NCBI GenBank assembly: GCA_025267735.1 | Contig: CM046309.1 | Span: 58,348,319-58,412,318 of the forward strand | Origin: Mactra quadrangularis | Taxonomy: Eukaryota; Mollusca; Bivalvia; Venerida; Mactridae | Reading direction: 5' to 3' | Length of the DNA: 64,000 nucleotides | In this document: positions 1 through 64,000 of the stretch, piece after piece | Position numbering within the stretch: the first letter of the stretch is position 1 | Layout: the number at the start of each line of letters is the position of its first letter | Notes under the pieces: model-generated | Databases searched by the model: none | What the model was told of the DNA's origin: nothing | The model's input: only the letters and a program-made list of their open reading frames with translations | Position numbers and translations under genes: made by a program

Positions 1-316
1 AAATTTGATAACTGATTATTTTGAAATGCCTGTTAGTTTTGCTTTATTTTTTGTTTATCATTTTAATTATAACTGTGACTACAAAAATAGCATTAAAAGC
101 TGTGCTATGGAATGTAATTACACTTAACATTGTTTTAGTGGCTTTAGGATGCCATATGCTGAATCTTATAAATGTGATGCTTTCATGACATTTGTTTTTA
201 TTTTATCACAAACCAAAATTAAATGAATTAAAAATAATGATTCTACAAAAATAATTATCAAAATTCAAGAATTGTTGTAAACTTATTTTGTCTCCCAACT
301 TTTGGTGGGTACTGTA
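1..316. repeat. Tc1-like MITE, copy 1 (cut by the window edge)
   Basis: This matches the complete copy at 16085-16446 along its length. The right end reads CTTTTGGTGGGTACTGTA, the same terminal inverted repeat as the other copy, and stops at a TA. The left end lies outside the window. I see no coding capacity. CAGT termini flanking a TA are typical of Tc1/mariner-derived elements. Confidence 0.75.
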
Positions 317-641
317 AATACACAACAATATTGTAAGGAGTTTGGACTTGTTTTGTGCAGACCTATCGTTAGTTATTTATATTGTTTATATGAATGCAAG
401 GAATTGTATTAAAATGTTTTATAGTATATTTATATTGAAAAGTTAATGTACAAAATGTTTATAAAGTTAGTTTGTTTTAAACTATCTGTTACTGACTGAT
501 GATTGATTAGTTTCCAATTCATAAATAAAAATTTATGAAATTATAAACAGTATTTGTTTTACTTGTCTTGTTCATAACCTGTATGAAACGTTCTGAACAA
601 AATAAAGGCATGAATTCAAAACATATTCTGCCCTGAAAAAT
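317..641. other. Noncoding stretch, nothing recognised
   Basis: AT-rich sequence with no exon-like reading frame and no clear repeat. Confidence 0.5.
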
Positions 642-720
642 CATTCTCGTATCCAGAGTCTAGAAGGATTTTCGATACTAGTTAGATAGAGAATCTTGAT
701 AACCCCGGGGTACGAGAATG
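642..720. repeat. Short palindromic repeat, family A, copy 1
   Basis: Begins CATTCTCGTATCCAGAG and ends CCGGGGTACGAGAATG, so the ends are inverted copies. The inner part carries GAGAATCTTGATAACC. It is flanked by TGAAAAAT on the left and CGAAAAAT on the right, a possible 8-bp target duplication with one mismatch. Relatives lie at 33821, 41878, 47930, 49961 and 56352. Confidence 0.7.
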
Positions 721-2490
721 CGAAAAATAGACATTCCGGGCCCAAACACATGATTATTTGTCTGATCATAGTGAATTGCATCTGCTGTGGTTGGCTCACT
801 TTATTTCAAATATTTTAAATGCTTATTTATCAATGAATTTTAGTATTCCTTTGTTTCAGGAGAGGTTTCTTGACTCCTTGACTTTCCTGTTAAACTTACA
901 AGTTCTTGTGATCACCATACATGGCCTAATTATGAGTCGATTAATTGTAAAAAAAATCTCATTTTATTTTGATTTTGTGCTGGCTGTTTTGAGTCACCTT
1001 TAAAGGCAATATATAGGGATTATATTTGGTGTAGTAGTGGCTGTGTCCTCTGTTTGTTTGTCCAGAGCCTAAATTAATACTATTTCAAACTATTGATTTG
1101 TAACTTCACAGATGAGTAGATCTCATGGCAGAGAATTTCTTTGCTCAAGAACCATAACTCTGCTTTATAATTTTAGAGTTATTGCACTTTGTTGCATTTT
1201 CTTGTCCAGAGTGCAAGTCAGATTTTATTCAAGCTTTTGACTAGAGAGAGATTACATCCCTCCCTAAATTTCAAGAGAATAGATACATGTATCATTTAGC
1301 TTCTGTGATTTTTGTCTACGTTTTGACTGGGGCCGTTAGGAATTATTATCAGATCTAATAAATACCTGTAGTAAACAAAGCATACATAATTCATTTACAA
1401 ATTATTGTGAAAAAAACTATCGAATTCATAGACATATTTAGACGTCTAAGATCGAATTCAATGAACTTTTCTTAACATTTCGGTCTTAATCCTCCATTAT
1501 TCCACTTTGGGTTTACTCATTTCGATTTCACGGTACCAGTCTATGTATGACGTAATTGATCACATGAGAGGTCTTGTGACTTGAATCATTCGTTACTTTG
1601 TTATTCCGCTGATAGGAGGTGAGTACTTTTTATCAGGTAAATTATCAGTTTTAAGTCGTAATATCTTGATAACAAATGTTCATCATGTGTGTAAATATTT
1701 ATTTTGATGTTAGAACTTGCTTTTGCGCCTTTTGTCGCATCATTTCATCGCTTTTGTTTTACTTAACCCTTCGGGTTCATCGTTGTTGTCTTGGGTCGGG
1801 GACTTTCGTTTTCCGAAATTGGATTGAATATTCAATGACTTGTCCATTTCCTAATTTTCTGTTGTTAGTTCTTATTATTTTTTTTACCGAAGTGTGATTG
1901 TTGATGATTATCATACAATAAAAACCGCTTGTCAACTTGAATAAACTTGTTATTTTTGTCAAGTAAACAATTCAATTATGGAATGAGTGGATGACCGAAT
2001 TGCACTGGGTTGGCCTCAATTTTCCAGGAAATTTTGATGTGGTTCATGGAAAAAAGTACTATAAATATGATAATTTTTTTTAACTTGAATGACTTAATGA
2101 TCGTAATTATCGTGCTGTGTGAAAGTTCCAGGGGCCTGCACCTTTATAAGTTCTGGCCCTTTCAAAACTTTATAACTTATTTATAAGCCACTTTTTTAAC
2201 ACAGAGAGCACCATTGTTAAGGATCTCTTAGGGTTGCTCGGAGGGTCTTGTCGAGATAATCTAAGATCGGGTATTAATCCTATCTATGAATTGTCCGCGC
2301 CCCCCTTCTTCTGGTTGGATCCTTACTTGATTATGGCCAGTATGCATGCGGTAGATGTTGATGAGCCATATAGAGTTAAATCATAATTATGTGTTCTTAG
2401 AGATTTTATTCTAATGGGTTGATCGCAGACCAGGTCACATTTTTGGGCTAACAGATAATGGAAGGTATTAAAACTTTCATTCAACTGAAC
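721..2490. other. Noncoding stretch; one possible splice donor
   Basis: No recognisable gene or repeat. A good donor consensus (AG|GTGAGT) at about 1616-1622 follows sequence with CRE-like TGACGTAA and the E-box-like motif CACATG. A noncoding first exon is possible, but nothing ties it to a gene. Confidence 0.35.
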
Positions 2491-2606
2491 TGTCAGTGGC
2501 GCATACACTAATCATGCTGATCTAAACACTTGATTATTGAAAGTGATTATGGGGAAGTACTGTTGTGAGTATTTAAATCAGCAGGGTTAATGTATAAGTC
2601 ATTGCC
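2491..2606. repeat. Short palindromic repeat, family B, copy 1
   Basis: Left arm GTCAGTGGCGCATACACTAA; right arm TTTAAATCAGCAGGGTTAAT followed by a degenerate complement of the left end. The same inverted structure recurs at 6901-7225, 17701-17845, 37491-37560 and 45579-45690. Confidence 0.7.
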
Positions 2607-3276
2607 CGTTTAATAAAATTCATAAATTGTATGTCTCTCGGTTAATGCAACAATTTGAATAAATTAAAACCATGTTAACTAACTGTGTGCATTGACCATT
2701 TGTGAATTAGCAAATAATACTGAAAACTGATAACTTCCTGTTAGTGATTTTTGTGAGTTGTAAATTATAAATTTAAACTTAAGTTACATTTTTATTGTCA
2801 TGCTCAGGTTAACAAATATATCCAGGACATAAATTAAGTAATTTAATAGTTTAGCAAACAGATTAGATTAATATATTTTTGTATTATATTATGTATTAAT
2901 AAGGAGTATTGCATATCTTAATTGTATGCAATTAACTTATTCTCATAAATAATTTTGTTATAAATTGAGTGTGTCTTACCCTAAACATAATATCTTCCTT
3001 GGGAAATGGGTGTATTCTTTTATTTATCTTTATTTAATAAAAGAAAATTAACTTCCTTAACAGCTGCAAGTTATCAATGGCATGTGACACATTGTCTTGT
3101 TTGAAATTGAAGTCCAATGCTCTCATTTATTATTCATGAAAGTTTAAAGGTTAATTTGATTTGTTCATATGATTGTACCGTATTAGGTTACTGTCGGTGA
3201 AGGTACTTCAGTTTTTTTATCGTACATAATAATAAGGCTTGGTTAATTGTCTTGTTAATACATCATGTGGTATAAA

Positions 3277-3457
3277 ATCACATGACTGCTGAGTTATGAC
3301 TTAATCCACGACTTGAGTCATGTGACCGTTGATAGAAATGATATTTAAGGCATTCACGATCAGCGACAAAGTCAATTGGTATCTTACATCGGCAGGAAAA
3401 GGTCCTCCAGTGTTGACTTGATAAATTAAGGGTTTGTGGAAATCTACTTAACGAAAG
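3277..3457 (+). promoter_or_regulatory. Possible promoter and noncoding first exon of the cathepsin L gene
   Basis: Two E-box-type sites (TCACATGAC at about 3279 and GTCATGTGACC at about 3318) precede a TATA-like TATTTAAGG at 3342-3350. About 100 bp further on is AAAG|GCAAGT at 3454-3463, a good match to the rarer GC-AG donor consensus. The first coding exon of cathepsin L begins with an acceptor at 6545 inside its 5' UTR, so an upstream noncoding exon must exist. This is a candidate only; the E-boxes resemble, but do not equal, the lysosomal CLEAR motif. Confidence 0.25.
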
Positions 3458-3463
3458 GCAAGT

Positions 3464-6068
3464 TAGTTTATTAGTTTAGAGTGCTTATGTTATAACAATT
3501 TATAATTGGCTTTTTGCTTGTTTGTAACAGATTGTGATCACATTGTTAGAGATTTACATCTTTTGTCAAGTGTCTATTTTTTATGTTATGAAACAAAAGA
3601 GGGCTTTATGTAAAGGAGAGTTGATTGTAGATCTTTCCTCCCTCTTTTGTTCATTAATTCACAATCATGTGAACGATACATCATGAGGGTGGTTGTCTTT
3701 TCTTGTAAGTTTTTTATTTTCGTTTTTATTTATTTTCATTTTCTTTAATTTACACTTTATCTATTTTTATCGTTAACATTTGTCTATACTGTTAAGTTAT
3801 CATTAGGTAAACATCCTTTACATATTTTCATCTTTATTTGCTTGAGTCGGCAACAGTTTACTTTGTTTAAGATTAATGGAGACATTATTTACATAAAGTA
3901 TGCCGTTGTTCAGTTTTGCCTCTAGTTCAGTTTTTGTTATCTTTTATAACACCAAAAAAATGTAAACACTTAATCCACAAAAGTAAATATTATGAGACAT
4001 AATAGGTCAGTACAGAATTGTACAATTTTATGTTGTATAACTTGCTACAAAAAAGTGAATACTATGTGAAGCCTGTGTAGTGTATTCATTTTATATTTAC
4101 CACACCATTGTATAGTTATAAATTATGGACTAAATAATGTGTCAACTGTTCTTTTATAAATCATATAGATCAATGGATGAAACTTTGTGTCGTGACAAAC
4201 TGTTCTAAAATTATAAAAATACACATGACCCATTAAAAAAGCCGTATATACATGTAACTTTATACAATAGAAAACATGACTTAAATGTATGCAGCCATTA
4301 TTGGGGTTTATTTTTGGTATATATTACATACTAAACAGAACATTGTGATCATTGGGGCGTTCAGCTTATATAAAATTTCTTACTCCAATATTTTATTTAC
4401 AAAATGACGTTATCATTTGTGAAGTTATTTTTCAAATGTAATGTGTAGGATGAAAACTTGAATGTACTGGTTTAAGTTAAACCATGAGATTTTGAAAGAG
4501 TTGGTCATGTGTTGTTTTTTTAAATCACATGATGTAATATATTATGTTTAACTATTTTATAATTCATTAGGTACATTTTTTCACAATTATGTAAGAGATT
4601 GTTATGACATTTGGTGTAATAGTAATGATATAAGAAAATATAAACAAAAATGTAAAAATGGATTTTGTTTATTTCTAAGCCTGCTTAAATGTTTTGAAAA
4701 AAAGGGATAAAGAAGTATTGAATTGGTTTATTTCTTCCTATTTCTGCACATAATCCCTTTCGGGGGGGGGGCATTTTTGCACAAGACTTAGTGATACAGG
4801 TAAAAGCCATTGTGTGATGCAAAAAGTTAAATCTTGTAAAAATAAAAACAGACTTGTTTAAACTTTAAGTTTAGATCAGAGCTAGTCCCTGCTTGAAGAC
4901 ATATTTATAGGTCTTTATTGAAAGAACTGTTTAGTTTCTTATTTATACTTGAATGTCAATACATAAAGTTTGATTATGTTATGTTTTTCAAATTCCTGCA
5001 TGTTTTTATTTTGTTTATCGGATTTCTCTTTTTTGTATTAGAATAATCACGTTTCTTCCTTGTTTAAATTGGTGATAACAAATTTTGGGGATTTTATGGG
5101 ATTTCGAGGTTGCCCAATAATTTGACATTGTGGAAGATAATAAGCTTGTGTTTATTGCACAATTTCTCTTCCTGGTACCCTGGGTATTTGTGTATGATGT
5201 TTGCTTATATAATTCTTTGTCCTTATTCAAGTTATTGTCACGATTTGTTCTGATAAAATCTTGTACAGTTCAAGTATTAGGTCATGGGTATTATGTACTT
5301 AAAGCAATGGACTTGCCCACTAAATAGGTGAATAAGTGATGTATGAATATCCCTTTAAAATACTGATTTAAACAGAACCATTTGATATTCAGCTTTTATT
5401 ATAAATAGTTATATGTATGTTGTAAATTGCATATGCAGGCCTTTTTTTCCTTATATAACAGGGGCCGTTAACAGGTGCCTTCCCCTCTTGAAATTTCTTT
5501 AAAATTTGGAGTTTACCTTGGATATTTTGTTCCCCTTTCTATGAAATTGCGATAAAATTCCCCAAATGTTCTATATATATAAAAAGGCCCCAGGCCCCTT
5601 CCCCAAGTACTGAAAAAACCTCTGATATGTTAAAATATGACTTATTATGGCAATGAAATCTATTTGATCCAAAATTATTCAACTGTTATAATTTTTCACC
5701 CCTAAATATTGTTTTTTAATGAAACAGTCTTCAAACAGGCCATGTTTGTAGTTGCATTGTTCTTGCAAACCAGCTGTAATTTGTACAAGGTTCACTTAAT
5801 TGGGTAGGAAGTTAAAGATGTATTATGTTATCGAAGGTCATGGGAAACTTGGAATAATACTTTTTATTTTTATGTATATTAATTTCCTTACATTTGTTTA
5901 GTGAGTCTGTGGGTGTAGGGAAGTTAAATGGCCTTAGTTTCAGACAATTCACTTTAAATATTCGGAAGTGAATTAGCTAGGCCTTTTTAGTCATAATCTG
6001 ATTTGATGTAAAAATTCTGCTGGTTAGTTTTGATGTAAGCTTGTGTAGACATATCCTTGCTTCTGCAT
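3464..6068. other. Noncoding stretch, probably 5' intron of the cathepsin L gene
   Basis: No exon-like frames. It contains a run of G at about 4762 and low-level sequence similarity to other spacers. I see no named element. Confidence 0.4.
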
Positions 6069-6303
6069 ATAGTTCTATTTTATTAACCTGTCACCACTTG
6101 AATAAATACACGGCAACTGAATGCCTTATTATTCAACTTCTTTTTAACCATTGAGCCACCCATCCATATTAATTATTGATGATCTAACTATATGTGCGGA
6201 GATTTTGAATATCGGGGAAAACAAGTTGGAAAGGAGTTAAAAATAAGAGATTCAGTGACTGCTTAATTATTCAAGTTGTGACAGGTTAATAAAATAGATC
6301 TAT
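6069..6303. repeat. MITE with ~40-bp terminal inverted repeats
   Basis: Left end TCTATTTTATTAACCTGTCA at about 6074 is matched by the inverted right end TGACAGGTTAATAAAATAGA. The arms continue inward through CACTTGAATAA on the left and TTATTCAAGTTG on the right. A related element with the same arm motif (GAATAATTTCACGG) is at 20404-20642. Confidence 0.75.
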
Positions 6304-6564
6304 ACCTTAATAATTATGAAATTTTTAAACACATCAATATATATTTATTATCAGGAATTATCAATATCATATGTACCAGTATAACTTTAAGCTAAAATAT
6401 CCAATTTCTCTGGATCCCAATAAAAATTAAATGTCCTGAAAAATTTTGACCTATGGGGCCAAATGAGAGCTTATTTTTAGATATTTGGCAAAATTCTGTT
6501 TACTTAACAATAATGATTAAGATTGATTAATGTTTCTATTTTTAGATAATCCAGTATATCCAAG

Positions 6565-12811
<6,247 letters not shown>

Positions 12812-14611
12812 TCTGGATTTATAAAGACTTACAGATAAGAAGATGATGTTATTTACAACATCGTTTCGAATGGACTAAATTTGGATAATCTCTTTATACA
12901 CAGCTGTTTTATATTTTCATGTTTGCTTGAAATTGTGAATTTACTTGAACTTATTTTCACTTTATTATCAACCAACAGCTGACAAACTGTTTTTTTCCAC
13001 ACTTTTTGAGCTCCACTTTTTTTGAAGAAAATGAGATTTTCTGCTAGTCTTGATCTCCACTTTTTTTTTAAAGAAAATGAGAGCTTAGTGCGATAATGCT
13101 TTTTCTTGCTCTCCTGACTTTTTGATGTTTGTAGGTTGTAAAATCTACTCTTCATTTTAGAGGTGTACTTAGTAGAACATTGTGCTCACAAAAGGTTGAA
13201 ATAGTTAACCATCATTTCTGCAACATTATTTTTGTTTGTGTCTAATTTTTGTTTAACATTAAAAGAAGTATTAATTAAAGCTCAGGAGATATTTTAGTTA
13301 ACTCTCATTTCATTTGGTTCTATCAAATATTTTTGAATGAGTACATAATTTGTAGTATAATGCTTTAAAATATTTAGCTCCATTTCATTTCCTTGTTGTG
13401 GAGTTCATTTTTTTAATTTCGCTTCATTACATAGCAGTATCGGAGGAATAACATTACACGAAATTACAAATCATCTTTTTTGACTGAAGAAAGTTTATGT
13501 AAGCTTATCCAAGGTTGAGAGGATACGTAAATCTCCACTATAAGAGATCCATTATAAGTACAAGTCGTTTACACTACTGCAAAAATTAGCAGATATCATT
13601 TGAAAATGTATTCTATATTTCCAACTAATAAAATATTTAATATATAAACATTTAATATCATTGTTGATTTATACTTATGTGATTTCTATGTTTTGTAAAC
13701 TTGTGATATTGTTTGCTGTATAATAGGTGTTAGTAAAATAATTATATACTCGAGTGTTTGAATGTTGTTTGTCCTATATTCATTTTATTATTTTTTTGCT
13801 AAGAGAGGGTAATGGTTTCGTTTCTAGTACTTGCAAGTTTTCGTTCGTTTTCAAGATAATTGTCAAGTTCTACTGCTTTAACAGAAGATATAAAAACACT
13901 AAATGCGTTAAATTTGTTTTTTGTCGGTCCATAATTGACTCAGAATAAACTGTGAATATGCAACTTGAGTCTATTTGCATGCAATATTTTGGACCTTCGT
14001 CAAGTAAAAATCCATTCCTTTAGAGACCTTTTGAGTCTGTTGCACTGTAGCCTATCTGCAGGATTTTTGATCAAGTGTGAATTTAAGTTACTGCCTGATC
14101 TTGCTTGTATATTTTTGTACTTTGTGTTAATTAATTAACCTTTTTTGTATATTTTGTACTTTGGGTTGATTTTTTCAGTTTTCTATATTGATGCTGACAT
14201 TTATGTTCCTCAGTATAGGTTGTATTTGTAGCCCTTTATATATTGGTTGGATTTAAGTTTTTGAGTTGTATAAATTTATGTATTGCTTTGTAGTATTTTG
14301 GTCTGAATGAATATAACCACATGGGTGTTTTTTGTCGTATGAAGCGGACGTTGAATGGAATGGATCGGTTGATGACAGTTTTGAATCACATTGATTCAAA
14401 TTGTATCAGTTAGTGGAATGTTTTGTCATCATTTTGTATTGGGTTTCGTCTGTGGCCTGATTGGCATGTTTGTGTGTATGTTTTGATTGAAAGAAGGGGT
14501 AAGTGAGAAGTTTGAAAATATATGTAACAAATGTACTTTTTCCAGTTTACATTATACTAATTTTTCATGCCTAGCTTAGACTATTTCATACATTTTTTTT
14601 TCATTGTTCAT

Positions 14612-14617
14612 AATAAA
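14612..14617 (+). terminator. Candidate poly(A) signal of the cathepsin L gene
   Basis: AATAAA on the + strand, followed by T-rich sequence. An earlier AATAAA at 13627-13632 could also serve. The choice cannot be made from sequence. Confidence 0.35.
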
Positions 14618-14764
14618 ATCTATTTTCATAAAATCTCTTGTTTTGTTTTACTTGTAATTGAAGCCTATACCTGTTCCATCTATGGTAACAAACAAATAGC
14701 AAGGTGAAACAAAAGCAGACTTTGTAACAACATTCTTCATGAATAAATCAAATAACCACTCTTT

Positions 14765-14975
14765 AGGAGTGGGTGTGCAGTTATGATGTTGGAGTGGTGA
14801 TCATTGGATAGCCAGCCCCACGTTGGTTCAAATCCCATCTAAAACCTACCCAGTTGTAATAAACTTATCCTACAAGCTCAGTACTGGGGGACCAGGAAGC
14901 GGACTTGAAAGTGATAAATCTAAGTTGTAAGAACTTGTTTCACTATCAAGCTAAAATAAACTAGTTAAAACATAA
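14765..14975 (+). mobile_element. tRNA-derived SINE, degenerate
   Basis: An A-box-like TGGAGTGGTGATCATTGG and a B box GGTTCAAATCC are spaced as in tRNA heads. The body carries CAGTACTGGGGGACCAGGAA, similar to the family 1 core. The tail is weak. Confidence 0.6.
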
Positions 14976-15064
14976 ATAAACAGATGCTTCCTAAAACAGG
15001 AAGTTATGGGCTTAAACTATTCATACACTCTGACAGAGAGATTATGCAAATTGATAATCTCAGA

Positions 15065-15355
15065 CTCGGTTTAACCCAGGTTGGTAGCACAGTAGGGTGT
15101 ACAGATTTCAAATCTTGTATTATAAAGGCGGTACAGGTTCAAGTTCCACCCGGAATGGTTATACCCTTCCATGAAAATTTTACAATAATGTCAATTTTCG
15201 TCCATTTATATGGTATATGGAGAAGTTTCTGGTTTTGTGGAAGGGAAGGAGAGTACCGGTTATAGACTGGGGTCCAGGAAATCTTAGGTAATGTGTGCTG
15301 GACACCGTAAAATAACATAAATTTTTTTTGTTAACAGCGTTAAACCCAGTATAAA
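15065..15355 (+). mobile_element. tRNA-derived SINE (family 1)
   Basis: Head CCAGGTTGGTAGCACAGTAG and B box GGTTCAAGTTCC. Core ATAGACTGGGGTCCAGGAAA and CTGGACACCGTAAAATAAC; tail GCGTTAAACCCAGTATAAAT. The core matches 9908-10025. Confidence 0.75.
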
Positions 15356-15535
15356 TAAAACAGATTTGGATAATCTTGTTAGATATTTCCTTACTACTAG
15401 CCAGGGTCTGAATTTGTATTAAATCAGTTAAATGATTCATTTGGAACACCTTGGCAACGTTCTTAGTTGAAGTAATACAAGTAATATGGCTCAGCATATA
15501 AAAAGTGAACAAGCAGTGTTAACACGGGGATAATC

Positions 15536-15603
15536 ACGGCCGACACAGTCCCGTATCAAAACGCTATATCATGTATAGTGTTTTTGATATGGGACTGCCG
15601 GCC
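15536..15603. repeat. Hairpin repeat
   Basis: Arms CAGTCCCGTATCAAAACGCT and AGTGTTTTTGATATGGGACTG are inverted with few mismatches around a ~10-bp loop. Outer GGCCGA and CCGGCC extend the fold. No host gene nearby. Confidence 0.7.
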
Positions 15604-16084
15604 CACTGTTGGGATAATCAAGGGATAGAGGGTGTTAAACAAAAACGTAACAAGTATATGATCTATAAAATCGCTACTAATAAGTATGGCACAGTTTATT
15701 ATTTAAAATATATATAAAAAATTAATACATTTACAAAATGTACAAAACTACATTCTTGACACAAAACATTTCAAATCTGACAAGTGAGAGAATTTTCTGC
15801 TTAAAACAAATACATGTTCTGCCTATCTCCAAAAAGTACATAGGCTCTTGGTCTTCACCATTAAAATACTGCATATTAAAGACTTCCTCTCAAGCTCAGG
15901 GGTTTTGTTCAGAACATTAACGAATACAGTAAAGTTCACTAAAAGGACCATCAAAAATCGATAGTCTTTATAGCAGAATGGCCTAAATATAGGAAACTTT
16001 CTTCTTCTTGACCATTTGGGCCTTTAAAACTCTAAACCACATGACTTTGCATTAACCAAGATTGTCTTTACAGCAGAACTTAAC

Positions 16085-16446
16085 TACAGTGTCCACCAAA
16101 AGTTTGGAGACATTTTCAGATTGAAGGCCTATTAAATAGCTTAAAGCTAAAATTTGATAACTGTTTATTTTGAAATGCTTTGTAGTTTTGCATTATGTTT
16201 TTGGTGATCATTATTATTATAACTGAGACTACAAAATTAGCATAAAAACTTAGTTCTGGAAAATTATTACAATAAACATGGTTTTGGAGGCTTAACAATG
16301 TCAGATGCTGAATTTTAGAAATTTGTTTTCATTTATCACAAACCATACTTAAATGTATTAAGAAATTGATTTTACAAAAAATAATCATTAAAATTCAATA
16401 GTTGTAGTGATTTTTTAATGTCTCCAAACTTTTGGTGGGTACTGTA
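16085..16446. mobile_element. Tc1-like MITE, copy 2 (complete)
   Basis: Starts TACAGTGTCCACCAAAAG and ends CTTTTGGTGGGTACTGTA. The ~30-bp TIRs continue through TTTGGAGACATT on both sides with two mismatches. Flanking TA matches Tc1/mariner target choice. Non-coding; pairs with 1-316. Confidence 0.88.
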
Positions 16447-16794
16447 CATTTTATCAAATCACTCAAGGTTGGCACAACAAACGTCTATCTCATAATGTTC
16501 TATTTTGTACATTGTATCACAACACATTTTATTTCACATTAATAATCGGCTAATGATTAATTTTCTTCTATTTAAAATTGTGCAAGGCAAAAATTTATTT
16601 AAGCAGTGCTCAATACCAATGTTAAGAAAATAACTGTGTGTGCTAAAATATATTTTCATAAGGAGTATATAAAATTCAATTGGCCAAACAAATAATATTT
16701 ACACTTATATTTGGATATACAAATAATACAAATGAAACATGTGTCACAATATATACAAAATGGCATGTACACGGTACAAACAATTTACATAAAC

Positions 16795-17035
16795 AAGAGC
16801 TGTCAGAGCATGCTCGACTAAGTAAGTATTTGTCACAGGAGATGTGGTTAATGATAAGGAACATACATGTATATTTAAAGTTTAAAGTTGATACCTTAAG
16901 AAATAAAAAAGTTATAGTAAAAAATATTTCACTGCACAAAAACTTTAATCAGAAATATGGACGCCGAAGCTAGGGCGAGTAGGAGAGCTTTCCATTTACT
17001 TCGTAAAGTCGAGCTTAGCTAAAAATGTCACTATT
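16795..17035. repeat. Dispersed repeat with GAGCTGTCAGAG start
   Basis: Starts CAAGAGCTGTCAGAGCATGC and ends AAGTCGAGCTTAGCTAAAAA. GCTCGACTAAGTA on the left is roughly inverted by TACTTCGTAAAGTCGAGC on the right. The middle holds GGACGCCGAAGCTAGGGCGA. It resembles a repeat I recall from bivalve genomes; that is from memory. Confidence 0.6.
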
Positions 17036-17700
17036 GCTAGCATGGAAGATTTCAGTATTTAGACTGATTTCAGTGTTTTGGCATGAACGAAAGTTTTCAG
17101 TTTTTTATACTGATTTCAGTATTTTTGAGAATAAATTACTTTGTGTAATTTATATGAAAACTATCAATTAGTCAGTCAGAACTTCGAAAGTAGGTTCTCA
17201 ATATTTTCAACTTTCACCCATGCTTTTGAAATGAAACAAAAAAAAATGATTTAAAAACCAAGCATTATAGAATTATTGACAATGCATTCATACGTTATTT
17301 TTCTATAGAAAATAACACAGTTACCAATAAGCAAAATGTGAATGATATGCACAACTCAAAATACTGAGGTTTTCTATTTGTTTTGATATGTAACACAACC
17401 AATCCAATACTATTCTGTTCACATAATTTCATTGACACATTACATTATTGTTTGTAAAAACCTATAAATTTGAATTCAGGATGAAGTCTATTAATACTAG
17501 TGTCTGTAAGTAATTACAAAAATGTTATTTCTTATTATATTTTGTTTCTACCCAATTATTTCTATACCCTATTTCACCACGCAGTTGATCAAGTATAAAA
17601 GTGGATTATATTTAAAATTAAAGATAAATCCATAATACATTAGAATGATTACCCATTGAAGATATTATGCAATGATAATTATATTGTTGAATTGATTCAA

Positions 17701-17845
17701 CAGTCATTGGCACATATTTTACCCCTGCTGATTTAAATACTGATACTTGATATTTGTTCATCCTCATACATATAAATGGGTGTCTACTTGTACAGAAGTA
17801 CTGTAGTGGGTATTTAAATCAGCAGGGTTAATGTATGCACCACTG
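17701..17845. repeat. Family B palindromic repeat, copy 3 (best preserved)
   Basis: CAGTCATTGGCACATA and CCCCTGCTGATTTAAATACT on the left are inverted by TATTTAAATCAGCAGGGTTA and ATGTATGCACCACTG on the right, around a ~70-bp centre. Confidence 0.75.
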
Positions 17846-17854
17846 ATAAATTAA

Positions 17855-18130
17855 TACAAGAAATGTAATGTGGAAACCACAATAAAGCCAGATTTGAAAA
17901 ATTTAATGCAACGATTACAAAGGGAAATAATCCATAATAAAAGCAAGTAGAGTTGTGGTTACTTTCTAATTCTGTTCATCACATGGTATGTTATCATTGT
18001 ATGAAGTTTCATAAAGATCTGACATTAAATGGCAGAAATATACGGTAAAGAAAAACTTTAATGCAATTGGTAATGGCACTGGAAGCTCGATCGCCTGCCC
18101 GCCCATGTTTCGCAAAATCTTAAAAAATTT
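17855..18130. repeat. Dispersed repeat paired with 43350-43625
   Basis: Long stretches are shared with the second copy: GTGGAAACCACAATAAAGCC, ACAAAGGGAAATAATCCAT and TGTATGAAGTTTCATAAAGA. Both lack a conserved reading frame. The style is that of abundant molluscan repeats. Confidence 0.65.
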
Positions 18131-18822
18131 CATGTACAAACATAACTTTATACCACTAACTATACCAACACAATATTTATTATTAGTCAACATTTGTTGT
18201 ATTAATAAATAATAAATACAGCACTTTTAATGCAACTAATAAATTAGATAAAAGAATTATAGAGGTTAAGCCCAATATCTCATTATTATGTCTTTATAAA
18301 ACATGTCAAGTTCAACTTATAGGAACATCAAAATTGAAGGCCATAATACCGGAACAGTCCTAAAATAGATACATGTACCTTTTTCTTTGCAAACTAAACA
18401 TTTGGGACTTAAAATCTATCTTAAAATGTTGTACGAGTTTATAGCAAATTTTACAGTATATTCTTGCTTCATGTATGTAAGGAAACAAAAGTTTTTTACA
18501 AGGAAATAAATTGTCTATTCATTCATAAAATTTTATGTTTTACTATAAACTGACTCATGCTTATTTTCTTTCAAAACTTGAATAAATTACCAGTAATAGA
18601 GTAGACCAAACTATTAATCCAAGATGATTAATTTACAGCATTTGACAAAAATGAAATGGACGAGCAAGAAAGATCATAATTGTTCAGCCATGATTATCTA
18701 AGAACAGTTGACAAAAATGAAATGGACAAATAAAACAAGAATCTATTCACAATACAAAACAATACAGTAGATTGACATAAACTGTTTAGAACAACGCTAT
18801 CTGTAGTTCGACAATATTAACC

Positions 18823-19068
18823 AGTGCTGCTTTTCACAAAAATTCTTACGAAAAAAGTTATCGTAAGTCAATTTCATATAATTAGCAGTTCAAAGTCAGA
18901 CGAATGACAAGCATAATTATGATATGATATTCAAAAGGTATACAATATTCTACACAATTCTATTATCTTTGGAATTGATAAGCCAAAAAAATGAGTGTAT
19001 TACTAATGTTTCTTGTTTTTGACTTACGAAGATTTTTTTTCACAAGAATTTTTGTGAAAAGCACCACT
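18823..19068. mobile_element. MITE with ~48-bp terminal inverted repeats
   Basis: Left arm GTGCTGCTTTTCACAAAAAT continues to CGTAAGTCAA. The right arm begins TTGACTTACG and ends ATTTTTGTGAAAAGCACCAC. Non-coding centre of about 150 bp. Confidence 0.78.
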
Positions 19069-19825
19069 AAGCTTGACCTTTATGCAAGAATATATTAAAC
19101 TCAGCATTTACTGTCTATTTTTGTCTTTGTTTGTAAATCGCCCTTTATCTGAAGCTTTACAAATTCACAGGTACTGAACAATTACTTATGTTTTTATAAG
19201 AATGAATACTTTGAAACAGTACCACAATATTGCGGACTTACAAGTTTCCACCAAAACTAATGTGTCCAAAATTAAAGGTACAATAACATGCCATGCTTAC
19301 AAAATTGATTTATATTAACATAGGTTGTTATAAACACGTGTATTACCTTATAGACGCATACAGAAACTCACGATTTAATGTAAGTGAAGTGTGTAATTAT
19401 TATAATTAGGTAGTTCAAGCTCAGGTTAATATTGTCGCACTATACATGTATATATGATAAAACATGATAGAGATTTCACAAGATGTTCACCCTGAGAGTT
19501 TCAATATATTCACAAGAAAATGTCACATAAAGTTACTTTAACAGTAAGATTTCATTAGTGACTAATTAGTATTTGTTTCATTTGTAACGATTCTAAACTA
19601 ATATTTGTGGAAGCTGCCATCTTGGATTTGCTAGCTTGAATTAAACAATGCTCCATAAAACTTGAAAGCTACTAATAAGCACTTAAAAATTGCTATGAAG
19701 TAATATCCTTATGAAACAGAGTCATTATTAAAAGATTGCCAAGGAGTCCAATTCAATTTGGAAAATGAGCAAAATTATGTACGTAAACAAACTGAAAGGA
19801 AAATAAATCAAATAGTGAACTACTT

Positions 19826-20220
19826 CGAATGTAGACAAATTTGGAATGTAGAAGTAAACATTTAGACCATTCAATACATAGACACTTTAAATGTATAGAA
19901 TTTTGGATTGTGTGTTTATTTGCTCCTTTTTTTGTTCACTATAGAGTCATTTTATTTGACATTTCAGCCAAATGCCTTCATCAAGACTTACTTGTCTTTA
20001 AATTTACATTTAATATAAAATATAAATAGAGCGATTTTGGAATGTTGAAGTCAAAATTTTGACCTATCAAAATACAGAGAATTCAAAAGTAGAGAAATTT
20101 GGAATGTAGGCAATTCAAAATTTTTGACCAATCAATATATAGACAATTCAAAAGTAGAGCATTTTGGAATGTAGGCAAGTCAAAATGTAACAACATGGAA
20201 TGTACATGTATTTCAAAATC
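19826..20220. repeat. Degenerate tandem repeat, ~68-bp unit
   Basis: Units of the form GGAATGTAGGCAATTCAAAA, then GACCAATCAATATATAGACA, then AAAAGTAGAGCATTTT recur at about 19842, 20039, 20106 and 20170. Unrelated sequence (about 19905-20030) separates the first unit from the rest. Confidence 0.65.
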
Positions 20221-20403
20221 AAAACATTAACATGATAGGTGTAAAAATATAATTAAAAAAAAAAATTGATATGATAAAAAAACCATACAAGTAAATATAC
20301 ATAAATACACTAATTAGCTAACTATAGGTGCTAAAACAATAAACATAAGCAAACCACAGCAAACTAAAATATATGATATTTAATGACAAAAAAATGGAGT
20401 ATA

Positions 20404-20642
20404 GTCATATTTTTCTCAGCTGTCAAAGCTTGAATAATTTCACGGTGACTGAATGCATTGTTTTGTACTGGCGGCCTAATTGTTATTAGCTATATCTTGA
20501 CTACAACATATCATATGGCATAAGCAGCTTTACTTGATCATAATACACACTTTCGGAAACTTGTAGATGTATTACAACAATAATTTTACCAAACGCATTT
20601 ACCGTGAAATTATTCATGTTTTGACAGTTGAGAAAAAAAAAC
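20404..20642. mobile_element. MITE, relative of the 6069 element
   Basis: Left arm TTTTTCTCAGCTGTCAAAGC and TTGAATAATTTCACGGT; right arm ACCGTGAAATTATTCATG and TTTGACAGTTGAGAAAAA. Directly abuts the next MITE. Confidence 0.75.
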
Positions 20643-20913
20643 TATAGCTCGTTTAGGATAACTTGAGACAAAATACAGCTATACCATTTTTATACACAGG
20701 TGGATTTAAGTTTAGTACACGTAATTATCGACCATTATCAGTGTGTTTTTGATGTATTAAATTTAATACGAGAACACACGTTCCACGCATTAAGACATGT
20801 TTAATACTTTTATTACACAAAATCAGCTGACCTCCCTGTTTTACGTAATACCTGGGTCCCAAATATGTAAACAAACTGAGTTGTTTGTCTCAAGTTATCC
20901 TAAACGAGCTATA
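20643..20913. mobile_element. MITE with perfect 30-bp terminal inverted repeats
   Basis: Left TATAGCTCGTTTAGGATAAC then TTGAGACAAA; right TTTGTCTCAA then GTTATCCTAAACGAGCTATA. The 30 bp match without error, so this insertion is young compared with its neighbours. TA ends fit a Tc1/mariner-type target site. Confidence 0.85.
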
Positions 20914-21150
20914 CTGGTATGTAATATTTACATTTACATTTGGATCAATAACTTTAGGCACAACCTTGTCCATGATAAAACAGCTTTATGCAAGTATATC
21001 TGAATTGAATTAAGCATCACGGGTTTAGCGCAAAACATTCATAACTCACTCTTTTCTAATATATTGAGATACGACCGTTTCTGCTAAACCTGCAATGTGT
21101 ATCAAATAATAATTTATTTTTAAACATTACAATGTTTACACAAAAATTTT

Positions 21151-21381
21151 GAATTTCCAAAATGTATCTGTTCATTCGTGTATTTTTTTACTATAAGTCA
21201 TTTTTAAGTAGCTATTTTTCTCAGTGCTAAACAGATTTAATGGTAATGTAGTTTACATTATTAATATGTTGCATTATTCTGCAAAATGTGTATAATGTGG
21301 TTGTGGTTCGAAAGTCTGGACTCCCCCCCCCTAGAAAAATTTCGGATACCCCCCTAGAAATAAATCCTGGATCCGCCCCTG
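21151..21381 (+). repeat. Family C repeat (GGGGCGGATCC ends), copy 1
   Basis: Carries the family body (TTTCCAAAATGTATCTGTTC, GCATTATTCTGCAAAATGTG, GGTTCGAAAGTCTGGA) and the end ATCCTGGATCCGCCCCTG. The left end is missing. Similar AATGTTTACACAAAAA sequence lies on both sides. Confidence 0.7.
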
Positions 21382-23441
21382 CATGTGCACATTGAATTAT
21401 ACATATATTAAAAAGTAATTAAATTTTAAACATAGCAATGTTTACACAAAAAATCAAAAGTCAAAACAGTTATATAGTTAAGAAAACATATAACACATTA
21501 CATTATTACAATACCGGTAAAACAGACTAAGGCCATGCCAAATCGGAACTCTGTTAAGCGTCAACTTAAATTTGACAAACCTAGGTACCTATTCACAAAT
21601 GCACACAAACCGAAAACACAAATATTTTTTACGACAAAAGACAATGCATTATATATTTTTTTAAAAGAACAACATTCTCATATGAAAAAATGGTCTGAAT
21701 TTAATATAAAAAAAAATTCACATAAAATATACATTGTATCAATGATGTGGTTATGAAAAATGTGGTTGCCAAACAGAATTTTCACTGAATTAAATTGTCG
21801 TATTGAATTCCAGAACATCGGAATTATTTAAGAAAAGTTAACCAACAATTTTGTTTTTTATTTTGATTGAGAACTCTAAAACCTACGCACACGGGGACAC
21901 TTAACAAAATTCCAATATGGCATGGCCTAATTTAAAATATAAAATAATATCAACTGATTAAAAATGAAACAATATCAAATAACATAAACTTAAAGTTTTA
22001 AAATCTTTTATCAACAATGACACAAAATGTGGTCTGTGTAATTTGCAAGGTACATACATGAGCCAAATGTAAAATAGAATCTTAGAATAAGTCTCTAGAC
22101 GCTTATCTATGCCGTTTTTGAGATTACGCACAAATGCTAGGGGTCCGGGAGCATGCCCCCTCCCTGGAAAAACAATTTCCGCCACATTGGCTAAGATGCA
22201 TTTTGGTGATACTTTAACCATGGGTTGTATGCTAATTAGACAACAGAAATACCGTTCGTTCTATCCTATTTTTATGAAATCTGCAATTTTTATACGGGCA
22301 AATAAAAAGTAACCCGGGTTAGACATCCAATTTCCCAGTGTTTTTTTGATTTTTTAGATTTTCAATATCTGGAATCGAGGTTTAGCAAGTGCGTGAAATA
22401 CGCAATGGCAGATATGCGCCCATAAGTGACTCTGGTTATTGGCCTAGTAGTCTATTTTTCCCCAAACAAATCTTTCCCCAAGGAAAAAAGGGGAAATGGC
22501 TTGATATACCAATATATCTAAACTAAGTCTTAAGTCTGGACTACAAATAGCACTTTAATAGCTTCATACTTTATTTTTTATACCAACTCATAAAAACACA
22601 AGGCACTAACAATATCACTGGTGTAATCAACAGACAAGACCTAACCTGTCTCTCTACTGAAGAGTCAAAAATATTGTCACATGATCATGTGATCAAAAAA
22701 TTCACATAGACCAGTTTGTTCAGAGACTGAAAATTTAGCAATTCTGAATGGAAAGTTGATCAACAAAAGCCTGTAACCTTTTTTCATAGATTCCCCTAGG
22801 TTAATGAATGTGATACTGTGTAAATATTGCATAGTGATTCAAATTAGCGATATACATCTGAGCAAGCATATTATAGAATGGCATCTAGCTAAATATGCAA
22901 CTACTCTAATACTCCACTGTTTTTTACCCACTGTTAATAATTAGGCATTTATCTATTATCTGGCTAATGGACTCTTCTTGGTTTCAATAAATCGTTTTCA
23001 GTTCCTAAAATCTGTAAATGGTTCTTACATAAGATTACAGTTACTGGAACAAAAAGTTTGAACTTTCCCGCCCAAATGAAAGTTAACTGGTCCGAAAAAA
23101 ACCTGAGTATGTAATTTGAAAAATTATACAGTCCATTTTATTAATTCAGCATGGTTTATCCTAAAACTGAATGCATAATATACATACGAAAAAATATCTT
23201 ATGTAAACAGTTTTCGACAAATCATTACACTTTTTTTTTTCATGCATGTAATTTCTAATTGATATGATTTTTTTAATCAGGAAAATAGTGGCTTCTAAAA
23301 GTTAGAGGACCACCCACATTTTAAATGTCACTGGGCTGACAGCATTTGTGTCCATAACCCACCAGTTAAATTTATAGACAGTAAGGCACAGGCAGTCTTG
23401 TCAGTTGATTTATGAATTACAGTAGGTCTATACAAACAGGA
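21382..23441. other. Noncoding stretch
   Basis: No credible exon. It has one dispersed-repeat-like segment at about 22095-22200 (GGGTCCGGGAGCATGCCCCC) and a small hairpin at about 22455-22495 (TTTCCCC and GGGGAAA). Otherwise nothing recognised. Confidence 0.4.
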
Positions 23442-23447
23442 TTTATT
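23442..23447 (-). terminator. Candidate poly(A) signal of the WSC gene
   Basis: AATAAA on the - strand, 125 bp beyond the stop codon at 23572-23574, suggesting a short 3' UTR. Confidence 0.45.
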
Positions 23448-23571
23448 TTCGATATGGAAGAAAGTGAATGTGAAAATAGGAAATCATTTTAAATGAAATT
23501 TGAATGCACAAAAAAGAGTGAACAAGTTTATATGATTGGAGATGATATACGGAGCGAATGCATAGATCAAT

Positions 23572-23953
23572 TTAAATGGCGGTGTCATGATATGAATGTT
23601 TAATGTTAGGATATCGACTGTACTGATTATCATCATCATAATCGTCGTCCATGACAACTGGCGTGAAATTAGAATCTGAATCTTCGTAATCGTCATCATC
23701 ATGTTGTGACCATGTTCGCTTCTTTTTTCCGTACGAGTGGTCGTCGGGTGTCAGTGACTTATCTGCACGAAGATTGGAAGTTGGACTGCGATAACTGTCA
23801 TAACCTTTATTTATAGTTGACACTTCACGTTTTTTTGGTTCCTCGGAACGTTCGTCACGTATGTTACGATCTGGTTTACGACCCATATTATGTCCAGCGT
23901 TATAATCGCGGTTGTAGGAGGTATATGTTTCTTCTTTCTTGTTCTTTCGTCTC
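23572..23953 (-). CDS. WSC protein exon 5: cytoplasmic tail and stop
   Basis: Encodes residues 145-271: the RRRKNKK stop-transfer, EETYTSYNRDYNAG, charged and acidic segments, and the C-terminus HDTAI. Acceptor CTTTCCCAG lies just above 23953. Codes straight to the stop at 23572. Confidence 0.85.
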
Positions 23954-26900
23954 CTGGGAAAGTGAAAAATTAAATCTTATATTTTTGTTAGATCTCAAAG
24001 TATACATTTTTGAGAACCCTAGCTTACAACAAGACTATAATCATTCCTTCAAATGCTTGGCTACTAGACAATAGGAGAGGTCTAGGTCAAAGGGTCACAA
24101 AATTGTACTGGTTATCTGATGCTATTGACTTTTTTCCTTCTGATTTGATTTTTTTCCAATTTGATTAATTTATTCTGAATAGAATATGTACAATACAATT
24201 CAATCAAATTTAATCCAGTAACTTAGAAGTAGATGTGACCAGGGCTCGAATTTAAGCTCGCATACTTGCAAAATGTGAGTGGATTTTAGAAATTGCGAGT
24301 AACTTGTATTTTAACTTGCAAAATTTTGTGAGTTGAAATTGCAGCAAAAGTGTTACTGTGTAACTAATGAGGCTCAAATCAGCAATGGAACGGCCAGAAA
24401 GATTGATAATATGATCTTTTTGCTTTACTTTCCTGCATTGCTATATGCTACAATGTGTGTCGTATGTATATGTGTCACCGACGTCAAAAGCTAAGTTCTG
24501 ACGTATTGAAAAGTTCACTGTTATGCCTGCAAACCATGATAACTTGGTAGCAACTAAGTCCAATTGTGGTAGATCTATTAATAAATTGTGATATATGTGA
24601 TCCATATATGTGACATGTTTTCGATATCTATGTGAAATGGGTGACTTAAAATCTGACACTGTACGTAGAGTCAATAATTTGGAGAGAAAAATGCGAGTTT
24701 TTTTTTTCATTTTGCGAGTTGAAATAAAATGAACTCGCAAAAATTTGCAAGTTCCATTTTTTGTTAAATTCGAGCCCTGGATGTGACCTTAGTAATTTTA
24801 TTCACAATTTTTATTACAAAATATTAGCTGGTGGGGGGGAAGGTGTCTATATAAGATCAAAATATTGTCATTTTGAATCTAAATTTAAAATATCTTCTGC
24901 AAGCATGTGAATTATTTGCAATTCCAGAGGTGGTCTGATCTAGGGCTGTCATTGATAGAACATATTGTATCCATATATCGAAAGGCAAGTATCGGTGATA
25001 TATATATATCGATATATCAAGTCAGACAAGGAGTGTAATAGAAGCTGCTAGAACTCTAGTATATATATACTATATAGTGCCCGCATGATGTTTTTGCATG
25101 ATGTTTAAAGGCATTTCAGACATAAAACAAACTGTGTCTGTGACAGCCTGTTTCATCTATTCAGGTGAAAAAAAGATAAATACAGCACAGTGATGTTAAA
25201 TTATAGGTCACCTTCATTTGTTTATGGCTTTATTAAATGCTACATTGTATCGATATTCAAAATTGCGAATCAATCTGTCAAGAATAGGTGATATATCGAT
25301 ATCGCATGACAGCCCTAGTCTGATCAAACAACAAAATTACATAATTTATCATGTGTAAGGAATAAAGTGATGACAGAATATAAGAAAATTCCAAGGGAAT
25401 GGATTTTTCAAAATACATGTAGTTAAATATTGTGTAGGACCAGTAGTCCAGTGGAAGGACGTGCACTTAGGAATCGAGCGGTCCTGGGTTCGAATCCCAC
25501 AAAGGGCACTGCTAATTTCCTTGAGCAAGAAATTTACCTGCAATTGCTTCACTCTACCCAGGTGTGAATGGGTACCTGTAAGGGTCATGCACCGTATGCT
25601 GTGGCTGCAATCTGCACCATATGTTAACAGTTGGTGTGTGACTCGATGATCTTGGAAGTTAATGTCAAGGGTCGACTAAATAGTGATACTAAAAGTAGAC
25701 TCCAAAAACCCTAGCTTTAACTTTTGCTTTAAATAATACATTACCTCCAGATGACCACTCCTACTATTACAGCAATCAAAATTACTACAACAACAACTAT
25801 AGGTACAACAATAGCTACTATAGTGTTAACATTGTCTGAAATAAATAGAGGATATTTGTCTATTTCAGTGTAAGATCTATTTTTATTTCACGAGTGAGCT
25901 AAGGATGCAATATTTTCACGAGTGGCATATCCACAAGTAAAAATATAATGTTCTTAATTTCATGATTGAAATTAATAGATCTTACACCGAAATAAACTAA
26001 TTTTTGGTTTACAATTTATGCATCAAACTTGCATTTCGGTCTGCTATGCCTTCAGAAAGGCGCATCCACAAATTTAGTATCATTGTTTCAAAACAGTGAA
26101 ATATCGATTTTTATTTTTTTGCACCAATAAATCCCTGTATCCTGCTGGAAATCATATAATAAAAGTTACACATCGACTTGTCAGATACAATTATTTGTTT
26201 CCGATTTATCATAGGAAAAAAAGCCTTTCTTGTATCAATTCTACATTTGATAAAAATAAGCTAGTAACATTAATTCTAACTCACAAACTTTGGTGAGTTA
26301 AAAACGCTGTGAAAATATTTCTGTCCAAACTGATGAGGCACAAATCAGCATTAAAACGGCCAGACAGATTGATAGTATTAATTGAGGATTCACAGTAAAA
26401 ACATGTTCAACATTCTTCGTCTATCCCACAATAACGCCTTTGTTCTATTTATAGTTAAATATAGCAATATGTTCTTTTTATATTGCATATATTAATAGTT
26501 ACAATGTATGGGGAAAATTGAGAGTGATTTTTTTTAAAAATAAATTCAACTTGCAAAATTTTGTAAGTCCAAGTTTTTGTTAAATTAGAGCCCTAGTAGG
26601 GATACAAATGACTTTTGCATAATACAAAGGCTACTTACAATTAGCATTATATATAGATATAGCGTATAAGCCTCCACAGACTTCACCACTTCGACCAGGA
26701 CATCCCCAGTTACATATACCATTAGTATTAGATGATCCTATTGCGTTACCACACCAACAATTCATGGCCTGAAATATACAGTCAACAATCATATAGTTAA
26801 AAAAAGTTAAAAGTTTAAGTGCAGTTTAAAGTCTACTTCCATATACATGTTCAGCAGACTTTACAATCTTGAACTTCTGATCATTGAAATCACCCTCAGG

Positions 26901-29900
26901 CAGGTAATCCCTCACAGTACCCATTTACACCTGGGTGGAGTGGAACAATTGTGGGTTAATTTCTTGCTCAAGGAAATAAGCAGTGCGTCTAGTGGAGATC
27001 GAACCTGGGAGCTCTCGATCCCTAAGTGCACATAGACCACTGGACCACTGCTATCACCAATCATATATCATAATTCAATCTTATACAGATAATTTAAAAA
27101 GGAGGGACTCAATGGCCCCATAGATCAACATTGTTGGGGACATTTAAAACTTACTAAAGCCAAGTGAAAAGAAATATTTTTGCATTTCATTCTTACTTAC
27201 TATAGGCATGTAGAAGCAAACTGAAAGATATGTTTCAAACAAGCTTCATCGGTTATCCCACAATACATTACTCCACTACGCTGGGTTATGTACCTTGGGC
27301 CATTCGGTTAAGAAAATCTCGTAATCATGAATAATTAAAGAGGCTGTTTCATTGGTTTTACAAGGAAACCACTGCGGAAAACTAGCCAATGAAATTATGC
27401 AACCATTTTTTGAAAATAAACATGTGCATTGGTTTCTATTTTAAGTAAGAAAACCCCAGTATGGTGTCATTGTTATTTAAGAGTATTTAAATGTAACATG
27501 CAACTTCATTGGAAGAAGATTTGGTCTCCCCTGCCTCATGCATATTTATGAAAACGAGATTTTGCCAGTCAAATAGCCCACGGTACGTATGGAGTGTAAT
27601 GGAAGAAAGTACTGTGGTTCCTTACAATGCATATTTCATTCTTACTTATTATAGGCTTGTAGAAGCAAAGATATGTCTTTACAACCTATGTAAATACCAA
27701 TAAAAATGACTTTCATATAATATTGGATATATAACTTCCTGAATTGATAACCTATAGATAACATTATTGTTTGTGGGGTAGATTCAGAGCTTGATTCAAA
27801 GGACTAGGGAGAGTTAAGCATTGTTTTGTTTTTTACACCATTTAGAGTCATTCTGAGTCTTGCATGGTGGACAGTTCACACAACCTTTACTAAAACTGTC
27901 TGTAATAATTATCAAAAGAAACAATTACCCTGGTTCCAGCATAATCGTACCCAGCGCTCTTACAAATGTCTTTACATTCATCCCCATTATTGATATCACC
28001 AGAATATTCAACTTTTTGTAAGATATTTGATGCAAACTGATAACATCCTTCATATCCAACAGGGGTGTACCCTGAAAATATATGAATTAAATATGGTAAT
28101 TTTTATATAATTCAGAAAAAGGCAGGGACAGTTGCAATCTCTGAAAAAATATCCTGTAGAGCGTTGTCGTACAGGATCTCTACTGTCTCCGTGGAAGGTC
28201 AAGACGAGATGAACTTTGTGTCGACCAATCAATGCGTAGCTTTCATCTAGACGAAACCCTATTAATAACATTTTGATTTCATAATTTCTAATTTTTGGAC
28301 CAAGGTTGGCAAGCTAATTTTACAGTGGTATTATTCACAGTCTGCGATTGGACGGCTCATTTCAAATTGCGTGACGTAGACAATGTAAACTAGTTACATA
28401 TCATAACAATCTCGTCATGAATATTATGATGGAAATGAGTCACCTGAACATGACCTTCATTTGAAAAAGGCCAGATCTAAATTAGCGAGTAGGCAAGTGG
28501 AAAATTTTAGATCAGGTTTTAATCAGATTGGGACAGTTGATGGTTCAAGGTAACTATAGTTATAATGGGATCTTAAAGGGAGATAATTTTGAATTTAAAG
28601 GAAAAAACTAGATATTTGTACTGAATATCTGGATTATTAAGATCAACGTTTGTAAAAATAGCTCCGCTTGGTAAATATTGTGATTTTAATATTGTTTTTA
28701 GAATTTCGTGCTATATCCTTTTTATGATGCAGCCCTGCAAAATCATTCATCCCCCTTAACCCACTAGCTCATAGGCGGATCCAGCAGGGGAGTCAGAGGG
28801 GTCCTGACCCCCCCCTGAAATTTCCAAAATCTACCTGTCCATGAACGTACTTTACATGTATTTTAACTGTAAGCCATTCTTTTGTACGCTTTTGAGTTTA
28901 ATAGAACTAATGGTTATTAGAGGTGAAACGATTCAAAAATTTTCGATTCGATTCGATTTCGATTTTTTATCAAACAATTCAATTTTTCGATTCAATTCGA
29001 TTTCCTACTCGAATTAAATAGGACATAACAAAAAATAAATTTTCAAGAGGAACTGTATTATCAAATAAAACTGTAAATCCTGATAATAGAGTCAGCTTTC
29101 ATAAACATTATATAACATCAAACTATCAACACTTTTCAGACCACAGAGAGAGAGAAGGCTACTTGGCTACTTAAAGTCTGTTAGCTTCATGTGTTTCTTC
29201 AAAAATATTAGAACATCGACATTGTCATTGCTCACTGTACCCCTGTTTGCATAATTCAGAGCTCCAGATAATTTATTTTACAAAAGAGTCATCACTCCCT
29301 AGTTTTTTTATCATAAAGAGTGACAGATTTTTTGAAAAGAGTGAAACTCCGAAAAACAATAGAACATAAATATATTTAAGAACAGTGCATTTTCATCTGA
29401 GGGACCTCCCTCCCGGAAGACGAAAATTCAAATTCTAATTCTTTAATAATACCCATTTTACAAAGTATTTAGAGCTTAACTAGTTATAAATATTTTACTG
29501 CATTTTAGCATAAATAAAAGACAAATCGTATTATTTCCAACTTTTTAATGAAATGTAATGCCCATGGATAAATTGTTTATAAATTTCTCCTTACCTACAT
29601 GTACATACAGTATATGACTCAAGTCATAATCAAAATAAAAACAATTCATCAGTGCATCAATGACGTTATAATGCCATAATTAATGACTAGTTAAGGTTAA
29701 GCTTTTAGGTATATATGAATGATATCAAGCGTGTTAACTAACTCGACGACTCCATTATCGATTTTCTATCAGCGAGTAAATCTCCCAGCGTGTGACCGAC
29801 AATAATGGTCTAATTGACATGTACGCGTATTATAATAGCCGCAGGCAGTATCATTTTTCACAACTTTTATCTGGATTAACAATCGTCGGGTCAATAAGGG

Positions 29901-32520
29901 TACACTATTTTAGTCAACTTTAAAAATATGCTTATTTTAACCGAAAAAAGGGCGTTTCATTCAACTTACAAAACTACTGAATAAGACAGTATTTCAAATA
30001 AGAATCGAATCGAAAATGCCTCTTCCGAATCGAATCGAACCGAATCGATCGTTAAAAATCGCGATTCATTGTGAACCGCGATTAATCGTTTCACCTCTAA
30101 TGGTTACATAGTTTTTATTATAAATATTTTGCGTTTTTCTGCAAACAATGTACAATGTGGTTGTGGTTTGAAAGTTTGGAGTCCCCTAGAAAAAGTCTGG
30201 ACACCCCCCTAGAAAAAGTTTAGACCCCCCTAGAAAATAATCCTGAATCTGCCTCAGCTAGCCTAACATCCCAGACTAGTACAAATTGATTTAGGCAAAT
30301 GTAAGACCTGATATAACTGATTTCAAATTGTCAGGGAAGAAGATTCTTGTTATTTTTACTTTTAACTTTAACTATATACACTACTCAAAAGTTCTAAACC
30401 ACCACTAATAAAACTTAAATAACTTGAACATTGTTTTATTTTCATTTATGAAATTTTGTATGGTAGTCAATTACAAGTTACAAAATCGTATTTTGCACAT
30501 ACCGACATCTGCTATAGCAATGTGCGGTGAACCGGAACTGAAGTTTCATATTCCGATAAAATGAGCACAAATTTCCCATGCAATAAGCTGCACATGTTTT
30601 TGTCTTCGTTTATATTCAGTCTTCATGTTAGGACATAAGAAAAACACAAAACATGGTGAGAATGTAACTTAAAGAACGCGCTATTGCAGTTTGAATGATC
30701 GAACCTGGCACCTCGGTAAGGCAGGTATGTCAATTATTAATCGTGCAGGCGTATTGTTATTATTAAAAATATTCAACTTAAGTTTTATTTGATGTCTTTA
30801 ATGTCTTTCTGTGTTTGATTGAAATTGCGAGGAAATACCATAGACATCAGGGGCGGATCAATGAGTTTTTTTCTGGGGAGGTCTAAACTTTTTCTAGGGG
30901 GGGGAGAGGCTGAAACTTTCGAACTGTTTTGCAGAATAACGCAACATATTCTTAATTAATATAGCATAACCATTTTATCTATGATAAGCACAAAGAAGCG
31001 CAAAGCGAGTCCCGGAAAAATTACTCCATGTTATTTAAACATGGCTTACAGTTAAAGATACACTCAAGGGTGGGTAAATTTTGAAAATTTCAGGAGGGTC
31101 CGGATCTCTGACCCCCGCTTGATCCGCCTATGGGCATCATTCTTCCATCCAACAACTTATTGATAAAAACCAACGGAATGGAATTCCCGACCAAAAACCA
31201 TTGACAATGTGTGGGACAGGTTAGAAACGTACATGTGACGCCAGCCACAACCAGGAAATCTGCAACAGCTTTCACGTCCGGTTGTCCTTTTATTGAACAG
31301 TGTTATACAGCATGCAGTAACTGTTAAACTGTGTGAGGTCCATAAGACGTCGCTGTCAGACTGTCATTGCTGTTTCTGGTGGTCTCATGTCGCATTAATT
31401 TATAACTGTGAATTCCCGATTTTTGGGCTCGTTACTTTTACGTTAATTTTGTGGGCTATATTTATATGATATAAATAAAATGTTGAAATAAACGCAAGAA
31501 TATTATTGACTTGTGTGTTAGAATGGAAAACAGATCATTCCATAATCATTTAACACTAAAATATAGCCATGTATCTAGTGGCGGTTTAGAACTTTTGAGT
31601 AGTGTATATAAATCAGGAATTGGTCTGATGCTCAAGAAAATTAAGGGTGCCGACAATATATAACATTCAAATAAAGATAAAAGAACTAACAAAAATTATA
31701 AAGTTATCACAAAATTAGTGACAAACTTATTTTTCATAAATTTAAAACCAGGAAGTTTAAGTCATCAGGATTTATGATCAGAATTCTTGTATAAATCTGT
31801 CCAGTGTTTTTCTTAATTTGTTCGGGGTCTCATATGATAAATAAAAGAAAACTTATTATTACACGTACATTTATTGGTCATACTTAAGGTCAAGCCCTAT
31901 AAATATATGACAATGTTTTTTAATATCATTTCCACATTTTGCATAATGCATCATTCTGACTTCAGCTGGTCAAAACATACCACAAAGTTTCACTCAATCT
32001 CATGTTTTGAACTAACTTAAGGTCCAATTGTTATTTCTCGCAGTCTTAGACCTACTATTTTTTTATGTAACACGCAAATGTAGGTAAGATAAAATGGAGT
32101 CAGACCATTGTGCTATAAATAGTATATGTCAGAGCTTGTATACAACATGCAAGAATTTATGTCATAGTTTTGTTTACCTGTGTAAACAATTGACAAATGA
32201 CCTCAATTCAATTATAAGAATATTTGGGTTGTTTACAAATACATAGTTTTGATATTTACGTATTCTTAAGTTAATTAACAAGTTATATAATTAAATTATC
32301 ACTAATCGCTAGTGGAATGCAGAGTATAAGCGTTCACGCAACCAACGACGGGTAAGTGTAAACAATCAAAAATGCAACATAAACAATCGATGAGTAAACT
32401 TAATAAGTTCAAAAACGATCAGGAAATTAAATAAATATTTATGATTTTACCTTGGCAATGAAATACACAAAACCACAAAATGAAGATAATATATCGGTCC
32501 AAATTATTAAACAACGCCAT
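23572..32520 (-). CDS. Single-pass membrane protein with one WSC domain (5 exons)
   Basis: Not a named gene to me. Joined - strand exons 32520-32451, 28071-27929, 26768-26639, 25835-25745 and 23953-23572 give 271 residues with all phases matching. Residues 1-22 are a signal peptide (FILWFCVFHC). Residues about 29-112 are a WSC domain with the usual eight cysteines (33, 56, 60, 75, 77, 90, 94, 102), GYEGCYQF, YDYAGT and CWCGN. Residues 120-144 are one membrane helix (TIVAIVVPIVVVVVILIAVI), followed by a basic stop-transfer (RRRKNKK). The 127-residue cytoplasmic tail has acidic runs (DDDDYEDSDS, DDDYDDD), several Tyr and Ser, and ends DTAI, which fits a class I PDZ ligand. WSC domains are thought to bind carbohydrate, so a surface sensor or adhesion role is inferred. 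Head to head with the methyltransferase. Confidence 0.88.
24240..24779. mobile_element. hAT-type MITE with perfect 8-bp target duplication
   Basis: Ends CAGGGCTCGAATTTAA and TTAAATTCGAGCCCTG are inverted, with subterminal ACTTGCAAAA and TTTGCAAGT. Flanked by GATGTGAC at 24232-24239 and 24780-24787. The CAGGG start and 8-bp duplication are hAT hallmarks. Non-coding; in WSC intron 4. Confidence 0.9.
24941..25317. mobile_element. hAT-type MITE with perfect 8-bp target duplication
   Basis: Starts TAGGGCTGTCATTGATAG and ends CGCATGACAGCCCTA. GTCTGATC flanks both sides (24933-24940, 25318-25325). Subterminal ATATCGATAT motifs occur near both ends. In WSC intron 4, 161 bp from the previous hAT MITE. 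Confidence 0.9.
25436..25700 (+). mobile_element. tRNA-derived SINE (family 2)
   Basis: tRNA-like head AGTAGTCCAGTGGAAGGACG with B box GGTTCGAATCCC. The conserved centre is AATTTCCTTGAGCAAGAAAT and ACCCAGGTGTGAATGGGTAC, a core of the kind shared by metazoan SINE superfamilies. Ends 45 bp from WSC exon 4. Inverted copy at 26895. Confidence 0.82.
25745..25835 (-). CDS. WSC protein exon 4: transmembrane helix
   Basis: Encodes NVNTIVAIVVP, a valine-rich hydrophobic stretch of about 25 residues, then W and the first two bases of Arg145. Acceptor ATTTCAG above 25835; donor GAG|GTAATG below 25745. Phase in 1, out 2. Confidence 0.88.
25857..26003. repeat. Inverted-repeat element beside WSC exon 4
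   Basis: Left TATTTCAGTGTAAGATCTAT and right ATAGATCTTACACCGAAATA are inverted. The centre holds CACGAGTGA and CACGAGTGG. Its edge is 21 bp from the exon 4 acceptor. Confidence 0.7.
26276..26595. mobile_element. Degenerate relative of the 24240 hAT MITE
   Basis: Shares ACTGATGAGGCACAAATCAG, AACGGCCAGACAGATTGATA and the end TTTTTGTTAAATTAGAGCCC with 24240-24779. No target duplication remains visible. It ends 44 bp from WSC exon 3. Confidence 0.65.
26639..26768 (-). CDS. WSC protein exon 3: second half of the WSC domain
   Basis: Encodes residues 72-114: AMNCWCGNAIGSS, then CNWGCPGRSGEVCGG and LYAISIYNAN. Five of the eight domain cysteines are here. Acceptor ATTTCAG; donor AATT|GTAAGT. Phase in 0, out 1. 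Confidence 0.92.
26895..27056 (-). mobile_element. tRNA-derived SINE (family 2), inverted
   Basis: On the - strand it reads GCAGTGGTCCAGTGGTCTAT, B box GGTTCGATCTCC, then TTTCCTTGAGCAAGAAATTA and CACCCAGGTGTAAATGGGTA. The 3' end is lost. In WSC intron 2. Confidence 0.8.
27236..27610. repeat. Dispersed ~380-bp repeat flanked by a long direct repeat
   Basis: Matches 40515-40925 (ATACATTACTCCACTACGCT, GGGCCATTCGGTTAAGAAAA, CTGCCTCATGCATATTTATG). Flanks at about 27184-27232 and 27630-27675 share TTTCATTCTTACTTA, TATAGGC and TGTAGAAGCAAA, a ~45-bp direct duplication. Confidence 0.65.
27929..28071 (-). CDS. WSC protein exon 2: first half of the WSC domain
   Basis: Encodes residues 24-71: GYTPVGYEGCYQFASN, DECKDICKSAG and YDYAGTR. 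Acceptor TATTTTCAG just above 28071; donor AGG|GTAATT below 27929. Phase in 1, out 0. Confidence 0.92.
28135..28530. mobile_element. ~390-bp DNA element with 9-bp target duplication, copy 2
   Basis: Starts CAATCTCTGAAAAAATATCC and ends TTTTAATCAGATTG. GGACAGTTG flanks both sides (28126-28134, 28531-28539). High similarity to 10494-10885 throughout. Lies in WSC intron 1, 63 bp from exon 2. Confidence 0.85.
28771..28917 (+). repeat. Family C repeat, copy 2, left part
   Basis: Begins ATAGGCGGATCCAGCAGGGG and runs to CTAATGGTTAT, where a hAT element interrupts it. The right part continues at 30100. Confidence 0.78.
28918..30099. mobile_element. hAT-type element, non-coding (1.18 kb), inside a family C repeat
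   Basis: Ends TAGAGGTGAAACGATTC and ATTAATCGTTTCACCTCTA are inverted. Subterminal ATTCGATTCG motifs repeat at both ends. Flanks ATGGTTAT and ATGGTTAC form an 8-bp duplication with one mismatch. I see no transposase remnant. In WSC intron 1. Confidence 0.82.
30100..30257 (+). repeat. Family C repeat, copy 2, right part
   Basis: Resumes with ATGGTTACATAGTTTTTATT, then TGTGGTTGTGGTTTGAAAGT, and ends ATCCTGAATCTGCCTCAG, a decayed form of the family end. Confidence 0.75.
30379..31604 (+). pseudogene. Decayed Tc1-like transposon with transposase remnants
   Basis: Terminal repeats CACTACTCAAAAGTTCTAAA and TTTAGAACTTTTGAGTAGTG are inverted and lie next to TA. About 30657 onward reads, with one stop, LKERAIAV-MIEPGTSVRQVC, like the helix-turn-helix start of a Tc1 transposase. 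From about 31205, DNVWDRLETYM and QPQPGNLQQLSRPV match its C-terminal end. The DDE core is lost and another repeat sits in the gap. Inactive. Confidence 0.82.
30848..31132 (-). repeat. Family C repeat, copy 3, nested in the Tc1 element
   Basis: Inverted relative to the other copies: starts CAGGGGCGGATCAATGAG, has CTTTCGAACTGTTTTGCAGA, and ends CGCTTGATCCGCCTATG. It lies wholly inside 30379-31604. Confidence 0.75.
31605..32450. other. WSC intron 1, upstream part
   Basis: No exon, RNA gene or clear repeat seen between the Tc1 remnant and WSC exon 1. Confidence 0.4.
32451..32520 (-). CDS. WSC protein exon 1: signal peptide
   Basis: ATG at 32520-32518. Encodes MALFNNLDRY and a hydrophobic core IIFILWFCVF ending HCQ, then donor CAAG|GTAAAA. 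The leftover G completes a Gly codon with exon 2. An ATG farther upstream at 32643 is in frame but would bury the leader, so this start is preferred. Confidence 0.78.
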
Positions 32521-33458
32521 GTTGTTTATTTCTGTGTTATGTTCAAACAAGGAAATGTCCCAGTTTACGAGATCTACCTGTAAAAGGGGGACAACTCTTA
32601 CATTTTTACCTGGCCTCTTAATTAAAGGTGTACGAACATGCATGCATTACTTTTGTTACAGGTAACGCGTTGTTATTGTTAATTGGTACATACGGAATGT
32701 AGGTATTATTAATGACAGGCTGTCACAAATTGACATTGTTAACTGATTTATTTTTTTCGTAAGATAATTGGATATATTTTATAGTACAAAATTATATTAT
32801 TTTTTATAAAAAATAAAATAAAAAGTTATTTAAGATATCAATACAATTTATTGTTATTACTGCACAATCACTCAATTTGATAAGGGTTGTACTTGTTTTC
32901 AAAAATGATAATATTTTATTTTTTAAAAATCCTATCTACGACTTTGTCTTAGGACGAAAACTCAGTTATTGCACGAAACGTTCGGAAATAAACGCTCGGG
33001 TGATTCCGTAAAGGTCAGGTATAAACTGCGGACTAGTGGAGAATCGAACTTGGCCCCGAGAACCGACTAACCTCAATATGATAACAAACCAATACTGGAT
33101 AATTAAGCGAATAAATACTACAATATTTAAGCACTGTTGCGAATTATATCAAGGCGAATCGTAGCTGTAGCGAATCAGGAATAGCATATCTATGTTTCTG
33201 GAGAAGTCGCTTGCAGCTTACCATATGAATTTAACAGTTAGATATTGAGAGAAAATTTGGATATCTATTTGCTCCATTAACCATCAGGGTTCAACAAAAT
33301 TTAAAAATTGGATTTTATTTCTTTGTAGCCCACATAGATAACTTCGGGTCATGTGTACTAGTTTATTTAGATCTAGATCTACGTATATTTTGAGGAATTT
33401 ATCTCAACGTAGACAGTCTAAACTTTTGTCGCAGTCATTTGAAGTGTTGTTTAAGGTG
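32521..33458. promoter_or_regulatory. Head-to-head intergenic region, likely shared promoter
   Basis: The WSC gene starts at 32520 on the - strand and the methyltransferase at 33459 on the + strand, so both promoters should lie in this ~940 bp. No obvious TATA box or CpG island. A segment at about 32950-33020 (CGAAACGTTCGGAAATAAAC, GCTCGGGTGATTCCGTAA) resembles the 65-bp repeat unit at 41104. Confidence 0.5.
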
Positions 33459-33503
33459 ATGGCATCAAATGTTCACCAAACTGCAAAGGATGGATTCCAA
33501 AAG
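33459..33503 (+). CDS. Methyltransferase exon 1
   Basis: Encodes MASNVHQTAKDGFQK. Donor AAG|GTTTGA at 33504, phase 0. Short but in frame with the next exon (GDHYDKSRPAY), and the first ATG after in-frame stops. Confidence 0.75.
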
Positions 33504-36500
33504 GTTTGAGTTAAATTTATTTTCGATTAGACAGCATGGTTATACGAGTTTAAAATGTGTGTCGAACTAGTTGCTTCCCTTGTCGCGTATTAACACCGTA
33601 CTAATTGCCTCCCTTGGCGCGCATGCCGTGATCCCAACAGGGACCAACGATCGAGGCATTAATATAACTTGTTAATATTTTATGATACATTTAATTTTGT
33701 TTCTTTAAGGTCTTTTTTCTTACCGTATAGTTACATTTTCCATTCATTGTGCCATGGTTTGTCTATGAATGCTTTTGAGCGCGTAAAATAGATAAAACTT
33801 TTTTGTGTCATACATGTATGCCAATCTCGTACCCCGAGGTTATCAAGATTCTCGATCTTAGTATCGAGAATCCTACTAAACTCTGGGTACGAGAATGCAT
33901 ACATGCATGCTTTTATTAATTTTTTTGATGTTATATACTTGCGCGCGTTACATTTACATTGTACGTGTATTTTGTGCATGTATTATTTTGATGTTAATTT
34001 TGTTATATATATATATACATTTAAAATTGCTCGTGTTGCATGTGCATGCATACTTTTAGCTACTTTTAATTTTCAAACTTTGTAATCATGGGCGCATAGT
34101 CGTGACGATGTATTTAGATTTTATTATTTGTAAATTGTATACCAGCACGAATGAGGAAAAAATACATGTTACTTAGTTAGTGGCCTCACGAAATACCACA
34201 CACTACCTTCGTGAGTGAATCTAAAGTATTGAGAAAGAAGGAAAAATAGTTTACTAATTTCATTTTGGTCGCTGTTTTCCTCCAAAAAAAGGGCCCTGCC
34301 ACATTTCCCTTAATAAACGCTGTTATAGTTCAAATAAATCATTTTCCAGGGAGACCATTATGATAAGAGTAGACCAGCCTATACTGACGACTTAGTATCT
34401 CATGTATTAAAAAATCTACACTTTGGAAAGTCAGAAGGTAAGTCTGGAAATTGGTTTATGAAATTTGATTATACATTGAACATTGTGAATTGAAGTTTTC
34501 GTCAAAAACGTTCTAAAAGCTACACACCTACAATTTTGTTTATTTTTTCTGTAGTTACTATTCAAAAACGGATTGCAGTTTTGTATTTAAAATGCTGTAG
34601 TGTATGCATATATATAGTTTATTAAATTCATACATATAGAAACAAAACTTTGAAGTCTTATTAGTCTTAAAATATATCATTTGCCTACTCAAAATGTACA
34701 TGTTATTTTCTGTAATTGTGGTCAAAATGAACTCTTAACAATTTTAGGCAAACTGACTTATTGATTGTGAGATATATAATAAAAAGTAAAAAATACGCAC
34801 TAATTCTTGTAATTCGTAACTAACGGGGTATGTTACTGTACTTTGATTTACTATCTTTGAATGACGGTAATTTGCACTAGATTAATTGTCATTATTAGAA
34901 CACTGCTTTACTACATCGAAAACTTCTACACAAATTTGAATGCTCAAGAAAAAAATATGTTTAAATTAAAATTCGTGATAAAGCCTCTTTAATGTTTTAA
35001 CTTAATCAACAGTTTAATATATTCTTGTGTTTGTATCATTCAGGTCTTAGTTGTGATATTCTAGAGCTAGGAGCAGGAACTGGTAAATTTACATCAAAAT
35101 TATTTCCATTGTTACCAAAGGTAAGTTTTTTAAAACCATCCATGCAAATATCAACAAGTGTAGGTATGAATCCATCGTCAGTGTATGTGTGCAAAATCTG
35201 TTTACTATGTTCATATAAATTCGAGACTATTATTTACTATATGCAATTAGTCTGCTGTCAAAATTAAAATCTAAACTATTTTGAAAAGTGCACATGCGAT
35301 AAAAATGTCTAAGTAGTCGAATATTTCGTGTCCTATGACGTGGTATTAATATTGAACGTGACGTCATCGGAAAAAAGGTCCAGAGATAGCACAAAGGTAT
35401 GCGTTTTGAATTTAAAAGGCTTGAAGGTACGTAACTTGACATTTAGGTTGAAATAAATGAATGTTCCAAAATCAACAAATAGTTTTATGTTTAAACAAAA
35501 ACGAGTATTCATTTAAAAAGAAACAAATACAGATAAAACGATAACCCCTCTCTCATAGAACCTACATACTGTTTCTAATCTATTGCAGGGAACCAAATAT
35601 CTAGCGACGGAACCATCGGAAGGTTTCTTATCTGTTCTGAAAGATAAATTTGATGATATTGATACCAAAGTGTGCACAGCCACAGACATTCCATTCAAAG
35701 ACAACACTGTACAGGTTTGTTAACTACCATTACACTTTTCCTGAAAAAAAAACACAATCCGCTCCATAGTCCGGGCCCCCTAGAATTTCCTAAATGTACC
35801 TGTCCATTAGTGTATTTCTTGACTTTAAGTCATTTTTAAGTAGCATGAAGCATTTTTTCTCGTTGTTTAACATAGGTTTAATGGTTATGTAGTTTTTATT
35901 ATTAATATGTTGCATTATTCTGCAGAAAGTGTATAATGTGGTTGTGGTTCGAAAGTTTGGACCCCCCCTAGAAAAGGTTTGGACCCCCCCCTTGAAAAAT
36001 ATCATGGATCCGCCCCTGCTCTCTTTATATTCTTTTGTTTGAGTTAATTAAAATGTTAATAACTTTTTTTGATAATATAGATAACAGATTGATTTTGTGA
36101 CTGTACATACTTTAATATTGTAATTGAGCTTAAGTCGAGTGGCCGGACGCTCACTTAGAGATCTTGTGATCCTGAATTCAAACTACACGTGGGGCACTGC
36201 AAATTTCCTTGAACAAGAAATTTACCTGCTTTTGATCCCCTTTACCTAGGTGTAAATAGGTGCTGCGAACTCTGGGACTAGAGTCCTTAAACTTGTTATA
36301 TACGCACTCATATACTTTAATAGTAATATTTATCAACGAACTCAATTAAAATCGGCCCCGTATACATTCGTATACAAGTTATAACCATACTTTTATTACA
36401 TTACATGTATATACATTGTATTCTATACAAGGTAGTGCACATGTAGGCTATACACAAGGGACTACATATAGGGACATATTATTTCATTTTATTATTTATG

Positions 36501-39090
36501 ATCTTAAGTTATGGACTCTGGTGCCAGTGGCTGCGAGGGATCACCAGCCTGAAGGTAATTGCAATGCTGGTCATTCCTGATGTATTATTATACAAAATCG
36601 TTAAGTTGGCAGAACTTGTATTACACATGGAAGCAGACTTTAAGCCACACTATAACTTTAACTTTTTAGAATGTGATATGTGCTCAATGTTTTCATTGGT
36701 TTGCTGATATGGAAAGTCTAACAGAAATCCACAGAGTTCTTGTTCCAGGAGGTCGATTATGTGAGTTTGTTTGCTTGATTTTGACAGAAGAAAAGCTACA
36801 GTTAATCCTAGTAATCCGTAGTACACGCCGCCATTTTGATTGATTTCGATGCTACCTTCTTTGAAGAATTCTCATTTGTAACTCCACGGCGATCTTCTAC
36901 GATATATTTTCATAAAAAGTGCCGAGGAGTTCCAAATGTAGATTTTCTACGATTCAATGATTGAAGTTTTATAAATAAAACGTTCATAGGTGTAAAATAT
37001 GTATTAGCTGATTTTGCACAGTAATACCTCACGAAAAAATCATTGACCATTTCATTCGTTCTTTATGTTCCTTAAGTATATAGATCAAAGGTGCCTGACA
37101 CTGTCTCTTATCAAGACACTACTTCTTGTAGGAGCAGTGGTCCAGCGGTACGACGCGCGCTTAGGGATCGAGAGGTCCGTTGTGCCTTTGTCGGCTGCAC
37201 TCAGCAGAGTAAAAGACTCCCAGGGAGTTTGATAGATAGATACCAGTAGCTCGATGACCAGGGGTAATAGTTGTAAAGTCGGTGAACATGCATAAGCTTG
37301 AAACATGGACATTACTTTTTTGCATAACAATACATTAAAGGTTTATTACTCAGAAGTAAAAAGGCTTTTACTCAAGTTCAATTAATTTCCTGTTTTCTCA
37401 TTATAAATGCATTAAATTCACAGTTGTATTCATGTTTGTGTAGCTAAAACATTAATCTTTCGAATGATACTGTTGTTAGATTTTATTCATCTGTCACTGG
37501 CACATGCTTTAACCCCGCTGATTTAAATACCTATTACAGTATTTCTGTACCCATGATTGGTAAAAATAGACTGCCGTATTCATGCACGGTTTCAGTTGAG
37601 TTAAATTTAACTATAGCATATGTTAAAAATGCCTAGTTACAAAGTCGTAGACAAAACATCGATTATGGTTATTGCCTATCGCCTCTGGATAATATTGCTT
37701 GTTTATTTTTTTGTTTCGACAATTAGTTTTAGTTTGGAATGTCAAAGATGTAGGTATAGAATGGTTAGGCCGTATGGAAGAAATTTTGGAAGTATACTAT
37801 GGCGATACCCCTCGTAAACGTAGTGGTAAATGGAAGAATGTATTTGATGGAAATGACAAGTTCAGTTGTGTTGAACATATTATTCAACCTGGTATACAAT
37901 TAAGAGTATGTATGTCTTTATGGACTTGTATTAAATTTACAATACTACAATTTCTCTGATCAAGTTAAAACTAACGAAGTAAAGTTAGCATATTCTAATT
38001 TGTGTCATTCACTGTATCTCTTTAGTTTTGATCTTCTTACATCACGTAGTAAAAGCTCCTGTAAAATCTAACATCCACATCAATGTTCATATAGCCGTAG
38101 GTTATCCAATGAAAATGACCCTACATGCTAATCAATCTCTATAAAAAGATATCCTAATGACCACTGTCATTGGATCTCTCGACAACGCACTGAGTGTCAC
38201 GTTCAGGTGATGATTAAGTCAACCAATCAATGCTGAGCTATCATTTAGACGAACCTTATTTAATAGCATCAGAGTTTCGTAATTTCTAATTCTAGACAGA
38301 GTTTTGCGAGCTTTTTTGAGGGTGCATGTTATTCATTGTTTGTGATTGGACTTTTTTTGCGAATTGCACTGAAAATACTGTATAATCAAGACTGTGAATA
38401 CAATGATTGAATTGTGAATATTGTTTGAGCAAAGGTCAGTCAAACGTGACAGCTTTACTTTGAGCTTGTCAGGTGTAAAATACGCGAGTGTGCGAGAGGA
38501 TAATTTTAGATCGAGTTTTAATCAGATTGCATACAGACTTTCTGGCTGTTGTTAAAGAAGATCATAGGCGGATCCAGCGTGGGGGGGGGGGGTCAGGGGG
38601 GTCCGGACCCCCCCTAGAATTTCCAAAATGTACCTGTCCATATGTGTATTTCTTGACTGTAAGTCATTTTTAAGTGGCATGAAGCAAATTTTCTCGGTCC
38701 TTAATATAGATTTAATGGTTATGTATAATGTAGGCTTTATTATTAATATATTGCATTATTCTGCAAAAAGTGTATAATGTGGTCGAGGTTCGAAAGTTTG
38801 GACCCCCCTAGAAGAAGTTCGGACCCCCTAGAAAAGTTTGGTTCCTTTCTAGAAAAATATCCTGGATCCGCCCCTGAAGATTCATACGTATATTCATTAA
38901 TTTATTGCAGGGTAACAAAGACTTTGTTCTGGATCACTATACATCAATCAGTGTGATAGCTCAGCTTGAAGGTGAAGAAAGACAAGTTGCCTTATCAAAG
39001 TTTAAAGATATTCTAAATGATAACTTTGATGACAAAGAAGATATCGTTATTAAATTCAATTCTGAGTATTATTGTACTGAAAAAGTATAA
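33459..39090 (+). CDS. Class I SAM-dependent methyltransferase (7 exons)
   Basis: Joined exons 33459-33503, 34350-34437, 35044-35120, 35589-35714, 36670-36760, 37733-37905 and 38911-39090 give 259 residues with all phases matching. Residues 18-26 read HYDKSRPAY, seen at the start of this small-methyltransferase group. Motif I is ILELGAGTGKF (50-60), the SAM-binding glycine loop. YLATEPS (74-80) carries the acidic post-I residue. ATDIPF (101-106) and ICAQCFHWF (115-123) are the motif III/IV region; VLVPGGRL is motif V. The C-terminal third is diverged, as expected for substrate binding. It belongs to the Methyltransf_11-type cytosolic family; the substrate is unknown. Introns hold SINEs, a palindromic repeat, two family C copies and one 9-bp-duplication element. 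Intact. Confidence 0.9.
33821..33898. repeat. Family A palindromic repeat, copy 2
   Basis: CAATCTCGTACCCCGAGGTT and ATCAAGATTCTCGATCTTAG on the left; TATCGAGAATCC and CTCTGGGTACGAGAATG on the right. Flanks CATGTATGC and CATACATGC agree at 7 of 9 bases, a possible old target duplication. In methyltransferase intron 1. Confidence 0.78.
34350..34437 (+). CDS. Methyltransferase exon 2
   Basis: Encodes GDHYDKSRPAYTDDLV and LKNLHFGKSE. Acceptor CATTTTCCAG; donor GAAG|GTAAGT. Leaves phase 1. Confidence 0.9.
34560..34990. repeat. Dispersed repeat, related to 60748-61100
   Basis: Shares the order of motifs GGCAAACTGACTTATTG, AAAAAATACGCACTAAT, TGTCATTATTAGAACACTGC and a terminal GATAAAGCCTCTTTAA. 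More diverged than the other two copies. In methyltransferase intron 2. Confidence 0.5.
35044..35120 (+). CDS. Methyltransferase exon 3: SAM-binding motif I
   Basis: Encodes LSCDILELGAGTGKFTSKLF. Acceptor ATCATTCAG; donor AAG|GTAAGT. Phase in 1, out 0. Confidence 0.93.
35589..35714 (+). CDS. Methyltransferase exon 4
   Basis: Encodes residues 71-112: GTKYLATEPSEGFLSVL, then CTATDIPFKDNTVQ. Acceptor CTATTGCAG; donor CAG|GTTTGT. Phase 0 at both ends. Confidence 0.92.
35759..36018 (+). repeat. Family C repeat, copy 4
   Basis: CCGGGCCCCCTAGAATTTCC at the left, TGTGGTTGTGGTTCGAAAGT inside, and ATCATGGATCCGCCCCTG at the right end. Begins 45 bp after the exon 4 donor. Confidence 0.78.
36127..36290 (+). 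mobile_element. SINE family 2, decayed
   Basis: GTCGAGTGGCCGGACGCTCA head, then AAATTTCCTTGAACAAGAAA and CCTAGGTGTAAATAGGTGCT. The B box is mutated (AATTCAAACTACAC). In methyltransferase intron 4. Confidence 0.7.
36670..36760 (+). CDS. Methyltransferase exon 5
   Basis: Encodes NVICAQCFHWFADMESLTEI and HRVLVPGGRL. Acceptor ACTTTTTAG; donor TTAT|GTGAGT. Leaves phase 1. Confidence 0.92.
37128..37275 (+). mobile_element. SINE family 2, internally deleted
   Basis: Head GGAGCAGTGGTCCAGCGGTA and GCGCGCTTAGGGATCGAGAG, then a jump to AGTAGCTCGATGACCAGGGG. The TTTCCTTGAGCAAG core is missing. Confidence 0.65.
37491..37560. repeat. Family B palindromic repeat, left half only
   Basis: CTGTCACTGGCACATGCTTT and AACCCCGCTGATTTAAATAC match the left arm; no right arm follows. 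Confidence 0.55.
37733..37905 (+). CDS. Methyltransferase exon 6
   Basis: Encodes WNVKDVGIEWLGRMEEILEV, then YYGDTPRKRSGKWKNVF and SCVEHIIQPGIQLR. Acceptor AGTTTTAG at 37732; donor AAGA|GTATGT. Phase in 1, out 0. Confidence 0.9.
38133..38529. mobile_element. ~390-bp DNA element, copy 3 (old)
   Basis: Starts CAATCTCTATAAAAAGATAT and ends TTTTAATCAGATTG. Shares ACCAATCAATGCTGAGCTAT and TTTTAGATCGAGTTTTAATC with copies 1 and 2 but is more diverged. The target duplication is no longer clear. In methyltransferase intron 6. Confidence 0.75.
38563..38876 (+). repeat. Family C repeat, copy 5
   Basis: CATAGGCGGATCCAGCG and a long G run, body TTTCCAAAATGTACCTGTCC, end ATCCTGGATCCGCCCCTG. Near full length. 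Its end is 34 bp from the exon 7 boundary. Confidence 0.82.
38911..39090 (+). CDS. Methyltransferase exon 7 and stop
   Basis: Encodes GNKDFVLDHYTSISVIAQLE and residues to EYYCTEKV, then TAA. Acceptor TTTATTGCAG. Phase 0. Confidence 0.9.
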   Translation, partial: GNKDFVLDHYTSISVIAQLEGEERQVALSKFKDILNDNFDDKEDIVIKFNSEYYCTEKV

Positions 39091-40510
39091 CTGTTGATAC
39101 TTGCTCAATTATTTTTCTATGAGAACAAAATCTTGTCGCTATGGAATACTGGAAAATAATAAGTTAAATTTAACAAGCTTATTTAGTTTAGTTTTGTTTT
39201 AAAGGTCAGCTAGACTACTTGGCTGTTTTGACGAAAGAGTTGTTATACAATCAAACACATTGGATTTCAAAACTTATGGTGTTTTGATACAAAATGCTTT
39301 AAAATGATTGTGTAATGTGTTTCGCGCTTGTTGCGTTTGTCACTGAAATATAATATATGAGTCATCAGGGGAAGTAAGTGAACTTGATACTGAATATTTT
39401 GAATTTTGTTTGTCTCCCTTTAAACAGCTCTCTCAAAATGGAAACAAATTACGATTAATGGTATACTTGTACTGATTTTGGAACATTCCATTGTAAATGC
39501 CAACAGACTGGAATGATCAAGGAAGAATTTGTATATTCAATTATCTTTTCTTCCATCCTTGAGATGAAATCTATATTGAAAAAAAACTCGACAAATTATA
39601 TGACCACTGTGGCACAGACTATTCAAATTTGTTTACGGTTTTCGATGGTGAATATTTCACATCGTGGATGTAAGTTAGTTTATGTATAAGGCACTACAAA
39701 CGACAAAATGCTTGGCTCTTAAACCAAGGGGGTATGCTGTTACAAGGTCATATAGATAACTTTACACATAACTTCAATCTCTATACATCACTTATTCAAG
39801 TTTCATTCAAATCGGTCGACTTTCACTTTTTGGGACTATAAAAGTAAATACTATTTGGTATCCAGCCATACTTTGACAAATTTAAGCATAGACAAGTTTA
39901 CAGTGGTTCTTGTAGTGACTCTTTTTAGATACCAGTCTTCGCAGAACACATTTTTTCAGTATAAAAAGTGTGTATTTATGTATGTATATTATTGCTATTC
40001 GAGTTAGCTCCCTTTGATTTACGATTTTTTCTATATTTTTGCCTCTTTTCTCATCAAAGTTCCGACCTTTCACTATCTCGACTTATTATCTACAAAAAAT
40101 ATCCATCATAAAATATATTTCATTTGTAGAACATGAGTTATATACAAAAATACACCTTTAAAACAGGTGTGTTATGTGAGAACTAGCACCCTATAAAAGT
40201 TATACTAAACCCTAAATGTGATGTTTCTTCAGAGATACTTAGATAATATGTTGACGTAATATTGATATGATCTGACATTAAACAGCCTTTTACTGATACA
40301 TGAAACTATTCTGTTCAGTAGGTGGTCGAATGTTTGGCAATAACAAATTAACATTTATATTTGTTAGATGTTCTTTAATTATAAAGTTTAAAAGACTTGT
40401 TATGCAGAACAAACATACACTCAAAATATGCCATTTGCTTTTGGTACATCATATCAAGGAATCGAAATCGTTAACTTAAATACAAAATGTATCCAACTCA
40501 TAATCTAATG
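39091..40510. other. Methyltransferase 3' UTR and downstream spacer
   Basis: No canonical AATAAA close to the stop was seen. The stretch holds no exon-like frame or named repeat. Confidence 0.4.
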
Positions 40511-40514
40511 CAAC

Positions 40515-40925
40515 ATTGTGTTTGAAAATTGGAGCCATCGTCGGTTACCGCACGATACATTACTCCGCTATGCTGCGTGTGTACTGTGGGCCATTTGGTT
40601 AAGAAAAACTCGTTATTAAAGATAATTGATGTGACAGTTTCATTGGTTCCGCAAAGAAACTACTGCGGACAAATAGCCAATGGAATTACGTTTTATATCT
40701 TAGGTATGGGTTACCATTCAAAATGGCGGCCACCATGAGTGGTTTTTTAAAGCGGATGAAGAAAATCCCAGTATGATGTCATTGTTATTGTAGAGTATTT
40801 AATTGTAACATGTGATTTAAATGGAAGACGATTGGTCCCCCCTGCCTCATGCATGTTTATGAAAACGATTTCGCCAGTCAAATTGCCCACGGTACAAATG
40901 GAGTGTAACGACGATGGAAGTTTCC
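40515..40925. repeat. Dispersed repeat, second copy of the 27236 family
   Basis: Shares ATACATTACTCCGCTATGCT, GGGCCATTTGGTTAAGAAAA, ACTGCGGACAAATAGCCAAT and CTGCCTCATGCATGTTTATG with 27236-27610. Confidence 0.68.
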
Positions 40926-41103
40926 ATGTTTTTAGCGTCTGTAGACACTTACATTGTTCCTATGAGTAAAGTGCATGGTATACAATTATTCGGAGCTGCT
41001 TGACCTTTTGCTAAAGGAATAGCCTCTGGCATGTTTATACTTAATGTTGGAATTACTTTACAGCCTCGTGACCAAACAAAATGCTTATCTGGTATTGAAG
41101 TAA

Positions 41104-41271
41104 CTGACGATCAACGAAATCAGCTATCGCCGAAATGTTCCGAAAAGCCACTCGGGTGATTTCATAAACTGACGGACAACTTGCACAGCTACCGCCGAAA
41201 TGTTCCGTAAAGCCAATCGGATGATTCCGTGAACTGACGAGCAACCAGCGCAGCTTACGCCGGGATATTCC
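41104..41271. repeat. 65-bp minisatellite, 2.6 units
   Basis: Units begin CTGACGA or CTGACGG at 41104, 41169 and 41234 and carry CGCCGAAATGTTCCG, then CTCGGGTGATTTC or its variant. Single relatives lie at 44478 and about 32950. Confidence 0.8.
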
Positions 41272-41877
41272 TAATGTCATATTGGTTATGGTTAATAATA
41301 AATATAGTAGATATCATCCGGCGATTAGAAAAAGAGAAAATTTAATCATTCTAACTTAAAATTTTAATTATGTTTTAATCACATTGCAAGCATAAAATAC
41401 ACGTGCTACGTGATAAAATATCTTGAGTTCCCATCAATGCGTCACATGCAGATCAGGAATTTTAACCTGACACACGAACATGGTGCTTACAGACAAGTCT
41501 GTGCGATAAAATACGAAACATCATGGATGAAAATGTTTATGGAGACTGGCAAAGCTAGTATGTTGGGTAAGAAATGACAACCACAGTTATAAAATTGAAA
41601 TACGGGCTTTATTTACAAAACCATAACAAACAACTTAAAAAGTAAACTTGTCATAGGAAATATATATATATTTAAACAACCATTATATCTGGGCAAAAAA
41701 GTGCCATTGTCAAGTTCAGTTGAAGTAAAAATGTTTATCTGTCAAAATCCATGTTGCAATTTTTACATTCTAAAAAACTCCATTCGACTTTACTGAACAA
41801 ATTTGAATTATTTTCATTGTATATAACGGCCATATAATTGCTTTCAAAACATATTTCATGCCATATTGTAGACCAAA

Positions 41878-41932
41878 AGGTTATCAAGATTTTCCGATCT
41901 TAATTCGATTTGGCCTCTTGGTAATCTCTGGC
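41878..41932. repeat. Family A palindromic repeat, degenerate
   Basis: AAGGTTATCAAGATTTTCCG and CTTGGTAATCTCTGG retain only the inner part of the family. Confidence 0.45.
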
Positions 41933-42718
41933 AAATGAAATAACTATCATCGACCTTGCTGAATAACATCATGTTTTTTGGTTGATTTCCTTCTTCATTG
42001 TATTTCGTTAAGAAAGAGGCGTCCACTCAGTTCTACAAAGCAAACCCATAAAACCAAGTCCAGTTCATTCTAGGGCTGATCAGCACACATACCACCAAAA
42101 CCATAAATCTCGAACTGTCAGTGTCTATGCCTTATTTCAAGCCAATAATATCATGTACCATACTAAATACAGCCGCACGAATTTGTTGGTTAACAGGTAT
42201 TCGTGGGTAAAAATGGTTAATTCTTATTTGGTTTTGTGGTGTCTTTTAATGTACTTGATTAGCAATTAAATGATACGATGATACTTCATCGCATTTAGGA
42301 TTGCCATAAAATTCTTCATTATTATGGCATTAAAAAACTTAAACATGTTTTATCAGAGTTCTATATCAGCAAACAGGTGTCATGTTATATCTTTACAGAG
42401 TTAATGTAGCTACATGCAGCCACTGTTTTCTTTAACCACAAAAACATTGATTAGTAAAACAGATGTATAAAAATAATATTGTTGATTAAGACTTCATTAA
42501 AGTATGATTTATATATTATCATATTGTTAAAACATATGTTTACATCGTAAATATTACATTAGATGATACATGAACCCTGTGTTCTAACTGACGATAAACT
42601 ATAACACTTTAAAGGGTAAAAACTATAAGGCCACAGCTCGTTTTAGTGAGCACTGCGACTATTAGATCTGGCTTCTAAAACTTTGTAAGCTGCTTTTGTA
42701 ACATTTTGATTTTCGTCG

Positions 42719-42951
42719 GTAGCTTGTTCAATTATCCCGAACGTTTCAAAACGTTCCGTATCGTAAGTGTCGGAACAACTCAACCCAAAGACAACTCAAC
42801 CCGAGACAACTTAATCCCCTTTTAACGGATTGAGTTGTCCCAACTTTGAGTTGAGTTATGCACGGGTTGAGTTGTCTTCGGGTTGAGTTCTCCCTTACCC
42901 GTAACGTCGTACCCGTAACGTTAGCTAATAGTCGTTAGTGAACACGCAGCA
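42719..42951. repeat. ACAACTCAACCC palindromic repeat, copy 1
   Basis: Left AGCTTGTTCAATTATCCCGA, right TTAGTGAACACGC. Inside, ACAACTCAACCC-type motifs on the left are answered by GGGTTGAGTTGTC on the right, giving a large imperfect hairpin. CGTTCC and AACGTT motifs abound. Copies at 51094 and 61339. Confidence 0.8.
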
Positions 42952-43349
42952 GTTGCGGCATAATACGTTCAGTAACAGTATAAACACGAATTCGCTGAAG
43001 ACCTTAAGCTATGCGACTATAAATACGGGTTATTCCATAAAAACCAATATAGTTATGGTAAGCTTTATTTCAAAAAGTCTAAATCGTGACAATCACAATA
43101 CAATTCACTCGAGAAAATGCGTTTTTCCACTACACAGTGACTTAGTCATAAATAGTTTTCATTCCAACTTTGATCATTCTAATTGCTTAGTTTAAGAATA
43201 TTCTTTGATACCTACGATGTCAGACAATCTTTGGTTTCATGGTTATCTAAGTTTCAAACAAAAATGCTAATATAAAAGTTAATGTACCGTGAATGAATGT
43301 ATATCGCCCTCAAATGAATACTGTCTGATGTAAAAAGTCCAGTAAACAA

Positions 43350-43625
43350 GAAATGTAACGTGGAAACCAAATTAAAGCGGGATTTAAAAACTTTAACGCA
43401 AAAATTACAAAGGGAAATAATCCATTCTTAAACCAGGTAGGGTTATGGTAATTGTCTTATTCTGTTCATCGCGTGGTATGTGATCATTGTATGAAGTTTC
43501 ATAAAGATCTGACAATCAATGGCAGAAATATATGGCAAAGAAAAAACTTCAACACAGTTGATAACGACACCAGACGCTCGATCACCCGCCCCACCGTGTT
43601 TCGCCAAACTATAAGAAAATCCGCC
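43350..43625. repeat. Dispersed repeat paired with 17855-18130
   Basis: GTAACGTGGAAACCAAATTA, ACAAAGGGAAATAATCCATT and GTATGAAGTTTCATAAAGAT match the first copy. The open frames here are chance frames of the repeat. Confidence 0.65.
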
Positions 43626-44477
43626 AAAAACACTTTCCACATAGTCAAAAAGTAAAGAATGACATGCTTTTTTATTTATAACTTTTGATATAAAAGAACG
43701 CCACAAACAATTAACGAAAACAAGAACTTTAGGCTTTCCTCCTTGAAACAGACAGAATTGCACAAAAAATGTTACTCAAAATGATAATTTTGATGTACGA
43801 ACGCCCCTTAAAACATTGATGTACGGTTACTCGTGAGATATAATTTCAATCCGTTCCGGACGCGACCCCTGCCGGATAGTGTAACAGCAGCAGACGTCAG
43901 CCTGATTAGTGCGTCAAGTTATGGTATGCATGCATGTATACTGTAAATGCTATCTTTAAATTCTTTATGTAATCTTAGTTTGTTTCCATATATCATAAAA
44001 CTTAATGTTCTGTATAGATAAAATTGTTTGAAGTGTTCAAAACATTTAATTCTGAAAATTTCATGAAAAAACATGAAACTTTTTTAAACAGTGTGGCACT
44101 TAATTTGAAATAAAATTTTATCGCTAGATTTAACTACAAACATTTGAGTTTAGTTATTTTTTCCCACGCATCATATACATGTACATGAAAAAGAAACTAA
44201 TAAAAAGTGTTACGTTATTTCAGGACTCAAATCCTGCTTGTTAAAACGATTGACGTTGACCGCGCCACGAGAGCCATTGCGATGCCAAGTGTAATCATGT
44301 TCGGATATGGCAATGTTCGGACACTTCTTTCAAATGTGCACACTTCAAAACTGGTTTTCATTTTAACATAAACCTTCATCGTAGTCAATGCATATATTGC
44401 ATCGTAGATAACTGAATACAGAATGTTTAAAATCGTTTTGGTAGTTTTTGTTTGGAATTGCAGTTTACTGGTGTCGG

Positions 44478-44557
44478 TAAGTCAATCGGAAAACCCACTC
44501 GGGTGATTCCGTGAACTGACGAACGACCAGCACATCTATCGTCGAGGTGTTCCAAAT
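44478..44557. repeat. Single unit related to the 41104 minisatellite
   Basis: CCCACTCGGGTGATTCCGTG then AACTGACGAACGACCAGCAC and CGTCGAGGTGTTCC follow the same order as the 65-bp unit. Confidence 0.6.
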
Positions 44558-44892
44558 GCGGTTAAGTTACAATAATTATAATATCCGCATAAACCTTTCA
44601 TTAGCATCAATCAGACATATATAAATGAATAGATAAGATTAATATTGGAAGCGTATGTGCCCACAGGTGCAGTGTTTCGATCTTAATTATGATAAATAAG
44701 CCACTTTTTGTAATCAAAGACTACTTCATACAGATGTATAATGGGTATTTTTAAAATTATGTATTTAATAAAATTGATTTACATGCACACGTGCAATATG
44801 ATATGACGTTTGATTTCAATTTGATTATGTTTTACTACATTTAACAAGCAGCTTGCATTTCAATTTAACTTTAATTAATTTTCTGAAACAAA

Positions 44893-45092
44893 CGCTGTAG
44901 TGGCGCTGTAGTAGCATAGTTTTGAATACAGAGACCCTTCGTTCAGTTCCTGGCAACGAAATACAGAAGGATATTCACCCAAAGGGGGCGAAATTGTCGG
45001 CTGCTTGTAGATAGTTTAGTGAGTATTTATGAAGAAAATGTCCAGGAAAGTTAGTTTGGTGAAACGGTCGCTGTATATAACTTAATGAAAGA
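44893..45092 (+). mobile_element. Degenerate SINE, family 1-like
   Basis: B-box-like CGTTCAGTTCCTGG, then TGTCCAGGAAAGTTAGTTTG and GTCGCTGTATATAACTTAAT, similar to the family 1 core at 9908. No clear target duplication. Confidence 0.45.
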
Positions 45093-45578
45093 AGGCCATA
45101 CTCCCGCAGAGCTTATTTCCCTTAATTAAATGAATATAGAGTTACAACGCGTGACGTAAACGCTGTGAGGAGTTGAAAAAGTGCTTATAAACGGCGTATA
45201 ATTTCATAACAACAGCAATTTCCTAAAAATTCGAACATGTATCGTACAGTCAATGTTTCATTCTATAGCTGGAGTCTTTGTATTTGAATGTCTGTGCTCT
45301 CTTGTAATGTATTGACGTTACAATAATTCTTGAATCACATTCCATTCAGATAATCTTGTTACATAGTCTATGTTTTTATCTTTGATAATATAAATATTTT
45401 AAACTGATACATGGTTTTAAACATTATCAACTGTAGAGATTAAAGTGTTTCTCTAATATTTTTAATCTTTAAATTGATGTAAGAGACTTTTAAATCGACT
45501 TAATTGCTTAGTACTGGGTTCGAGGGTTAAACAACCGGAAATTGAATTTCATTCTAAAAACTCTTTATTGGTGAATTG

Positions 45579-45690
45579 TCAGTGGCGTCTACATTAAACC
45601 CTCTGATTTAAATGCTAGATTATCGAGAGTGAGTACGTACATTCTGTTGTGAATATTTACATGAGAAGTCTTGTTAATTAATGTTAATAC
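45579..45690. repeat. Family B palindromic repeat, degenerate
   Basis: GTCAGTGGCGTCTACATTAA and CCCTCTGATTTAAATGCTAG form the left arm; the right arm is reduced to GTGAATATTTACAT and TGTTAATTAATG. A further left-arm trace is at about 46300 (GCCAGTGGCGCATATTA). Confidence 0.5.
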
Positions 45691-46850
45691 GTTGTTAATT
45701 ACGGTTTAATTTATTAATTTATTAATTACTATCTCAATGGACACTCGTTCAGAAGTGGGCGACGCACATGCATTCACAATACAGAAATTGAATCATGCAT
45801 AACAACAAAACACACACACAAGTCAAATATAAAAAGTCATCGTTTTTTCTCGGATTTTTATAGGTATATCTTTTATGTTATGACGCATTGGAGGTTCGTG
45901 ATTGCACTGACCGTCTTTAGAATTGCCCGTTTTTGTAAGTTCTATGTGGCATTAGCATATAGTTGGTTATTCACAGGATACATTTGAATGCAGCTGCATA
46001 CTTTATTTAATGTTAAATTAAAGATTTCTATCAATGAATTATGTATATAGACATAAAGTTGTATCATCAATCTTTGATATCAAACCACACCTGACGGCAC
46101 CTAGCTGATTGTTCGTCTGCACAGAAATATTCAAAATTTCAAGGTTGTTTAGTCTTTTCTCCAATAACCAAAAGAATTGTGAAATTCTTGAAAGCCCATG
46201 ATGTGTTATTGTCAATGTTGCCTGAAAACATTCAAAGATGTTTCCAGTCTTTTAAAGTATCGGGATTTGGTGAGTAATTTTATGAATTTCATTAACAGCC
46301 AGTGGCGCATATTACCCCCCCCCCCCTCTGATTCGTATGAAATTGAAGAACAGAGAAAAGTCTAAATAAACGAACAATGCAAATTGGCATAAATTTTAAG
46401 GTAGTCTATATTCAGTTCGATTTTGTAACGTACACTTTTAAAGTTAAGTCCGTTGGTGTAATCTGATTGGTTAATTTGTTTTTAGAAATTGACCTATACT
46501 TATGTCATTGACAGAACGTCCGTGGATCACGTGCAGTGTTGCAGTAGTACACGTGTACTAGTTAATAGTGTGTAAAATTGATGTTCAACTGACATTTGTG
46601 TAAAACGAAAGAGCATGTACTTGTTTCTGCAATTCCAATGGACTTCAAAAAACATGATTCGTAAAATATTGGTGAGTCTTTAATGATTATTAAATAATTT
46701 ATAGTTTAATTGTACCGTTAACCAATTTGCATATATTGTTCGTAAAATTATAGTCCGCGGTATGTGACACATTTCAATGCCGAACTCTTGGCTAGGATTA
46801 ATAGACGGGGTGCGAATCGTCCTTCAGTAGAACAAGGACCCTATGTAATA

Positions 46851-47108
46851 CATGGGTGGATCCAGCGGGGGGTCAGGGGGGTCCGGACCCCCCTAGAATT
46901 TGGAAAATGTTCATGTCCATTAGTGTATTTCTTGCTTGTAAGTAATCTTTACGTAGTATAAAGCATTTTTTCTCGGTGCTTAACATAGATTTAATGGTTA
47001 TGTAGCTTTTATTATCAATATGTTGCATTTTTTTCTGCAAAATGTGTATAATGTGATTGTGGTTCGAGGTTCGGACCCCCCTAGAAAAAATTCCTGGATC
47101 CGCCCCTG
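46851..47108 (+). repeat. Family C repeat, copy 6
   Basis: CATGGGTGGATCCAGCGGG at the left, TGTGATTGTGGTTCGAGG inside, and TTCCTGGATCCGCCCCTG at the right. Just outside, CAAGGACCCTATGTA and TATATAGGGTCCTTG are themselves inverted. Confidence 0.8.
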
Positions 47109-47855
47109 TTATATATATAGGGTCCTTGAGTAGTACAAAGCGCGGTTAGTTTTATTCACATTCGAACAACTCGGACATTGTATTGAGCAAACAAAGTATC
47201 GGATAAAGTCGATGCATTTCATGACATTTTTACGGAACAAGTTTGATTTCGTACTATAAAACTTTTGTTTAAAGGACATATACAATAGTTTTTTTATAAT
47301 ACGAATATGTAAATGGCAGTAAAAACAAACAGAAAAACAACAATATTCAGTATATCATTATTTTCTGTTTGACAATTCAACACTGATATAGAATTTTTTA
47401 TAATATTATATAGATGTTTTCTAAGATATGTTGATATAACCTGACAAACACAACACCTCATAGATACTTCATTTTCCCAACAGGTCATATTTTAACTTGT
47501 ATTTTCAATGTTAAAGTCGTATTTTCAAGGTAAATATTGGCAAGCTTACATCTAAACAGGAGCGTCTCTCACACGTGTTTCGTTTAAAGTGTTATCTTAT
47601 TTCCCTGTAAAAATTATTTAACTAACGAGATAGTACAAGACAATGTCATTTTTTCTAACAGATAATAATCAGGGGGAAAGATAAACCAACATTGATAAAA
47701 TAAGATTCGAGGAAAACGTATTTATTTTATGATTCTCGTCTTCGATAGTGTGGAGCTTATCAAATGGGCAATTACGTTTTATACAGCGTTATTACTTAAC
47801 TACGTTGGCATAGTGAATACATGATTAGTCTTAACTATGTTGCATAGCATTATCA

Positions 47856-47928
47856 TTAGTCCTATATATAAGACACTCCGTAACTTATTTCACATTGGGA
47901 TAATGTAAAATGTCGTATATATAGGACT
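47856..47928. repeat. Hairpin repeat
   Basis: ATTAGTCCTATATATAAGAC and GTCGTATATATAGGACTAC are inverted around a ~35-bp centre. Directly adjoins the family A copy at 47930. Confidence 0.68.
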
Positions 47929-47929
47929 A

Positions 47930-47995
47930 CATTCTCATATCCAGAAGTTACCAGGCTAGTATCGAGAATCCGGATAGCCTCTGGGTACAAGAACG
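47930..47995. repeat. Family A palindromic repeat, copy 3
   Basis: CATTCTCATATCCAGAAGTT on the left and CTCTGGGTACAAGAACG on the right, with TATCGAGAATCC inside. Confidence 0.65.
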
Positions 47996-48559
47996 GTTGC
48001 ATATTCGCTCTAACAAACTACCATGCCATTTTCATATGTTCTACACTTCCAAGTCTAATGTTTAGCGCGGACTGGAGCTTTTGACGGCTTTCACAGACCC
48101 GACTCATACGTAGATCTCGACTGAGCGAAGATTTCCATTTTATTTTGGGCAGACCCATGATATGTTATTCAGTCGAAATAGTTATTATCCTTCAATCGTA
48201 TAGATACTATTGATGCGTTTTGTTTAATAATAATCTTTTTGTTGCAGTCATAGACATATCAAGTCTATTAGTATGTCTATGGATGCAGTAATGTTCTGAG
48301 ACAAACGATCAATTCATTGTACAAGTATGCCATTCATCGATAAAGTTCCAGTATAAAGATCATCTTGGTTATTGCAGAACCATGAGATTTTTGACGAGTT
48401 TTCAAAGTTCTAAGTGCTTGAAAAGAAGAGATTATATATTAAAGCCATTGCACTATAATTTAAGACCATTCTATTTTGATTCTCCTAAGAGTGGAACTTT
48501 CACTATACACCAAGACACTGGATAGGCCTAATGGGTGACCAACATATAGTTTTACATCA

Positions 48560-48850
48560 CTTAAAAGTACTCATTCACAGATTTAAACTTAGATATCAAC
48601 TTTTTCTAAAACTATCAAAATTGTATGGAAGTATTTTTGGAAGCAGGAAAGTCGTGTTCTGATGATGACAATTTTAGTGCAAACTGACATACAACTACAA
48701 AAGATGGTGTTTCATGTAGTAATTATCTACCCCGTATGTCACGGTATAGATACTTATAGTGAATTTTTGTGACCTTTATTGTATATTTCTTGCAACAAAT
48801 AGTACAGTTTGTCTTACGAGAATAATTTCAATTCTGATATAAAGCAACAG
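48560..48850. repeat. Dispersed repeat, inverted copy of the 60748 family
   Basis: Starts AAAAGTACTCATTCACAGAT. CAAAATTGTATGGAAGTATT, GATGGTGTTTCATGTAGTAA and CCCCGTATGTCACGGTATAG are reverse complements of segments at 60748-61100. Confidence 0.68.
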
Positions 48851-49960
48851 TAACAACAAATGATGTTTAATAGAAAATATTATAATACTTAAATACCTGA
48901 GTCATTTGACTGACTCGTCTGACCTATACCTCGACTAGACGCGAAAAACAAAAATTTCAACAACAACAAAAAAATACAAAAATAATCTACATACAATTAA
49001 TAGTTAATGTCTACAGGTGACGTTATGAAAAGTTTATCAGTTAAGATGTATGGTTTCTTCGAATTATCTCACACATCATTTTTTATAAGAAACCACGATT
49101 TTTATGGTTCATTTATTTGTTATCTAACGGGGTTAAGTTAATAAACGCGTCAATATTACTAATCTATACTGGATAAAATCTCAACAAAAAAAAACAACAT
49201 AAAAATTGTATAGATTATAGAAAAATCTTTTGCTGCCACTCGACTTTAGTATAACCTGATTTTTTTATTATTTCAAAGTTAAGTTTTATCATAAGCCAAC
49301 TGAACTTATTGCTTTCGATAAAAGGTTGGCCGAATTGAATGGAATTTTGAAGTGTATCCTATAAAGACTAAAGTTTAGTGTCTTGTAATAATGTTTTTTT
49401 ATTATTTTGACATAATGACGTCATATTCTGTGAATTAAGGCAGCTAGCGGGTCAATCTGCGCATGCGCCGAATTTTTTAGTGATTTACATTGATAGTCAA
49501 CGTTACGTTGTCACCGGTTTACGCATATTCAATCCTGTATGCATGCTAACTGCAAAATAGCCGACCTTTTAAATGTTAAAATAACATATTTTTCCTGTGT
49601 CAATTTTTGTTACAATTACGTACAAATGATTTACATTTCGCACCTTTACTACACCCTTACGTAAATTCAAAAGAAAACTTTGTCCAGAAGAAAATTATAT
49701 TATAAACCTCAGGACGAACTCCCTTAACCCTGCGTACAGCACTAGCATTTTATTGCTTACAGTGTTTAATATGCTCAAATTTTCTATTTTACATACTTAT
49801 CGACACATTTTTAAAGCTGCGTCTTTAAAGTTAGAGCTCATATCAAAACACCCTAAGGAATGATATAAATGGCACAGCAGAACGACAATGATGGTAATCA
49901 GTTTGCATCCAATCGACAGATGATAAACCAAATGCAATTAAAATCAATCAATACCTCCAC

Positions 49961-50030
49961 AATCGTACTCTCTGCCCAGAGGTTATCAAGATTCTTAATC
50001 TGTTGAGAAACATGATAACCTTTTGGTAAT
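49961..50030. repeat. Family A palindromic repeat, copy 4
   Basis: AATCGTACTCTCTGCCCAGA and GGTTATCAAGATTCTTAATC on the left; CATGATAACCTTTTGG on the right is partly inverted. Confidence 0.6.
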
Positions 50031-50129
50031 GGAAAACACAATGGAGGATGGCACGTCATAAACTCCATATTTGTAAAAGCAATCAGTTTTCACATTCAAA
50101 TCTATGGTATGCTATCAGCACCATAGACT

Positions 50130-50525
50130 AGTCATACATAGCACACCGCATACTGAAAGTTGGCATTCTACATATAATACAGTCATATATAGCACGCCGT
50201 GCACAAAATTCTTATAGATGGCACGTTACTACAACCATAGTAATAGATGGCTTACTATATACACCATACGGATAATAGACAGTCTACAAAGAACAGTCAT
50301 ATATATATAGCACAACATGCACAACATTCTTATAGATGGCACGTTACCTGAACCATAGTAATATATGGCTTACCATATACACCATACGTGTATACACATG
50401 TAAATGGCAATCACTCAGCACCATACGTTCTTGGAAACAGCACCCTGTAGTCATAGATGGCGTATCAAGTACACCATACATATACATGTAAATGGCAATC
50501 ACTCAGCACCATACATTCTTGGAAA
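50130..50525. repeat. Complex tandem repeat (about 114- and 87-bp units)
   Basis: ACAGTCATATATAGCACGCC at 50179 recurs as ACAGTCATATATATATAGCA at 50293, each with CTTATAGATGGCACGTTAC. Then ATGTAAATGGCAATCACTCA with CAGCACCATAC recurs at about 50398 and 50485. ATAGATGGC and ACACCATAC recur throughout. Confidence 0.72.
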
Positions 50526-51093
50526 CTAATCAGTAATGTTAAAACAATGACAAGAGATGGTATATAAACCGTCAAGGGTAACTCATCGTGAGTTTTATTG
50601 TTGATTAATGTTAACCTTGACTTCAAGGTCACACAGAGATAGGAAGTTACCTGTACCTTTACCTACGATAAGTGCAAAAAATGCTTGTACGCGTTGTAGT
50701 TATGTGTTGTACAGTAAACCTCTAATATTGCGACAATAGTACTGATAGTGAGCGCTCTTATAGTAGCGAGTTTGTCCGTAGATGGACTGAATAGTTCACA
50801 TGTTAACTTGCTATGTAATTTGTTTTAAATATCTGTTTACTTTGAATCCTCTGCACATTTTTTCACATGACCTACGAGTAGTTTACTGCTTGATTCAAAT
50901 TTTGTGGTCGGGATTTGAAGCTAACGATCAGAACCTTAGATCAAATTGATTTTTCGGAAAAAGAAAGGCAGTAGACAGTGATTTTATGCGCTCTCTGGTG
51001 ACAATCAATTATGAGTCTGAAAAGGCATTGGCGAAAAACAACATTTTCTTACTTCATTAGTCATTGTTGTGGATCACGTGACTATATATCCAA

Positions 51094-51303
51094 CAGCGTG
51101 TTCAATTACCCCGAACGTTCCGAAACGTTCCGTAACGTTAGGATCGGGACAACTCAACCCAAAGACAACTCAACCCGAGAAAACTCTCACTAACGGGTTG
51201 AGTTGTCCCAATCTTGGGCAGAGTTATCCATGGGTTGAGTTGTCTACTGGTTAAGTTGACCCGTATCCGTAACGTTCGCTAACAGTCGTTACTGAACACG
51301 CTG
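51094..51303. repeat. ACAACTCAACCC palindromic repeat, copy 2
   Basis: Ends CAGCGTGTTCAATTACC and TTACTGAACACGCTG are inverted. Inside, GACAACTCAACCCAAAG and GACAACTCAACCCGAG are answered by CGGGTTGAGTTGTCC and GGGTTGAGTTGTCT. Best preserved copy. Confidence 0.85.
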
Positions 51304-53315
51304 CTGGTGTATGTAGGTATTCATCCGATAAACTCATATTGCAGTCAATGAACATAATATCTTTATATCACAAAGTTTTTTCTTCAGAGAGACACGTGAC
51401 CTAGCACAATTTTGTCAAACGTTTATTCAATCAAATTATTCCGGCATGTGTTTATGGCATCGAGAATGTTCGTTCAGGTCCAATAATACAGGGTCTGATT
51501 AAAACAGATTAATTCATTCAGTATGTTATAACATGCATTTCAACTTGACACACATGCATGTTATTTGCATTACTTTGCTGATATTAGTCGAAATTTGTCG
51601 TCAAAAACGTCTTTTGCTTATGTTTGCTTGAAAAGATAATCATTTTATTATTTACAGTTTTTGATGGGCCTGTTGATAAGAAACAAAATATTTGGGAGGA
51701 AGCCTTTGAATTGCTGTGAAGTTCTCTGTACATAGTGCATTGTACTTGCTGTTTTTTTTACTTGCAGAATGACGGTTTTGCTAATCTCGAGCGTCTTTTT
51801 TGGATAGGATGATTATTTTGTTACTTGTACAGCACTAAAAAGTCTTGCTGAATTCGGGTCCATGATTTGTAATAAGCCGGTTAACCCCTCTTGTATATTC
51901 TTTAAGTAGGTTGGTCCAATCAGTTGAATTACTTGGGTCCTGTCGTTACTATTCAAAACTATATTGCCACATTCGATCTTGAATGACTATTGTTCAATTT
52001 GACTGAAAATTCAAACAATGAAATGTTGTATTGTTTTATGTAGCAAAGAGTTTGTATATGATGTCGTTATTAGAGGTGTTTTCAAAATGATACGAAGTTA
52101 ATCCATATACCCTCTTTTGTATATTTAGGCTTGAGTTTTCTAGAATTCTTTATTCATTCAGACAGGATCACTACGATCCTTTCGATTACACAAGTTGTTA
52201 CTACAAACAAAATATTGTAAAATAATTACTAAGGTATAGTATAAAACAGTTAGACATAAAGTTGGCACGATGGTTAGAGGTCGGGAAAAATATCATACTA
52301 GTAATAAAACAAAACGTCTTTCAGGAGACTAATTGTTAAAAACTTACAAAGTTTTTCTGTCTAGTCAGTAAATTTATTGTCTAATGTTGAACTACGTATA
52401 GATTGGCGTGGAAACATCTTTTTGTGCAAATTTCTGCTGGAATTTTATTTATGTGGCCATATGTCCAGTCACAAGAATATATCCTCAAAATAATTTGTAT
52501 AGAACAATATAGTTAGATAAAAGCAAATAACAATACTTAATATAAAAGCCATAATGTTTGCCTCAAAATCATTATTATTAAGATACATACACGTACATGT
52601 ACCAGTTATACTTGTGTATAAAATGGCGGCCATATTGGACGCCATATTGATTCTGAGGCATTGTAAAAGCTACATTTTGTAAGATTTGAAATAAATCTTG
52701 ATCTAGTGTTCGATTTTGTCCTCATTTGATCAAATCACTGACCTGACCAAATATACAAAATAAGAACGGGTTTCCAATAACAAACTTGCCAATTTCCCCA
52801 CAACGTGAAAAGTATACGTTAATTTACAAATTACTTTTATTTGACGTTGTTTAAAATTGCGTTTGCACTAAACGCCGTACAAACTATTACCGATGTCATT
52901 ATTTTAGAGAAACCATCCTAAATTACTTTGTTTTTGGCACTTAGACATAATCTACTCTCTTAACATATGTTATGACAAAATTATTAATCTGTATTTTCAC
53001 GCGCACCATTTCATTTCATTGATATAATAGTTCTATTCTTGGAATCACTCATCTATTTATAAATATTATAAAATGTAATAACACTTCTGATACAAGTAAT
53101 CATGGAAAAAATAACTACAGACGCAGAAAGATTAAATCACCGCACTGTAAATAATTCTTACAAAAGGAGCGGCAATGTTCTCGGTGATTGCTGAATCAAC
53201 ATTCGTGTCTGACAAAAATCGCAGATATTTCAGTACGCCAGTCTCGTTGATAAGTTATATAAATAATAACAGAAACATAATTCTGGTTAATATTCACCTT
53301 AGAACAAGTGCTTAC
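51304..53315. other. Noncoding stretch
   Basis: No gene or clear repeat. AATGGCGGCCATATTGGACG at about 52622 contains a small GGCGGCCATATTGG-type motif also seen near 40720. Confidence 0.4.
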
Positions 53316-53499
53316 ATTTCCTGTGTAGATATGTGAAGTCTTGAAGGCACGATCTGCGATCTTGGTGCCTCCAGGTGCAAACCTATGGAAAAACGTGCTG
53401 ATTAGGTATTTCTTACGTAAAATATTAAACAAGATGGGCATGAGAATACTGAATCGCTTACCTGAGACATAGAACTTGGGTTTGCCATAAGGTGCCTGG
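53316..53499 (-). other. Possible exon pair of an unidentified gene
   Basis: On the - strand, 53499-53462 lies between TAATAAAAG and a donor CAG|GTAAGC. After 79 bp, 53382-53316 lies between TTTTTCCATAG and AAAT|GTAAGC. In the second piece one frame reads FAPGGTKIADRAFKTSHIYT with exon-like codon use. All three frames are open, the intron is very short, and I recognise no family. Weak. Confidence 0.2.
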
Positions 53500-54642
53500 C
53501 TTTTATTACAGCAAATATAGAATCATGACATTACCTGCATTTCTCAAAACAGCGTTTTTAATGAATTTTGTGCCTACCGCTAATAACTTGGTCGCAGACC
53601 ACTAAGTATTTTCATAAATGTACACACCTCTAAATTTGGTTTTAATATCTAATCGTCGTTATGTCATATGGCGTAACCACATTGGGTCTCTTTTTATTTT
53701 AATTTGAAACTATTTGAGAAAAGGAGACATTATTGGTTTTTAGACAATAATTATAAAAACAATTTTTAAGAAGTGTGTAGAAATTTGTTTGCCACAGTTT
53801 TGCGTTTCTGTCTTATCACGTTATCCGGCACTATAAATAAAAGAGGCCCATCGATTGACTTACATGTTTTAGTTAATTTCACGTCTATTTCTGTTTTATA
53901 AAAAACTGACAATAAAACAAAATCAAAATTTCAAATTTAAATGTTACGCTGTAGGTTCTTGTTGTTGTTAAAAACAGATTTACCGCGAAATTAAAATTAC
54001 CGCGAAAATGTCAAAACGGCACTGTGTATTGTATATATTTTACGTAGAAATTTAATTTGATATTTTAATTGTTCTTATAAATAAAAAAAGAACATTGAAG
54101 ATATGGTTAACAATGATGTTAATTTAAATAAACAACACCCTAATTATACCCGACGTAGTGTCTATTTGTAACGGTTAAATGTTTGAAGAGTTTAAATTAG
54201 CATAATTCAATTCATTAAATATGACGTGAATGTAATTATTGTACAATGAAAGAAAAGGTCGGTATTCTCGACATTTTGTAAACAGATTTAAGACAAAATT
54301 CTGAAAGATGTTTTCTTCTTGGCATCACACTGTTTCCTGTCTGGCATACTTTTATTCTTGAACATAGTTCTTAACCTTGGCGTATTTAAAACAAATATCT
54401 ATGATAAATTAAATAAACTGTGTAAATCAAATTTAGCAATTAAATGCAATGGACACATACACAAATACATCAACTCAACTTGGGGTCAATTCGAATCTCG
54501 AATATTTTTATTAGTTAAATAACATATAGTTTTCGGTATAGTAAATGAACAAACTTAAATTATAATAAAATTTCTCGTGTTTTGCGTAATCACTTTTTTT
54601 TCTAAAAAGATATTTTTCGCAGAGCGTTCGGATGGCACTGTA

Positions 54643-54757
54643 TTTTAAAGTAGGGAAAATTTAGAAAATATTTGTCTCAGACACTTTTGAGGCGTATATT
54701 TTTAAGTAGGGGCAATTTCAAAAATATTCGTCTAAGACACCTTTAAGGCATATACAT
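54643..54757. repeat. Tandem duplication, 56-bp unit
   Basis: TATTTGTCTCAGACACTTTT and TATTCGTCTAAGACACCTTT recur 56 bp apart, each followed by GGCGTATAT or GGCATATAC. It begins just after a Tc1-like end (GGATGGCACTG before TA at 54641), whose other end I could not place. Confidence 0.6.
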
Positions 54758-55141
54758 ATTCATGTAGTTCTTGGGTGAACGACTCAATGTCCTCAAGACC
54801 TTCATGTGTCTATTTTTAAAATATAATAAACTTATTATAAGAACTATAATGATTCCAGGCGGGTATAATGCTATTTTATTAGCCACCCAGTATTAAATAA
54901 CGATTCCATTAAAATAAACTCACTGATGAGTGATGACGTAATTCTTCTACTAAATCAATCATAAGATCACTCATATATCTTTATATAAATCTAACAGATT
55001 ATTCGGGGGATTATTGACTTACAAAGAATATTAATTTTATTTTACCCACCCTTCAAATAAATCTACTCCTAAGAACATTATATTCCTGGATAGATATAAA
55101 TTATCAATAGCATCATTATATAACAGCAGGTTGTCCATATA

Positions 55142-55713
55142 CAGTGTGTTCCAAAAGTTCGTTCTAGTTTAATAAAATTTAAAAAGAGAAAAAACTTTAT
55201 CATTTATACCGCAATTTAATTTGCATACAGTACTTTTATTATAATTATAGATTATAATTATAGATTATTTACGTATTAATTACAGCTTGAATCATATTAA
55301 TAAACTAATTTAGTGCCAATTATTGAATTCGCCCAGTTGAATCTTTGGTTCTTTTTATGGTTTGTTATGGGTTTTTATTACCGCAAGTAAATTTGGGAAC
55401 AATTGTTTTACTATAATTTTGGATTACAGTGTATTTATGTATCACAGCTTGAATCATATGTCAATGAACTAATTAATACTGATTTTTAGTTCGCTCTGTC
55501 GAATATTTGGTTCTGTGAAAAATGTTCATACCACAAGTAATTTTGGTAACATAATAATAGATTATTTATGTATATGAGCTTAAATCATATGTTAATAAAC
55601 TAAATTGATGCTGATTTTTGAATTCACCCAGTTGAAACTTTGTTTTTTATAAGTTAATGTGAATCAATATATCTTGAAGCATGATTTTGTTTAAGAACTT
55701 TTGGATGGCACTG
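55142..55713. mobile_element. Tc1-like MITE with internal tandem repeats
   Basis: Ends CAGTGTGTTCCAAAAGTTCG and AAGAACTTTTGGATGGCACTG are inverted with mismatches and sit next to TA. The middle has three diverged units marked by CAGCTTGAATCATAT at 55283, 55444 and (varied) 55576, each followed by a TTGAATTCGCCCAGTTGAA-like segment. Non-coding. Confidence 0.75.
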
Positions 55714-56351
55714 TACAGGTATCATCTTTTTTATCTTACATCAATCTAAACTGGGTACTAACATGAAATAAGTGTATACCACGAAATGTAACTGTATGGA
55801 ACTGCTGAGTATATGTTTCTATGTTTGTTAGAACACTGCGAGAAACATCCCTAAGATCGCAAATGGGCGTGGCTGAGAGAACCATTAAGATACATTACGA
55901 TGAACGAAACTATTTGAGTATGTCTTGAATCTAGAGGAATTTTCATCAATTTTGTCTCTCTACACAGTTTACGAAATTAGGATATAAATTAAAGTAGTTG
56001 CCCGAACAGATCGATTTAGCAGCAAGTATTATATCTTGTTTGTAGAATTGTGGTTGCACAAAAGAAATGTTTGGTTGCCCAACTAAAAAGTGGATATGCC
56101 ATGCAACTGGACATCCACTAATTCTGTAGACTGCTCCAAATATAATTTGATTAATCAGTGCGAAACTAGTCTAAGTACATACAAATAAAGTTGTATTTCA
56201 TACAGTTTTGCACTTACCCGTCAAAATGTATAAAAGTAATGTTGTATCATATTATGGTGCTATGCGCAGCATTTCAACATTTTATTCTGTCTTCCTGTGG
56301 TGGTCAGTCGCCCTGTTCATGTTTCACGTAAAGATCCAGATCCCTATACCC
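55714..56351. other. Noncoding stretch
   Basis: Nothing recognised. Confidence 0.4.
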
Positions 56352-56415
56352 CATTCTCGTACCCAGTAGCATCTAGATTCTCGACAATTTTTGATAACCT
56401 CTGGGAACGAGAATG
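56352..56415. repeat. Family A palindromic repeat, copy 5
   Basis: CATTCTCGTACCCAGTAGC and TAGATTCTCGAC on the left; TTGATAACCTCTGGGAACGA and GAATG on the right. Confidence 0.7.
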
Positions 56416-57879
56416 CTAGATGCAAGCTCAAACCTACAAATGCATCGTCTTTCATGGTAGGATGGGGTATCTTTATTGAGTTATATAATTAGAGTACAAG
56501 ACACCGAGTCATTGATGATAACAAACAATGATTCATTTATACGTACATTGTATTTGTTATTTTAAGATAATCAACTGACGTCATTAAACTGCAGGTAACA
56601 TGGTTTTTTATTCTGTTACATATGTTTTAAATAGTAAATTTGTTTGACATTTTGACTGCATAATATATACTCATGTCAGATTGTCTAATGTTTATTATTT
56701 TAATCTTTGAGATAATTTTAGCTTTTCTGTTGTTATTAAGAGCAGCCCGATGGCTGTGCTTTTTATGGAATTATTTTCTGATTGTGGCATGGTGGGAACC
56801 GCTATAAGCTAATATTATTTGTGGTCCTTGATTCTTATAAACACCACAGCGTGATATTGTATTAAATTCTAAATATTGGAATTTGTACCGAAATGACTGA
56901 ATTCAAATTTGTTTTTCGATCATTCTTTTGTATTGTGAGCATAACGTGATTTTCAGTTTGCTGATAAAGGGCACCACTTGCTCTAGCGCTCTCTGGTAGA
57001 TGTTACGAAACTTCTGAAAGTAGTGAATACCTCCAAATTTGCTGATTCAATTTATTCGATGTTGTATACATGATACATTGGTCAATTTGATTATAAATTG
57101 TACTTTTTCGAACATTTTGTTCAATTTTGTGCACACTGCTTTGGAATTATGATTTTTCTGTTGATTGTTTTATGATTCAGAATAAAATAGCATATATTTG
57201 TTTATAGTATTATTCTAAATAAAAATGACGCCTTCATTTATTTATCATACAAGTTATTCCACACAAAATCATTTCCGAACGGTATGAATACATTTTCGAG
57301 GCCTATCTCTTTTATGGTTCTTCTAACAAAAAATGGCAAATGGCAAGAAAAATACAAACACGTGTACAGTCGAGATAGTAACTTAATTTATATTAAATCA
57401 CAAAATGTATCATACTGTTAAAAAATCCTGAATTAATTTAGTTAACATCTTAATGACGTCACAGCGTAAGATATAATGCGGAAACAAGTAAGATTAGATT
57501 TCTAAAATAACTCTGAAAATAATCTAAAATTGATAACAAATTTTGTGAAAATTGATGTTCTTTCAAAAGATTGTACATCTTATATCTTTTATTCCCGGTA
57601 TATGTTGATAGTATTTGTCTCAGTTTTTTATTATGACGTCATAATACACGTGCTCTGACTCTACTTAAAAATGTTTCTTCTTGAATCAAAATTGGCTTGG
57701 TCCAAAAAGTTCACCCAGTTATGTGTACCATAATTATGTTATCTAAAATTATTCCATAGTGTACCAACTAATAAAATCTATTTCCAGGATCAGTTTTCAC
57801 GCAGGTTCTAACTTTTTTCAGTCGAAAAAATATTTTCAAGTTTCCGAGAGTTTGTAGGCTACAAACTGTAGTGCTGCTA

Positions 57880-57951
57880 CAATCTCTCATACAGAGTTGT
57901 CGATCCTTACAGTGATCACTGTAAGGATCGACAACTTTGTATGAGAGATTG
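57880..57951. mobile_element. 72-bp near-perfect palindrome with 9-bp target duplication
   Basis: Reads CAATCTCTCATACAGAGTTG then TCGATCCTTACAGTGATC, then its complement back to GTATGAGAGATTG, with one mismatch in 36 pairs. Flanked by perfect GTGCTGCTA at 57871-57879 and 57952-57960. The CAATCTCT ends and 9-bp duplication match the 10494/28135 family. Confidence 0.88.
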
Positions 57952-58049
57952 GTGCTGCTATGGCTAAGGTGCACTACACTACAATATGCTAAATGCTAAC
58001 AATGCTAACTTACGCAATCTGAATACGTTTAGGTTTGTCTGACCAACAA

Positions 58050-58205
58050 TATTTTAGGCTACGGAAATTGCCGAATATATACGAATTGTTCTTTTGCTAT
58101 CAATTCTGATTTCGATCGGGTGCGGGTTTTTTCCAGCGAATACGATAATTTAGGATCACGGAAATTGCCGGAAATTTACGATTGTTTCTTATGCTACATC
58201 AATAA
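58050..58205. repeat. Tandem duplication, ~100-bp unit
   Basis: TTTTAGGCTACGGAAATTGC and TTTAGGATCACGGAAATTGC, each followed by ATTTACGATTGTT-like sequence and a GCTA-CATCAAT segment. Confidence 0.6.
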
Positions 58206-58659
58206 ACCATCGAGTGATGCGAGCGATGACGTTAACGCCCATGTTGTTGTCTGCCTGCTCGTCTGTAACTAGATTAAAGACAGGTTATGATGTTTCTAAG
58301 TATACTGATGTAATCACGTGATCGTATAGAGATACACGTGACTCAATGTTTGTTATATTGGGCTGTCATCTCCAATCATCGTTAAGAAAGCAAACCAAAA
58401 CAGACAATGTATGTATATCTTATGTGCTATTTACCCCATCATATACGTGTATTTGTAGACTGTAGACCATATCTACGTGTAGTTCATTGATCTAACTGAT
58501 TCAGTATACAGTAATATTCTACTTCTAAGAACATCAACATTTATGGTCGAAATATCAGAATGTTCTTAAAACAAGGACTTTGTCCACTCAAATTAAACAT
58601 TTGGAACATAAAATTCGTCAAAACTGTTTCTACTTCGTTTGGCATGGCTAAGTCTTCAC

Positions 58660-60171
58660 TAGGGATGTATACCGGTACCAAGTACCGGTACCAGTATCGG
58701 TATCGTTTCGAAAATTTCCGGTAAATACCGTTTCGTTTTGGTACCGGTACTCAAATCGGTACTTTGAACAAAATAGAGGAGATTTAAAATAACCAAATAC
58801 GAAATTTTCAATGCTTTAATCTCAAGACTTCTGTGTATTTATCTTATTTTAAAGGGATTTAACTCGATCTAAACTTTGGTTCAGTATATTATATCATTTA
58901 ATTCCGTCCAGTATGCCCCGTGTAGATCCATATTGATAATTGATACAAATTGAAATAATTATTTAAGTAATGACACAATGTTGCAGGAAATTAGCATTCT
59001 ACTTATACGTTATTTTTTTAAGTCCAGGGGCAAAGCGATCGCTAGCTAGCGCTTTTTAAAAGCCATTTTTTGTAGCGTAAAAGGTCTACGGAACGGTGTG
59101 TTTCAAGCTAGCAAATCCAAGATGGCAGTTTTCTCAAACAAAATATTCAGAATTATAACAAATAAAAAATATTTAAATCAATTATCACCATGATTATTCT
59201 TTCAATCGCTTTAACAAAATATATGATAAATAAAACCTATATCAGTATTCTTAAAAAAGTTACACGTTTCCACAGGGGCAGCCATTTTGAAAAAATGCAG
59301 AAGTTTTCAGAATTATACGGCTATCAAGAAAAAACTTCCTACGTATCGCTAGCTAGCGATTCAATTCTCTCGATCGCAGCAGACCGTTCCATAGGAAACC
59401 GCTAGGTAGCGATACAAAACGCTCTCCCTGCGGAACGTGTCCTAGTTGCCGACGATGTCAATGTCTGAAAGGTCTCTCAAAATTGTTACACATGCGTCAC
59501 GTGCACGCTTACATTAACATGCACAATAATATTTGTTGTTCTGTAATATTGTCTTTCGATTGTAAATTCTGCATGAGTAGACTGTCACATGAGCATTGTA
59601 TTATTTTTCTGACGAACATCAATGTTTATTTGTTTAAAAATGCATAGGATTAAACTCAGAAATATAGTTTGTAAAAGATCAACAAAGACTCATTATTGTC
59701 TACTGGGCTACTAAAAATACTTATTTAATTGCGACACAATATTTTATTGACATTGTTTTGGTATGAAAATATTCAGTACGAATGTCACACGTAGAACGAT
59801 TTTTTTCGAACTCTTGGATATATATTTATTAGTATCTTTTCTACTAAACATTTAGTAAACAGAATAACAGTATAAATTGCAGAGCTTGCATTGAAATATT
59901 TCTCTATCTTGGGTACAAGTGTGTCCAGTGATCGTGTGTTTTCATGGGTTGGTGACACAATAAACAAGGAAAGATTACCCCTCGATCCGCCAAAAGCTGA
60001 TATGTTCATACTCTTACATCGATATATACATGTATTTTTTTTTGTTATGTGTATTTAAACATAGTAATTTGTACTACGGCTTCATATTGGTATCGGTATC
60101 GGTATCATTAAAAATACCGTATCGTTTCATTGGTACCGGTATCGTTTCGTCCCTGACGGTATCCATCCCTA
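58660..60171 (+). mobile_element. hAT transposon derivative (1.5 kb) with perfect 8-bp target duplication
   Basis: Starts TAGGGATGTATACCGGTACC and ends GACGGTATCCATCCCTA. GTCTTCAC flanks both sides (58652-58659, 60172-60179). Subterminal GGTACCGGTA and GGTATCG motifs crowd both ends. It keeps only the 3' end of a transposase gene (59882-60058), so it is an internally deleted, non-autonomous copy. An unrelated segment (about 59030-59450) carries inverted GCTAGCTAGC motifs and may be a nested insertion. Confidence 0.9.
59882..60058 (+). pseudogene. hAT transposase C-terminal fragment
   Basis: Reads ELALKYFSILGTSVSSDRVF, then SWVGDTINKERLPLDPPKAD and MFILLH before a stop. This is the hAT family dimerisation region, whose usual pattern is a conserved serine-rich TS-P-SERVFS followed by a G-I-R-L core. 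No start codon or catalytic DDE region is left in the element. Confidence 0.85.
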
Positions 60172-60179
60172 GTCTTCAC

Positions 60180-60238
60180 TCGGAACTACCTCGGCGACCA
60201 TTTACTATCTGCGTAGGAGATCGCCGAGGTAGTTCCGA
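60180..60238. repeat. Hairpin with 18-bp perfect arms beside the hAT element
   Basis: TCGGAACTACCTCGGCGA and TCGCCGAGGTAGTTCCGA flank a 23-bp loop. Without the hAT insert, GCTAAG before it and CTTAG after it extend the symmetry, so the hAT probably landed in one arm. Confidence 0.75.
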
Positions 60239-60747
60239 ATGCTTAGTTGCTATAAAACGGAAATGACGTAACATTTTATGGCATCAGCAGTTTTTTGTTT
60301 CTTATTGAGTAATAATCACAAAAGAATAATATGTCTATAGGTTAGTCATAAAATATGGATCAATGCAAAGCTAGTTACAAGTATATGGATCAATGCAATT
60401 TATGTTGAAAAGATAAAAGAAACCATACTGATTGGTTAAAGATTGCGCTAACATATATTGTAATAAAAGAACAAAAAACGTGTGCGTTTATCATCATTTA
60501 ATATTGCTCGACAACTAAGAGGTATACATATTCATGATTAGGTTACAGAGATTTCAATCTTTTCATTTCATGTATTTGCAATTTTCTTTGGTGAAATACA
60601 GTGCTTTTCAAAGTTCTCGGACGAATGAAACTTTGGGCCGAAACCGTTCGCCATCTTTGATGTGTATGCACCGTGTCACGAAATCACTGCACAATTTTTC
60701 GTACCTGACTGTGGATCATGCCTATTTCTAGTTATATGTCTTTAATT

Positions 60748-61100
60748 AAAGGTACTAGTTCACAGATTTGGTTTATTTTTTCTATAATTTTAAAATACCA
60801 TTCAGTGTCTGTAATACTGTAAAACAATTAATTCTTATTATTTTAAGACAAACTGACCTATATGTTACAAGAAGTATACAATAAAAGTCACACAAAAAAA
60901 TGCACTAAAAATGTCTATACCGTGACATACGGAGTAGAATGTTACTGCATGAAACACCATCATTTGCATTAGTATGTCAATTGGCACTAAATTGTCATTA
61001 TCAAAGCACTAATTTCCTGCTTCAAAAATGTTTCCATACAATTTTGATAGTTAAAAAAAAGCTGATATTAAAGTTGAAATCGGTGAATGGGTACTTTTAA
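60748..61100. repeat. Dispersed ~350-bp repeat with inverted ends
   Basis: AAAGGTACTAGTTCACAGAT at the left and ATCGGTGAATGGGTACTTTT at the right are roughly inverted. Inverted copy at 48560-48850; older copy at 34560-34990. Confidence 0.68.
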
Positions 61101-61338
61101 AGGTTTTTCATGTCACATGGTTTGAATCATACGCTGATAATAATAATTGATAATGGATTTAGAATGTGCTCAGATGATCACTCTCCGTCTTTTTTTCATG
61201 GATAAAAGTGAAACCTTTGATATTTAAAATAGGTTTTGTCCAAGGAGTTTTGGATGACATTGTTAATATTATTAAATATGTGCCATTTAATCAATTGTAA
61301 CTTAGTGTGGTAATGACTTTAAACACACTATGGGTACC

Positions 61339-61552
61339 TGCAGCGTGTCCAGTAACGACTGTTAGTGAACGTTTCGGATACGGGACAACTCAATCCGTAG
61401 ACAACTCAACCCATGGATAACTCAACCCAAAGTTGGGACAACTCAAACCGTTAGTGAGGTATTGAATTTTCTCGGGTTTAGTTGTCTTTGGGTTGACGGT
61501 TGTCCCGTTACGGAACGTTTTGGAACGTTCGGGGTAATTGAACACGCTGCTG
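61339..61552. repeat. ACAACTCAACCC palindromic repeat, copy 3
   Basis: Opposite orientation to copy 2: GCAGCGTGTCCAGTAACGAC at the left and GGTAATTGAACACGCTGCTG at the right, with GACAACTCAACCCATGG and ACAACTCAAACCG inside. Confidence 0.78.
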
Positions 61553-62487
61553 ATTTGAAATGTTTACCACTCTTCTATAACTGACCTAGCATTCAGACAT
61601 TTATTTACTGTTAGTGTTAGTAGATGCACGTTTTGTATAAATGAAAAATCTTATCATTCCAATTAAAATTTATTTCCAACTTTTATCTTAGCCGCCCAAT
61701 TTTTATACCACGTATGTATGTCTTTACCGATCAGCTTATCAGCCCCATGTTTATATAAGTGCTTAAATGTCTAGAATTTACAGCACACGTTTATTAACAA
61801 TAAGCAATTTTATTTATCAGCCAAATGTTTGCCACGCTACTCGGCTACTTCAATTATAATAAAGACTTTATTTATAGAGGCAACACAGTTAGGCAAAGCC
61901 CAATCTTCCCTGTGATTCTTTTAACATTAGTATGTACATAGTATATACAACAAGCCAAGGTAAAACATTTGACAAGTGATCAAACAAATTAACAACAAAT
62001 CTACATTAAAAGAAGTTATGATAATTTAATATTATTAAAGAGAATAAACTCTTGAAATTTACTGGCGAAGTACTATTGAGCATAGTACTAAGTATCTCCC
62101 AGTAAAGATGCTATATTTAATTAATATATCTAGTTTGACGATGCATCGCTATGTACTTAATTGGTGTAAAATCAAATTCTTACTTGTCACGCATGCTCAT
62201 GAAATTATCCTGAATAAGTCGGTATATTTGACTTTACTTATTACCTAATTTGGCTTAATTTGGCTTATTTTAAAACAAAACTGAAATAATTCATTTTTGT
62301 TTTAAAATGAAATTCAGCATATCCATAGGAATGATATTCAAAAACCAATTTCAAATAAAATTGCTTTTTATAATTGTTGTTAATTTTTAGTACATGTTTC
62401 TATGCATAAAAATGATAATATAGTTTTATGTACTAATATGCTAAAAAAATTAAAAATAAAAATATTAAAAATAAAAAGTAAATATTA
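61553..62487. other. Noncoding stretch
   Basis: AT-rich; nothing recognised. Confidence 0.4.
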
Positions 62488-62582
62488 TGGCAGTGACTGG
62501 ATTTGAACCACCAATGTTTAGTTTTGCACTGTTTACCTTCAGCTATTTCCAGCGCTCTAACCGACTGCGCTAAATTGGGTCC
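62488..62582 (-). mobile_element. tRNA-like sequence (SINE head or tRNA pseudogene)
   Basis: On the - strand: GGACCCAATTTAGCGCAGTC and GGTTAGAGCGCTGG (A-box region), then GGTGGTTCAAATCCAG (B box). The acceptor arms do not pair (GGACCCA against CACTGCC) and the middle is too long, so it is not a working tRNA. A T-rich tail follows, as in a short SINE. Confidence 0.55.
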
Positions 62583-63129
62583 TAATATTATATACAGGTT
62601 AGCTGACATATATATAATGACAAGAGTCCCTTTATATTTACTAATTTCCGGCCCCTATATATTCATATTGAAATGGGGAACAGTATTTTTCGTGTTTAAA
62701 AAATGTATAAATGCAACAAAATTAATAAAACTAACTTTTATAATTCTTGTTTATATTATTTAGTGAGAAAATGTTGAAAAATATGTATTGTGATAGCTGT
62801 TAAATATTTATCATTCTTTTGTATTTAAATTATATAGACATGAGAAGATAAATTCTACACACATTTCTTTTTCTTTTGTGATTGATACTTAAATCTTTAT
62901 TATGACAATAAGTCTTTAAATATAAAAATATTTTTTATAAAGGATAAAACATATTCATGTTTCCAGAGAAGTTTTAATATAGAAAGTGATCGTTTTTATT
63001 TACTAGACATGTTTAAAACTTCAGACGTGTGATTTTGCTACAAACCAAGTTATTGTCATTAATATTGTGTATAAGTATTCAAGGTTTTCATGTTGTATTT
63101 CGGTGTAAACCCAAGTGCTTTGGTTCCGT

Positions 63130-63484
63130 TTTCTACGGTATTGGAGCACATTTTTTGTGTTTGACCCTTTAGAGTTGAATACCCAGTCCCTTATAGGGAC
63201 AATATTGGTAGAGTAGTCTCCCTTTTAATAGGGATCTGCTTTTCGAATCGTATAAACGCTGATTTCTACGGAGTTAAAGCGATTTTTTTGTGTTCGGCTC
63301 TCTCGAGTTGAATACCCGTTCCCCTGGTTGGGGGAAGAAGGGTCCAGAAGTTCTCCCCCTTGCTGGGGGAGTTCCGCTTCCCTGAGATCCTCAGCTCTAT
63401 TGCTGAAAGGATTGAGGATCTCTGGTCCCAAGTGTGGGACAAAGTGGGAAAAGTAGTCTTCCCCTATTGCTAGGGGAAAACTAC
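63130..63484. other. Duplicated array of GC-rich stem-loops
   Basis: Two 133-bp units begin TTTCTACGG at 63130 and 63263 and share GAGTTGAATACCC. Stem-loops: GTCCC/GGGAC (63186-63200), TCCCT/AGGGA (63219-63234), TTCCCC/GGGGAA (63319-63336), CTCCCCC/GGGGGAG (63353-63371), GAGATCCTCA/TGAGGATCTC (63384-63422), GTCCCA/TGGGAC (63425-63440), TTCCCCT/AGGGGAA (63459-63478, extended by GTAGT/ACTAC). Three of the loops contain TTGCT. No protein explains it. Confidence 0.75.
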
Positions 63485-63720
63485 AAATCTCTGGGAGGGG
63501 GTTGGGCCTGGAAGGGATTTACCGTGGGGTAGCCCTAGGGGACGGTCCAGGAGGCACTGGGGACGGTCCAGGAGGCACTAGGGGCATCCCTGGAGGTCCT
63601 GGGTGCCGAGTCCTGGGGGGGGGCCGGTCTACGGGGGGGCGTCCTGGGAGAGACCTTGGTGCGGATGGTCTTGGGGGACGGCGACCTTTGTGTGGCATGT
63701 TGCCGCCACAATTTCGCTAT
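63485..63720. repeat. GC-rich segment with 21-bp tandem repeat
   Basis: GACGGTCCAGGAGGCACTGG-type units of 21 bp at 63541 and 63562, followed by looser G-rich relatives. GC content is far above the rest of the window. A Gly-rich open frame here follows from the repeats and is not called a gene. Confidence 0.65.
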
Positions 63721-63912
63721 CAAGGTTTTAGGAGCATCACACCATACATAATGTTAAATCGTTAACAAACGTTTTATAAAAAGTATCTGTTCTCGATAAT
63801 GTGAGAATATTCTCATGTGACGAGTATGACAAACGAATTCCAAACGAATATGTCATATTTTATGTCCCATATTCGGCTGAAGGTTGTGCAATATTGGACC
63901 GAATAACACATG

Positions 63913-63937
63913 TGACATATTCGGACCGAATATGTCA
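63913..63937. repeat. 25-bp perfect palindrome
   Basis: TGACATATTCGG and CCGAATATGTCA around a single A. Related half-sites (GAATATGTCATA, CATATTCGG) lie at about 63845 and 63870. Confidence 0.7.
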
Positions 63938-64000
63938 CCGCGTGACATATACTTTTTGTGGCATATGCGGTCTATTTCAATGATTGTATGCTTTGGTAGT

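What the first reader, a model, noticed from the sequence alone, without database searches (positions are those of the whole stretch)
63130..63484. Tandemly duplicated stem-loop array with compensatory stem changes
Seven GC-rich stem-loops follow one another in 300 bp of otherwise AT-rich genome. The two 133-bp units have diverged, yet both hairpins of each unit keep pairing: GTCCC/GGGAC became TTCCCC/GGGGAA, and TCCCT/AGGGA became CTCCCCC/GGGGGAG. Three loops share TTGCT. Divergence with retained pairing suggests selection on a folded RNA or on a DNA hairpin (recombinase site, element end or structured transcript). No known family comes to mind.
Basis: partly seen in the sequence, partly recalled or inferred. 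Interest (0 to 1): 0.75.

Follow-up and report, generated by a model that had tools for sequence, protein, structure and literature searches.

The report
Triple RNA hairpin module inside transposon
A dispersed jumping-gene-like repeat in an animal (probably mollusc) genome carries three tandem copies of an RNA-like hairpin unit whose stems stay paired although the units have diverged, which points to a structured transcript whose purpose is not yet known.

Summary
The hairpins are real and far beyond chance, and the array is larger than reported. It is three head-to-tail modules of one RNA-like unit (63114-63248, 63249-63384, 63385-63491), 11 consecutive stem-loops in the family consensus. A covariance model trained only on the first two modules recovers the third.

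The array lies inside a dispersed element with terminal inverted repeats and no protein found. The one genome search answered gave 40 long matches, only 40 of 332 candidates being scored. Three copies with both ends span 2.3, 3.2 and 3.7 kb.

The 400-nt consensus folds at -181.7 kcal/mol on the + strand (z -9.3), less well on the - strand (z -5.8). Stems hold 16 G-T pairs against 2 A-C. Between modules, 13 changes in P0 leave 14 of 15 pairs (7.3 expected, P about 1e-4); five pairs changed on both sides. Among dispersed copies covariation is weak and stems diverge like unstructured flanks, so most copies look like relics.

Best reading: a structured + strand RNA carried by a non-autonomous DNA transposon. 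Its job is inferred. Superfamily, target-site duplication and autonomous partner are unresolved.

The parts
61810..63975 (+). Window copy of the dispersed element (left end not found; right end is the terminal inverted repeat)
   Evidence: BLASTN against other copies: homology to about -1247/-1289 and +875 relative to window 63100
63114..63248 (+). Module a (P0-P1-P2-P3)
   Evidence: cmsearch, filters off, 136.0 bits, E 7.9e-34; this copy is a training row
63249..63384 (+). Module b (P0-P1-P2-P3)
   Evidence: cmsearch, filters off, 118.2 bits, E 1.9e-29; this copy is a training row
63385..63491 (+). Module c (P0-P2-P3; P1 missing), not in the training set
   Evidence: cmsearch 48.1 bits, E 3.4e-12; in 17 of 20 sources at E 3.4e-4 or better, two more full-length at 2e-3 and 4e-3, one partial at 0.015
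63115..63149 (+). P0a hairpin, 14 of 15 oppositions paired in the consensus, 4 of them G-T
63157..63182 (+). P1a hairpin, 11 pairs in the consensus, 3 G-T
63186..63200 (+). P2a hairpin GTCCC/GGGAC
63205..63247 (+). P3a compound hairpin
63249..63281 (+). P0b hairpin, 14 pairs in the consensus; decayed in this copy
63290..63315 (+). P1b hairpin, 11 pairs in the consensus, 3 G-T
63319..63336 (+). P2b hairpin, TTCCC/GGGAA in the consensus (6 bp in this copy)
63339..63383 (+). P3b compound hairpin, loop TTGCT
63384..63422 (+). P0c hairpin (P4 in working notes)
63425..63440 (+). P2c hairpin GTCCC/GGGAC
63446..63491 (+). P3c compound hairpin, stem TTCCCCTA/TAGGGGAA
63500..63721 (+). G-rich region of degenerate short repeats, different (by eye) in each of ten copies viewed
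63912..63975 (-). Right terminal inverted repeat, palindrome-rich

Best explanation
The segment is the structured part of a non-autonomous, TIR-flanked DNA transposon family. In the lineage that spawned the copies, three tandem copies of a roughly 135-nt, four-hairpin RNA module (the third, about 107 nt, without P1) were kept folded on the + strand while their sequence diverged. I infer that the + strand is transcribed and that the repeated module works in cis as a multivalent docking or stabilising platform on the element's own RNA, bound by a host or transposition factor. The copies in the genome, this one included, are mostly decaying relics. Shown: three homologous modules, 11 hairpins in the consensus, + strand preference, pairing kept through changes between modules, dispersal inside an element with inverted ends. 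Inferred: non-autonomy, transcription, protein binding, benefit to the element.
For: Consensus of 40 copies: -181.7 kcal/mol, z -9.3 on +, z -5.8 on -; strand difference -47.3 against -23.1 +- 5.3 in 200 shuffles. Window copy z -8.0. Excess folding is confined to the array: of 11 upstream 130-nt windows, 10 lie between z -0.6 and +1.6 on +, one (far left) at -2.8; the six over the array lie at -2.0 to -7.5. P0a and P0b differ at 13 of 30 stem bases yet keep 14 of 15 pairs (random mean 7.3, P about 1e-4); P0c against a and b gives P 0.012, 0.003 and, in the reverse direction, 0 of 20000. On 20 module rows 92.9% of cells pair (shuffled 87.3, 0 of 500; slid structures at most 47.5) and 12 of 36 pairs have double changes (shuffled 7.3, 0 of 500); at five pairs they are nearly fixed between a and b. 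A model trained on a and b finds c in 17 of 20 sources at E 3.4e-4 or better. 16 G-T against 2 A-C in stems. Copies fold better than the consensus mutated at random to the same divergence (mean -157.8 against -147.7, sd 8.8). Dispersed element with TIRs.
Against: No transcription data. Copy-level covariation is weak, and slid structures show more double-changed pairs than the real one; RNAalifold finds 5 of 57 pairs with compensated changes and a covariation term of only -0.18 kcal/mol. Stems diverge as much as flanks. The a-b comparison is in effect one evolutionary comparison, so shuffles over 20 related rows overstate it; the helices and the P3 register were chosen by hand on the same sequences; the number of pair types is not raised (32 against 30.8, 172 of 500). 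Double changes in P0 alone are not beyond chance (P 0.10-0.30). The - strand also folds better than shuffled, and over module c it does at least as well as + (z -2.1 and -3.9 against -2.0 and -3.1). The G-T count uses helices chosen on + strand folds. The gain over column-shuffled copies appears on both strands. In one search antisense or stray matches start at E 0.0023, so the weakest three module-c matches are not clear of noise. No target-site duplication identified in three two-ended copies; 9 of 20 loci showed neither end; no autonomous partner found.
Confidence: 0.55

Rival explanations
1. No function: hairpins made and kept by mutation (snap-back synthesis, template switching, slippage) in a palindrome- and minisatellite-rich transposon.
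For: The TIRs are palindromic, a variable G-rich repeat tract lies next door, and stems do not diverge more slowly than flanks among copies.
Against: Arm-correcting mutation should leave perfect Watson-Crick arms; instead 16 G-T oppositions occur in the stems, and many inter-module changes are one-sided G-T/A-T or G-C/G-T swaps that keep + strand pairing. The strand difference exceeds shuffles.
Confidence: 0.22
2. Single-stranded or extruded DNA hairpins that serve as transposase or replication-initiator sites.
For: Stems also fold on the - strand (z -5.8); the element is a DNA transposon by its ends.
Against: The array is internal, at very different distances from the ends (left TIR 0.4-2.1 kb upstream, right TIR about 0.45-1.4 kb downstream of the array where found), and pairing favours the + strand. 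A role of one DNA strand is not excluded.
Confidence: 0.1
3. A host structured ncRNA gene captured by the transposon.
For: The rest of the core shows little excess structure, as expected of an insert.
Against: No Rfam match. Of the 20 copies opened at length, the window copy and 18 others share contiguous upstream flank of about 200 bp or more, and L018 has the element's left end about 0.4 kb upstream, so none of these looks free-standing; but 292 of 332 candidates were not scored.
Confidence: 0.1
4. A guide-RNA (omega-RNA-like) scaffold of a Fanzor/TnpB-type element.
For: Structured RNA inside a eukaryotic transposon.
Against: No protein domain above cut-off in 8 element ORFs (of 37 listed) and 2 window ORFs over the array; the array is not next to the element end; tandem modules are not a feature of such scaffolds (recalled).
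Confidence: 0.03

Closest known systems
Non-autonomous TIR (foldback-type) DNA transposons with internal tandem repeats, such as Tetris of Drosophila virilis (PMC4079207; listing and start of abstract seen)
   Same: Inverted ends, internal tandem repeats, length variation (compared from this work and recall, not from the paper's text)
   Different: Here the repeat is a four-hairpin module whose pairing is retained by compensating changes, better on one strand
Ginger DNA transposons (PMC2836005; passages seen)
   Same: 11 of 14 ends read fit the TGTNR pattern; TIRs of tens of bp
   Different: No transposase seen and no 4-bp target-site duplication in the three two-ended copies; membership not claimed
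Composite retroelements with a VNTR, such as SVA (recalled)
   Same: A fixed part followed by a G-rich variable tract
   Different: TIR ends here; retrotransposition signs were not searched for

Membership tests
TIR DNA transposon (class II) | Inverted terminal repeats at both ends | tested here: met
   TIR at the left end in 7 of 20 and at the right end in 7 of 20 loci; both in 3 (L014, L021, L024); neither in 9 of 20
TIR DNA transposon (class II) | Target-site duplication | tested here: inconclusive
   No clear TSD at 3 of 3 two-ended copies, read by eye; L021 has a possible 6-bp match with one difference
TIR DNA transposon (class II) | DDE transposase in the autonomous member | not tested
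   The TIR search of the genome did not complete (and repeats up to 106); 8 of 37 listed ORFs of copies and 2 window ORFs without Pfam match above cut-off
Ginger1/Ginger2 | TGTNR termini | tested here: met
   11 of 14 ends: 6 of 7 left, 5 of 7 right
Ginger1/Ginger2 | 4-bp TSD (CCGG/CCGT for Ginger1; RTATAY target for Ginger2) | tested here: not met
   Flanks of L014, L021 and L024 show no matching 4 bp, 0 of 3 (definition from passages of PMC2836005); few and old copies, which may have recombined
Any Rfam family | Score above the gathering threshold | tested here: not met
   0 matches in the window; none in the array up to E 5 or in six copies' loci up to E 0.5
microRNA cluster | Hairpin stems of about 22 bp or more (recalled) | tested here: not met
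   Hairpins have 5-18 pairs in the consensus
microRNA cluster | Small-RNA reads from the arms | not testable with these tools
   No read data

The most novel reading that the evidence does not exclude
A new class of selfish structured RNA: a transposon family that encodes no protein but maintains a modular, tandemly amplified 11-hairpin RNA, with the modules evolving by duplication and compensatory change, used to recruit a host or transposition factor.
Probability: 0.25. Interest if true: 0.8.

Novelty: new variant of a known kind. Interest (0 to 1): 0.5.

Why it matters
I know of few structured RNAs selected within protein-less DNA transposons (recall, not a survey). A three-module RNA with pairing kept across paralogous modules gives a direct handle: at least 40 copies, and possibly hundreds, and a clear fold to test for transcription, protein binding and a need in transposition.

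Tried and rejected
Rfam at gathering and permissive thresholds: nothing in the array. tRNA finding with ARAGORN, with and without introns: none. Pfam on seven window ORFs and eight element ORFs: papain-family peptidase in two window ORFs far away; two weak sub-threshold hits in element ORFs dismissed. Phage records and viral contigs: no match to the array; the five hits of a short pattern (L049-L053) carry no module by the covariance model. RNAalifold on 40 copies gave a poorer structure than folding the majority sequence. A promoter idea (TATAAG 43 nt before the array) is weak: TATAA[AG] occurs five times in the 1233-nt core. Seven literature searches, of which I saw the listed rows only (20 of 22, 3, 3, 8 of 41, 5, 10 of 45 and 4 papers), show no description of such an array; only PMC2836005 and PMC10045372 were opened, passages only.

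The genome search tool answered once with results. It reported itself busy in 29 tries. Hence total copy number, more distant subfamilies, autonomous partner and TSD are open.

Full report
What is there. Window 63114-63491 consists of three head-to-tail modules, exactly abutting: 63114-63248, 63249-63384 and 63385-63491 (cmsearch without filters). In the family consensus modules a and b each fold into four hairpins (P0, P1, P2, P3); module c has P0, P2 and P3 and lacks P1. The covariance model was built from 20 rows, modules a and b of ten of the 40 copies. Over 20 sources it found module c, absent from the training set, at E 2e-11 to 3.4e-4 in 17, full-length at 2e-3 and 4e-3 in two more (L017, L026) and as a part at 0.015 in L024. 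Nine other matches in that table are antisense overlaps or lie elsewhere, the best at E 0.0023, so the last three are not clear of noise. The same filtered run listed module a in 19 and module b in 12 of 20 sources; without filters on the window it listed all three modules, so the filtered counts are too low.

Chance. The window copy folds at -148.2 kcal/mol, z -8.0 on + and -6.3 on -. The majority consensus of 40 copies (400 nt) folds at -181.7 on + (shuffles -124.4 +- 6.2, z -9.3) and -134.4 on - (z -5.8); the strand difference, -47.3, compares with -23.1 +- 5.3 in shuffles. In 130-nt windows over a 1233-nt core consensus of 15 copies the six windows over the array have z -2.0 to -7.5 on +; of 11 upstream, ten lie between -0.6 and +1.6 and the leftmost at -2.8. 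Over module c the - strand does as well as or better than + (-2.1 and -3.9 against -2.0 and -3.1).

It is repeated. The genome has 979 Mb in 447 contigs. The array is a dispersed repeat: 332 first-look candidates, 40 scored, 41 matches, of which 40 are long (82-100% identity, the window included) and one is a 39-bp piece. Twenty copies were opened to 9.5 kb. Homology extends beyond the array, up to about 2.1 kb upstream and 1.8 kb downstream, with internal deletions. Outer borders carry the same inverted sequence, TGTTAGACCGTATATGTCAC and so on: the left in 7 and the right in 7 of 20 loci, both in L014, L021 and L024, neither in nine; the three span 2324, 3197 and 3661 bp, if both ends belong to one insertion. 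The window copy ends at about 63975 in the right TIR; its left end was not found. Eight of 37 listed ORFs of copies and two window ORFs over the array have no Pfam family above cut-off.

Is the pairing selected? Between modules, yes on balance. P0a and P0b differ at 13 of 30 stem bases and keep 14 of 15 pairs; random placement of as many changes keeps 7.3 (P about 1e-4). P0c has 12 of 15 pairs with 12 changes from a and 15 from b (P 0.012 and 0.003). On the 20-row module alignment five pairs carry nearly fixed changes on both sides between a and b (P0 columns 4-36 and 12-28, P2 75-90, P3 109-126 and 115-122), and others change on one side through G-T; paired cells 92.9% against 87.3% in shuffles and at most 47.5% in slid structures; pair types are not raised (172 of 500 shuffles). 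The structure and the P3 register were set by hand on these sequences. Double changes in P0 alone are not beyond chance (P 0.10-0.30). Among dispersed copies the signal is weak: 92.2% of cells paired against 91.9% (2 of 500), 23 cells with double change against 12.9 (2 of 500), 16 pairs with double change against 11.2 (30 of 500), while slid structures have 21-33 such pairs. Leaving out gap-rich columns, stems diverge 6.5% and loops 10.7% (40 copies), unstructured flanks 6.5% (15 copies). Copies differ from the consensus by 4.9-10.6%. They fold better than the consensus mutated at random (-157.8 against -147.7, sd 8.8) and than column-shuffled copies (-152.3 +- 1.0), but the latter holds on the - strand too (-122.3 against -118.6 +- 1.0), so part of it is shared ancestry or symmetric pairing.

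Which strand and molecule. Stems hold 102 Watson-Crick, 16 G-T, 2 A-C and 3 other oppositions. G-T on the + strand is A-C on the - strand. The helices were chosen from + strand folds, which biases this count; the strand difference is controlled by shuffles. This points to RNA of the + strand, or less likely one strand of single-stranded DNA.

How it may work. I infer a + strand transcript of the element in which the module is repeated to bind a factor several times. Transcription, partner and benefit are not shown. Runs of T in the loops and linkers make a pol III transcript unlikely (general knowledge). The tract that follows, 63500-63721, is G-rich and made of degenerate short repeats (periods of 16-18 bp in L021, about 21 bp in the window), arranged differently by eye in each of ten copies viewed; it could be a variable-number tract of the same transcript.

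Placement. By its ends the element is class II; superfamily unknown. Eleven of 14 ends fit TGTNR of Ginger, but no 4-bp duplication is visible in three copies, so I do not file it there. The nearest kind is a non-autonomous TIR element with internal tandem repeats. The seven literature searches do not show this array in the rows listed; most subscription papers are not in that library, and Repbase or Dfam could not be searched, so the element itself may already be listed there.

Noticed in passing
window 62490-62583 (minus strand): tRNA-like sequence with A-box-like TAGCGCAGTTGG and B-box-like GGTTCAAACCC motifs (motifs recalled; letters from the core consensus) inside the same element; ARAGORN and Rfam do not call it a tRNA.
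   Followed up: partly
window 63500-63721: G-rich tract of degenerate short repeats, different between copies of the element.
   Followed up: partly
window 57880-57951: 72-bp nearly perfect palindrome, 97% self-complementary.
   Followed up: no
window 60179-60239: Stretch that matches miRNA families mir-9424 and mir-3150 on both strands far below their gathering scores; probably a small palindromic element.
   Followed up: no
window 21151-21382, 35769-36019, 38587-38834, 46867-47093: Dispersed repeat family in the window; short tandem GGACCCCCCTAGAA-like units lie in some copies.
   Followed up: no
window 7713-8630: Two pieces of a papain-family (cathepsin L-like) peptidase in separate frames.
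   Followed up: no
L013, right ends at +993 and +1249 relative to the array query: Right end of the element together with its flank appears twice, 256 bp apart.
   Followed up: no
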